Assembly (NCBI GenBank): GCA_902760645.1
Contig: CACWHC010000012.1
Location: 1 to 45,999, forward strand
DNA: 45,999 bases
Reading direction: 5' to 3'
Source of the DNA: an uncultured bacterium
Lineage (GTDB): Bacteria > Cyanobacteriota > Vampirovibrionia > Gastranaerophilales > Gastranaerophilaceae
Both the position numbers and the translations under genes were made by a program. Below, piece after piece: positions 1 through 45,999 of this stretch (its first letter is position 1; every line of letters begins with the position of its first letter). The notes under the pieces were generated by a model. That model ran no database searches and was not told the origin of the DNA. It saw nothing but the letters and a program-made list of their open reading frames with translations.

Positions 1-63
1 AATTACATTTCGTAGCGTAAAGATTTGTTAAAATCCTGAAAATAAGTGCTACACAATTATTCC

Positions 64-81
64 CGAGATTTTAAAATCTCG
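64..81. repeat. 18-bp perfect palindrome in the leading intergenic region
   Basis: CGAGATTTTAAAATCTCG is a perfect palindrome, followed on the plus strand by ATTTT. It lies about 90 bases beyond the 3' end of the minus-strand HAD gene. The U-run is short on the plus strand and absent on the minus strand, so it is a weak terminator candidate or a protein-binding dyad. I see no gene in bases 1-173. Confidence 0.4.
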
Positions 82-173
82 ATTTTGCAGCGATTTTTGA
101 CAAAAATTTTTGCAAAATTGGCTGAAACCACTATAAATAAAGGGTTTTAGAGTTACAATAATTTTAAACTACT

Positions 174-962
174 CTAAAAAACAAATTTTTCAACCGCTTT
201 TACAAAACCGTTATTATCTATCGTATCGGTTACAAAATCTGCATATTTTTTCAGTTCATCAGTTGCATTACCCATAGCAACTGCAACACCGCCTGATTTA
301 AGCAATTCTATGTCGTTATTCTGATCCCCTATGGTTAAAATTTCTTCTTTTTTTATTCCGTAATAATTACTCAAAAATTCAACGGCACAAGATTTTTTTG
401 CCTCAGGATTTGAGATTTCACAAAAATACGGAGTAGATTTTACAATGTATAATTCTGGCATCTTTTGTCTTAAATAATTCACCCAGCCTGTAACCCTCTC
501 AATATCATCAAAATCAATCGCCAAAATCTTATTTACGTTTTTAATTTCCAATCCATCAAAATTACAGACTTCATACGGGATATATCTTTCACCTGTATAA
601 CGTTTTACGGCAATATTATCATTTTCCACATACAAAACATCATCCATATACAGATTTATATGAACATTATTTTCTTTTGCCCATTTAATAACTTCTTTTG
701 CACGATTAACGTCCATTGTTTTTTCATACAAAGTTTTGCCGGACTGTTCCTTAATCAACCCTCCCTGATAAGAAACTATCGGCGTTTCAAGCTCAAGTTT
801 TTGTGCTAATTTTAATGCCGCTCTGTGCATTCTGCCTGTTACAAGAACTACTTTAATTCCGTTTTTTGTAAGTTTTTTTACACACTCAATAACTTCAGGA
901 CTAAATTCAAAATCCCAGTTTAAAATAGTACCGTCTATATCGGTCGCAACCATTTTAATCAT
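174..962 (-). CDS. Cof-type HAD-IIB family phosphatase
   Basis: This is a HAD-superfamily hydrolase of the Cof/IIB type, a family that usually dephosphorylates small phosphometabolites; the substrate cannot be told from sequence. Motif I is DIDGT at residues 8-12 (two catalytic Asp), motif II is VLVTGR, and motif IV is GDQNND near the C-terminus, with a Cof-type cap between them. I chose the ATG at 962, giving 262 residues, because its first base is the last base of the NUDIX stop codon (TAATG overlap). That points to translational coupling; an in-frame upstream ATG at 989 would add nine unlikely residues. The two genes form a minus-strand operon. Confidence 0.88.
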   Translation of the reverse strand: MIKMVATDIDGTILNWDFEFSPEVIECVKKLTKNGIKVVLVTGRMHRAALKLAQKLELETPIVSYQGGLIKEQSGKTLYEKTMDVNRAKEVIKWAKENNVHINLYMDDVLYVENDNIAVKRYTGERYIPYEVCNFDGLEIKNVNKILAIDFDDIERVTGWVNYLRQKMPELYIVKSTPYFCEISNPEAKKSCAVEFLSNYYGIKKEEILTIGDQNNDIELLKSGGVAVAMGNATDELKKYADFVTDTIDNNGFVKAVEKFVF

Positions 963-1486
963 TAACAAAGCCCTCTTAATATGGCACAAATGGTCTTTGC
1001 GTCATTAATTTCACCGGTTTTAATTTTTTGCATCAATTCTGTTTTGGATATTTCAAGAGCTTTAATAATTTCACCCTCGTCAGGATGTTCCCCGACAAAT
1101 TCTAAACCTTCTGCTTTATAAAGATACAATTTTTCATCACAAAAACCGGGGGTCGTGTAAATATATCCGAGTGAAAACCAGTTTTTTGCTCTGTATCCCG
1201 TTTCTTCTTCCAATTCACGTTTTGCCGCCAAATCAGGGTCTTCTCCTCTTTCCAGTTTACCCGCAGGAAGTTCTAAATCCGCAGTCATAATCGGATAGCG
1301 AAACTGCTTGACCAATAAAATTGTTTCAGAATCTTTTAACGCAAGGATTACGACACCACCCGGATGACGTGCGACTTCACGAAAAGATTTTTTCCCCGTT
1401 GCAAGCTCAACATCATCACGTTCAACCGTGATAACTTTACCTTCATATACGACTTTTGATGATAACTTTTTCTCTTGAAAATCCAT
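962..1486 (-). CDS. NUDIX hydrolase, ADP-ribose pyrophosphatase-like
   Basis: This is a 174-residue NUDIX hydrolase resembling ADP-ribose pyrophosphatases (NudF type), which cleave ADP-ribose to AMP and ribose 5-phosphate. The Nudix box is complete (G-x5-E-x7-REL-x-EE-x-GY), beginning at GKLERGED and ending at EEETGY, so metal binding and catalysis should be intact. It is the first gene of a two-gene operon with the HAD phosphatase. No Shine-Dalgarno precedes the ATG. A -10-like TAAAAT sits 6 nt upstream, so the message is probably leaderless. Substrate specificity is inferred from overall resemblance only. Confidence 0.9.
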   Translation of the reverse strand: MDFQEKKLSSKVVYEGKVITVERDDVELATGKKSFREVARHPGGVVILALKDSETILLVKQFRYPIMTADLELPAGKLERGEDPDLAAKRELEEETGYRAKNWFSLGYIYTTPGFCDEKLYLYKAEGLEFVGEHPDEGEIIKALEISKTELMQKIKTGEINDAKTICAILRGLC

Positions 1487-1492
1487 AAATGA

Positions 1493-1521
1493 ATTTTACC
1501 ATAAATTCATTTTCCAAGCAA
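1493..1521 (-). promoter_or_regulatory. sigma70-type promoter of the NUDIX-HAD operon (leaderless)
   Basis: On the minus strand TTGCTT (1521-1516) is separated by 17 nt from TAAAAT (1498-1493). The ATG begins at 1486, which is where transcription should start. Confidence 0.6.
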
Positions 1522-1542
1522 AAAAGCAATTAAAAATATAAT

Positions 1543-1571
1543 TTGAGTTTTCATACAAGGAATGTTATACT
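1543..1571 (+). promoter_or_regulatory. sigma70-type promoter of the restriction-modification gene
   Basis: TTGAGT (1543-1548), a 17-nt spacer and TATACT (1566-1571) precede the coding region at 1607. A ribosome binding site AAAGGGA lies at 1594-1600. Confidence 0.65.
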
Positions 1572-1606
1572 AAATTTACCAAAACTTATATATAAAGGGA
1601 AATCAA

Positions 1607-4390
1607 ATGGCGGAAGTAAAACAAAGAACTGCAGCGAAAAAGTTTGTTGATGATTGGACTGGAAAAGGATATGAAAAAGGTGAAAGTCAAAAGTTTTGGT
1701 TGCAGCTTTTGGGTGAGGTCTTGGGTGTAGAACATCCTGCTCAATTTATATCCTTTGAAGACCAGGTTCACCTTGACCACACAAGTTTTATCGACGGCTA
1801 TATTCCCTCAACAAAGGTTTTAATTGAGCAAAAAAGCGTTGATAAGGACTTAAATAAAGCGATAAAACAATCTGACGGCAGTTTACTTAACCCGTTTCAG
1901 CAGGCTAAAAGATATATTACGGAATTACCACTGTCAAAACACCCTCGTTGGGTGGTTACATGTAATTTTCAAAAATTCTGCGTTTACGATATGGAACGAC
2001 CAAACGGCGAACCGCAAGAAATCCTGCTTAAAGATTTAGAAAAAGAATATTACAGACTTTCTTTTCTTGTTGATACTGGAAATGAACACCTTAGAAAAGA
2101 AATGGAAGTTTCAATAAAAGCCGGAGAAATTGTCGGACTTTTATATGACGCTTTGCTAAAACAGTATAAAGACAGCAATAATGAGGACTCTCTAAAATCC
2201 TTGAATATTTTGTGCGTAAGATTGGTTTTCTGTTTATACGCAGAAGATGCAGGAATATTTGGCAAACACGATATGTTCTTGGATTATCTTAAACAATATG
2301 ACACATCAAAAATGCGTAAGGCACTTATTGAACTTTTTGAAGTTCTGAATACAAAGCCTGAGGACAGAGACCCCTATTTGGAAGACGATTTGAAAGCATT
2401 TCCTTATGTAAACGGCGGACTTTTTGCACAAGAACACATTGAAATACCGCAATTTACAGATGAAATAAGAGATTTACTTTTACAAAAAGCAAGTGCTAAT
2501 TTTGACTGGTCAGAAATCAGCCCGACAATATTTGGTGCAGTTTTTGAAAGTACATTAAACCCTGAAACAAGACGTTCAGGCGGTATGCACTATACTTCAA
2601 TCGAAAATATCCATAAAGTTATTGACCCTCTGTTTTTGGATGATTTGAATAAAGAATTTGAAGAGATTAGGGCTTTACCGCAAAATAAAACAAGAGATAA
2701 AAAGTTTGAGGAATTTCAAGACAAAATTGCTAATCTGAACTTTTTAGACCCTGCTTGTGGAAGCGGAAATTTCCTAACTGAAACATATATAAGTTTACGC
2801 AAACTTGAAAATGAAATCCTATTTGAACTTTCAAAGGGGCAAATAACTATTGGAGCAGTGACGAATCCGATAAAAGTTTCAATTAAGCAATTCTACGGAA
2901 TTGAAATAAATGATTTTGCTGTTACTGTTGCAAAAACAGCATTATGGATAGCAGAATCCCAAATGATGAAGAGAACAGAAGATATAGTTCACATGGATTT
3001 GGATTTTCTTCCGCTAAAAACCTATGCAAACATTGTTGAGGGTAATGCTTTACGTTTAAATTGGGAAGATGTAATACCAAAAGAAAAACTAAATTATATT
3101 ATGGGGAATCCACCTTTTGTGGGTTATAAGCTTCTTACTAAATCGCAGAAAGCTGATTTGTTTTCAATTATTCCAAATTCTCGAAGTGTCGATTATGTAG
3201 TTTGTTGGTATTATAAAGCTGCAAATTATATGACAAACACTAAAATACAAACAGCATTCGTTAGTACAAATTCAATATGTCAAGGAGACGCTATTCAAAA
3301 TGTCTGGAAAGATTTAATTGATAAGTATAACGTAGAAATATATTTTGCTCATAGAACATTCCAATGGGATAGTGAAGCAAATCTAAAAGCACATGTTCAT
3401 TGTGTAATCATAGGATTTAGTATATGTAAGCTACAAAGAACAAAAACAATTTATACTTGCAATACTAAAGTAACTGCAAATAATATTAATCCATACCTAG
3501 TTGATGCCAAAAATATTATTTTTGAAAGAAGAAGTACTCCAATATCAAATGTTCCTCAAATGACAAAAGGTGCACAACTTATTGACGGAGGTCATTTTGT
3601 ATTTGAAACTGAATCTGAAGTGCAAGAATTTATTAATAGAAATCCAAAAGCAAAGCCTTACATATACAGATATTTAAATGCAAAAGATTTTATTAATAAT
3701 GACAAAAAACAATATTGTCTTTATTTAGAGAATTGTCCGCCAAATGAAATAAAAGAAATATCAGGAATTTATGAAAGAGTTAATCTTGTAAGAAATTACC
3801 GAGCAAATAGCGAGGCAGAAACAACAAGAATATTAGCAGATAACCCTGCAAAATATTTTCAATCACAAGTTCCTAACGGACAAAGTATTGTTGTTCCGGT
3901 TGTTTCTTCTGAAAATAGAAAATATGTTCCAATATCTTTTATGCCGATAGGTTATGTCTACACAAATGCATTATTCTATATTGATAATGCAAACATTTAT
4001 CATTTTGGTATTTTATGTTCTAATATTCATAATGCGTGGTTAAAACTCCTATGCGGAAGATTAGAAATGCGTTATAGATACTCAAATACTATTGTCTATA
4101 ATAACTTCCCTTGGTGTAATCCAACAACAGAACAAAAAGCAAAAATTGAAAAAACAGCACAAGGAATATTGGACGCAAGAGCATTATACCCTGATTGTTC
4201 ATTAGCAGATTTATATGATGAACTCACAATGCCGCCGGAACTTCGCAAAGCACATCAACTTAATGATGCGGCAGTAATGGAAGCATACGGATTCAGGACA
4301 AAAGACGAACAAACCGGCAAATCTCGTTGGCTTACAGAATCCGAAACCGTCGCCCGCTTAATGCAAATGTATCAGGAACTGACAAAATAA
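1607..4390 (+). CDS. MmeI-like (type IIL) bifunctional restriction endonuclease / adenine methyltransferase
   Basis: This 927-residue protein looks like a single-chain restriction-modification enzyme of the MmeI family, which methylates adenine on one strand of its site and cuts at a distance. The N-terminal nuclease motif is D63-x10-E74-x-K76, matching the PD-(D/E)XK pattern of MmeI. Methyltransferase motif I is DPACGSGNF starting at residue 381 and motif IV is NPPF at 501-504. The last third should hold the target-recognition domain. All catalytic motifs are present, so I expect activity. The gene has its own promoter, no partner subunits, and converges with the HEPN pair 14 bp away. The recognition sequence cannot be read from the protein. 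The family is confident; the type IIL label is inference from motif order and length. Confidence 0.88.
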   Translation: MAEVKQRTAAKKFVDDWTGKGYEKGESQKFWLQLLGEVLGVEHPAQFISFEDQVHLDHTSFIDGYIPSTKVLIEQKSVDKDLNKAIKQSDGSLLNPFQQAKRYITELPLSKHPRWVVTCNFQKFCVYDMERPNGEPQEILLKDLEKEYYRLSFLVDTGNEHLRKEMEVSIKAGEIVGLLYDALLKQYKDSNNEDSLKSLNILCVRLVFCLYAEDAGIFGKHDMFLDYLKQYDTSKMRKALIELFEVLNTKPEDRDPYLEDDLKAFPYVNGGLFAQEHIEIPQFTDEIRDLLLQKASANFDWSEISPTIFGAVFESTLNPETRRSGGMHYTSIENIHKVIDPLFLDDLNKEFEEIRALPQNKTRDKKFEEFQDKIANLNFLDPACGSGNFLTETYISLRKLENEILFELSKGQITIGAVTNPIKVSIKQFYGIEINDFAVTVAKTALWIAESQMMKRTEDIVHMDLDFLPLKTYANIVEGNALRLNWEDVIPKEKLNYIMGNPPFVGYKLLTKSQKADLFSIIPNSRSVDYVVCWYYKAANYMTNTKIQTAFVSTNSICQGDAIQNVWKDLIDKYNVEIYFAHRTFQWDSEANLKAHVHCVIIGFSICKLQRTKTIYTCNTKVTANNINPYLVDAKNIIFERRSTPISNVPQMTKGAQLIDGGHFVFETESEVQEFINRNPKAKPYIYRYLNAKDFINNDKKQYCLYLENCPPNEIKEISGIYERVNLVRNYRANSEAETTRILADNPAKYFQSQVPNGQSIVVPVVSSENRKYVPISFMPIGYVYTNALFYIDNANIYHFGILCSNIHNAWLKLLCGRLEMRYRYSNTIVYNNFPWCNPTTEQKAKIEKTAQGILDARALYPDCSLADLYDELTMPPELRKAHQLNDAAVMEAYGFRTKDEQTGKSRWLTESETVARLMQMYQELTK

Positions 4391-4404
4391 AAGTAAACAT
4401 ATAA

Positions 4405-4785
4405 TTATTTTTCAAAATTTTTATCCAATAGTTCTTTAACTTTTTGATAATTACTTATTGCAAAATTTATTCTTGATTCTTTTATTTGTTTGTTTGAGTA
4501 CCTTGCATCTCTGCTATCTCTATATAAATTGCTGTAAGAAGGTAAAACTTTACACCTTTTTGCGTATTCTTCAGTACTTAAATAAAACTTTATACTGTCA
4601 TGAGAATTAATAGAATTTATAGGCATTCCTTTACTGTATAAATAAGCCTTTACATAGCATAACGCACTATAAAATATTGCAACAATTTGCCATTCAACAA
4701 ACTTGCCTGATGAATGCAAAAATTCATATAATTTATAATTCTCTTCACTTTTATCTAAAAAATCTTGACAATATTTATCTAACAT
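4405..4785 (-). CDS. HEPN-domain-like protein
   Basis: This 126-residue, mostly helical protein resembles HEPN-domain proteins. It has FVEWQIVAIFYSALCYVKAYL near residues 28-48, a conserved-looking SHDSIKFYL, and LYRDSRDARYSN near residues 87-98. I do not see the canonical R-x4-6-H ribonuclease motif, so RNase activity is uncertain; many HEPN proteins act as RNases, toxins or nucleotide-binding partners. It overlaps the upstream 102-residue gene by 7 nt, which implies co-translation as a pair like toxin-antitoxin modules. It lies tail-to-tail with the restriction-modification gene. Function is inferred only from fold resemblance and context. Confidence 0.6.
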   Translation of the reverse strand: MLDKYCQDFLDKSEENYKLYEFLHSSGKFVEWQIVAIFYSALCYVKAYLYSKGMPINSINSHDSIKFYLSTEEYAKRCKVLPSYSNLYRDSRDARYSNKQIKESRINFAISNYQKVKELLDKNFEK

Positions 4786-5087
4786 ACTTTAAAAGCTGTC
4801 CTCGGCAATATATTCATTTCAGAACCTGAAACATTTATAAATGTTTCAGGAAAATAACATTGTTTCTGCTCCCAATCAGATAATTTTTCGCTAATTGCAT
4901 TTTCTGTATCAAAATTTTCTTCTTTATTAAAAATATATAATTCTATTTTATTCATATTAAAATTAATATATATGTTTTCAACATTTTCAATTTCACGAAG
5001 ATTATATAGAGTCTGTAACAAAGTAACAACGAAAATACCTTTATCTACAGAATTTTTACTTTCATCAATAAACTTTTCTTCTAACAT
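4779..5087 (-). CDS. hypothetical protein paired with the HEPN gene
   Basis: I do not recognise this 102-residue protein. It starts with a helical segment (residues 1-35) followed by alternating strands such as IYINFNMNKIELYIF and a C-terminal ILPRTAFKVC. It overlaps the HEPN gene by 7 nt and has a ribosome binding site (AAGGGTG) before the ATG at 5087. It could be the partner or antidote of the HEPN protein, in the way MNT nucleotidyltransferases accompany HEPN toxins, but no GSxxxGxxxxxSD nucleotidyltransferase motif is present. An RNA element with its own strong promoter lies immediately upstream. Confidence 0.6.
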   Translation of the reverse strand: MLEEKFIDESKNSVDKGIFVVTLLQTLYNLREIENVENIYINFNMNKIELYIFNKEENFDTENAISEKLSDWEQKQCYFPETFINVSGSEMNILPRTAFKVC

Positions 5088-5140
5088 TTTTACACCCTTA
5101 AATTTTTATTTATGATATCTTTAATGTTATATCCATTATA

Positions 5141-5232
5141 AAGTGTATGCACAAGGCATACACTTACTTGCTTTTGTACCAAGGGATCCTGTTTTGCAGA
5201 ATTATGCCCTATCTCTTTTGAGCAAGGGTACA
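5141..5232 (-). ncRNA. structured RNA upstream of the HEPN pair (leader or small RNA with a possible pseudoknot)
   Basis: From a strong promoter, the predicted transcript starts near 5231. It can form a 6-bp helix (5227-5232 with 5175-5180), an internal hairpin UUCUG/CAGGA (5201-5197 with 5191-5187) and a CUC-AAAA-GAG hairpin (5222-5213). A second 6-bp pairing, CUUGCU (5226-5221) with AGCAAG (5172-5167), would be a pseudoknot that competes with the CUC hairpin. It ends in a perfect 10-bp hairpin, AAGTGTATGC/GCATACACTT with a 5-nt loop. The U-G pair in UUCUG/CAGGA exists only in the minus-strand RNA. The U-tail is short, so this may be either an independent RNA or the leader of the 5087-4405 genes. 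It matches no riboswitch class I can recall. Confidence 0.5.
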
Positions 5233-5237
5233 CATAC

Positions 5238-5265
5238 ATTATAACGTATCTTATTAAAAATTCAA
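5238..5265 (-). promoter_or_regulatory. strong sigma70-type promoter for the structured RNA and HEPN pair
   Basis: On the minus strand TTGAAT (5265-5260), a 16-nt spacer and a consensus TATAAT (5243-5238) predict a start near 5231, about 145 nt upstream of the first coding region. Confidence 0.7.
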
Positions 5266-5417
5266 TCCTTATTACACAAAATAATAATACAAGTATTATA
5301 TTACTTTATTCTAAACTCATGATAATCATGAGTTTTCAGAATTATTAAATGCTAATTTTATTGTTAATATTTTGTAATATTATTTAAATTCTATCTTTAA
5401 TATGACATAATATAAAT

Positions 5418-5501
5418 AGTTATCCAAGTATCGCTTTTTGCGAGAATGAATGTGGGTCGGAGTATTCCGGTGATGCCCTTTTCGGTTGGATAACTTTTTT
5501 T
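5418..5501 (+). ncRNA. unidentified ~84-nt rod-shaped small RNA with intrinsic terminator
   Basis: The ends pair perfectly (AGTTATCCAA at 5418-5427 with TTGGATAACT at 5486-5495) and are followed by a seven-T run (5495-5501). Inside are a TCGC-TTTTT-GCGA hairpin (5431-5443) and a GGGT[CGGA-GTAT-TCCG]GTGAT-GCCC hairpin (5455-5479). A -10-like CATAAT at 5406-5411 fits a start near 5418. No reading frame of note overlaps it. The end-paired rod plus U-run resembles small SRP RNAs in shape, but the SRP domain IV consensus (GGAAGNAGC type) is missing, so I leave it unnamed. Confidence 0.6.
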
Positions 5502-5536
5502 GTGGTTATTTCTGATATTTTTCAATTTCTAAATAA

Positions 5537-5880
5537 AAATAAAGCAGCTCATAAGCCGTGTTCTGTTTCTAGATAATCATCTGTCTGGTATCAGGATTAC
5601 TCCTGATCTCTAGCGATTTGTCGGAAGTGGGCGGACACCTTTATAGCCTTCCTGTCAATCTTGCATCCGGTTGGGGTTTACCTGTCCGATATTTCTCAAT
5701 ACCGACGGTGAAGCTCTTAACTCACCATTGCACCTTTGCCTGTGACTCACGTCCATCGGCCGTATCTTTCTGTGGCACTTTCCACCGGTTCACACCGTCC
5801 GGAGTTTCTCCGGCAACCTGTCCTTGGATGCACGGACTTTCCTCATTCATAAAGAACGCGATTATCCGGCTGCTTTACTT
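5537..5880 (-). ncRNA. rnpB: RNase P RNA (bacterial type A)
   Basis: Read on the minus strand this is RNase P RNA, the catalytic subunit that matures tRNA 5' ends. The 5' part carries the conserved GAGGAAAGTCCGTGC block, and the 3' part carries ACAGAACACGGCTTATGAGC. The terminal stem pairs AAAGCAGC near 5876-5869 with GCTGCTTT near 5548-5541. A CACAGAAAGATACGGCCG block in the middle is also typical. Apparent open frames on the other strand here are artefacts of the structured RNA. The ends are set by the terminal helix and could be off by a few bases. Confidence 0.96.
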
Positions 5881-5913
5881 AATGATAGAATAACACAAAA
5901 TAATTTTTTATGT

Positions 5914-6294
5914 TTATTTATCATTCTTACTCAAATTAATTTTGTTTATTTCGTCATCAGCAAGCTTCTTGCTATCGTGTTTTACACCGACAGTCTGACG
6001 CCATTGCTCTTTTAAATCCTCTATTACCCCTATCCGGCTAAGCCACTTTGTAATATACCTTTCATCAGGTCCCCATGAACCTGACATCCTCTGCAACGAA
6101 CTTATACTGTATTTTACCTCTGAAACACCTACCGTAAAAATCACATGCGGTTCACTATCAGTAGTAGGATCCATGGATATTTTTAAATTATTAAAACGGT
6201 AAGCATGTATATGGCTGATATTTGTTGTATTCTTGTTCATCTCTTTTATCAGCTCTTTTAAATGTTCTGCAAGTTCATTTAACGACTTCGCCAT
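5914..6294 (-). CDS. hypothetical protein, 126 aa
   Basis: I do not recognise this family. The N-terminus (residues 1-25, NELAEHLKELIKEMNKN) is predicted to be helical. A strand-rich middle follows (NLKISMDPTTDSEPHVIFTVGVSEVKYSI), and then a charged C-terminal segment. There is no signal peptide or membrane segment. It has a textbook AGGAGG ribosome binding site before the ATG at 6294, so it is a real gene. It is the last gene of the minus-strand run that holds the channel pair and the UPF0210 gene (51-bp gap), and rnpB follows. Confidence 0.7.
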   Translation of the reverse strand: MAKSLNELAEHLKELIKEMNKNTTNISHIHAYRFNNLKISMDPTTDSEPHVIFTVGVSEVKYSISSLQRMSGSWGPDERYITKWLSRIGVIEDLKEQWRQTVGVKHDSKKLADDEINKINLSKNDK

Positions 6295-6344
6295 TTAGCC
6301 TCCTAATAAACTTTATGCCACATTTTTTTATTATTGAAACTGTT

Positions 6345-7712
6345 TTAGTTATTTAAACTATGAATAGGTGCAGGAATTCTTCCCCCTCTTTCTACAAAAC
6401 CTGAGGAGGATATTGTATTTATCGGCATTATTGGGGCTTCGCCCAACAAACCGCCAAAATAAACCGTATCTCCGACTTTTTTCCCGATTGCAGGAATAAG
6501 CCGAACCGCAGTTGTTTTTTTATTTATCATGCCTATAGCCATCTCATCGGCGATTATACCTGCTATTGTAGAAACAGAAGTATCACCTGCGACAGCAACC
6601 ATATCGATGCCTACAGAACATACACAAGTCATTGCTTCTAATTTATCAAATTTTAAATATCCTTTTGATGCGGCTTCTATCATGCCTGCATCTTCTGAAA
6701 CCGGAATAAATGCCCCTGACAATCCGCCGACATGAGATGATGCCATAACACCGCCTTTTTTAACCGCATCATTCAACATTGCAAGAGCAGCTGTTGTACC
6801 GTGAGCCCCCGCATGTTCCAATCCCATAGCCTGAAAAATTCCGGCAACACTATCTCCGACTGCAGGAGTTGGTGCTAAAGATAAATCTACAACCCCAAAC
6901 GGGATACCAAGTCTTTGAGCAAGTTTTCTTCCGACAAGTTCGCCCGTAGAAGTTATTTTGAAAGCTGTTTGTTTTATTTTATTTGCTACTTCACTCAGGT
7001 CTGCATCTTTAGGTAAACTTTCTATTGCGGCTCTGACAACTCCCGGTCCTGAAACACCAACATTCAGTGTACATTCGGCTTCTCCATATCCGCAATAAGC
7101 CCCTGCCATAAAAGGATTATCCCCTACGGAATTACAAAAACAAACAAGCTTTGCTGCCCCGATACTGTCTTTATCCTTTGTAATTTCAGCAGATTTTTTT
7201 ATGATTTCAGCCATTTTTAAAACAGCATCCATATTTATTCCTGCCTTAGAACTTGCAAGGTTAATTGATGAACACAACCTTTCCGTACACGCTAACGCTT
7301 CCGGAATGCTTTCCATCAAAAGTTTATCACCTTTTGTGCAACCTTTTTCAACTAATGCCGAAAATCCGCCGATAAAATTTACGCCAACTTCCTTTGCTAC
7401 ATCATCAAGAGCTTTTGCAATTTTTACATAATCCGGATTTACACAGGCTTCACCTATCAACGAAATTGGTGTTACCGAAATCCTTTTATTAATAATAGGA
7501 ATTGAATAATCATTTTCTAAATCCTGTGCATATTCGACCAAATTTTTTGCATATTTTCTTATTTTTTGTTTTATATTTTCGCATAATACATCAACATCAG
7601 GATTTATGCAGTCACGCAAACTTATTGCAAGCGTTACCGTCCTTATATCAAGGTTGTGTAACTTGACCATGTTAATTGTTTCAAGTATAAAATTCTCATT
7701 AATTTCCGCCAA
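6345..7712 (-). CDS. UPF0210 / PFL family protein (DUF711)
   Basis: This 455-residue protein belongs to the PFL/UPF0210 family of unknown function, which shares a glycyl-radical-enzyme-like fold. The N-terminal [19 protein letters not shown] and the glycine-rich [22 protein letters not shown] are characteristic. It begins with TTG at 7712, inside the last codons of the ZorB-like gene (14-nt overlap). The next in-frame Met would remove the conserved N-terminus, so the TTG is favoured. The overlap implies coupling with the upstream channel genes. The usual neighbour of this family, a small ACT-domain protein, is not seen here. Confidence 0.85.
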
Positions 7713-8400
7713 AATTAAACCCGAGCATGTCAGCCAAACTCTGCCCTTTCACTTTTAACTTCAATTCTACACGCCTGCTTTTTGAAAAATCTTCCTTACC
7801 GTCACCCCCGATTACAGGTTCAGCAAAAGATTTTCCCTCAACCACCATCATGTTTCTCAAGGCTTTATTATATTTTTTATTATAACCCGTATGTAACAGC
7901 ATATAATCCTGAACCGCATAAGCACGCTGCAAACTCAGAAACATATTTTTTGAAAATTGTTCATTCGGAGTTTTTGCATCTCTGAATGTCTGAGAATCAG
8001 TATGACCCTGAACAATTATATTATCAATACTATGTCTGACAGATTCATTTTGAAATACTGTATCTAAATATATAGGAGTAAATTTATCGAGAAATTTTTT
8101 ACCTCTCGGTGATAATTGATAACTTCCTACATCAAAAAGTTCAACATCCGAAATTTTTACGTTACCGAACATATCAACTTCGGCATCAATTTTCTCAACT
8201 TTTAATTTTTCAGCAAGCTGCTCGGCAGTTTGCTGCTGTTGCTGCTGTTGTTTTAAACTTTCCTGAGTAAATCCGGTCATAGCAAGAATAAACAGTGTCA
8301 TAAAGACGATACAAAGACCTAACATCAAGTCCGACATTGTCGTCCAGAATATGTTATCAGTCCCTTCTTCTTTTAAACTCTTTTTCTTTAAAATTGCCAC
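7699..8400 (-). CDS. ZorB/MotB-like protein: one TM helix plus OmpA-type peptidoglycan-binding domain
   Basis: This 233-residue inner-membrane protein has one N-terminal TM segment (about residues 17-45). It contains [13 protein letters not shown] with Asp24 placed like the proton-carrying Asp of MotB and ZorB. A Gln-rich linker follows at residues 50-65, and then an OmpA-like domain with [10 protein letters not shown] and SRRVELKL that should bind peptidoglycan. It starts with GTG at 8400 (GGAG upstream), 16 bp after the ZorA-like gene, so the two probably form a proton-driven stator complex. The pair resembles ZorAB of the Zorya anti-phage system, but no ZorC, ZorD or ZorE gene is adjacent. 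A house-keeping TolQR/MotAB-like role is equally possible. Confidence 0.8.
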
Positions 8401-8416
8401 TGTTTTTCTCCGCTAA

Positions 8417-9322
8417 CTAAAATAAATCGTCCACATCATCTTTTTTGTTTGCAGCAATTGCTTCCTTAATATTTTTGTTATTCAAATTCATGCCATATAT
8501 TAAATTTTCCAAATACGGAACGAGATTACTTGCTATACCTGAATTAAGAGCAACTTTAAAGTTCTCCGGCAATTCTGTAATCAAATTCTGCAAAGCATTA
8601 TTTTGAATTTTGGTTTCTTTTAATAATTCAAGCAGGAATTTTTCTGAAGAAATATTATCGAATAGTTTTGAAATAGCACTTTGAGCCGCATAAAGAGGTT
8701 TTTTGCAGAGATTGTTATATGCGATTTTTTCAAAAATTATAAATATCAATGAACAAGATACCGCAACAACTGATACTAATGCTGCAGTCTGCATGGAGCC
8801 GATAAATCCTGATAATGAAGCAAGTGTTTTATCCTGAGATTCAAATGTTACTTTACCGAATGCCAATGCAATATTTAAGAAGGTAAACAACGGACCGCAA
8901 CCTGTTAAGATTGTTGATACCGATTGAATAAACTTATAATTAAATCTTGACGTTACAAGTGATTCTTCATCAAAGAAATACAACGGATCAACAGTTGTCT
9001 GAATGTACTGTATGGTAGAAGATACCTCCTGATACGTCAAATTGTTATTTTGACCTTTAAGAGCAATTGATTCCGAAAATACAAGAGTATTTTTAAATTC
9101 CAGCCAAGCACCCAACACATAAGGATTATGGGACATCCATTCGTCAATTTCCTTAAATCTGAAATTTAAGTCAGTTTTTTTAAAACTGCTAAAAAATGAC
9201 GCTAATAATTTTAAATTCTTATTTACAAAAGTATATTTATTGATTGTAAAAATTAAAGAACCTAAAAACAACGCAAATACGATATCAATAGGAATATCCT
9301 TAAATATATGCAAAAATCCCAT
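8417..9322 (-). CDS. ZorA/MotA/TolQ-like inner-membrane channel protein
   Basis: This is a 301-residue membrane protein with three predicted TM helices. One is near the N-terminus (DIVFALFLGSLIFTI); the others are a central pair, SVSTILTGCGPLFTFLNIALAFG and AALVSVVAVSCSLIFIIFEK. Three helices with a large cytoplasmic loop is the ZorA/TolQ/ExbB topology rather than the four-helix MotA one. About 85 residues follow the last helix, far shorter than the long tail of described ZorA proteins. I chose the ATG at 9322 because GGAGAG precedes it; an in-frame start at 9376 would add 18 residues that resemble nothing. It is the first gene of the ZorA/ZorB-like pair. Confidence 0.78.
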   Translation of the reverse strand: MGFLHIFKDIPIDIVFALFLGSLIFTINKYTFVNKNLKLLASFFSSFKKTDLNFRFKEIDEWMSHNPYVLGAWLEFKNTLVFSESIALKGQNNNLTYQEVSSTIQYIQTTVDPLYFFDEESLVTSRFNYKFIQSVSTILTGCGPLFTFLNIALAFGKVTFESQDKTLASLSGFIGSMQTAALVSVVAVSCSLIFIIFEKIAYNNLCKKPLYAAQSAISKLFDNISSEKFLLELLKETKIQNNALQNLITELPENFKVALNSGIASNLVPYLENLIYGMNLNNKNIKEAIAANKKDDVDDLF

Positions 9323-9488
9323 AATTTCTCTCCGTTCTTTTAACGAAATTGTATCAAATTTTAAAAACAGGGTCAAGAATATTTACAATAAAATCATCCG
9401 TATGGTCTGTATACAGGAAAATTTTTATGAATATAAATATATTGAAAATTTTTTTGTAGTATTATAGGTTACAAAGGGGGAATTAATT

Positions 9489-9692
9489 ATGTATCACGTT
9501 TACACAGAAAAGGATTATTCAGAATTTTCAAAAACACTTGTCGGTGAATTTACCGATTTGGAAGAAGCTATGGAAAAAGCGAGAAAATCCATAGAGAACA
9601 GACCGGAACTCAGATATATTGTTGAAGAAACTGACGGTCATGTGAATAATTACGGGGAATTAATTACAACCGTAATTGCTGAAAGTGATTAA
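9489..9692 (+). CDS. small hypothetical protein, 67 aa
   Basis: This is a small acidic protein (MYHVYTEKDYSEFSKTLVGE...) with a helix-rich middle (DLEEAMEKARKSIENRPEL) and a C-terminal strand-like YGELITTVIAESD. I do not recognise it. A strong AAAGGGGG ribosome binding site (about 9473-9480) precedes the ATG, which supports a real gene. Its stop codon overlaps the stop of the convergent MEMO-AMMECR1 gene by 4 nt. The layout HVYTEKD...IVEETDGHV is reminiscent of small proteins that handle position-dependent input, but no function can be claimed. Confidence 0.65.
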   Translation: MYHVYTEKDYSEFSKTLVGEFTDLEEAMEKARKSIENRPELRYIVEETDGHVNNYGELITTVIAESD

Positions 9693-11059
9693 TTTTCGCT
9701 TTCCTGTTCCAAATCGTCTTCTTTAATATATATAGTTTCGTATCTGTAGGCTTCAAATGTTGGTGAGAAATAGTCCGCACTGAAGCCTGCTTTTTGTTTT
9801 AACGCAATTAAAAATTCCCTTTTATCCGGAATTTGTTCCCATACAGACGGCAGAAACGTTGCCTGTCTGTTACCATCTTTAATAATTATTCCGTCCAGGT
9901 TAGGAGTAATTTTGTTTAATAAATCTTCTTCACCATCAAAAGCTATTTGTCTTGGAATACTCAACAGGGAAACATTAACCTTTATTCTTTCCGCTTCAAT
10001 CGCATCAACAGGTCTGAAACGCGGGTCGTTAAATGCGGCATTTTTTGCATTTTCCACCAAATCATTCGCAAGAGAACGATGAGCCAATAAAGAACCTATA
10101 CAGCCTCTTAACTGCTCGTCTTGCTCCAATGTAACGAAACAAGCCCCAGGCTCATCAAACACCTGAGGATATAATAAAGTTACCGGTTCACGATTAAATG
10201 CCGATTTAATAACAGTTTTACACAGACCTATAACAAAGTCCGAATGATACGTTTTAATAAATTCATTTTTATCGCCTTCATACAAAAACCAAGTCCCGTA
10301 TCCGACAACTCTTGATTTATCTCCCGTAACCTCACCGGAATTTGTCATATCAATTCTTAGCATTGAATATTTATTTAAGTTCGCAAATTCGACAAGACCT
10401 GTTACACCTATTGCACCGCAAGCCATTTCGTATTGAAAATTCCTTATATCACCTGTTTCAATCATTCTTGCAGTCGTATAATCCAATTCTCTGGCTTTAT
10501 TATCATCAAGAAAATGACTTAAATCGGAAGAAATTATAAATCCGTTTTCTTTATTTTCATAGTATTTTGCAACAATTTTTGCAATATCACCCGGACGAAC
10601 ACCACTGCCTATAAGTATAGGAACTATTTTTACATCCTCAAAAACCGATTGAATAACAGGTACTTCCACTTCGAGTGAATGTTCGGGTGAAATTGTACTA
10701 TCGTTATAATTTGCACCAAATTCAGATGCAAGCTCTCTATTAATGTCCTGATTAACCTCAATATCTCCAAGAGGGGTTTCCCACTTGTCATAACTTGAAA
10801 GAGCAAGCCCTTCAAAACTTATTCTGTGTGCAGGAGCAATAATAAAAAGGGTTTTGATATTTTTATCTAACTGGCTTATCCCCTCATAAGCAAGTCTGCC
10901 GGAAAATATCAGTCCTGCATGCGGAACAATGACAGCACGAGCCGGATAGTTATAGTAATTTTTACTATTCTGCTTAAACGTTTCTATCAAATTTATTAAA
11001 TCTACTGTGTCGTTCGGGTAAAATGTACCCGAAACTGACGGCTCTTTAATTTTTTCCAT
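9689..11059 (-). CDS. AmmeMemoRadiSam proteins B and A fused (MEMO1-like + AMMECR1 domain)
   Basis: The 456-residue protein joins two families. Residues 1-270 are MEMO-like (protein B), with candidate metal ligands His47 in PHAG, His78 in PAHR and Cys214 in MACGA. Residues 280-445 are AMMECR1-like (protein A), with the signature LRGCIG at 317-322. With the divergent radical SAM gene next door the three-part AmmeMemoRadiSam set is complete; its biochemical role is unknown. I chose the ATG at 11059. It matches the family N-terminus (KEPSVSGTFYP) and lies 6 nt from a consensus TATAAT, implying a leaderless message; an upstream in-frame ATG would run through the promoter. Confidence 0.92.
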   Translation of the reverse strand: MEKIKEPSVSGTFYPNDTVDLINLIETFKQNSKNYYNYPARAVIVPHAGLIFSGRLAYEGISQLDKNIKTLFIIAPAHRISFEGLALSSYDKWETPLGDIEVNQDINRELASEFGANYNDSTISPEHSLEVEVPVIQSVFEDVKIVPILIGSGVRPGDIAKIVAKYYENKENGFIISSDLSHFLDDNKARELDYTTARMIETGDIRNFQYEMACGAIGVTGLVEFANLNKYSMLRIDMTNSGEVTGDKSRVVGYGTWFLYEGDKNEFIKTYHSDFVIGLCKTVIKSAFNREPVTLLYPQVFDEPGACFVTLEQDEQLRGCIGSLLAHRSLANDLVENAKNAAFNDPRFRPVDAIEAERIKVNVSLLSIPRQIAFDGEEDLLNKITPNLDGIIIKDGNRQATFLPSVWEQIPDKREFLIALKQKAGFSADYFSPTFEAYRYETIYIKEDDLEQESEN

Positions 11060-11064
11060 AACAG

Positions 11065-11074
11065 TATTATAATA
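11065..11074. promoter_or_regulatory. shared palindromic -10 of two divergent leaderless promoters
   Basis: TATTATAATA is a perfect palindrome containing TATAAT on both strands (plus 11068-11073, minus 11071-11066). The minus-strand ATG starts 6 nt away (11059) and the plus-strand GTG 7 nt away (11081). A minus -35-like TTGATA lies at 11092-11087 (15-nt spacer); the plus -35 is weak. The two promoters physically overlap and should be mutually exclusive. Confidence 0.55.
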
Positions 11075-11080
11075 CACCCT

Positions 11081-12085
11081 GTGGAATATCAAAATTTGTT
11101 AACAAACGGTAAAGTTCAATGTATGCTATGCCCACGCAAATGTATTTTACGAGATGGACAAAGCGGATTTTGCCATGTCAGAAAAAACATTGACGGACAA
11201 ATTATTCTTCAAACGTACGGATATAATACAGGACTTGCCATTGACCCCATTGAAAAGAAACCTCTTTATCAATTTTATCCGACAAGCGGTATACTTTCAT
11301 TCGGAACTCTTGGCTGTAATATGGGATGCCGGTTTTGTCAAAATTGGCAAACTACAAAAAACAGAAGCGACTGCACACAAGGGAATAAAACTACTCCTCG
11401 GGAAATCGTACAAATTGCAAAAAATTATAACTGCAAATCCGTAGCATTTACATACAATGAACCCGTAATATTTTTTGAATATGCACTTGATACGGCAAAA
11501 TTATGCAGACAAAACGGAATAAAAACCGTAGCCGTTACATCCGGATTTATTAATCCTGAACCTGCCATGGAATTTTTTAATTTAATGGATGCTGCAAATA
11601 TTGATTTAAAAGGATTCAGTGAAAAATTTTACAAAAAAAATTGTCTTGCAAAATTACAGCCTGTTTTAGACACAATAAAATATGCATGCAATGAAACTGA
11701 CTGCCATGTTGAATTAACCACACTCCTGATTGAGGGAGAAAATGACAGCAAAGAGAACTTGCAGGCTGAATGCGAATGGATTATTAATAATGTAGGAGAT
11801 TGCATACCTCTGCATTTTAGTGCATTTTTCCCGAATTACAGAATGCGTCAGAAAAATTCCACAAAATTTGAAACACTTATAAAAGCTTATAATATTGCAC
11901 ATTCTGCAGGACTAAAATATGTATATACAGGAAATTTAACGAATACGGAAACTTCAAGTACTTACTGCAAAAATTGCGGACAGGCAATAATTGTCCGTAA
12001 CGGCTATAAGTTATTACAGTATAACTTAACCAAAGGAGGGAATTGCACTTTCTGCGGTACAAAATGTGACGGAAGATTTGAATAA
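11081..12085 (+). CDS. AmmeMemoRadiSam system radical SAM enzyme
   Basis: This 334-residue radical SAM protein has the cluster-binding motif C79-x3-C83-x2-C86 (GCNMGCRFCQNW). An N-terminal Cys group, CMLCPRKC...GFCHVR (residues 14-31), resembles pyruvate-formate-lyase activase relatives. A C-terminal zinc-ribbon-like tail has two CxxC pairs (YCKNCG, CTFCGTKC). It is the radical SAM partner of the fused MEMO-AMMECR1 protein. The GTG start at 11081 has no Shine-Dalgarno and sits just after a TATAAT, so it is probably leaderless. The N-terminal Cys motif just after this start argues that it is the right one. The substrate of the system is unknown. Confidence 0.9.
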   Translation: MEYQNLLTNGKVQCMLCPRKCILRDGQSGFCHVRKNIDGQIILQTYGYNTGLAIDPIEKKPLYQFYPTSGILSFGTLGCNMGCRFCQNWQTTKNRSDCTQGNKTTPREIVQIAKNYNCKSVAFTYNEPVIFFEYALDTAKLCRQNGIKTVAVTSGFINPEPAMEFFNLMDAANIDLKGFSEKFYKKNCLAKLQPVLDTIKYACNETDCHVELTTLLIEGENDSKENLQAECEWIINNVGDCIPLHFSAFFPNYRMRQKNSTKFETLIKAYNIAHSAGLKYVYTGNLTNTETSSTYCKNCGQAIIVRNGYKLLQYNLTKGGNCTFCGTKCDGRFE

Positions 12086-12087
12086 CA

Positions 12088-12119
12088 AAAACGCCATTCA
12101 TAATGAATGGCGTTTTTTT
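12088..12119. terminator. bidirectional intrinsic terminator
   Basis: ACGCCATTCA (12091-12100) pairs perfectly with TGAATGGCGT (12104-12113) around a 3-nt loop, with T-run 12113-12119 on the plus strand and A-run 12087-12091 for the minus strand. It serves the convergent radical SAM and PFP genes. Confidence 0.9.
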
Positions 12120-12140
12120 ACATATATTTAAACAAATTCG

Positions 12141-13823
12141 TTAAGCATTAACCAATTCTTTTGCTCTTTCAAGCTGTAAAGTTCTTGTTGTAATATCACA
12201 TACGCTTGAAGGTCCAAAGTATTGAATAGCACCCGGGAATAAATATCTGTCATTCATTGCCCAGTCATCTCTGTTATCACTTAATTGTTTGAAAACAGGT
12301 CCGTCCAGTTTTACCAATGCTTTTTGAATAACCGGTTTCATTTCACCGTGGCGTTTTTCCATATTCATCATCATTGTAAGAGGGATACCGCCCGCAATCC
12401 ATTCTGAAGCAGGTTTTGTAAGATTTCTTACGGATGATAAATAACCTGTCAAACCGTTGTTAATTAATGCAAAAGCATTGTAACCCAATGAATAACAATA
12501 ATCAGCATCAAAATTTGACGGGAATGCACATCTGCCTTCATAGCCGAAGAAATGAGATTGTGCAGAGAATTTACCGACAAACTGACCCTGTGATTTCATT
12601 TCATTTAATTTTGAAGAAATCATTTCAATCAATAATTTTTCGGTTTCAATTTTTGATACCTGAACGTTTCCGTGAGGGTCACGATCTGCCAACAATTGAG
12701 CTTTTATACCTGCCGGAAGTGAGCTGAATACAGATGCGTTAACATCATCCAGTCTTCTTTCAACAATAGCAAATTTATCGTGCATACTTGTTGCAGCCAA
12801 GAAATTAGAATCTGATTCCAATTCAGCCATAATATCGTTAAGATTAGCTATCATTGATTTCATTTCAGGAATAAATTCAATCAAACCTTCCGGAATTATT
12901 GCTATACCGAAATTCTTGCCGTTTGCAGCACGTTTTGCAATAATATCAGACATATAATTAACGATTGATTCCAATGACATTTGTTTTGCTTCAACTTCTT
13001 CAGAAATCAAAGTGATATTCGGCTGTGTCTGGAGAGCTGCTTCCAATGCAACGTGAGAAGCACTTCTTCCCATAATTTTGATAAAGTGCCAGTATTTTTT
13101 TGCGGAATTAGCATCTCTTTGGATGTTTCCGATTAATTCAGCATAAGTTTTTGTTGCCGTATCAAAACCGAAAGAAATTTCTATCTGTTCATTCTTCAAA
13201 TCACCGTCAATAGTTTTAGGACATCCGATAACCTGAATACCGGTATTATTTTTTACAAACCATTCAGCTAATAACGCTGCATTAGTATTAGAGTCATCAC
13301 CACCGATAATTACAACGGCAGAAATACCCAATTTTTGACAAACTTTTAAAGATTCACGGAATTGATCTTCTGTTTCAAGTTTTGTTCTTCCTGAACCTAT
13401 AATATCAAAACCGCCTGTATTTCTGTACTGATTCATAAATTCATCTGTAAATTCAATATATTTACCGTCAATGATACCGCTTGGACCGCCCAAAAAACCG
13501 TAAAGTTTATTGGCAGGATTAGCACTTTTTAACGCATCATATAACCCTGCAATAACGTTATGCCCGCCCGGAGCCTGACCGCCTGAAAGAATTACACCTA
13601 CATTTTTTGCTTCTGATGCTTTTGAAGAACCTGAAACTTTAAATGTTACAACAGGTTTTCCGTATGTGTTAGAGAATAAAGCTTTAATTTGCTCCTGATC
13701 TCTGACTGATTGAGTAGCCGAACCCTCGACCATTTCCAGAGAATTAATACCCTGAGAAAGGCTTTGAGGAAGTTTCGGTTGATACTTTAATCTTTCTTCT
13801 TGTAATGGTGAAAGTTTTGTCAT
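12141..13823 (-). CDS. pfp: pyrophosphate-fructose 6-phosphate 1-phosphotransferase (PPi-PFK, long form)
   Basis: The enzyme interconverts fructose 6-phosphate and fructose 1,6-bisphosphate using pyrophosphate, the reversible committed step of glycolysis in many anaerobes. At 560 residues it is the long PFP form. The phosphate-donor motif is GGDDSN (174-179); Asp in place of the Gly found in ATP enzymes indicates PPi use. The substrate loop is PKTIDGDLK (202-210), MGRSASH follows, and the N-terminal nucleotide loop is [10 protein letters not shown]. It stands alone between a terminator and mtnA with a good AGGAAGAG ribosome binding site. Confidence 0.96.
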
Positions 13824-13890
13824 ATTTCTCTTCCTTTTTCTTATTTGTACCTTTTACATTAAAAATATTAGCACGAACACGGCAAAAATA

Positions 13891-14949
13891 CTATTTTTCA
13901 AATGCTTTTTTGATTGATTCGTTATAATTTGGTCTTAAGATACCAACTTCGGTTATTATACCTGCAATAAGTTCATGCGGTGTAACATCAAATCCCGGAT
14001 TAATAATATTCACACCGTCAGCACATATAGTCTTGCCGTTTATGTGAGTAACTTCTTCTCTTGAACGTTCTTCTATAATAATTTCATCACCTGTTTTGAT
14101 ACTTGTATCAATGGTAGATAAAGGTGCTGCAATATAAAACGGAACATTGTGATATTTAGCGGCAATCGCTACGGTATATGTACCTATCTTATTTGCGGTA
14201 TCACCGTTTGCGGCAATTCTGTCCGCACCGACTACAACAATATCTATCATACCTTTTTTCATGAAATATGAACACATACCGTCAGTAATTAACGTTGTAG
14301 GAATACCATCCATTGTAAGTTCCAATGTGGTAATTCTTGCCCCTTGCTGTCTTGGTCTTGTTTCATCGGCAAATACCTGTATCGTGTTATCATTTGCATA
14401 AGCCGAACGAACAACACCCAATGCTGTTCCGTAACCTACTGTTGCAAGTGCACCGGCATTACAGTGTGTAAGTATTGTTGCACCTTTTGGAACAACTTCC
14501 GCACCATAATCACCAATCTTTTTATTAATTTCTATATCTTCATTTTCCAGTTTTATACCGTTTTGTTTTAATTCTTCGATAATACCGTTAATGTCCGCTT
14601 TGGAATTTTTTATTATTTCCTTTTGCTTTTCAACTGCCCACATAAGATTTACGGCAGTAGGACGTGAAGTTTTCATATAATCTGCTTTTTCCAAAAGCTT
14701 GTTTACAAATTCTTCTCTTGAAGAAGTTTCTTTAGCTATCTCCATTGCATAAAGAACAATTCCGTGAGCACCGGCAATACCAATTGCAGGAGCACCTCTG
14801 ACTATCATATTTCTGATAGCATCAAACATTTCCTGTCCGCCTTTAATGTCTACATATTTGTATTCATAAGGAAATAAAGTCTGATCAACCATTTTTGAAC
14901 AATTATCTGACCACTGTATAGTCCTTATTTTTGAATGAAATTCTGCCAT
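13891..14949 (-). CDS. mtnA: S-methyl-5-thioribose-1-phosphate isomerase
   Basis: MtnA converts methylthioribose 1-phosphate to methylthioribulose 1-phosphate in methionine salvage. The 352-residue protein has IVRGAPAIGIAGAHG, THCNAGALATVGYGT with the catalytic Cys, and VGADRIAANGDTANKIGTY with the catalytic Asp. Other salvage genes are not in the window, so it may instead serve 5-deoxyribose-type by-product disposal, as shown for orphan MtnA enzymes elsewhere. I chose the ATG at 14949 because GGAGAAAATT directly precedes it; an earlier in-frame ATG at 14961 lies upstream of that site. Confidence 0.95.
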   Translation of the reverse strand: MAEFHSKIRTIQWSDNCSKMVDQTLFPYEYKYVDIKGGQEMFDAIRNMIVRGAPAIGIAGAHGIVLYAMEIAKETSSREEFVNKLLEKADYMKTSRPTAVNLMWAVEKQKEIIKNSKADINGIIEELKQNGIKLENEDIEINKKIGDYGAEVVPKGATILTHCNAGALATVGYGTALGVVRSAYANDNTIQVFADETRPRQQGARITTLELTMDGIPTTLITDGMCSYFMKKGMIDIVVVGADRIAANGDTANKIGTYTVAIAAKYHNVPFYIAAPLSTIDTSIKTGDEIIIEERSREEVTHINGKTICADGVNIINPGFDVTPHELIAGIITEVGILRPNYNESIKKAFEK

Positions 14950-14962
14950 AATTTTCTCCATA

Positions 14963-15409
14963 CTATCTGTTATTCATATTTTTAAAAAGCTCTGTCAAAT
15001 AATAGACAACAAAGCCTGTGAATGCATTAACCGTCGCACTGAATATTGCCATAAATATTGACAAAAGAAGAACTACAAAAAGATTTGCATGTGCAAAAAA
15101 TATTGCAACACCCTCATTAGTAAAATAGTGAAATACTCTTGCAAATAATATAACCATAGGAATATAAATTAACGCAAAAGCCATAGAGGATAAAAATCCG
15201 CAAATCCCGCCTATAGTAATACTTTCCTGCACCGATTCAATTTGTAACAGTTTTGTTTTCATCAAAATCAACATAACAACAACTGCCGTAAAACAAATCA
15301 AAAAGAAAAATACCACTCCGCCGATGTACGGAAGAAGCGACAAAAATGCACATACAACACCTATAAAACAACTAAGCATTGTTATTAATTTCATTAAAGA
15401 AATATTCAT
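14963..15409 (-). CDS. hypothetical integral membrane protein, 148 aa
   Basis: This small protein is almost entirely hydrophobic, with four predicted TM helices: MLSCFIGVVCAFLSLL, VVFFFLICFTAVVVMLILM, ICGFLSSMAFALIYIPMVIL and a long final stretch from FVVLLLSIFMAI. I do not recognise a family. The ATG at 15409 is preceded by GGAGAG; the in-frame start at 15451 would place a hydrophilic segment before the ribosome binding site. It lies 13 bp upstream of mtnA and may share its transcript, but nothing in the sequence links its function to methionine salvage. Confidence 0.75.
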   Translation of the reverse strand: MNISLMKLITMLSCFIGVVCAFLSLLPYIGGVVFFFLICFTAVVVMLILMKTKLLQIESVQESITIGGICGFLSSMAFALIYIPMVILFARVFHYFTNEGVAIFFAHANLFVVLLLSIFMAIFSATVNAFTGFVVYYLTELFKNMNNR

Positions 15410-15471
15410 TTCTAACTCTCCTGAAATTATCTCTTTATAATAATAACACAATAAATTTGTATTTTAAATAA

Positions 15472-16587
15472 TTAAACAGCATTTTCATCTAATGACTGCA
15501 TTAAAACTTTAAGCTGTTTATTCAGAGATTTAAGCTCCTGAACTTCCGGGATTTTTCTGAAATCTGCCGCTAAAAGTTTTATTTTTTCTGCATATTTTTC
15601 GCACAAGTCTTTTACGGCTTTAAGCTCGGTATTTATTTCTTTAATCCGTCTTTCATTAGAATTTATGATTGCTGTTTCTTCAGGAAATAAATCCTGCTCC
15701 GACAAACTTCCGTTATGAGAAAATCTTTTGTCCATAGTATCAAAATTAAACGGAATTTCTTTATCTTTTATACGGTCAAATTCTTTCATAAAACCATCTA
15801 ATGTTGCAAATTCCTTATTTACGAGTTCATAAGTCTGTGTATCGGTCAAACCGTAAATACCTTTATATTTTGCAGCTTCCTCAGGATATACCATATTTAT
15901 AAGCAAATCATTTACAAGAGGAACTTTTTCATTTGCAATATTTTTTTGCTCTGCGGTACTGGTATTATCGTTTAAAATTTTTATCAAACGTTCCCTTAAA
16001 AGATTTAATTCCTGCCAACGTTCGTTTGAAGATAATTTTTCGGATTTTGAACGTATTATTTGCTTGTTTTCATTTATGATTTTTGTTGAATTTTCAATAC
16101 TTGAACCCGTATCTTTTTCAAGTGTACTGATTTTATCTCTTAACTGCTTGATATTTTCAAACGGAACACGATAGTCAAATTCGCCAAAATTATTAAGTTC
16201 TTCAATAATATGATTCTTTCTCGACAAATAATTGCTGTTAATAATTTCTTTTAATTCTGAAATTCTTGCTTTTGTTTCATCAATTTTCCCTCTTACGTCT
16301 TCCGGAGTCAACTTTTGCCCTGTTTGAGCAATGGATTTTGAGGAATATTTTTTAACAGCCCACACAGATGTACCCAACACAGCCAGTCCTGCAAGACTTG
16401 CCAAAATAGTTTTCTTACTGAAATAATCTTTTGAAGAAGTTTCTTCTTTCACGATTTTTTGAGCTTCAGAACCCTGTTTAATATCCTGTTTTGTTTCCGT
16501 AACAGCAAGAGTTTCCTGATTTTCGCCGTGCGGTTTTTCAGGAACTGTTATCGGTTTAGATTGTATATTTTGAAGCAAACTTGGCAT
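15472..16587 (-). CDS. membrane-anchored coiled-coil protein, 371 aa, unknown
   Basis: I do not recognise a family. The N-terminal 50 residues are polar and Glu/Lys-rich, one TM segment follows (about residues 59-78, TILASLAGLAVLGTSVWAV), and the remaining 290 residues are strongly helical coiled coil rich in Lys, Glu and Asn. There is no signal peptide before the polar N-terminus. The order polar head, single TM, long tail is shared with the 736-residue protein at 23785, which also has a KK(Y/T)-hydrophobic-GxG-type TM. The two may be distantly related or just similarly built. An AGGAA ribosome binding site precedes the ATG at 16587. Confidence 0.72.
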   Translation of the reverse strand: MPSLLQNIQSKPITVPEKPHGENQETLAVTETKQDIKQGSEAQKIVKEETSSKDYFSKKTILASLAGLAVLGTSVWAVKKYSSKSIAQTGQKLTPEDVRGKIDETKARISELKEIINSNYLSRKNHIIEELNNFGEFDYRVPFENIKQLRDKISTLEKDTGSSIENSTKIINENKQIIRSKSEKLSSNERWQELNLLRERLIKILNDNTSTAEQKNIANEKVPLVNDLLINMVYPEEAAKYKGIYGLTDTQTYELVNKEFATLDGFMKEFDRIKDKEIPFNFDTMDKRFSHNGSLSEQDLFPEETAIINSNERRIKEINTELKAVKDLCEKYAEKIKLLAADFRKIPEVQELKSLNKQLKVLMQSLDENAV

Positions 16588-16638
16588 GTCTTAATTTCCT
16601 GTTGCTATGATAAAATTCGTAAAATATTTTTTTTGCTG

Positions 16639-18183
16639 TTACAACATAGAAAAGTTATCAAAAATTAATACTTGAATTTCACCCGGCTCCAATTTTGATT
16701 CAATTTTACCGTTCTTAATTTCCGGGATACTGTTATAATTCATAGGCATAACAGGTGCATCTGCTTTTAATTTCGGAACAGATACTTTTGAATCCGTACT
16801 TGACTTAAAATCTAAATTACCTATTACAATAACCGTGCTGTCTGAATTTGTAATGGCATAAGCGAAAACACTTGGGGAAGCGGAAGATAAAAATTTTAAT
16901 TCGCCATTTTTATAAATACCCAAAACATAATTTTTTAAATTATTTGCAGTAACAAATTCTCGTTGCAGCATGCTGTCACCACCACCCGGTTTTCTTGAGA
17001 AATTAAATATATCAATTTTTCCTCTGTGAACAAAATATGTATCGTCATCGGTAAAAGTTACGTCAGCTTTTTTGTTTGCCCAAAAATAAATATATTTATC
17101 ACCCGTATCAAAACCGTCAACAAAATATGAATTTAAAGGCAAAGTCGCATTTAACCAAATAATCATTTTGCTGTAATTTCTGCCTTTTTCCAGCATCGGG
17201 CTGAGTTCATCATGTGTCGCAAAACTTCCGATTACACTCTTTTTGGTACCTATTTTTTTCTCCAGAGATAAATTAAATTCAACCTGAGCTTTTAATTCTT
17301 TTGCATTTTTCCAGTTTTTAAGATTAAAGTAACTTCCGTAATATCCGTCAAAACCTGCCTCAAGAAGTTTGTCATAAGGAGTGAAAACCGCTTTGTTTGA
17401 TACTGCATCTTTCCAGGAATCGGAAGATTCGGCAAGCCACAAAAATTCAGGGTCTTTTTTTCTGGAATAATCTATAAGTTCTTTCCAGAATTTTGCAGGC
17501 TTAGAATGTGCAACATCGGCTCTGATACCGTCAACTTCCAAACTCTGCATTAAATCCACAAACTCTTTATATAAATTCAAAACATCTGGATTGACATTAT
17601 TTTCATCTCCTGCATTCAAAAGTCTTACATCCGTCCAGTCAGACGGAACAACAGGCTGACCCGATGCATCCTTCACAAACAATTCGGGATGCTGTAAAAA
17701 TAAATCATACGAACCACAGGACGGAACATCTACAATTACTGATATTCCTTTAGAATGAGCGGCTTCTACAAACTTTTTTGCCTGCTGTTCTACAGTCAAA
17801 GAAAAAGAATGATCTTTCAATTGGGGATTGATTGAATTAAAAGCCGCTGCGGAATATAATGAGCCTGCCGTTCCAAGAGCTTTTATTTTACCTGTAGGTG
17901 TAATCGGCAGCACATGAATAACATTTATTCCCGATTGTTTTAATTCCTCGAGCCTGTTTATTGCATTTATAAAATTACCCGAAACTTCACCCTCCGAAAA
18001 ATCAATTATTCCGTTGCGGTCAGTATCCTGTGCGTTAAATGTTCTGATATTGATTGCATAAATTACAGTCGAATTGTTCAAGAAATCAGTACGCAAATGG
18101 TTGTCCCAAAACTGCTTTGCATTTACCTGAAAACCCGTAAATGACAATGCAAACAAAAATATTAAAAATTTTTTTATACACAT
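16639..18183 (-). CDS. secreted GH13 (alpha-amylase family) glycoside hydrolase with an EF-hand-like loop
   Basis: This 514-residue exported protein has a signal peptide (residues 1-22, ending VNA). The GH13 barrel keeps the nucleophile Asp223 in GIRADVAHS, the acid/base Glu252 in LAESSD and the third acid Asp325 in ATHDE. Region I, normally DxxxNH, reads DVPSCG and lacks the conserved His, so activity or specificity may be changed. Residues 53-64 (DTDRNGIIDFSE) form a textbook 12-residue EF-hand calcium loop near the N-terminus. It probably acts on alpha-glucans in the periplasm or outside the cell. It is the first gene in a minus-strand stretch followed by the coiled-coil protein. Confidence 0.88.
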   Translation of the reverse strand: MCIKKFLIFLFALSFTGFQVNAKQFWDNHLRTDFLNNSTVIYAINIRTFNAQDTDRNGIIDFSEGEVSGNFINAINRLEELKQSGINVIHVLPITPTGKIKALGTAGSLYSAAAFNSINPQLKDHSFSLTVEQQAKKFVEAAHSKGISVIVDVPSCGSYDLFLQHPELFVKDASGQPVVPSDWTDVRLLNAGDENNVNPDVLNLYKEFVDLMQSLEVDGIRADVAHSKPAKFWKELIDYSRKKDPEFLWLAESSDSWKDAVSNKAVFTPYDKLLEAGFDGYYGSYFNLKNWKNAKELKAQVEFNLSLEKKIGTKKSVIGSFATHDELSPMLEKGRNYSKMIIWLNATLPLNSYFVDGFDTGDKYIYFWANKKADVTFTDDDTYFVHRGKIDIFNFSRKPGGGDSMLQREFVTANNLKNYVLGIYKNGELKFLSSASPSVFAYAITNSDSTVIVIGNLDFKSSTDSKVSVPKLKADAPVMPMNYNSIPEIKNGKIESKLEPGEIQVLIFDNFSML

Positions 18184-18228
18184 ATTCCCTCAACCTCTTT
18201 TGAAATAATAATAACAAAAAAAATTCTG

Positions 18229-18257
18229 TTGGCAAATTTAAAATCACGCCTTATAAT
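18229..18257 (+). promoter_or_regulatory. hemW promoter, leaderless
   Basis: TTGGCA (18229-18234), a 17-nt spacer and consensus TATAAT (18252-18257) precede the ATG at 18264 by 6 nt, so transcription and translation should start at the same base. Confidence 0.72.
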
Positions 18258-18263
18258 TATTTT

Positions 18264-19352
18264 ATGACTGAAAACGCATATATACACATACCTTTTTGCA
18301 GACAAAAATGTAAGTATTGTTCTTTTATATCATATCCTGATATTCAATACAAAGAGCAATATCTGCAGGTTTTATCAAAAGAGATAAAAAATTCATATAA
18401 AAACGAATTACTAAAGACGCTTTATTTCGGAGGAGGTACACCTTCCCTGCTGACTGCAAAAGAATTTGGCAGTTTGATTCAGCTATTTGAAACGGACAAT
18501 AATACCGAAATAACAGCAGAACTAAATCCGGAAAATCTTTCACTGGAATATTTATGTGAATTAAAAAATACGGGAATTAACCGTATAAGCATAGGATGTC
18601 AGACATTTAGAGATGATATTTTAAAAAATATAGGAAGAAAACACACCTCTCAACAGGTAATTAATGTTGTAAATATGGCAAAAAAAGCAGGTTTTAACAA
18701 TATCAGTCTTGACTTTATATACGGATTACCCGAACAGACAACAAAAGATTTTGAAGATGATTTGTTAAAAGCCACAGAACTGGGCATTCAGCATATTTCT
18801 TTATACGGACTAAAAATAGATGAGGGATGTTATTTTAAAAAACATTATCCCAAAAATCTGCCTGACGATGATATTCAGGCTGAAATGTATCTTAAAGCTA
18901 TAGAAATACTTGTCCAAAATAATTTTGAACATTATGAAATAAGTAATTTTGCTCTGAAAGGGTGTTTTTCAAACCACAATATGAATTACTGGAATAACAA
19001 TTCATACTACGGGTTTGGAATAGCAGCACACGGGTATATAAATGGTATTCGCTATTCAAACCCTACAAACTTTGCGGATTATCTTCTAAATCCCTTTGAA
19101 TCTGCCGAAAAAAAAGTTCTGACAGAAAAAGAAAAACTGGAGGAAGAAATTTTTTTGGGATTACGCAAATTATCAGGCATAGATACTAATTTCATTAATT
19201 CAAAATACAATATTAATTTTGAAAATAAATACGGGAAAATAATAAAGAAATATCTAGACAGCAAACATTTAATAAGAACAGACTGCGGTTACAAATTTTC
19301 TACAGACGGAATACTACTGAGTAATTATATCCTTGCCGATTTTTTAGAATAA
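18264..19352 (+). CDS. hemW: radical SAM heme chaperone HemW
   Basis: HemW (formerly annotated as oxygen-independent coproporphyrinogen oxidase-like) inserts heme into respiratory proteins. The cluster motif is C12-x3-C16-x2-C19 (FCRQKCKYCSF) directly after the YIHIPFC start typical of HemW. LYFGGGTPSLL and the conserved GCQTF follow. At 362 residues it has the usual length, including the HemN C-terminal domain. Heme biosynthesis genes are not in the window. The ATG at 18264 lacks a Shine-Dalgarno and starts 6 nt after a TATAAT. Since the family N-terminus begins right here, the start is well supported and the mRNA is probably leaderless. Confidence 0.92.
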   Translation: MTENAYIHIPFCRQKCKYCSFISYPDIQYKEQYLQVLSKEIKNSYKNELLKTLYFGGGTPSLLTAKEFGSLIQLFETDNNTEITAELNPENLSLEYLCELKNTGINRISIGCQTFRDDILKNIGRKHTSQQVINVVNMAKKAGFNNISLDFIYGLPEQTTKDFEDDLLKATELGIQHISLYGLKIDEGCYFKKHYPKNLPDDDIQAEMYLKAIEILVQNNFEHYEISNFALKGCFSNHNMNYWNNNSYYGFGIAAHGYINGIRYSNPTNFADYLLNPFESAEKKVLTEKEKLEEEIFLGLRKLSGIDTNFINSKYNINFENKYGKIIKKYLDSKHLIRTDCGYKFSTDGILLSNYILADFLE

Positions 19353-19403
19353 AATTTTTGTGCTAGAATTTTTTTATTAAATATTTATGAATAAGGAGAA
19401 GTA

Positions 19404-20627
19404 ATGAAAATTTTTGAAGAACTTCAGCAAAGAGGACTAATAGCACAAGTTACGGACAATGATGAAATAAGAGATTTAATAAACAACGGCGGAGCAAGAT
19501 TTTACATAGGATTTGATCCTACTGCCGACTCATTACATGTTGGGCATTTTATGGCACTGTGCCTTATGAAAAGATTACAAATGGCAGGAAATAAACCTGT
19601 GGTTCTTATCGGCGGCGGAACAGGATATATTGGCGACCCGTCAGGACGTACCGATATGCGTTCCATGATGACACCTGAAGTTATTCAGCATAACTGCGAT
19701 TGCTTTAAAAAACAAATGGAAAAATTTATAACTTTTGGTGATGATGCGGCAATTATGGTAAATAATGCCGACTGGTTACTTAAACTGAATTATATTGAAC
19801 TACTTAGAGAAGTCGGGGCTTGTTTTTCGGTAAATAATATGCTCAGAGCCGAATGTTATAAACAAAGAATGGAAAAAGGTTTAAGTTTTTTAGAATTTAA
19901 TTATATGATTATGCAGGCTTTCGACTTTTATCATTTACACCAAAATTACGGATGCAATATGCAGTTTGGCGGTGATGACCAGTGGAGTAACATGCTTGCA
20001 GGTACTGAATTAATCAGAAAGAAAACCGGTGATGATGCTTATGCAATGACTATTACTCTGTTAATGAACAGCGAAGGCAAAAAGATGGGTAAAACCGCTA
20101 AAGGTGCGGTATGGCTCGACCCTGAAAAAACTTCTCCGTTTGAATTTTATCAGTACTGGAGAAATGTAGATGATGCAGACGTTATGAAATGTATAAGAAT
20201 GCTCACATTCATTGATATTGAAGAAATTGAACAAATGGAAAAATGGGAAGACAGCAGAATTAATGAAAAGAAAGAAATTCTTGCTTATGAATTAACTTCA
20301 CTTGTTCACGGCAAAGAAGAAGCAGATAAAGCAAAAGCTGCAGCTTATGCACTATTTAGCGGAAACGGCGACAGCGAAAATATGCCTACGACAGAATTAA
20401 CGGCAGAAGATTTTTCGGACGGCGTAATAACAGTTACAAATTTGCTTGTAAGATGCGGATTAACAGCCAGCAAAGGCGAAGCAAAAAGACTTATTCAACA
20501 AGGCGGCATAAATATCAATGACAGCGCTGTTTCCGCAATAGATAAAACCTTCTCAACTGAAGAAGTTAAAGAAGGTTTAAAAATCAGAAAAGGTAAAAAA
20601 CATTTCCATAAAGCAATATTAAATTAA
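19404..20627 (+). CDS. tyrS: tyrosine--tRNA ligase
   Basis: TyrS charges tRNA-Tyr with tyrosine. The 407-residue protein has the class I motifs HVGH (residues 45-48) and KMGKT (227-231, the KMSKS equivalent), the tyrosine pocket FDPTADSLHVG and QFGGDDQWSN, and a C-terminal S4 RNA-binding domain (from about 340, LLVRCGLTASKGEAKRLI). AAGGAGAAG precedes the ATG. Its stop codon overlaps that of the convergent nitroreductase by three bases within TTAA. No T-box leader is visible upstream. Confidence 0.97.
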   Translation: MKIFEELQQRGLIAQVTDNDEIRDLINNGGARFYIGFDPTADSLHVGHFMALCLMKRLQMAGNKPVVLIGGGTGYIGDPSGRTDMRSMMTPEVIQHNCDCFKKQMEKFITFGDDAAIMVNNADWLLKLNYIELLREVGACFSVNNMLRAECYKQRMEKGLSFLEFNYMIMQAFDFYHLHQNYGCNMQFGGDDQWSNMLAGTELIRKKTGDDAYAMTITLLMNSEGKKMGKTAKGAVWLDPEKTSPFEFYQYWRNVDDADVMKCIRMLTFIDIEEIEQMEKWEDSRINEKKEILAYELTSLVHGKEEADKAKAAAYALFSGNGDSENMPTTELTAEDFSDGVITVTNLLVRCGLTASKGEAKRLIQQGGININDSAVSAIDKTFSTEEVKEGLKIRKGKKHFHKAILN

Positions 20628-21136
20628 ATGTATTTTACGATTTCGGAAGCAGATTTTCTTGAATAATGTTTTTCTGACGGGCTGACATCATCTGCCGGAT
20701 AGCCAACTGGCAGAAGTGCCACTATATCATAATCTTTTGTTTCAGGTAATAATGATTTTAATTTACTTTCGTCAAAAGCACCGACCCAAGTTGTACCTAA
20801 TCCCAAGTCATGAACGGCAAGCATCATATGTGTTGTTACAATGCACGCATCAATTTCACCGAAATTTTTAGCATCAAATCTTCTTACATAAGCATTTTTT
20901 GTATCCGCACCGATTATAAACACGGTTGATGCACCAAATCTGAACGGTGTTGCCTCAGAAATTTTTTCCAAATTTTCCTGAGTTCTTACCACCCAAATCT
21001 TAAACGGCTGAAAATTTACGGCAGTAGGAGCCGCAAGACCCGCTTCTATAATTTTGTCTATTTGTTCCTGCTCAACGACTTTGCCGGAAAATTTTCTGCA
21101 GGAATATCTTTCATGTGCAAGCTTTAAAAAATCCAT
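20624..21136 (-). CDS. nitroreductase family protein
   Basis: This 170-residue FMN-dependent nitroreductase-fold protein has the N-terminal YSCRKFSGKVVEQEQIDKIIEAGLAAPTAVN and the C-terminal LLPVGYPADDVSPSEKHYSRKS that shape the flavin site. Members reduce nitro compounds, quinones or related substrates with NAD(P)H; the true substrate is unknown. It is of the short single-domain type and should work as a dimer. A GGAG ribosome binding site precedes the ATG at 21136. The gene lies 54 bp downstream of proA on the same strand, and its stop overlaps that of tyrS. Confidence 0.9.
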   Translation of the reverse strand: MDFLKLAHERYSCRKFSGKVVEQEQIDKIIEAGLAAPTAVNFQPFKIWVVRTQENLEKISEATPFRFGASTVFIIGADTKNAYVRRFDAKNFGEIDACIVTTHMMLAVHDLGLGTTWVGAFDESKLKSLLPETKDYDIVALLPVGYPADDVSPSEKHYSRKSASEIVKYI

Positions 21137-21190
21137 ATATTTAAACTCCTATTATTTAATTTCTAACAATTACTGTTTACACCATAAAAT

Positions 21191-22441
21191 TTAAATTAAA
21201 TCTCTATGGTGAAATTCTTTTAACCCGTTTGAGTAATCACCGACAATTTGCCCGTTACCGATAAGTTTGTATTTATAAATAGTCAAACCTTCAAGTCCTA
21301 CAGGACCCCTGGCATGAGTTTTGTTTGTAGAAATTCCGACTTCTGCCCCAAAACCGTACCTGAATCCGTCTGCAAAACGTGTTGACGCATTCCAGTAAAC
21401 TCCGGCAGAATCTACTTTATTCATAAATTTTTCCGCATTATCTTTGTCATTGGTAATTATCGCATCAGTATGACCCGAACCGTAAGTATTTATATGGTTA
21501 ATCGCTTCATCAATGTTATCCACAAATTTGTAAGCCAAAATTTTGTCCCCGTATTCAAAAGCCCAGCTGTCGGGATTAGAAACGAGTTTTATTTCGGATA
21601 ATTCCAATGAACCTATCAGCGGTTCAATTTGCGGGAAATCTTTATGGATTAAAAGCGTTTCAACCGAATTACAAGCACTCGGATACTGAGTTTTTGCATC
21701 AGTTATGACCCTTTGAGCCATACCTAAATCTGCTGATTTATCAACAAAAATATGACAAATTCCGTCAGCATGCCCGAGGACAGGAATTTTCGTATTTTCT
21801 TTTATAAATTTTACCAGATTGTTGCCCCCTCTTGGGATTATGAGATTAATATACTTGTCGCATTTGAGCATTTCCCCGACATCATCACGGGTAAATACCT
21901 GATTAAGTATGTTCTTTGGGAATCCTTTAACTTCATCAAGAGCCGAATTTATTACAGACATTATCTTTTTATTTGTATTTACGGACTCTTTACCACCTTT
22001 TAAAATCACGGCATTTGATGATTTTATTGCAAGTGATGAAATCTGTGCAATAACATCAGGTCTTGCCTCAAAAATTATGCCTAAAACTCCGATAGGACAA
22101 GATATTTTATATAGCGTCAAATTTTCATCTAATTCCCGCACTAAAAGTTTTTTGTTAACAGGATTAGGAAGTTTTGAGATATCACGGATACCTTTCACCA
22201 TATCACGCAATTTGTTTTCATCTAACTTTAGTCTGTTAAATATGGATTTAGTTATTTCACCTGAATTTACAAGTTTTTCTGCATTTTTTAAATCTTCTCT
22301 GTTTGCTTCAAAAATTTCTTCTTTGACTGCTTCAATTTTATCTGCGATATTTAAAAGTGCCTGATTTTTAATTTCGTCATTCAAATCTGCAATTTCAAGA
22401 CTTGCAGCCTTTGCGTTTTTGGCAATTTCAATAAAATCCAT
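21191..22441 (-). CDS. proA: glutamate-5-semialdehyde dehydrogenase (gamma-glutamyl phosphate reductase)
   Basis: ProA reduces gamma-glutamyl phosphate to glutamate 5-semialdehyde with NADPH, the second step of proline synthesis. The 416-residue protein has the family length and PIGVLGIIFEARPDV, ILKGGKES, YPSACNSVETLL with the catalytic Cys, and the C-terminal GPVGLEGLTIYKYK. It lies 9 bp downstream of proB with its own GGGAG ribosome binding site, so the two form an operon. proC is not in the window. Confidence 0.97.
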   Translation of the reverse strand: MDFIEIAKNAKAASLEIADLNDEIKNQALLNIADKIEAVKEEIFEANREDLKNAEKLVNSGEITKSIFNRLKLDENKLRDMVKGIRDISKLPNPVNKKLLVRELDENLTLYKISCPIGVLGIIFEARPDVIAQISSLAIKSSNAVILKGGKESVNTNKKIMSVINSALDEVKGFPKNILNQVFTRDDVGEMLKCDKYINLIIPRGGNNLVKFIKENTKIPVLGHADGICHIFVDKSADLGMAQRVITDAKTQYPSACNSVETLLIHKDFPQIEPLIGSLELSEIKLVSNPDSWAFEYGDKILAYKFVDNIDEAINHINTYGSGHTDAIITNDKDNAEKFMNKVDSAGVYWNASTRFADGFRYGFGAEVGISTNKTHARGPVGLEGLTIYKYKLIGNGQIVGDYSNGLKEFHHRDLI

Positions 22442-22450
22442 ATTTTCTCC

Positions 22451-23593
22451 CTAAAGTATAGTTATATTGTCACGGGTAATAATTGCATCATAATTTTTGT
22501 AGCCAAGCATTTGCATAATATTGTCGGAATGGGCTCCAATTAATTTTGTGCAATCTTTTGAATCATAATTCACAATTCCTCTTGCAAATTCTTCGCCGCT
22601 CTCGTCAAGGATGGATACAACATCACCTTTGTTAAATTCGTTTGTAATACTTACCACCCCGATTGGCAGCAGACTTTTTTCTTCATTAATAAGGGCATTT
22701 TTTGCACCCGAATTTACCGTAATTTTGCCTAAAATATTTGTTGCATAACCAATCCAGCGTTTTTTACCTGACAAAACTTCAGTCTGCGGTAAAAACATTG
22801 TTCCGTAGTCTTCGCCATTAAATATTTTCTTTATAATAAACGGTTCTTTACCGTTTGCAATTAAAACTTTTCCGCCAAAACGCGTAACCATTCTTGCAGC
22901 TTCGAGTTTTGTTCTCATACCTCCTCTGCCGCCTTCTGAAGCATCCGTTCCCATATTAAAAATTTCGTCTGTAACCTCCGGCACTTCACGAATAATTTTG
23001 GCATCGGAAAATTCTTTCGGATTTTTGTCGTACAAACCGTTCACGTCAGAAAGAATTACAAGTAAATCCGCATCCAATTCACTTGCTACAAGTGCCGATA
23101 ATTTATCATTATCCGAAAAAGCCACCTGCATATCCGCAAATCTGGGTGAAATCTCAACGGTTGAAACAGTATCATTTTGGTTAATAACAGGAATTGCACC
23201 AAGCTCTAAAAGTTTGTTAAATGTTGTTCTAAGACTCAAATATCTTTCACGGACAGAAAAATCATCCTCTGTCAAAAGAATTTGAGCGGCAACAAGTCCG
23301 TAAGTATCAAATCCTTCTTCATATATAGACATCAGTTTACTTTGCCCGATAGCGGCACATGCTTGCTTTAATGCAGTACCCTCCGTACTGTCAAGCCCAA
23401 GACGTTTTTTGCCAAGACCTACAGCACCGGAAGTTATAATAATAACTTCTTTTCCGTTGTTGACAAGGTGTGAAATATCTTCAATAAACGAGAATATTCT
23501 CGGTAAAGATACATAACCGTCATCACCTCTGAGAACGTTTGTTCCGAGCTTTATAACAATTCGCTTTGCATTAATAAAATCACTTCTTTTCAT
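22451..23593 (-). CDS. proB: glutamate 5-kinase with C-terminal PUA domain
   Basis: ProB phosphorylates glutamate to gamma-glutamyl phosphate and is usually the proline-inhibited entry point. The 380-residue protein has RIVIKLGTNVL at the N-terminus, VIITSGAVGLG, the INQNDTVS substrate loop, VILSDVNGLYD and the GGMRTKLEAA nucleotide motif. The PUA domain follows from about residue 275. The ATG at 23593 has no Shine-Dalgarno and starts 6 nt after a consensus TATAAT (23605-23600), so the message is probably leaderless. It starts the proBA operon, and the nitroreductase gene may be read through. Confidence 0.96.
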   Translation of the reverse strand: MKRSDFINAKRIVIKLGTNVLRGDDGYVSLPRIFSFIEDISHLVNNGKEVIIITSGAVGLGKKRLGLDSTEGTALKQACAAIGQSKLMSIYEEGFDTYGLVAAQILLTEDDFSVRERYLSLRTTFNKLLELGAIPVINQNDTVSTVEISPRFADMQVAFSDNDKLSALVASELDADLLVILSDVNGLYDKNPKEFSDAKIIREVPEVTDEIFNMGTDASEGGRGGMRTKLEAARMVTRFGGKVLIANGKEPFIIKKIFNGEDYGTMFLPQTEVLSGKKRWIGYATNILGKITVNSGAKNALINEEKSLLPIGVVSITNEFNKGDVVSILDESGEEFARGIVNYDSKDCTKLIGAHSDNIMQMLGYKNYDAIITRDNITIL

Positions 23594-23784
23594 AACCGGA
23601 TTATAACATAAAAAACAATCGGCGAAAACAGGTTACTAAGTAAATAAGTTGTTGAAAGATTAAATAAAACTCACAATCATTATAAAGATTTGTTAATATT
23701 TTTAATGCTTTAATGACAATATTTTTGCTTTACGATTTTTTATTTATAATGTAGGTAAAAAAATTATTTAAAGGTGGTTAAGGT

Positions 23785-25995
23785 ATGACAGAGGTTCATT
23801 CAATTCCGGAAAAGTTCACTACAATTCAGTATGTAACAAAAGACGGGGAAAAATGTACAGCAACAAAAAATAACGGTGTTGTTACCGTAGTCGGTGATAA
23901 AAATGGCGTAAGACAAATTCCGCTGAACGATTTTATGAAAGAATTTGTTGAAAATTTACCAAAAGTAGATTTGGCACGCACCCCAAATAAAGATACTGTA
24001 CAATTTAGCGGTCAACCCGAAAAAACATCTGAAGAAACTCCAAAAACCGAAGTTAAAGAAGAAGCAAAGGAAATAACCGAAGATAAACCTAACCACTTGA
24101 AAAAATATTTGTTAACCGGCGCAGGTGCCTTAGCAGTAATTGGCACAGGATTATATTTCTTTGGCAGAGGTAAATGGTGGTCAAAAGCTGCAAAAAATAT
24201 GGAAACCAAAGGTCAAGAAATTCTTGATGATGCAAGACAAACTTTAAAAAACGGCGGCAAAAAAGAACCCGTTGCAGAACCGCCTAAACCGGAAGCTCCT
24301 AAAACTGAAGCTGTAAAACCGAAATCTGAAACACCTGTTACTGAAATTTCTGAAGAAGAAGTTATTATTACAGGTAAACCTGTTAATAAACAACCTGAAA
24401 TAAAGACTCCTAAATCGCCTATCCCGAAAGAAGAAATTGGGCAGTTACCAAAAGATTTGGAAACAGATGTGAAAAAAATTACCACAATGGGACAAAGTGA
24501 ACTCGGTGGCAGACTTGTAATAGTTAAGACTAACGATGGTTTCACTCGCCACTACTATTTGAATGCAGATAAAACGAAAATTGAAAAAGTAAAAGACTTT
24601 AATATTTTAGAAAACGGACAAATTGATTTTACACCGTTTAGAACTATCAGATTTGACAAACAAACCGGTCAGCCGTCAAAAATTATAAATAGGGTTGATG
24701 GTATGGAAGATGTTATAACAGATTTAAAACCTGAAGCTCCGAGTGTTACACCTAAAAAACCGGAGGCGCCAAAGCCACAGCAACCTAAAACTGAACAACC
24801 AAAAGTTGAGCAACCAAAACCGGAAACGCCAAAACAAGAAGCCCCTAAAACTGAAAAACCAAAAACAGAGGCAAATCCGGAAGGTAGGATAATACCAAAA
24901 TCCCCTATTCCGCAAGAACAAATCTTTGAAATTCCAAAAGATTTAGAACTTGATGGTGCAAAAATTATAAAAAATGGCAAAGCTGAAAAAGGTGGAACAA
25001 TTCACGGAAGAAGATACACTATAAAATCGCCTGACGGTAAAACTGATTTGGTATACAACATTGTACCCGGTCAAAGAATTACTCAAATAAGTGAATATGC
25101 CCCAAATTCAATTGCTCCGTTCAGAACATTTGAAATTCAACACGGTCAGGTTCGCTCTATTACAGATAACACAACAGGAAGTATTCACAAAAAATTCTTT
25201 GAGGTTAAGAAACCTGAAACACCTCAAACAACATCTTTTACAGATATACTTAGAGAAACTGCACAACGTAGCAACCAGCGAAGTGTTCAGCCTAAAACTC
25301 CAAAACAAGGAAAAACTGAAACCGCTAAACCAAACAATAAAAATGAAAAACCTGTTGAAAAACCGGCTGAACAAAAAACAAAACAAGAAGAAAATATTAA
25401 GCAACAAGAAGAATTCAACCGTCAGCAGGAAGAATTAAAACGCCAACAGGATGCGTTAGCAAGACAACAAGAAGAAGATACAAACAATGTTATAATAGCA
25501 TCAGCAGCACTTGCAGATCCGGCAATTTCAGGCGCAACAAGACAAGTTGCTGAAACGGCTGAAAGAGTTCTTAAACCTGAACAAATAAGAGTTCCGCAAG
25601 AAGCATTGGAAAATGTTGCAGCAGATTTAAAACTTAAACCGTCAGCAATAGAAGAAGACGGAGCACAAGCCGCAGAAAATCTGTTTGGACCAAAAGCAGG
25701 GGACGATTTATTTGCACATAGTCCTGCAAAACCAAAAACAACAAATGTTGCTGATGAAGCAAGTGATTTTACACAAACTTCAAAAATAGAATATGAAGAA
25801 CCAAAACTTACAAGCTACGAAGATGACATAGACAACATATTAAAGGACATCGATCCTGATGGTTCATTAGAAGCTGATTTCAACAGTCATAACTTTGGTA
25901 TGGATGAATTTGACTCCGGAATAGACAATATGACAAGCAGTATTGATGATTTATCGGGCGGTTTTGACGACTTTTCCGAAGGATTTTTCGGTTAA
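23785..25995 (+). CDS. large membrane-anchored proline-rich protein with two ~95-residue repeats, unknown
   Basis: I do not recognise this 736-residue protein. In order it has a polar head (1-105), one TM segment (about 106-125, LLTGAGALAVIGTGLYFFG), a Pro/Lys/Glu spacer, and repeat 1 (about 210-307). A second Pro-rich spacer (312-365), repeat 2 (about 372-466), a Gln/Glu-rich coiled coil (about 525-570) and an acidic tail follow. Both repeats open with KSPIP(K/Q)E followed by PKDLE, and both contain a PFRT block. A GGTGG-type ribosome binding site precedes the ATG, a TATAAT lies at 23745-23750 with a weak -35, and a terminator follows. The layout suggests an envelope-spanning or surface scaffold; that is inference. 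Confidence 0.8.
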   Translation: MTEVHSIPEKFTTIQYVTKDGEKCTATKNNGVVTVVGDKNGVRQIPLNDFMKEFVENLPKVDLARTPNKDTVQFSGQPEKTSEETPKTEVKEEAKEITEDKPNHLKKYLLTGAGALAVIGTGLYFFGRGKWWSKAAKNMETKGQEILDDARQTLKNGGKKEPVAEPPKPEAPKTEAVKPKSETPVTEISEEEVIITGKPVNKQPEIKTPKSPIPKEEIGQLPKDLETDVKKITTMGQSELGGRLVIVKTNDGFTRHYYLNADKTKIEKVKDFNILENGQIDFTPFRTIRFDKQTGQPSKIINRVDGMEDVITDLKPEAPSVTPKKPEAPKPQQPKTEQPKVEQPKPETPKQEAPKTEKPKTEANPEGRIIPKSPIPQEQIFEIPKDLELDGAKIIKNGKAEKGGTIHGRRYTIKSPDGKTDLVYNIVPGQRITQISEYAPNSIAPFRTFEIQHGQVRSITDNTTGSIHKKFFEVKKPETPQTTSFTDILRETAQRSNQRSVQPKTPKQGKTETAKPNNKNEKPVEKPAEQKTKQEENIKQQEEFNRQQEELKRQQDALARQQEEDTNNVIIASAALADPAISGATRQVAETAERVLKPEQIRVPQEALENVAADLKLKPSAIEEDGAQAAENLFGPKAGDDLFAHSPAKPKTTNVADEASDFTQTSKIEYEEPKLTSYEDDIDNILKDIDPDGSLEADFNSHNFGMDEFDSGIDNMTSSIDDLSGGFDDFSEGFFG

Positions 25996-26027
25996 TAATT
26001 TCATCATGAATTTCTGATTTATAAATA

Positions 26028-26061
26028 AATAACCCTCTGAAAAAACAAGAGGGTTATTTTT
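26028..26061 (+). terminator. intrinsic terminator after the repeat protein
   Basis: AATAACCCTCT (26028-26038) pairs with AGAGGGTTATT (26048-26058), followed by a short T-run. Confidence 0.88.
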
Positions 26062-26097
26062 GTGATAAAATTATTCGTATAAAAAGGAGAGTGAATT

Positions 26098-26607
26098 ATG
26101 ATTAGCGAAAAAATGGAAAAAGCTTTTAATGACCAGATTAATGCAGAATTATATTCTGAATATTTGTATCTTTCTATGAAAGCATACTTTGAAACATTAA
26201 ATCTTAAAGGTTTTGTAAACTGGATGAATATTCAGGTACAGGAAGAACATGCTCATGCTATGGGAATGTTTGATTATGTAAACGCAAGAGGCGGCAGAGT
26301 AATTCTTAAAGCTATTGATGCACCTGAAACTGATTGGGCATCACCGCTTGCAGTATTTGAACAAATCTTAAAACACGAAGAACACGTTACAGCTTTAATT
26401 AACGGTCTTGCAGATGTTGCGGATGAAGTAAAAGACAGAGCAGCTTTGACATTCCTTAACTGGTATATTAAAGAACAGGTTGAGGAAGAAGAAAGTGTCG
26501 GCGGAGTTCTTGCTACATTAAAACTTATCGGTAATGATTCACAAGGCCTACTGGCTCTTGATAAAGAACTTGCTGCAAGAGTTTTCAATCCGCCTGTTAT
26601 CGGATAA
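26098..26607 (+). CDS. ftnA: bacterial non-heme ferritin
   Basis: This 169-residue four-helix ferritin subunit stores iron as a 24-mer shell. The ferroxidase ligands are visible in NAELYSEYLYLSM (first helix), QEEHAHAMGMFDYV (second), and the EEEES and QGLLALDKEL helices later on. No heme-binding Met of bacterioferritin type is apparent, so FtnA fits best. AAGGAGAG precedes the ATG at 26098. The gene sits between two intrinsic terminators and is therefore likely transcribed alone. I see no clear Fur box. Confidence 0.94.
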   Translation: MISEKMEKAFNDQINAELYSEYLYLSMKAYFETLNLKGFVNWMNIQVQEEHAHAMGMFDYVNARGGRVILKAIDAPETDWASPLAVFEQILKHEEHVTALINGLADVADEVKDRAALTFLNWYIKEQVEEEESVGGVLATLKLIGNDSQGLLALDKELAARVFNPPVIG

Positions 26608-26633
26608 TTAATCAGATAAATTATTATTACTAA

Positions 26634-26669
26634 AAACCCGAAGTAATTTATAAAAATTTCTTCGGGTTT
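26634..26669 (+). terminator. intrinsic terminator after ferritin
   Basis: AAACCCGAAG (26634-26643) pairs with CTTCGGGTTT (26660-26669) across a 16-nt AT-rich loop. Confidence 0.75.
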
Positions 26670-26717
26670 AAAATTATTAAACAAATATGATATAATGAGA
26701 AGACAAAAGAGATTTTT

Positions 26718-27386
26718 ATGACAAATAATGACTTTTATAAATATAAAAAACCCGATTACAATAAAATGTTAAAATTCGGGTTTGAAAAAACTGACGAAAC
26801 CTACATCTACAAAACAGACTTGATAGACGGGGATTTTCTTATGACTGTTACCATAGATAAAGACGGCTTAAAAACTCTTGTGACAGAAAAAGAAACAGGT
26901 GATGAATATACTCTGCATCTGACTGATGCGGAGGGTACGTTTATCGGTCAGATTAGAGATGAGTATAATTCAGTTCTTAAGGAAATTGGTGAAAAATGCT
27001 ATAACATTGGAATTTTCAAATTTGAATATTCATATAAAGTTATAGATTATGTACGCCAAAAATACAAGGATGAAATTGAATATTTGTGGGAAAAATTTCC
27101 TGATAACGGGATTGCAAGAAGAAAAGATAACAAAAAATGGTATCTTGCAATATTAACGGTCGGACGGGATAAACTCGGTTTTGACAGCGAAGAAAAAGTT
27201 GAGGTTATAGATTTGAGAGCAGATGTTAATGAATTACAGGAACTTACAAAACAACCAAATATTTTCCCGGGATATCACATGAACAAAAAACATTGGATTA
27301 CTTATATTCTTGACGGTTCAACGGATATTGAAGAAATTTATAAAAGAATAGATGATAGTTACAAATTAGCAGGCAAAAGGAGTTAA
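26718..27386 (+). CDS. MmcQ/YjbR family protein with an extra N-terminal domain
   Basis: The C-terminal half of this 222-residue protein (about 105-220) matches MmcQ/YjbR proteins, a CyaY-like fold often called DNA-binding: RKDNKKWYLAILTV, the DLRAD element and PGYHMNKKHWITYIL. The first 100 residues form a separate strand-rich domain (DYNKMLKFGFEKTDETYIYKTD...) that I know from longer members of the family. The function is not established. It lies 6 bp upstream of the flavodoxin-like gene and is probably co-transcribed. A TATAAT at about 26689-26694 may serve as its -10. Confidence 0.82.
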   Translation: MTNNDFYKYKKPDYNKMLKFGFEKTDETYIYKTDLIDGDFLMTVTIDKDGLKTLVTEKETGDEYTLHLTDAEGTFIGQIRDEYNSVLKEIGEKCYNIGIFKFEYSYKVIDYVRQKYKDEIEYLWEKFPDNGIARRKDNKKWYLAILTVGRDKLGFDSEEKVEVIDLRADVNELQELTKQPNIFPGYHMNKKHWITYILDGSTDIEEIYKRIDDSYKLAGKRS

Positions 27387-27392
27387 AAATTT

Positions 27393-28028
27393 ATGAAAGT
27401 ATTGTTATTTAACGGTTCACCGCACAAAAACGGATGCACTTACACAGCATTAAAAGAAATTGAGAAAACTTTGGCAGAAGAAGGGATTGACTCGGAAATT
27501 TATCAGATAGGAACAGATTCCGTTGCCGCTTGCAAAGCATGCTACGCTTGCAGCAAACTCGGCAAATGCGTAATTAATGATAAAGTAAATGATTTTGTTG
27601 AATATGCAAGAGATTTTGACGGATTTATATTCGGTTCACCCGTACATTATGCTTCCGCATGCGGCGGCATAACAGCATTTTTGGACAGAGCATTCTTTGT
27701 TGCTGCACGCTCTGAGGGTAAACCGGTATTCTTACATAAACCGGGTGCCGCAATAGCCAGTGCAAGACGTGCCGGAACAACCGCAACCTTAGATCAGTTA
27801 AACAAATATTTTACCATTACCCAAATGCCTGTAATTTCAGGCCGCTATTGGAATATGGTACACGGTGCAACCCCTGATGATGTTCTTAAAGATGAAGAAG
27901 GTTTACAAAATATGAGAATACTTGCAAGAAATATGGCTTGGCATCTAAAATGCCGTGAAGCAGGTGAAAAAGCAGGTGTTCCGATGCCTAAAACAGAAGC
28001 CGTAATTATGACAAATTTCATCAGATAA
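27393..28028 (+). CDS. flavodoxin-family NAD(P)H-dependent oxidoreductase
   Basis: This 211-residue flavodoxin-fold protein has the FMN phosphate loop LFNGSPHKNGCTY at the N-terminus and the isoalloxazine loop FGSPVHYASACGG. A cysteine-rich segment, CKACYACSKLGKC (about residues 47-59), resembles the iron-sulfur flavoprotein/NADPH-dependent FMN reductase group. It may reduce quinones or transfer electrons; partner and substrate are unknown. It follows the YjbR-like gene by 6 bp and is closed by an intrinsic terminator. Confidence 0.86.
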   Translation: MKVLLFNGSPHKNGCTYTALKEIEKTLAEEGIDSEIYQIGTDSVAACKACYACSKLGKCVINDKVNDFVEYARDFDGFIFGSPVHYASACGGITAFLDRAFFVAARSEGKPVFLHKPGAAIASARRAGTTATLDQLNKYFTITQMPVISGRYWNMVHGATPDDVLKDEEGLQNMRILARNMAWHLKCREAGEKAGVPMPKTEAVIMTNFIR

Positions 28029-28039
28029 TTCGTTAAACC

Positions 28040-28070
28040 AAAAAGCTCTTTCTTTATGAAAGAGCTTTTT
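28040..28070. terminator. bidirectional intrinsic terminator
   Basis: AAAAAGCTCTTTC (28040-28052) pairs with GAAAGAGCTTTTT (28058-28070) around TTTAT. It separates the convergent flavodoxin-like and emrB-like genes and can serve both. Confidence 0.9.
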
Positions 28071-28074
28071 ATAT

Positions 28075-29634
28075 TTAAGCATGTTTTTTATGATCCAACA
28101 GCAATAACAACGGAATTATTAATATACACATAAGTCCGAATATTCTGAAAGCATCCATAAATGCCCACAATGTAGATTGTTTAATTAACTGACCATACAT
28201 TGAATACTGTGCCATATAGGTTGCAACGGATGAATGGGTATATTGAGCTAAAGCACCTGCCGTAGCTTTTATTCTTTCAATGTATACAGGATTGAGTTCG
28301 TTTAAATGTCCCACCATCATAAATTGATGAACTTGAGCAAATCTTGTCAGCATTGTAGCAACAAGCGAAGTTCCAATCGCTCCGCCTATGTTTTTTAACA
28401 AGTTTTGAATACCTGAAGCATTCGTCATTTGTTTATTTGAAATAGTATCAAGCGACAGATTTATAATAGGAACCATTGACAACCCTAACCCAAACCCCAT
28501 AAAATAGTTCGGTATCATAATATTTATATTCGCTATCTGCAAATTCAAAAATCCGAAAAATAATCCTGCACCACCTAAAAAACACAAGCCGATGGCAACA
28601 AGAAGGCGTTTATCAACTTTATCCGCAATAAATGCACAAACTATGGTTGCCGTTAAACTGCCTAATCCGCGGGGCATCATGGAACGTCCGCTTAAAAATG
28701 CCGTATATCCCATCATACTTTGTAAAAATTGCGGCAAAATAGCAATTGATGCATACAATACTGCCTGCATAACAACCTGAATAAAAGTTCCTATTACAAA
28801 ATTTTTATCTTTAAATACGCTTAAATCAATAAGAGTATCTTTTCTCTTCCACTGAGATACAAAAAATGCTATCATCGAAATCATGGAAACCGCAAAAATC
28901 CACCTTATCCATGCAGCATTGAACCAATCCGCGTTATTACCCTTATCAAAAAATACCTGCAAAGTACACAACCACAAAATAAGGAAGAAAAACCCGATTC
29001 CATCAAGTTTAACGCCTTTTTGTCGTCTTGAATACGGAGGATTAAAAAGAAGTTTTGATGCAATTATGGCAGCAAAACAACCTAACGGGACATTGATAAA
29101 AAATATCCAAGGCCAGGTCCAATTATCTGTAATCCAGCCACCCAATACAGGACCGACAATAGGAGCTATGATAACTCCCATACCAAATACTGCCATTGCA
29201 GTACCCCTGCGTTTTTTAGGGAAACTTTCCATCATAATAGCCTGTGAAAGAGGCACAATACCGCCTCCGCCTGCACCCTGCAAAATACGAAAGAATACCA
29301 TTTGTCCCAAATTCTGTGCCATACCGCAAAGCAATGAAGCAAACGTAAACAATAAAATACTTATTACATAAAAATTCTTTCGTCCGAAAAACTTACTGAA
29401 AAAATCCACTGACGGAATTACAATACCGCTTGCAATCAGGTAACTTGTCAAAATCCACATAGATTCATCTCTTGTAGCAGAGAAACTGCCTGCCATATGC
29501 GGTAATGCAACATTAGCAATCGTACCGTCCAACACGAAGATTATTACGGCAATCAGTACCGGAATATTACATATCCACGGATTTTCCGGAAGATATTTTT
29601 CATCGTCAATTATTTCAGCAGTCTGTGATGACAT
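28075..29634 (-). CDS. emrB: DHA2-family MFS drug efflux permease (EmrB-like)
   Basis: This is a 519-residue major facilitator protein of the 14-helix DHA2 type. It has the antiporter motif C GPVLGGWITDNWTWPWIFFINVP, the first-helix LDGTIANVALPHM and QGAGGGGIVPLSQA. EmrB-type pumps export hydrophobic drugs by proton antiport. It is the third gene of a minus-strand operon (marR, emrA-like, emrB-like), 14 bp after emrA. With the divergent tolC-like gene a complete tripartite pump is encoded. The substrate is unknown. Confidence 0.93.
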   Translation of the reverse strand: MSSQTAEIIDDEKYLPENPWICNIPVLIAVIIFVLDGTIANVALPHMAGSFSATRDESMWILTSYLIASGIVIPSVDFFSKFFGRKNFYVISILLFTFASLLCGMAQNLGQMVFFRILQGAGGGGIVPLSQAIMMESFPKKRRGTAMAVFGMGVIIAPIVGPVLGGWITDNWTWPWIFFINVPLGCFAAIIASKLLFNPPYSRRQKGVKLDGIGFFFLILWLCTLQVFFDKGNNADWFNAAWIRWIFAVSMISMIAFFVSQWKRKDTLIDLSVFKDKNFVIGTFIQVVMQAVLYASIAILPQFLQSMMGYTAFLSGRSMMPRGLGSLTATIVCAFIADKVDKRLLVAIGLCFLGGAGLFFGFLNLQIANINIMIPNYFMGFGLGLSMVPIINLSLDTISNKQMTNASGIQNLLKNIGGAIGTSLVATMLTRFAQVHQFMMVGHLNELNPVYIERIKATAGALAQYTHSSVATYMAQYSMYGQLIKQSTLWAFMDAFRIFGLMCILIIPLLLLLDHKKHA

Positions 29635-29648
29635 TTCTATTACAATCC

Positions 29649-30656
29649 TTACTTAATATGAACTTTTGGTACAACTGACATGCCCGGAACAATATTATAT
29701 TCATTCGGATCAATCTTTTCAGTAAATACAATTTTAACAGGTATTCTTTGTACAATCTTTACAAAAGAACCAACAGCATTTTCAGGCGGGAATAAACTTG
29801 ATTTTGCACCTGAACTTCTCTGAATACTGTCAATTTTTCCCTTAAATACTTTGTTTGGATATGCATCTACTTTAATGTCAACAGGCAAATCCTTTTTCAT
29901 CCCTTTTAATTGATTTTCTTTAAAGTTAGCCACAACCCATACTTCATTAGGAACAATCACACAAAGCGGACTGCCAACACTGACATACATACCTTTTTCC
30001 ACTCTTCTGTTTGCAATAGTACCTGCTTGAGGAGCAATAATCTCAGTATATTTGAGATTTGTCTCAGCCTGAGTTCTTGCAGCCTTTAATGACCTTAAAT
30101 CCGCATCAGCGACCTTGCTGTCACCATCAGATAAAATAGCCTGTTCGGCATTTGTTAAATTTGCCTGAGCCGCATCATACTTTGCCTGAGCCGCATCTAA
30201 TGTTTGTTTTGATACAGCACCATCTTCATATAATTTTGTATATCTGTCCAAATCTTTCTTTGCAAGAGCAATATTTGATTTTGAAGCAGTTAAATTTGCT
30301 TTTGCATTTTGCTGATTTAACAACATTCTTTCATAAGCTGCATCAGCTTTATCAAGTGCAATTTTATAATCCGTATCGTCTATCTTTGCAATCAAATCAC
30401 CCTCTTTAACAGGTTGATTATCTTTAATGTAAACCTCAGTGATATGACCGCTAACCTTTGGTGCAATAGAAACCGTAGTAGTTTCAACATAAGCATCATC
30501 GGTTGACTGATATTTCATCGCATCAATTACAAAATAACAAACACCAATAATAATAAGGACAAGTATAATAGCACCCAGAGTCCTTTTTACACCCTTTTTA
30601 GGTCTTCTATTTTCCTTAACTTCTTCAGTAGTTTCAGTTATTTGCTGTTCTTCCAT
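29649..30656 (-). CDS. emrA: HlyD-family periplasmic adaptor (EmrA-like)
   Basis: This 335-residue membrane-fusion protein has one N-terminal TM helix (about residues 27-47, LGAIILVLIIIGVCYFVIDA). A biotinyl-lipoyl-like half-motif (VSIAPKVSGHITEVYIKDNQ) follows, then a long helical hairpin (about 85-195, repeated AQAKYDAAQANL-type) and a C-terminal beta-barrel. It links the EmrB-like permease to the TolC-like channel. AGAGGT precedes the ATG at 30656, 10 bp after marR. Confidence 0.94.
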   Translation of the reverse strand: MEEQQITETTEEVKENRRPKKGVKRTLGAIILVLIIIGVCYFVIDAMKYQSTDDAYVETTTVSIAPKVSGHITEVYIKDNQPVKEGDLIAKIDDTDYKIALDKADAAYERMLLNQQNAKANLTASKSNIALAKKDLDRYTKLYEDGAVSKQTLDAAQAKYDAAQANLTNAEQAILSDGDSKVADADLRSLKAARTQAETNLKYTEIIAPQAGTIANRRVEKGMYVSVGSPLCVIVPNEVWVVANFKENQLKGMKKDLPVDIKVDAYPNKVFKGKIDSIQRSSGAKSSLFPPENAVGSFVKIVQRIPVKIVFTEKIDPNEYNIVPGMSVVPKVHIK

Positions 30657-30666
30657 AATTTACCTC

Positions 30667-31140
30667 TTATATTTTATTTTCTATATGCTTTTCTATACTC
30701 TGTCTTAATTTTATTATCAATAATTTTACGGACTCAAATTCTGCCTTGGGAATTTCATTTGAAATTTCCATATATTTATCAATAATTTTATTATTTATTT
30801 CATTAAGTTTTTTTTCACCTTTTTTGGTAATTTGAACTTTTTTGATTAATCTGTTATTTTTCGTATCCATTGAACGCTTAATAAGATTTTTTTCTTCCAA
30901 TTTGTTTAAAATTCTGCCGGTATTAGCTCTGTCCAATAACAATAATTTTGCCAAATCACGCTGACATAATGACGGATTACACATTATTGTATCAAGAGTA
31001 GTATATTCTTCCGGAATCAAATCTATGTTTAAAACAGCAAATTGTTGTACGGCATGAAATTTCATAATTCTTGCCAATTGTTTTAATTCATAAAATATAC
31101 TTTCCGTATAATGCGGTATTTGATTAATATTTGTTGCCAT
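30667..31140 (-). CDS. MarR-family transcriptional regulator
   Basis: This 157-residue winged-helix regulator has TLDTIMCNPSLCQRDLAKLLLLDRANTGRILNKLEEKNLIKR as its recognition region and the wing MDTKNNRLIKKVQITKKGEK. MarR proteins usually repress efflux genes and release DNA when a ligand binds. It is the first gene of the marR-emrA-emrB operon and faces tolC across an inverted repeat that overlaps both promoters, so it probably controls both transcripts and itself. No Shine-Dalgarno precedes the ATG at 31140. A -10-like TAAATA lies 6 nt upstream, so the message is probably leaderless. Confidence 0.93.
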   Translation of the reverse strand: MATNINQIPHYTESIFYELKQLARIMKFHAVQQFAVLNIDLIPEEYTTLDTIMCNPSLCQRDLAKLLLLDRANTGRILNKLEEKNLIKRSMDTKNNRLIKKVQITKKGEKKLNEINNKIIDKYMEISNEIPKAEFESVKLLIIKLRQSIEKHIENKI

Positions 31141-31146
31141 TATAAT

Positions 31147-31174
31147 TATTTATTATTCCAATCGTTGTTGTAAA
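31147..31174 (-). promoter_or_regulatory. marR-emrAB promoter, -35 inside the operator
   Basis: On the minus strand TTTACA (31174-31169), a 16-nt spacer and TAAATA (31152-31147) end 6 nt before the marR ATG. The -35 is contained in one arm of the inverted repeat 31165-31198. Confidence 0.5.
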
Positions 31175-31198
31175 AAAAATGTGTTGCATTTACAACAA
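31165..31198. promoter_or_regulatory. candidate MarR operator (inverted repeat)
   Basis: TTGTTGTAAA (31165-31174) and TTTACAACAA (31189-31198) are a perfect 10-bp inverted repeat separated by 14 nt. A tighter nested repeat is TGTTG-N6-CAACA within 31183-31198. Each arm carries a TTTACA that serves as a -35, one on each strand, so one bound regulator could silence both divergent promoters. Confidence 0.7.
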
Positions 31199-31217
31199 TA
31201 GTATGCTAACATATTAT
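31189..31217 (+). promoter_or_regulatory. tolC-like gene promoter, -35 inside the operator
   Basis: TTTACA (31189-31194), a 17-nt spacer and TATTAT (31212-31217) lie upstream of the TTG start at 31256. Confidence 0.65.
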
Positions 31218-31255
31218 TATAAAAATTGCAAGCAAAATATTAAAGGAAATAAACA

Positions 31256-32647
31256 TTGAAAAAGACCTTAGTAACAGCTCTATTGTTTAGTTTTATCGGG
31301 ATGAATATTGCACCTGCTTTTGCGGTTACAAATACTCAAACACCCCCAAAAACTTTTAAAAGTATGATTAAAAAGAGCAAAAAACAAAAATCTGACGATT
31401 ATAAATACGCTTATGTTAATGTAGACTGGTGGAAAAATTTTAACGATTCAAACTTAACAGATTATATTAACAGAGCCATAAAGAATAATTATGATCTTAA
31501 AATGGCAACATTAGCCGTAGAAGAATATTATCAGATGACAAGATTGCAATTAGCCAATGAACTTCCGACCATTGGTACGGGATTTTCTCCGGCATATGCC
31601 AAAACACCGGGGACAACACATTGGGACTGGACATTTGCCTTACCGGCTTATGTAAACTATGAAGCCGATATTTTCCTGAAAAACAGAGATAAAACAAGAG
31701 CATCTAAGAAAAAATATTTGGCTTCACAATATGATGAACGTGCAGCATATATAGCTATTGCAGGTGCCGTTGGGACAACATACCTCAATATAGTAAGATT
31801 AGATAAAATTATTGACCTTCAGGAAAAAATTGTTAGTGTAAGACAAGATATTTATAAGCTGATGCTTTTAAGCAATAATGAAGGTCTAATTTCGACTGCT
31901 GACACTATTAAAGCAAATAAATCACTTATTGCAGGACAAATTGAATTAACCGAATATAAAAAACAAAGAGAAAAATTACTTCATGCTCTTGCGGTTTTAA
32001 TAGGTGAAAGTCCTGACAGCATAAATGATTTAGCTATAACACCTTACGAAAATATTAATTTTACAGGTGCTATTCCTGAAGAAATTGCCTCCGACATAAT
32101 CGTTCAACGACCTGATTTTCTAAAAGCAGAAACCATGGTAGAAAAAGCAGGAATTGATGTAAGAGTAGCAAGAAAAGAATTTTTACCGACAATTAATTTA
32201 ACTGGAGTTGCACTGTTTAATTCAAAAGAATTCGGCAGCTTGTTTTCAACTAAAGGCATGCTGGCTGCTTTGGCAGCCGGAGCAATGCTTCCTATATTCA
32301 CGGGCGGTGCAAGAATTGCCAATTTAAAAATTAAAAAAATTGAATATGAAAGAATACTGCAGGATTATTACAAAACAAATCTGACAGCTATTCAGGAGGT
32401 TAATGATGCCCTTGTTTCCGTAAAACGTGATAAGGAAAAACTTGCATCAACAATTGAACAATCAGAGCTTGAAAAATCTGATTACAGATACACATCAGAA
32501 AAATATAATCAGGGTATAATTTCCAGACTGGATTTAATTCAGGTTCAGGAAAACCTCTTGACCATCGACAAACTTGTTGCACAACAAAATATTGAATGTA
32601 TGGTTGATTACATAGGACTGTACAAAGCTGTTGGCAGCAAACTTTAG
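31256..32647 (+). CDS. TolC/NodT-type outer-membrane efflux protein
   Basis: This 463-residue outer-membrane efflux channel has a signal peptide of about 23 residues (MKKTLVTALLFSFIGMNIAPAFA), no lipobox Cys, and the two repeated helical OEP domains with VDWWKNFNDSNL, the QRPDFLKAE motif and YRYTSEKYNQGIISRLDLIQVQ. It completes the Emr pump across the outer membrane and is evidence that the cell has one. The start is TTG at 31256, supported by AAAGGA at 31242-31247 and by the signal peptide. It diverges from marR-emrAB across a shared operator. Confidence 0.92.
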   Translation: MKKTLVTALLFSFIGMNIAPAFAVTNTQTPPKTFKSMIKKSKKQKSDDYKYAYVNVDWWKNFNDSNLTDYINRAIKNNYDLKMATLAVEEYYQMTRLQLANELPTIGTGFSPAYAKTPGTTHWDWTFALPAYVNYEADIFLKNRDKTRASKKKYLASQYDERAAYIAIAGAVGTTYLNIVRLDKIIDLQEKIVSVRQDIYKLMLLSNNEGLISTADTIKANKSLIAGQIELTEYKKQREKLLHALAVLIGESPDSINDLAITPYENINFTGAIPEEIASDIIVQRPDFLKAETMVEKAGIDVRVARKEFLPTINLTGVALFNSKEFGSLFSTKGMLAALAAGAMLPIFTGGARIANLKIKKIEYERILQDYYKTNLTAIQEVNDALVSVKRDKEKLASTIEQSELEKSDYRYTSEKYNQGIISRLDLIQVQENLLTIDKLVAQQNIECMVDYIGLYKAVGSKL

Positions 32648-32715
32648 TCTAAGATTATAAAATAAAATTGTTTATTAATTTTTGTAATGAAATCGTTAAC
32701 TAATAAATTTTAATA

Positions 32716-32745
32716 TTTACAAATAAATTTTTATTCAGCTATAAT
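32716..32745 (+). promoter_or_regulatory. sigma70-type promoter of the 145-aa gene
   Basis: TTTACA (32716-32721), an 18-nt spacer and TATAAT (32740-32745) lie 43 nt upstream of the ATG at 32789. Confidence 0.6.
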
Positions 32746-32788
32746 AAAGAAAAAGTTTATTTGACAAATAGTTAATAAGGAGAGAAAA

Positions 32789-33226
32789 ATGGCAGAATAT
32801 TTAATTTTAGCGGAAAATGTTGTTTTCAAAAATGACAGACTTACTTGTATAAATATCTATGACAAATTTACAACAGTCGCTATGCCTGCAGAATTCAGAT
32901 TTGATTTGGCTATTATGTGTGGTCCTAACTGGTCCGTAGGGGAACACAAACTTGCAGTTAAAGCTAAAGGCAGCAACGGTAAAGAAGTTGATATCGGAGA
33001 ATTAACAGTAAATATTCCTAATGAAAACTTTGTATATAATGCTTATGCAAATGATCTTAAAATTATAATGGATTACAGCGTTTCTGACATCACTGTTTGT
33101 GTATATGACAATGATAAAGAAATTATTGCAAGAAAATATCCGGTTATTCCGATGTTGGTACCGCAAAAAACTGATGATAAAACTCCTGAACCTGAAATTG
33201 TAGAAGAAAAAACCAAAAAGAAATAA
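32789..33226 (+). CDS. hypothetical protein, possibly DUF6941-like
   Basis: This 145-residue soluble protein begins MAEYLILAENVVFKNDRLTCINIYD, a layout like small beta-sandwich proteins I associate with DUF6941; this assignment is tentative. It is strand-rich through residue 120 and ends in a charged Lys/Glu tail after an ILVPQKTDD-like proline segment. There is no signal peptide. It has a good AAGGAGAG ribosome binding site, its own promoter and its own terminator, so it is transcribed alone. No function can be claimed. Confidence 0.7.
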   Translation: MAEYLILAENVVFKNDRLTCINIYDKFTTVAMPAEFRFDLAIMCGPNWSVGEHKLAVKAKGSNGKEVDIGELTVNIPNENFVYNAYANDLKIIMDYSVSDITVCVYDNDKEIIARKYPVIPMLVPQKTDDKTPEPEIVEEKTKKK

Positions 33227-33250
33227 TCTGATAAACATTTAATATAATTT

Positions 33251-33284
33251 AATAGCCGTTTGAGTTTTCAAACGGCTATTTTAT
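33251..33284 (+). terminator. intrinsic terminator
   Basis: AATAGCCGTTTGA (33251-33263) pairs with TCAAACGGCTATT (33268-33280), followed by TTTAT. It sits between the 145-aa gene and bioG. Confidence 0.9.
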
Positions 33285-33300
33285 AAGTAAAGGTAATTTT

Positions 33301-33945
33301 ATGAAACAACATTTTATTGATAACAATTCTGATACGCTTTTATTGTTTTTTACAGGTTGGGGATGTGATGAATACGAATTTGAGTACATAAAATCAAGTA
33401 CTGACGTTTTGATTTTATATGATTATACAGACCTGAACTTTGATTTTGATTTTTCAAAATACAAAAAATTTGATTTAATTGCATTCTCTGCAGGCATTTT
33501 TATTGCATCAATAATGAATTTTAATTTTAAAATAAACAAAAAGATTGCAATCAGCGGAAACCCTTATTTGTTTGATGAATACTACGGACTTTCCTCTAAA
33601 ATGCAGGATTTACTTTATAATATAACGGAAGAAACCGCAGAAGATTTTGCTAAGAATTATTTGGTTAAGACAGATGAGGAATGGCAAAATTTTCATCCTT
33701 CAAGAAGAACATTGGAAAGCTGCAGAACTGAATTTGACAGCCTGAAGGAAATTTATAACGATAATAAAAATAAAATTAAAGATATTTATGATTTTGCATT
33801 ATTTGGTGAAGATGACCATATATTTAATATCACAGCACAAAAAAAATTTTATAAAGAAAGAACTAAAATTATAAAAAACTCACGTCATAATATATTTTCC
33901 AAAATAGAAAATTTTGAACAGATTACTAATTTTTTAGTTTCTTAG
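33301..33945 (+). CDS. bioG: BioG-like (DUF452) alpha/beta hydrolase, pimeloyl-ACP methyl ester esterase type
   Basis: The 214-residue protein fits the DUF452/BioG family. Members release pimeloyl-ACP from its methyl ester to allow the last steps of biotin synthesis. It has FFTGWGCDEYEF near the N-terminus, the nucleophile elbow DLIAFSAGIF with Ser63, an acidic residue in FGEDDHIF and a late His in NSRHNIF, so the triad is complete. No other biotin genes lie in the window, so the role is inferred from family. AAAGG precedes the ATG at 33301. Confidence 0.8.
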   Translation: MKQHFIDNNSDTLLLFFTGWGCDEYEFEYIKSSTDVLILYDYTDLNFDFDFSKYKKFDLIAFSAGIFIASIMNFNFKINKKIAISGNPYLFDEYYGLSSKMQDLLYNITEETAEDFAKNYLVKTDEEWQNFHPSRRTLESCRTEFDSLKEIYNDNKNKIKDIYDFALFGEDDHIFNITAQKKFYKERTKIIKNSRHNIFSKIENFEQITNFLVS

Positions 33946-34096
33946 TAAAATCTTCCATTTTGGATTTTGTATAAAAAGTGACATCACATGCACCGACTGT
34001 TTTTCGAGAATTAACATCTTTTTCAACATCACGGCGTATCATTTTGTTTATTACTGCCGGTACTGCATATCCCATAGATACCATTAAGATTATCAT
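33926..34096 (-). CDS. possible small membrane protein, 56 aa
   Basis: On the minus strand an open frame encodes a hydrophobic helix (MIILMVSMGYAVPAVI) followed by a basic/acidic tail (NKMIRRDVEKDVNSRK...). It overlaps the end of bioG by 20 nt. The frame stays open upstream for another 33 codons, back to a stop near 34197, without an ATG, so it may use an alternative start. The one-helix plus charged-tail composition looks protein-like, but the ribosome binding site is poor. It could also be a gene remnant. Confidence 0.35.
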   Translation of the reverse strand: MIILMVSMGYAVPAVINKMIRRDVEKDVNSRKTVGACDVTFYTKSKMEDFTKKLKN

Positions 34097-34158
34097 ATTC
34101 GCCCAGAAAATCCCGGCAGAAACTTTTTTATTTGTTTTTGATATTTTACACTCTGTGC

Positions 34159-34164
34159 TATAAT
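34159..34164 (+). promoter_or_regulatory. extended -10 promoter element of the 355-aa secreted protein gene
   Basis: TATAAT at 34159-34164 is preceded by TGC (TGn extended -10). A -35-like TTTGAT lies at 34137-34142 with a 16-nt spacer. Confidence 0.55.
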
Positions 34165-34200
34165 GTATTCGTTGATTACATAAATTTTTGGAGTTTTACT

Positions 34201-35268
34201 ATGAAAAAGGGTCTTATTTTAACTGCAATTTTAATCTTATTTTTACAATTAAGTGCTTTAAATTGTTTCAGTGCAGATAATACTGCAACAGACGTAACAA
34301 TAATAAAAAATAAATTATTTTCCATTGAAATGCCAAAAAATTTAAAAGGAACTTATCAAACAAAAAAAGAAAAGAACAAAATATCTGTGTTTGATAAAGA
34401 TTCAAAAAAAGCAGGTTTTGGAGGTTTTGCGTTTGGCATCAAAGCGTATAAAAATCCTGCCGACCATGCAAATTTACCCGGAGGCGAAAAAATCGGCGAG
34501 CTATTCGACAAAAAAGGAAATTTATACGATATGGTTTTAAAATACCCGACTGATGTTCAATATGATTACACAAAAGGTACCAAAGCACCTGATTCGTACA
34601 AAACTCTTTATGATTTGGGCAAAGTAGTAAAAATTCATGGAATTAAAGGTTCAACATATTTTGGAAATCAGGGAACTAAAGGAGAGGATTTATACAAAGA
34701 TACCTTAAAAAAACATATAACCGCAATTAATGAAAAATGGGATTCCGTAAAGTTAGAAGAAGAAAATATGAGTTATATGTATAATGTTTTGGCACAGAAT
34801 AAAACAAATGTTCTGAATAAAGTAGGATACATATATTACGATGTGAATAAAGACGGCATTGATGAATTATTTATCGGTGAAATAGCTGACGGTAACTGGA
34901 AAGGAGTCATTTATGACCTATACACTATGGTAAACAGAAAACCTCAGCACGTTATAAGCGGAGGAAGCAGAAACAGATTTTTTGCCTGTGATAATGCTTT
35001 TATCTGTAATGAGTACTCCTCCGGTGCTTTGGAAAGCGGAGTCAGAATTTACAATTTAGTAGAAAATTCAACCGAACTTTTCCCTCAGGTAAGTTTCAAA
35101 TATGACGCATACTCAAACAAAAATAAACCATGGTTTATATCATACGGCAGTGAAATTGATGACGAAAAATGGGAAAATGTTGATGAAAAAACCTTTAAAG
35201 AAAGAAAAAACATTTTTGACAGTTATATAAGATTTGATTTTATACCGCTGAATAAAGTCGAATTTTAG
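34201..35268 (+). CDS. secreted protein with an EF-hand-like calcium loop, unknown
   Basis: I do not recognise this 355-residue protein. It has a signal peptide (about 1-23, LILTAILILFLQLSALNCFSA). A strand-rich first domain follows (IIKNKLFSIEMPKNLKG, which recalls PsbP/MOG-like fold proteins that read membrane-delivered peptides, but this is weak). A second domain around residues 200-300 contains DVNKDGIDELFIGE, the D-x-N-x-D-G calcium-loop pattern found in EF-hand and VCBS-like repeats. I start it at 34201, where the signal peptide begins; an in-frame upstream ATG at 34132 overlaps the promoter. It is probably periplasmic. Confidence 0.72.
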   Translation: MKKGLILTAILILFLQLSALNCFSADNTATDVTIIKNKLFSIEMPKNLKGTYQTKKEKNKISVFDKDSKKAGFGGFAFGIKAYKNPADHANLPGGEKIGELFDKKGNLYDMVLKYPTDVQYDYTKGTKAPDSYKTLYDLGKVVKIHGIKGSTYFGNQGTKGEDLYKDTLKKHITAINEKWDSVKLEEENMSYMYNVLAQNKTNVLNKVGYIYYDVNKDGIDELFIGEIADGNWKGVIYDLYTMVNRKPQHVISGGSRNRFFACDNAFICNEYSSGALESGVRIYNLVENSTELFPQVSFKYDAYSNKNKPWFISYGSEIDDEKWENVDEKTFKERKNIFDSYIRFDFIPLNKVEF

Positions 35269-35286
35269 AAAAATAAATTACATATA

Positions 35287-35315
35287 TTGTTAATTTATTT
35301 AATTTTGAATATAAT
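35287..35315 (+). promoter_or_regulatory. sigma70-type promoter of the dipeptidase gene
   Basis: TTGTTA (35287-35292), a 17-nt spacer and TATAAT (35310-35315) lie 57 nt upstream of the ATG; the ribosome binding site is AAGGGGAAA. Confidence 0.65.
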
Positions 35316-35372
35316 ATACCCCATAAAACAATTCAATTTATGCAATCTCAAAATAAATAAGGGGAAAATGAA

Positions 35373-36050
35373 ATGAAAAAGATACTTTTAATGATATTAA
35401 TACTGTTTAGTTTTACGCAAATCACAATTGCATCACAAATTTCTTATGACAAAAGTGATTTTGCACCTGTTTATACGGTTATTGACGATGCAGCCTATGA
35501 TATACGTTATTATTCATCAAATAATTTTACCGGAAACAGAATAAACGGTTACAAAGCACCTGTTGCATATATGACAAAAGAAGCTCTACAGGCTCTTTCC
35601 GTTGCTGCGGAAGATTTAAGGAAACAAGGTTACAGGTTATTAATCTGGGATACTTACAGACCTCAAAAGGCTGTATATAACTTTGTTGAATGGATTAACG
35701 ACCCTGATAATGACGGGGATAAATCTTTTTATCCTACGCTTAAAAAATCTGATTTGCTCAAAGGACAATATATAATGGAAAAATCAGGACATACAAGAGG
35801 AAGTACGGTTGACTTAACTTTGATTAAAAAAGACGGTTCTTTTGTTGATATGGGCGGAACATTTGATTTGTTCAGCGAAATTTCACATCCTGACTACAAA
35901 AAATTGACAAGAGAACAAAAGAAAAACAGAAAAATCTTACATGATGCGATGGTAAAAGCAGGATTTAACGGTCTGGATTCGGAATGGTGGCATTTTACAC
36001 TGAAAAATGAACCTTATCCTGATACATACTTTGATTTTGACGTTGAATAA
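35373..36050 (+). CDS. ddpX: D-alanyl-D-alanine dipeptidase (VanX/DdpX type, M15D)
   Basis: This 225-residue zinc peptidase hydrolyses D-Ala-D-Ala. It has a signal peptide (about 1-20), the catalytic Arg96 in DTYRPQ, zinc ligands His140 and Asp147 in SGHTRGSTVDL, the catalytic Glu204 and ligand His207 in EWWH. All catalytic residues match VanX. The signal peptide puts it in the periplasm, as in DdpX of gut bacteria, where it recycles peptidoglycan D-Ala-D-Ala rather than conferring vancomycin resistance. No vanH or vanA is nearby. It may be co-transcribed with preA, 34 bp downstream. Confidence 0.92.
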   Translation: MKKILLMILILFSFTQITIASQISYDKSDFAPVYTVIDDAAYDIRYYSSNNFTGNRINGYKAPVAYMTKEALQALSVAAEDLRKQGYRLLIWDTYRPQKAVYNFVEWINDPDNDGDKSFYPTLKKSDLLKGQYIMEKSGHTRGSTVDLTLIKKDGSFVDMGGTFDLFSEISHPDYKKLTREQKKNRKILHDAMVKAGFNGLDSEWWHFTLKNEPYPDTYFDFDVE

Positions 36051-36084
36051 ATGTCATCGGTTTCAAATTTTAGAGGATGAAAAT

Positions 36085-37269
36085 ATGCCTACACTCAAAA
36101 CATCTGTATTAGAAATAGAACTTGAAAATCCGTTTATACTTGCTTCCGCACCACCAACTGCATCGGTTGAAAGTATAGACAAAGCCTTTGAAATGGGTTG
36201 GGGCGGCGCTTCGTTAAAAACAATCACTCCCGATAATTTAGAAATGGTTGAAGCCAGCCCTCGTTATGAAACAATGAAATCTAAAGGTAAAATTATCGGA
36301 TTTCAAAATATAGAATTATTAAGTCATAAATCCGTTCAATATTGGTGTGACGGAATTGACTATTTAAAGAAAAAACATCCCGATAAAGTTATTATTGCAA
36401 GTATAATGGCACCCGTAGAACGTAACGAATGGCAAAATCTGGTAAAAATCCTGAATAAAACTCAAATTGATGCTTATGAGTTAAATTTTTCCTGTCCGCA
36501 CGGCATGCCGGAAAAACATATAGGAATGGCAATAGGTACCAGCGATGAAATTTCTGCTCTCATAACCTCATGGGTAAAAGAAGTCGCGACAAAACCCGTT
36601 TTTGTAAAATTAACACCTAATGTAACCGATATTACTCTGATTGCTAAAGCTGTTGAAAAAGCCGGCTGTGACGGATTAGCAGCAATTAATACCGTTCAGG
36701 GTTTTATGGGGATAAATCTTGATACGTTAGATCCTAATCTTTGTATTGACGGATGTTCAACTTATGGCGGCTGTTCAGGTGAAATTATAAAACCAATAGG
36801 TTTTAGATGCGTATCTCAACTAAGAAGTTGTACTGATTTGCCGATTTTAGGAATGGGCGGAATTTCAACATGGGAAGATGCTGCACAATATATTGCACTC
36901 GGTTCTGATGCCGTTCAAATTTGTACGGAAGTTATGATTAACGGCTACGGAATAATAAACAATTTAAAATCCGGACTGTTAAATTATTTAGAGGAAAAAG
37001 GATTAAATAGTATTAAGGAACTGAAAAATATAGCGGTGTCCAAAATAACATCCCACGAAAAACTAAATAAAAATTACCATTTATATCCGGATATAGATAA
37101 TAAAAAATGTGTAAAATGCGGCAAATGCGTAAAAATATGTGCGGAATCAGAATATCACGCACTTAAGAATAATGAAAATTGTATAGAGGTGAATAAAAAT
37201 ATTTGCGAAGGATGTTCTTTGTGTGCTCAAATATGCCCTAAAGAGGCAGTAACAATGAAAACCTTTTAA
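36085..37269 (+). CDS. preA: PreA-like dihydropyrimidine dehydrogenase subunit (dihydroorotate dehydrogenase-like + 2[4Fe-4S] ferredoxin)
   Basis: The 394-residue protein has an FMN TIM barrel related to dihydroorotate dehydrogenase (YELNFSCPHGMPEKHIGMAIG; the GMGGISTWEDA phosphate-binding end). A C-terminal bi-cluster ferredoxin follows (CVKCGKCVKIC and CEGCSLCAQICPKEAV). PreA with PreT reduces uracil and thymine using NADH. preT is not adjacent, so the electron partner or even the substrate may differ. I chose the ATG at 36085, preceded by AGAGGATG; an earlier in-frame ATG at 36007 lies inside the dipeptidase gene and adds an unrelated N-terminus. Confidence 0.9.
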   Translation: MPTLKTSVLEIELENPFILASAPPTASVESIDKAFEMGWGGASLKTITPDNLEMVEASPRYETMKSKGKIIGFQNIELLSHKSVQYWCDGIDYLKKKHPDKVIIASIMAPVERNEWQNLVKILNKTQIDAYELNFSCPHGMPEKHIGMAIGTSDEISALITSWVKEVATKPVFVKLTPNVTDITLIAKAVEKAGCDGLAAINTVQGFMGINLDTLDPNLCIDGCSTYGGCSGEIIKPIGFRCVSQLRSCTDLPILGMGGISTWEDAAQYIALGSDAVQICTEVMINGYGIINNLKSGLLNYLEEKGLNSIKELKNIAVSKITSHEKLNKNYHLYPDIDNKKCVKCGKCVKICAESEYHALKNNENCIEVNKNICEGCSLCAQICPKEAVTMKTF

Positions 37270-37297
37270 TAAATTTGGTATAAAAACGGAGGTAATT

Positions 37298-37792
37298 GTG
37301 GAATTTAAAAATTTTCAATCATACAGATGCTTTAAGAGCGTATGTTTATGGTCATTAATATTAGATTTAATTGTATTTTTGTGCTTTTCAATCGGATATA
37401 TTTTAACATTTATTGTTTCTTTCATAAAAACTCCTCATTTTGCACAAGGTTTTGGCTGGATAGCTATGGTTTTCCCGACTATATTTTTGAAACTGATCTC
37501 TTTACTTTGTTTAGCAGTCGCAAACGGCTATTTGGCATATATATTGTTTTTGGAATTCTGGAAAAAAGAACAAAATTTGTCCTTAAAAATTGTAGATAAA
37601 ACCGAAGTGCTTTCTAATAAAATTATCAAAAACAACATAGTTGGAATTATTATAACCATTTTATCAATGCTTTCATATGCATTTAATATTTTTCTTTCAG
37701 TAATTAATTTTTATACAATTTTTATTGGTTTAATAACTTTTGTTATATTACTTATAATCTGTAAGAAAAATAATAAAACCGAATCAGTATAA
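37298..37792 (+). CDS. hypothetical membrane protein, 164 aa
   Basis: Four predicted TM helices fill this protein: SLILDLIVFLCFSIGYILTFIV, IAMVFPTIFLKLISLLCLAVANGYLAYIL, NIVGIIITILSMLSYAFNIF and INFYTIFIGLITFVILLII. I do not recognise a family. The GTG start at 37298 is supported by GGAGGTAATT upstream. It lies 28 bp after preA and 13 bp before the next gene and is probably in the same transcript. Confidence 0.72.
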   Translation: MEFKNFQSYRCFKSVCLWSLILDLIVFLCFSIGYILTFIVSFIKTPHFAQGFGWIAMVFPTIFLKLISLLCLAVANGYLAYILFLEFWKKEQNLSLKIVDKTEVLSNKIIKNNIVGIIITILSMLSYAFNIFLSVINFYTIFIGLITFVILLIICKKNNKTESV

Positions 37793-37805
37793 CCGGAGTA
37801 ACATA

Positions 37806-38477
37806 ATGAGAAAAATTATCTTTACAGTTCTCATCCTATGTTTTAGTATACTTGCTTTTACAGACACCGGTACAGCCGGCATAAATCCTCCGGCATTAGA
37901 GGACAAATATAATACCCGAAAAGATTATTTTGATTATTCTGTTGTGTTAACCGAATTTCCAAAAAATTATTATTACACAAGTGTAAAAATAAACAAATCA
38001 AAAGAACGTATTTTAATAATTACTGACAAAATAAATGTTGATAAAAGTTCTAATCACGGTTTATTTTATTATTTTGCCGGAAACGGCTTTGTGTATCATT
38101 TGGGATATTTAGAAAGTATAAAACCTCTGGTAAAATCAAAAAATTATCTCTATTTGAGTAACAAAAATGAAAATATAAAATTTTATATGTCAGACAAAAA
38201 ATTAGAAATTATTAAAGTCAAAATACCGACAATTAAAGAAAAAGTTAACGGTATTGAATTTGAAACGATAGAAAGTGCAGACAAATTTGCAGGTGATTTT
38301 GGTTCTGCGGCAGGAGATGATGTTATCAAAGAGGCTTTTGACGGATTTTATTTTGAATATCATAAACCGCAATATAAAAGGAAATATATAAGAAATTTGA
38401 TGGGAAAATGTATAAATGACGGTGTAAAAACACAGGTACAAATGTATTGTTGTATGATTAAAAAATTACATCCGTAA
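37806..38477 (+). CDS. hypothetical exported protein, 223 aa
   Basis: The N-terminal 24 residues form a signal peptide (IIFTVLILCFSILAFTDTGTA). The rest is a strand-rich, tyrosine-rich domain with many aromatic pairs (NYYYTSVKINKS, GLFYYFAGNGFVYHLGYLES) and two C-terminal Cys (near MGKC and YCC). I do not recognise it. GGAG precedes the ATG, and it is the last gene of the run starting with the dipeptidase gene. Confidence 0.7.
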   Translation: MRKIIFTVLILCFSILAFTDTGTAGINPPALEDKYNTRKDYFDYSVVLTEFPKNYYYTSVKINKSKERILIITDKINVDKSSNHGLFYYFAGNGFVYHLGYLESIKPLVKSKNYLYLSNKNENIKFYMSDKKLEIIKVKIPTIKEKVNGIEFETIESADKFAGDFGSAAGDDVIKEAFDGFYFEYHKPQYKRKYIRNLMGKCINDGVKTQVQMYCCMIKKLHP

Positions 38478-38664
38478 TTGTCTGATTTTCGCAGACATAA
38501 TTAAATCTTTTGATGGATTTAATTTTATTAAATTATGATTAAAATAACTATGTAGACTGGGTTTTTATTTTAAAAATTATGAAGTATTTAACACCAATAG
38601 AATTTCATTTAGAATAAAAACAACAGAAGTGTAAAAAACAATTAATAATCTTTAGGAAAAATAC

Positions 38665-38928
38665 ATGTGCGTTAAAATATCATCGGTTAACAGTATTCCG
38701 GTTAGAAGAAGACCAAGTGCTCTGCTATATACAAGCACCCATAAAGTTGCCACATTGGTTTCGGATCATGCACAATATATCACCCAGAATGTTAGAATGA
38801 ATCCGTTATCGGTATTTTTGTTTAACATGGTAGATTACTTGACACCAATAATAAACAAGCACCAAAAATTTTCAAAACCTTTATTATCAGTCGTTGAACG
38901 AGTTGTTAATTTTTCACAGCATGTTTAA
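38665..38928 (+). CDS. small hypothetical protein, 87 aa
   Basis: This is a basic 87-residue protein (SIPVRRRPSALLYTSTHKVATLVSDHAQYITQNVR...) with no signal peptide or TM helix and a helix-rich C-terminus. I do not recognise it. AGGAAAAATAC precedes the ATG, a plausible but weak ribosome binding site. The 187 bp before it contain no clear promoter or structured RNA. Confidence 0.5.
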   Translation: MCVKISSVNSIPVRRRPSALLYTSTHKVATLVSDHAQYITQNVRMNPLSVFLFNMVDYLTPIINKHQKFSKPLLSVVERVVNFSQHV

Positions 38929-38966
38929 CATATTAGACATTTGATACAGTTTGAATCTTATTATTT

Positions 38967-39437
38967 TTAGATTTTTTGTATCGTTTCAAAACAATTTTCT
39001 ATTTTTAATAACTTTAGTTTTATTTTATTTCCGTATGCGAACCCACCTAAGTTCCCGTTTTTTGAAATCACCCTGTGACAAGGAATAATAATCATAATGG
39101 GATTTTTGTTACACGCAGATCCGACTGCTCTTTGTGCATTTTTATTATTACAAGATGCAGCAACTTTTGAATAACTTTTTGTTTTGCCATAAGGAATTTT
39201 TTGAAGTTCTTTCCATACTAATTTTTGGAAATCGGTTCCGGACGGATTAATTTTTATATTAAAAACCTTTCTTTTTCCGGAAAAATATTCATCAAGCTGG
39301 AACTTTACATCTTTTATAAAATCAGTTTCAACATTTGATTTTTCGATATAATCAACTAATTTTAGTGAAACAAGTACACCGTTTTCGCAGATTATTTCTA
39401 ATATACCAATAGGGGATTTATAATACGATTTTTCCAT
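38967..39437 (-). CDS. ogt: methylated-DNA--[protein]-cysteine S-methyltransferase
   Basis: This DNA repair protein takes the methyl group from O6-methylguanine onto a Cys in a one-time reaction. The 156-residue protein has the acceptor Cys120 in PCHRV, the helix-turn-helix arginine finger in QRAVGSACNKNP and an N-terminal Ogt-like domain. The ATG at 39437 has no Shine-Dalgarno, and a TAAAAT lies 6 nt upstream (39449-39444), so the message is probably leaderless. It is monocistronic. Confidence 0.93.
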   Translation of the reverse strand: MEKSYYKSPIGILEIICENGVLVSLKLVDYIEKSNVETDFIKDVKFQLDEYFSGKRKVFNIKINPSGTDFQKLVWKELQKIPYGKTKSYSKVAASCNNKNAQRAVGSACNKNPIMIIIPCHRVISKNGNLGGFAYGNKIKLKLLKIENCFETIQKI

Positions 39438-39535
39438 AAACAGATTTTACAATAAAATTTTACATCAGTACATCGCAGTCTTTACAGGTTATAGTTTTAC
39501 TTTCTCATAAGGTTACGGTTCTAAATTAACCACTC

Positions 39536-39564
39536 TTGAATATGTATAAAAGATATGTTATAAT
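39536..39564 (+). promoter_or_regulatory. sigma70-type promoter of the prepilin-like gene
   Basis: TTGAAT (39536-39541), a 17-nt spacer and TATAAT (39559-39564). AAAGGAGG at 39571-39578 is the ribosome binding site. Confidence 0.72.
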
Positions 39565-39588
39565 TATATAAAAGGAGGATTGAAAACC

Positions 39589-40449
39589 ATGAGTATGCCT
39601 AATTTTGAGCATAGTAACAAACGGTTAAAACTCTCTCATAGCATAGGTTTTAGTTGTTTTGAAAAATTAGCGGCTAAGTTGCTAAGTAACTTTGGAAATG
39701 TTACTTTCCCCGGATTCAGTAGAGGCAGGCAGGCAGCTTTTACCCTGGCTGAGGTCTTGATAACACTCGGTATAATTGGTGTTGTAGCTGCTATGACATT
39801 ACCGACATTGATTAATAATTACCAAAAAAAAGAAACTGTTTCAAAGTTAAAAAAAGTTTATGCTATATTGAGCAATACTACTATGATGGCGGTAGCAGAA
39901 CATGGTGATACAAGTGCTTGGGAACTGGGAAACAATTTAAATTGGCAAACAAGTAAAGCTTTTGCAGAAAAATATGTTATACCATATTTAAAAGTTGCCA
40001 AAGTATGCGAAAATAATAATACAAGCGATTGCAATTACCCAATATCCAAATTAAACGGACAGAGTTTCAATAATTATGAGTCATTTGCACCTTCATATCG
40101 TTTTTATCTTGTAGATGGGACATTTGTATGTGTTGCAGGGAATCGTTTTTATGCAAATTCGCATGATAAATTGGTGCAAATAATTTTCGATATAAATGGT
40201 CCAAAAAATCCTAATATAGTGGGTAAAGATGTTTTCTTTTTGGAATATTTTATAAAACCCAATGTAAATAATATCACAGCTAGAGGACATGAGGGTAAAA
40301 TGTTGCCTGCTAATTTGGATTATCAATCCAGAAATACAATATTAGGAACAGGAAATATTGATTTTTGCAATAAAACGAAAGAGGGTAAAGGCTGCCTTGC
40401 TGTAATACTTATAGACGGATGGGAAATAAAAGACGATTATCCGTGGTAG
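39589..40449 (+). CDS. prepilin-like protein with a 50-residue leader
   Basis: This 286-residue protein has a type IV pilin-like N-terminal signature: AFTLAEVLITLGIIGVVAAM begins at residue 50, with predicted prepilin-peptidase cleavage between Ala50 and Phe51 and the conserved Glu at mature position 5. The leader before it is 50 residues, much longer than the usual 6-25. After the hydrophobic helix comes a pseudopilin-like globular domain with Cys pairs (CENNNTSDC, FCNKTKEGKGC). It may be a pilin, pseudopilin or adhesin exposed on the surface. An in-frame TTG lies at 39580, but it is too close to the Shine-Dalgarno, so I used the ATG at 39589. Confidence 0.85.
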   Translation: MSMPNFEHSNKRLKLSHSIGFSCFEKLAAKLLSNFGNVTFPGFSRGRQAAFTLAEVLITLGIIGVVAAMTLPTLINNYQKKETVSKLKKVYAILSNTTMMAVAEHGDTSAWELGNNLNWQTSKAFAEKYVIPYLKVAKVCENNNTSDCNYPISKLNGQSFNNYESFAPSYRFYLVDGTFVCVAGNRFYANSHDKLVQIIFDINGPKNPNIVGKDVFFLEYFIKPNVNNITARGHEGKMLPANLDYQSRNTILGTGNIDFCNKTKEGKGCLAVILIDGWEIKDDYPW

Positions 40450-40472
40450 CACCGGATTTAACGCATAAAAAC

Positions 40473-40495
40473 GAGTCCTCATTAAGACTCTTTTT
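40473..40495 (+). terminator. weak intrinsic terminator
   Basis: GAGTC (40473-40477) pairs with GACTC (40486-40490), followed by TTTTT. The stem is only 5 bp. Confidence 0.5.
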
Positions 40496-40631
40496 CAGAA
40501 AAATTTATAACAAATTTATCTGTTTTATTAGTTAAATAATTATGTTATAATGAATTTAATCGTACCTACTAAGCCTCTTAACAATGCTCAAATCAGCAGG
40601 TCTTTTAGTAACATAATAGGAGAGAGTTTAT

Positions 40632-41405
40632 ATGACAGAGATTTGTAAAATGGATATAGAAAACAGCTTTAATAAATTAAAAGAAAGTGGTTGGCTTGAT
40701 GATAATTTTAATACAACAGTATTAGTAAATTTTATTATGGAATTAGATGATAATAATATAAGACCTGCAAAAGAAGATATTTTTAATGCTTTTAAAATAG
40801 GCAAGCCTGAAGATATTAGAGTTTTAATTATAGGACAAGACCCATATCCTGATAAAGAAAAAGCTCATGGATATGCTTTTTCCGTTAAGGCTCCAAAAAA
40901 GCGAGCTGCATCCTTAACAAAGATTTTTAACGCAATTGATATATACTGTAAGAAAACCAATAAAAGTATTAATTCAAACCATAGCTATAATCTTGAACAG
41001 TGGGCTAATAAGAGTAAAGTTTTGTTATTGAATTCAGCTTTGACATATGAAAAATCAAAATGTTTTGAGGGAAAATATAAATATAAAAAAGAATTAAACG
41101 AAGATGACTTGAAAAAACTTGAAAAAGCACAACAAGAATTACAAAAAACACATATGGAAATGTGGGAACCTTTTACAATAAATATTATGGAAAATCTATT
41201 TAATAAAAACAAGAATGTTGTAGTATTTTTATGGGGAGATAAAGCTAAAAGATTATTCAATAAATGTAATTACAAGGAAAATATAAAAAATTATGCATCA
41301 TGTCATCCAAGAAAACGTTATAAAGGGGAAAATGATAAGTTTAAAAAAGAGGTATCATCTCATTTTACAGACAGCAGTCTAGACGATGTTTGGCAGGATT
41401 TATAA
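40632..41405 (+). CDS. divergent uracil-DNA glycosylase (UNG superfamily)
   Basis: The 257-residue protein carries a UDG motif 1, GQDPYP (69-73 region; catalytic-type Asp70, Tyr72), followed by AHGYAFSV as in family 1 UNG. The usual His after GQDPY is Pro73. The second motif HPSPL is replaced by SCHPRKRYKG, in which the His is kept. The core LLLNSALT is present. It could excise uracil or another deaminated base, or bind DNA without catalysis. A 40-residue Lys-rich insertion (KYKYKKELNEDDLKKLEKAQQ) sits between the motifs. GGAGAGAG precedes the ATG. It stands next to repeat copy A, at the edge of the accessory region, and may be phage-derived. Confidence 0.75.
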   Translation: MTEICKMDIENSFNKLKESGWLDDNFNTTVLVNFIMELDDNNIRPAKEDIFNAFKIGKPEDIRVLIIGQDPYPDKEKAHGYAFSVKAPKKRAASLTKIFNAIDIYCKKTNKSINSNHSYNLEQWANKSKVLLLNSALTYEKSKCFEGKYKYKKELNEDDLKKLEKAQQELQKTHMEMWEPFTINIMENLFNKNKNVVVFLWGDKAKRLFNKCNYKENIKNYASCHPRKRYKGENDKFKKEVSSHFTDSSLDDVWQDL

Positions 41406-41407
41406 TC

Positions 41408-41443
41408 TGAAACTCCTTGTCCCCCAGTTAAAACGATGAAAGC
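41408..41443 (-). repeat. dispersed ~34-bp repeat, copy A
   Basis: Reading along the plus strand just after the glycosylase stop codon: TGAAACTCC, then TTGTCCCCCAGTTAAAACGA, then TGAAAGC. It is the inverse of copies B and C. Its core differs from copy B by one base (GTT versus GTC), and copy C differs by a few. It lies 2 bp after the stop at 41405 and right before the promoter at 41446. Confidence 0.8.
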
Positions 41444-41445
41444 GT

Positions 41446-41474
41446 TTGGGAGATTTTTAAAAACTGTTTATAAT
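41446..41474 (+). promoter_or_regulatory. sigma70-type promoter of the 54-aa gene
   Basis: TTGGGA (41446-41451), a 17-nt spacer and TATAAT (41469-41474), immediately inside repeat copy A. Confidence 0.65.
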
Positions 41475-41506
41475 GCAAATGGTACAAGAATTGAAAGGAG
41501 ACCATT

Positions 41507-41671
41507 ATGCAACAGTATGAGTACGATTGTTTTGTCAGATTAGAGAATGATAAATATGCTCCGCAGAAGCATATTACTATTATTGCCAGCAATGCTCACG
41601 AGGCAAAAAGTATAGCCGAGGCACAAGGTTACAGAGTGTATCATGTTCAATCAAAGGGAAGGGCAGATTAA
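41507..41671 (+). CDS. small hypothetical protein, 54 aa
   Basis: The protein starts MQQYEYDCFVRLENDKYAPQ and ends SKGRAD. It is mixed strand/helix (HITIIASNAHEAKSIAEAQGYRVYHVQ) and resembles small proteins with a single ACT-like or ubiquitin-like turn, but I do not recognise it. It has a full promoter, a GAAAGGAG ribosome binding site (41493-41500) and a terminator, so it is a real gene although very short. It is convergent with the FtsZ-like operon and the only plus-strand gene inside the A-B inverted repeats. Confidence 0.75.
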   Translation: MQQYEYDCFVRLENDKYAPQKHITIIASNAHEAKSIAEAQGYRVYHVQSKGRAD

Positions 41672-41697
41672 CAAACAACAAAATAAAGATTAAGCAA

Positions 41698-41722
41698 AAG
41701 GTCGGATAAATAATCCGACCTT
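41698..41722. terminator. bidirectional terminator-like hairpin
   Basis: AAGGTCGGAT (41698-41707) pairs with ATCCGACCTT (41713-41722) around AAATA. It separates the convergent 54-aa gene and the 73-aa gene. Confidence 0.8.
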
Positions 41723-41785
41723 AGATTTATAACTTTTTAATTTTCTACAGAGCCAATATAGAAATAAGTTTCATAGCAGTTCGTT

Positions 41786-42007
41786 TTACTCGTTATCGGA
41801 TGTTACGGCTGCTTTAATATCATCTAATTGATTTCTTATATCATATAAACTGTTATTAAGGACTTTAACTTTGATAAAATCTATAACTGTTTCAATAGGT
41901 ATATTTGTTTCCTCTGATATTTCTTTTAATTTGCATAATTCTTTTTTTGCTGCCTCCCAAGGTTCACCTTTATAATATTCTTCAAAATAATAAAACATAT
42001 CACGCAT
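41786..42007 (-). CDS. small hypothetical protein, 73 aa
   Basis: This acidic, helical protein (MRDMFYYFEEYYKGEPWEAAKKEL, then a possible HTH-like ISEETNIPIETVIDFIKVK) is the last gene of the FtsZ-like operon. I do not recognise it. An AGGCAGG-type ribosome binding site precedes the ATG at 42007. The helical middle could bind DNA or a partner, but no function can be claimed. It lies 74 bp after the DnaB-WG gene. Confidence 0.65.
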   Translation of the reverse strand: MRDMFYYFEEYYKGEPWEAAKKELCKLKEISEETNIPIETVIDFIKVKVLNNSLYDIRNQLDDIKAAVTSDNE

Positions 42008-42081
42008 TTTTACCTGCCTTTCTTTATATTTGTCATTTTATACTATTTATTAAATCTAATCTTCCTCTATCTATTGTAATT

Positions 42082-43353
42082 CTATACCTCAATAGTATAG
42101 CTATCTCTATCAAAAAAGTTAATTTGTTTTTCCAGAATTTTTGCAATATTGTTTATGTTTATTTTTAACTGGTTAAAGGCTTTATCAACCAAGCCATACT
42201 TGCCATTGATTTCAACTATTCGCCAATTAGAATTTATGCTATGTTCAATATTTTCTATAAAATCAGGCGTGCAAATTAGTTTATCTTCAGTTTCTGCATC
42301 AATAATGTTTTCATGCCTGTCTATCAGGTATTCCTTATCATTTACTTTGACAAACATATAATTAAAGTTCTTATCTGCTCTTTCCAATTTTGAATATTTT
42401 GGCTCAATAATTATAGTTCCTTGCCTATCGACTACACCCCATTTTTTATTTTTGCGGAATTTGAAATATTGAAAATTTTTATCAAGAGTTTTGAAATCAC
42501 TGTATTTAAATCCTGATATAACATTAAAATCATTATCAATAAGACCTTCCTTATTATTTACTTTTGCTATTAACAGGTTATCATTTATTCTACGCAGATT
42601 TTGGCATTTTATTTTATATAAAATATTGCCTTTAGTATCTGCTTCAATCCAGTAATCATAATATTTAGCAGTAAATGAATTTTTATTGACTGATGATATT
42701 TGATTAAAAATAAAAACATTTTCTTCTATGTTTTTAAATGTGTGCTTTTCCTTATCATATAAAAGATTTACCGTATCCGTTTTACCATCCTGATTTTTAG
42801 CGACAATTATTTCTACGGTTCCGTTTCTTTCAGGATTAGATAAATCATAATAATCTTCTCGGTAAAGGAATAAGATTTTATCAGGAATTTCATTCATAGA
42901 TGAATAATTTAAATCTGTAATTATAGGATGTTTATCATCTCTCTTTTCAACACTTTTTGAAAGTTGAGAAAGCACAACAACAGGAATATTTAATTCGACA
43001 GCTAAATTTTTTAATCCCGTTAAAATCTGACGAAGGTTTTCTTTTTTGTTTAGTAATTTGCTACATTTAATATGCTCCAAATCGTCTATTATAAGTAAAT
43101 CAAGACTAAAGGGTATCAAATACCATAACTTCCATTCTTCTTCTATGTCTTCACGTTGAGGAAGTGTTTCATTAATGTATAAAAGCGAGTATTTTTTTGA
43201 ATATTCTCTAATATTTCTTGCTATATCCATGGCAAAAGCAGTTTTACCCATAGCGGGACGTCCGGCTATTAAAATCAGTTCACCTCTTTTAAATCCGCCT
43301 GTTAATTTATCCAATTCAGTAAACCCTGTGTATATTGTTTCATCGTTTTTCAT
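42082..43353 (-). CDS. DnaB-type RecA-fold ATPase fused to WG repeats
   Basis: The first ~215 residues are the C-terminal domain of DnaB-type replicative helicases without the primase-binding N-domain. It has Walker A GRPAMGKT (31-38), Walker B LLIIDD, VVLSQLSKSVEKRDDKHP and KILFLYREDYY. About 65 residues normally found between the catalytic Glu and Walker B are missing. The remaining ~200 residues are WG-like repeats (KKWGVVDRQGTIIIEPKYSKL, GKYGLVDKAFN and related copies), a repeat class usually seen as surface or protein-binding folds. A DnaB-WG fusion is unknown to me. It lies 3 bp after the HTH gene with AAAGGG before its ATG. Confidence 0.85.
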   Translation of the reverse strand: MKNDETIYTGFTELDKLTGGFKRGELILIAGRPAMGKTAFAMDIARNIREYSKKYSLLYINETLPQREDIEEEWKLWYLIPFSLDLLIIDDLEHIKCSKLLNKKENLRQILTGLKNLAVELNIPVVVLSQLSKSVEKRDDKHPIITDLNYSSMNEIPDKILFLYREDYYDLSNPERNGTVEIIVAKNQDGKTDTVNLLYDKEKHTFKNIEENVFIFNQISSVNKNSFTAKYYDYWIEADTKGNILYKIKCQNLRRINDNLLIAKVNNKEGLIDNDFNVISGFKYSDFKTLDKNFQYFKFRKNKKWGVVDRQGTIIIEPKYSKLERADKNFNYMFVKVNDKEYLIDRHENIIDAETEDKLICTPDFIENIEHSINSNWRIVEINGKYGLVDKAFNQLKININNIAKILEKQINFFDRDSYTIEV

Positions 43354-43356
43354 ATT

Positions 43357-43824
43357 TTAACCCTTTCTTGCATAATCTTCACCATCAAAAAGGGTGCTTA
43401 TTTCAAACTTTTCCCCAGTTGCTAAATTTTTTACGGTTAAAAATTTGTATATGTTGTAAAAATCTTCATCAAATATCAATTCGTATTCACAATTATCAGG
43501 TGCTGTTTCAAAAAATTCAGATAATCTTTGAACATCCTGCTTCGTTATTTTGATTTTATTAACAAGGGTATAAACCTCTTTGTTACCATCAACTTTTTCA
43601 TACGTGTAATATGGAATTTCATCTTGTGAAAACACTTCAACTTTTTTCATATTTGCAACATCTATCAATTCCCATTTGTCTTTTACTCCGTACTTTTTGC
43701 AAAGGGAGCCGATTCTTGGGTCGTTTGTGTATATTTGTATTCCGAATTTTTCTTTTATTTTTTTCGAATTTAATCCCATTTTTATCCCACATAAAATTTT
43801 AAATTCATCTTCTGTCAGATACAT
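43357..43824 (-). CDS. LuxR-like helix-turn-helix protein
   Basis: The 155-residue protein begins with a region like the LuxR/GerE helix-turn-helix (residues 4-58: EDEFKILCGIKMGLNSKKIKEKFG...RIGSLCKKYGVKDKWELI). A ~90-residue strand-rich C-domain (EVFSQDEIPYYTYEKVDGNKE...) that I do not recognise follows. I chose the ATG at 43824, preceded by GAGGTAGCT; an in-frame start at 43875 would add residues with no match. It overlaps the end of the FtsZ-like gene by 20 nt and lies 3 bp before the DnaB-WG gene, which indicates co-translation and a possible role as operon regulator. Confidence 0.65.
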   Translation of the reverse strand: MYLTEDEFKILCGIKMGLNSKKIKEKFGIQIYTNDPRIGSLCKKYGVKDKWELIDVANMKKVEVFSQDEIPYYTYEKVDGNKEVYTLVNKIKITKQDVQRLSEFFETAPDNCEYELIFDEDFYNIYKFLTVKNLATGEKFEISTLFDGEDYARKG

Positions 43825-44494
43825 AGCTACCTCTAGTTCTAAGCAATATTCGAGTATAAAATAGTTCACCAACATTATCGAATAAATCTCTTATTGTGAT
43901 GTTATTAGCATTGTCTTGCATAAATTGTTCGTTATTTATAATATCGTAATCTTCAACATATTTTTTCAATTCATTAACACCGCTTTTTCCTGCATTCATA
44001 CGAATTTGACCTTCAAATGGAAAAGGAATTGTGACAATTGCAGAATTTTTTAGACCTGAAGTTTTTAAATATTTTGCAATAACAGGAGTAGCTCCGGTAC
44101 CAAAACCTCCACCGAATGTTGATATTAAAATGACCTTATCAGAATCAGCAAACCCTGAAAGTTTAGCTATTTTTTCAATATGTTTTTCCGCTAAATATCG
44201 ACCTCTGTTTACATTTCCTCCGCAACCCAAACTTTGTTTTATTGCAAAAATTTTATCAGTTAAGAACTTTAGAAGCACTAAAACCTTATTTTGGGGTAAT
44301 ATAGTGGCATTATTATCAGTAACTAAGATTGCTTTAGTTTTTGCCAAATGTAGAATTTGTTCATCAGAATTTATCGAAATTAAATTTACATTATGCATTC
44401 TGTTATGAAGATAGTTTACTATATTTTGTCCTCCACCTCCTATTCCAATTATTGTAATTTGTTTTTGATTTTTGTTTTTAAAATTTTTAATCAT
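43805..44494 (-). CDS. truncated FtsZ-like protein (GTP-binding domain only)
   Basis: The 229-residue protein aligns with the N-terminal GTPase domain of FtsZ: nucleotide loop GIGGGGQN (17-24), INSDEQ, SLGCGGNVNRGRYLAEK, the tubulin signature GGGFGTG (128-134; FtsZ has GGGTGTG) and GVNELKKYVEDYDIINNEQF matching the PNDRL helix. It ends at the position before the T7 loop, so the whole C-terminal domain with the catalytic Asp is missing. It could bind GTP but not complete the inter-subunit active site. The ATG at 44494 is preceded by AAAGGT; a GTG at 44518 would add eight residues. It is the first gene of a four-gene operon. Confidence 0.85.
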   Translation of the reverse strand: MIKNFKNKNQKQITIIGIGGGGQNIVNYLHNRMHNVNLISINSDEQILHLAKTKAILVTDNNATILPQNKVLVLLKFLTDKIFAIKQSLGCGGNVNRGRYLAEKHIEKIAKLSGFADSDKVILISTFGGGFGTGATPVIAKYLKTSGLKNSAIVTIPFPFEGQIRMNAGKSGVNELKKYVEDYDIINNEQFMQDNANNITIRDLFDNVGELFYTRILLRTRGSYVSDRR

Positions 44495-44560
44495 TATTAT
44501 ACCTTTCACATTTATCACTTATTTTTTATTTTAAATCTTTTGCAATAATTTCGCATTCAA

Positions 44561-44595
44561 TTTCATCGTTTTGACTGGGGGACAATAACTTTCAA
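44561..44595 (+). repeat. dispersed ~34-bp repeat, copy B
   Basis: Plus strand: TTTCATCGTTTTGACTGGGG, then GACAATAACTTTCAA. It forms a near-perfect inverted repeat with copy A around the FtsZ-like operon and the 54-aa gene, and is a direct repeat of copy C. It lies 8 bp beyond the stop of the DUF1643 gene and 66 bp upstream of the FtsZ-like start. Confidence 0.8.
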
Positions 44596-44603
44596 GAGCA
44601 GAA

Positions 44604-45287
44604 TCAAACAATTACGGTTAAGTCGTCATTAATTTGCTTAATTGGAATTAATTCCGGCTTTTCAATAAAAGCATTTATTTGAGCATTATTAAAACCGCTT
44701 GGATGTGTCGGGGTCATATCTTTATTGATACTAAACGCATATATCTTATCCTTAAAAGATGTGTTTATTGTTTGGCTGTATTTGTTAAAACTGTTGATAT
44801 TTTTATCAGCCCCCCATGCAGCTAAGAAAATCGTATTTTCTTTATCACAATGTTTTAAAAATCCATTAACAAACATTTCGTTATATCTTTGCTTTTGTTT
44901 ATTCAAGCTCTTTAAAGCAAGTTCTTTTTTACTGTTTATTACAGGTATTGTGTTTAATACAATTACTGACATAATGCCGAGTGCTTTTGCAATTTTCATA
45001 ACATTCAGTACGGTATCATCTATGTTCGAATTATCGTTTTCACAAGGAAAAGTTTCCGAAGGATTCATTAAAAGTGTAATCAATGTTTTATCGTTATCAA
45101 TGCCACAATGATTTAGCTCCAAACAATAACGATTATCATTTATATCAGGATTTGGAGAATCATATATTCCAAATCCCCATATATTATTTTCACTCCCGAC
45201 AATATTTTTGTCCTTTAAAATAACTCGCCAATAAACTTTTTCACGAATAAATGCTGTCGTCATATCCAATAATTTTTCTACACTCAT
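44604..45287 (-). CDS. DUF1643 family protein
   Basis: The 227-residue protein matches DUF1643: LITLLMNPSETFP near residue 70, IDDTVLNVMKIAKALG, VLNTIPV and a later IFLAAWGADKNI. The function of the family is unknown; its members often occur in phages and mobile elements. A GGAGG ribosome binding site precedes the ATG at 45287, and a -10-like TATACT lies about 20 nt upstream. Repeat copies C and B lie on its two sides, which suggests that the gene came with them as one module. Confidence 0.82.
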   Translation of the reverse strand: MSVEKLLDMTTAFIREKVYWRVILKDKNIVGSENNIWGFGIYDSPNPDINDNRYCLELNHCGIDNDKTLITLLMNPSETFPCENDNSNIDDTVLNVMKIAKALGIMSVIVLNTIPVINSKKELALKSLNKQKQRYNEMFVNGFLKHCDKENTIFLAAWGADKNINSFNKYSQTINTSFKDKIYAFSINKDMTPTHPSGFNNAQINAFIEKPELIPIKQINDDLTVIV

Positions 45288-45408
45288 ATTTTCCTCCTTT
45301 TAAGTTTAGTATAACTTTCCACTACGTCATTTTAGGTCATTAAAGACATAGTTCTTGTTAAGTATACGATTTTACAAGCATATCATACCGTGCCAAAATC
45401 ACTAATCG

Positions 45409-45445
45409 CTTTCGTCGTTTTGACTGGGACACAACAACTTTTAGA
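45409..45445 (+). repeat. dispersed ~34-bp repeat, copy C
   Basis: Plus strand: GCTTTCGTCGTTTTGACTGG, then GACACAACAACTTTTAG. It matches copy B at about 29 of 34 positions and shares the additional CGCTTTC flank with copy A. It lies downstream of the HU gene, beyond a terminator, and about 120 bp upstream of the DUF1643 start. Confidence 0.75.
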
Positions 45446-45477
45446 GTACAAATCGCCAAAAGTGAAATAATTGCAAT

Positions 45478-45507
45478 AAAAAATCACCTCTTGTCAGGTG
45501 ATTTTTT
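45478..45507. terminator. bidirectional intrinsic terminator downstream of the HU gene
   Basis: AAAAAATCACCT (45478-45489) pairs perfectly with AGGTGATTTTTT (45496-45507) around CTTGTC. It closes the minus-strand HU gene about 30 bp after its stop codon. Confidence 0.88.
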
Positions 45508-45538
45508 AAAATTGTATATTTAATTTTAAAATTTTATT

Positions 45539-45853
45539 TTACAGCACTTTGTACCATCCGAATAATGGTTCAGATACGTATTTTTCAACCTGTTCTTTAA
45601 ATATTTTACTTGGTATAAACACAGGAATTGTAGTTTCAGGAAGTCGAATAACTTTGTTTTCATTAATAATTCTTGCAGTTCTGGACGCACGATGCTGAAG
45701 TTTAAAAACCCCAAAACCTTGCAACGTAACCTTTTCCCCTTTTGAAACCGTTTTTTCAATTGTATCAATTAAAGCATTTATAATTTTCTTTGCATCAACC
45801 TGTGTAACTCTTACTTTAGCCGCAAGTTCTTGCACTATTTCTTCTTTGTTCAT
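45539..45853 (-). CDS. hup: HU/IHF-family DNA-binding protein
   Basis: This 104-residue HU-like protein bends and compacts DNA as a dimer. The N-terminus (MNKEEIVQELAAKVRVTQVDAKKIINAL) and VTLQGFGVFKLQHRASRTARI are typical. After IRLPETTIPVFIPSKIFKEQV there is a short extra C-terminal tail (SEPLFGWYKVL). A TATAAT about 20 nt upstream and a GGTGA ribosome binding site precede the ATG at 45853. It may be chromosomal HU, or belong to the neighbouring accessory unit. Confidence 0.92.
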   Translation of the reverse strand: MNKEEIVQELAAKVRVTQVDAKKIINALIDTIEKTVSKGEKVTLQGFGVFKLQHRASRTARIINENKVIRLPETTIPVFIPSKIFKEQVEKYVSEPLFGWYKVL

Positions 45854-45999
45854 ATCTTCACCTGTTTCTATTATATAAAAATGCCTCTAAATAATCAGTC
45901 GGTTTGAGTATTTTTAACAGAGTTTTTGAAAACTTTATTAAAAATGAAATTTATAATTGCCATTTTGACAGTATCCTACTTCTTTTTCGAATTTACTAT
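45854..45999. other. intergenic end of window
   Basis: This stretch contains the HU promoter (minus-strand TATAAT near 45874) and, at about 45964, a TTGACA on the plus strand that could be the -35 of a gene beyond the window. I see no gene in it. Confidence 0.4.

Follow-up and report, generated by a model that had tools for sequence, protein, structure and literature searches.

A horizontally mobile FtsZ N-terminal domain cut ahead of the T7 loop and its possible role as a filament-end cap

FtsZ is a two-domain machine whose GTPase arises only between subunits: each GTP pocket in the filament is completed by a T7 loop that the adjoining subunit supplies, and in this composite active site D46, Q48 and R143 belong to the receiving half and N208, D210 and D213 to the other side (PMC8936486). 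Within the window, the whole 45,999-nucleotide stretch of contig CACWHC010000012.1 that was analysed, lies a gene, here called Z1, whose product appears to hold the receiving half only. This raises the question of whether Z1 is a damaged ftsZ or a selected protein and, if selected, what a subunit that has no T7 loop could do. An earlier note on this DNA had suggested that such a subunit might still bind GTP, dock on one filament end and so cap or poison host FtsZ.

The longest possible Z1 frame, 43805-44518, opens with GTG. The ATG at 44494, with an AAAGG ribosome-binding-like sequence just upstream, is the likely start and gives 229 aa on the minus strand down to the stop at 43805. Beyond that stop no C-terminal domain was found in any frame, in agreement with the earlier description of the protein as lacking this domain, and the next ORF, which overlaps the 3' end of Z1 by 20 bp, is unrelated to FtsZ. 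The genomes compared are draft or metagenome assemblies; an ORF of the same 229-aa length is present in two other MAGs, UBA2855 (99% identity) and UBA3301 (92% identity), and the three pairwise comparisons across the three assemblies gave dN/dS values of approximately 0.20, 0.31 and 0.29, indicating purifying selection. A sequencing frameshift was rejected for two reasons: first, the same ORF occurs in three assemblies and second, there is no C-terminal domain downstream to be restored. Given that the same 229-aa ORF is under purifying selection in two other MAGs, Z1 reflects neither a frameshift nor decay; it is maintained by selection.

Z1 matches the Pfam Tubulin model (PF00091) at 3.2e-23 with the whole model covered, while competing Rossmann families scored 0.008 or worse, each under its own Pfam cut-off, and another Rossmann family was rejected on the Pfam and structure comparisons. 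The two outcomes that the earlier note had named as fatal to its reading, a frameshift and a better match to another Rossmann family, were thus both looked for and neither occurred. Nearly every PDB chain that Z1 matches in sequence is an FtsZ (best 3e-24), and the score against the NCBIfam FtsZ equivalog TIGR00065, 127.3 bits, lies below the cut-off of 295.2. The nucleotide loop GIGGGGQN and the signature GGGFGTG, which marks a GTP-binding tubulin domain, are both present as first read; the PNDRL-like helix listed with them is partly kept, as NNEQF, and does not carry the full motif. AlphaFold2 was given sequences from the window and related loci only, so the alignment was shallow (6 rows); the N-domain was nevertheless modelled with confidence and helix H7 as complete, with low confidence at residues 1-8, 70-91 and 222-229, the latter two at pLDDT <50. 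The top structural match of the model is FtsZ 1w5f (Z 28.5, VIA-align), the FtsZ N-domain fold that was to be looked for, and the match to S. aureus FtsZ 7ohk spans residues 9-207, where the T7 loop starts at N208. The catalytic T7 residues N208, D210 and D213 and the GTPase-activating C-terminal domain are missing. Z1 is an FtsZ N-domain plus H7, cut exactly ahead of the T7 loop, and the alignment with host FtsZ likewise places the stop at the H7/T7 boundary, bearing out the earlier claim. Host FtsZ lies outside the window, as had also been stated; it is a 407-aa frame on another contig (G000 C1; G000 is the window's genome).

Comparison of Z1 with host FtsZ shows 67% identity in the motif columns and 20% in the remaining columns. 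On the nucleotide face N25, N44, D46, Q48, G72, E139, R143 and N166 are kept, so that all of N44, D46, Q48, G72 and R143, the face that receives the T7 loop, is intact. The position of D187, a guanine contact in FtsZ, is occupied by Gly. A hydrophobic and cationic insert (Table 1), modelled as a helix at 75-88 with pLDDT <50, shares its position but not its sequence with the related loci L034 and L035; it adjoins the docking face and could block docking.

Z1 is not alone. A protein search followed by profile searches in genomes of the same taxonomic family (383 in the larger search) recovered approximately 35 short FtsZ-like genes of 160-310 aa in 28 of the 383, a count based on frames shorter than ~320 aa, with full-length FtsZ sitting elsewhere; no intact short FtsZ was found among 79 genomes of the same class outside the family (Fisher p 0.008). 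On the host FtsZ sequence the last residue of most short members falls at positions 218-223, at the start of the T7 loop PGMINVDFADV. With the longest branches removed, the tree separates 25 T7-less proteins by a branch of 99% support from full FtsZ and from those short forms that carry T7, and only one alignable T7-less protein falls outside this group of 25. Holding all 26 T7-less proteins together was not rejected (p 0.51), and L093 may be a separate truncation. Two subfamilies can be distinguished. In one, to which the window protein belongs together with L034, L035, L038, L039 and others, most or all of the residues offered to the neighbour's T7 loop are retained, whereas a 180-aa group has lost Q48, N44 and N166, carries GGGTSCG as its signature and keeps D46, E139 and R143; because of these losses, not all members can dock in the manner of FtsZ. 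Members of the 180-aa group (L036 14446-14988; relatives L079, L082, L083, L084 and L085) sit beside DUF2924, a small WG protein and a large serine recombinase, with WYL, UvrD-PDDEXK and RtcB-like genes nearby. Genomes of genus g7 (G255, G007, G183 and others) regularly carry two full-length FtsZ genes each. No published T7-less or N-domain-only FtsZ family was found in the open-access literature.

The gene also travels. Z1 is 99% identical between G000 and G170, where the chromosomal ftsZ is only 82% identical, and between G000 and G255, which belongs to another genus, it differs at 36 of 687 bases (~95% DNA identity) against 78% identity for ftsZ. Elsewhere in the family, G151 and G029, which are of different genera, share 8.5 kb at 98.5% identity, and two short FtsZ genes lie in this stretch. 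Z1 moves horizontally between genomes. Serine and tyrosine recombinases occur near the half-FtsZ genes and tRNA genes are close, and the best explanation for the family is that it is cargo of integrative mobile elements in gut Melainabacteria-type Cyanobacteriota. Possible element ends include a 27-bp repeat at tRNA-His in G255, with its copies spaced by just 220 bp, and a 168-bp repeat (94%) from the end of tRNA-Ser in G050 (L034 3540-3706), the latter possibly an attachment-site duplication. A phage origin of Z1 was considered and rejected: scans of IMG/VR, one of them profile-based, found no relative, and among 14 phage-record matches the five unannotated ones examined, and one of those annotated, hold full-length ftsZ. 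The plasmid matches listed are ~30% identical, and the annotated ones are ftsZ.

In the window Z1 stands in an operon-like row, DUF1643 - Z1 - HTH-like - DnaB/WG (Table 1). Two relatives and one distant locus also keep the HTH-like gene beside Z1; the AlphaFold2 model of its product (mean pLDDT 44) was too poor for use. The DnaB-WG protein is the only WG-repeat protein found in a search of the G000 genome. Its DnaB-C part is matched in two separate stretches and seems to be without an internal piece relative to DnaB. The element of G255 carries WG repeats without a DnaB part; relatives of this WG protein adjoin Z in G108, G151 and G146 and are missing from five genomes of the same genus that have no Z. 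The earlier suggestion to look for T7-less homologues next to DnaB-WG genes fits the window itself, but the conserved partner is the WG-repeat part, and the DnaB part is missing in other elements. An MmeI-like type II restriction-modification protein of 927 aa is encoded on the same contig (window 1607-4390).

Table 1. Features of the window around Z1 (positions are those of the window)
Feature	Position	Strand	Basis
Z1, stand-alone FtsZ N-terminal (GTP-binding) domain plus helix H7, 229 aa	43805..44494	minus	Pfam, AF2, VIA-align, dN/dS
Lineage-specific insert of ~25 residues (Z1 residues ~65-89, limits approximate), between strand S3 and the T3 loop	44228..44302	minus	alignments, hydrophobic moment, AF2
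155-aa protein, LuxR-type HTH-like by eye; overlaps the end of Z1 by 20 bp	43357..43824	minus	
DnaB-C ATPase fused to WG repeats	42082..43353	minus	Pfam DnaB_C 2.6e-47, WG 2.2e-12
DUF1643 protein upstream of Z1	44604..45287	minus	Pfam 8e-13; neighbour cluster c3 in 13 loci
HU-like DNA-binding protein, also in the two related elements	45539..45853	minus	Pfam 1.5e-23; cluster c18
Uracil-DNA-glycosylase-like gene, convergent, also in related elements	40632..41405	plus	Pfam UDG 7.9e-10; cluster c12
Site of Z2 in related elements, Z2 absent here	41406..42081	minus	alignment, three-frame reading

The two closest relatives carry a second FtsZ-like gene, Z2, after this row. The Z2 of G170 includes the T7 loop, and a late frameshift puts the continuation of its C-terminal domain in another frame; the Z2 of G255 stops just past the T7 region. 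Positions 41406-41768 of the window align at 95.9% with sequence just past Z2 of the UBA3301 element, and a three-frame reading of the minus strand found no FtsZ at the site of Z2. Given that Z2 is frameshifted in G170, shortened in G255 and gone in the window, the T7-less gene outlasts a T7-bearing neighbour that is decaying. The WG-repeat protein is a steadier partner of Z1 than Z2. Around other half-FtsZ loci there are WYL regulators, UvrD-PDDEXK helicase-nucleases, AAA ATPases, a dGTPase-like HD protein, a metallophosphatase and, as judged by eye, RtcB. In G170 the GajA and GajB genes of Gabija (PADLOC 3e-247 and 7e-269; L043 11143-15194) lie upstream of the half-FtsZ module on the same contig, with a PDC-S01 candidate defence protein beside them. 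PADLOC models gave no match to the Z1 protein itself, and it is from the gene neighbourhood that a defence role for Z1 is inferred.

The reading that we favour, at a probability of roughly 0.4 and therefore tentatively, is that Z1 is a mobile half-FtsZ which would dock by its nucleotide face and act as a reversible terminal cap that restrains division. Judged from its residues, capping or poisoning of FtsZ by GTP-bound docking on a filament end is plausible. Because the N and C domains of FtsZ fold independently of each other (PMC7327170), an N-domain on its own is physically reasonable. Incoming subunits are argued to join the filament at its T7-exposing end through their GTP-bound top face, and mutants of the bottom (T7) face are cited as toxic where those of the top face are not (PMC8936486); by analogy Z1 could be the extreme of a bottom-face mutant, able to bind and block the growing end. 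Z1 would bind GTP or a related nucleotide, and its nucleotide face would attach to a complete FtsZ-type subunit where the T7/C-terminal face of that subunit is exposed. This subunit may be host FtsZ or the second FtsZ of the element, since some relatives are paired with a T7-bearing partner. With no T7 face of its own, nothing would add behind Z1, which would make it a terminal, end-binding subunit; the T7 loop on which it docked could complete the GTPase site of Z1 and release it, giving a timed cap. The WG-repeat and HTH-like partners probably set when Z1 is active, and the most likely use would be division restraint as a defence or element-maintenance response. For a cap speak the residues that meet the neighbour's T7 loop, all intact on the nucleotide face of Z1; against a simple cap speak the loss of D187, the insert beside the T3 loop and the T7-bearing partners of some relatives, which mean that host FtsZ need not be the target. 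The boldest version, in which half-FtsZ proteins would be a new kind of mobile-element effector whose GTP-loaded domains cap the T7-exposing end of host filaments, with WG partners timing a division stop during phage attack or element transfer, we regard as rather unlikely.

The pairing with T7-bearing genes raises the possibility that the T7-less protein forms a heteromer with an element-encoded FtsZ-like partner supplying the T7 loop, together with the WG protein, and has no dealings with host FtsZ. In several elements there is a pair of FtsZ-like genes, in some cases with an 8-bp overlap, and partners with a T7 region are provided by Z2 of G170, Z2 of G255 and L039. In the last (G012) a 198-aa T7-less FtsZ N-domain (7319-7915) overlaps a 278-aa FtsZ (7908-8744) that has the T7 loop and C-terminal domain and from which the nucleotide pocket is deleted, which looks from the sequence like a split, complementary pair. 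Nevertheless, Z1 is intact in the window where Z2 is gone, the surviving Z2 copies are frameshifted or cut short, and most T7-less genes have no T7-bearing partner nearby, so that this reading is doubtful. A role outside filament biology, in which GTP or another nucleotide would be the signal by which Z1 switches WG or nuclease partners, fits both the varying base contacts (D187 lost in the window lineage, N166 in the 180-aa subfamily) and the varying partners (WG, UvrD-PDDEXK, dGTPase-like HD, AAA, metallophosphatase); it is unlikely, as Z1 also keeps Q48, D46 and R143, which serve the contact with a neighbour's T7 loop.

A decoy or guard that senses or absorbs FtsZ-directed phage proteins would suit the defence-type neighbours and has a precedent for FtsZ as part of a phage sensor, CapRel-Ebc, which senses the Gp0.4-FtsZ complex (PMC13423816). 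In the model, however, Gp0.4 sits against the synergy-loop face of FtsZ, and because this binding face is missing from Z1 a decoy for the known FtsZ inhibitors is very unlikely; Z1 could possibly serve instead as a shield covering that face on host FtsZ. Finally, that Z1 is a decaying, functionless fragment of an acquired ftsZ, as its low G+C (29% against 34% for the rest of the window) and the true decay of the neighbouring Z2 in relatives might suggest, is most improbable given its equal length in three assemblies, its dN/dS of 0.20-0.31 and the fact that divergent relatives stop at the same point.

A selected mobile family that keeps the receiving half of FtsZ is a natural test of which half suffices for binding and of which end grows. 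If the cap is real, Z1 would be a division inhibitor built from its own target, in a lineage whose division control has hardly been studied; if Z1 works with its own partner, it would be part of a split FtsZ system.

Among known systems, Z1 resembles FtsZ (TIGR00065) in its N-terminal GTP-binding domain, motifs T1-T6 and helix H7, but differs in having no T7 loop, GTPase-activating domain or C-terminal tail, and in its D187 change, its insert ahead of T3 and its location on a mobile element. With TubZ/RepX and PhuZ it shares a tubulin-superfamily GTPase domain carried on mobile DNA; these, however, are full-length filament formers, and relative to PhuZ the PHROG match of Z1 is weak (0.001 over residues 10-147) and the C-terminal part is absent. 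FtsZl1 is likewise an FtsZ-like family with no identifiable classical C-terminal domain (Makarova and Koonin 2010, PMC2875224), but its members combine a coiled coil with a helical C-terminal domain, and elements T6-H7 could not be recognised in them (PMC2875224), whereas in the Z1 family T6-H7 is retained, no further domain is attached and PF00091 is matched directly, with Pfam Tubulin_2 absent among the Z1 matches at E up to 0.1. The site proposed for Z1, the T7/synergy-loop face of FtsZ, is that of SulA, MciZ and phage Gp0.4; their folds are unrelated to it, and Z1 would differ from them as a candidate inhibitor made from a piece of FtsZ itself.
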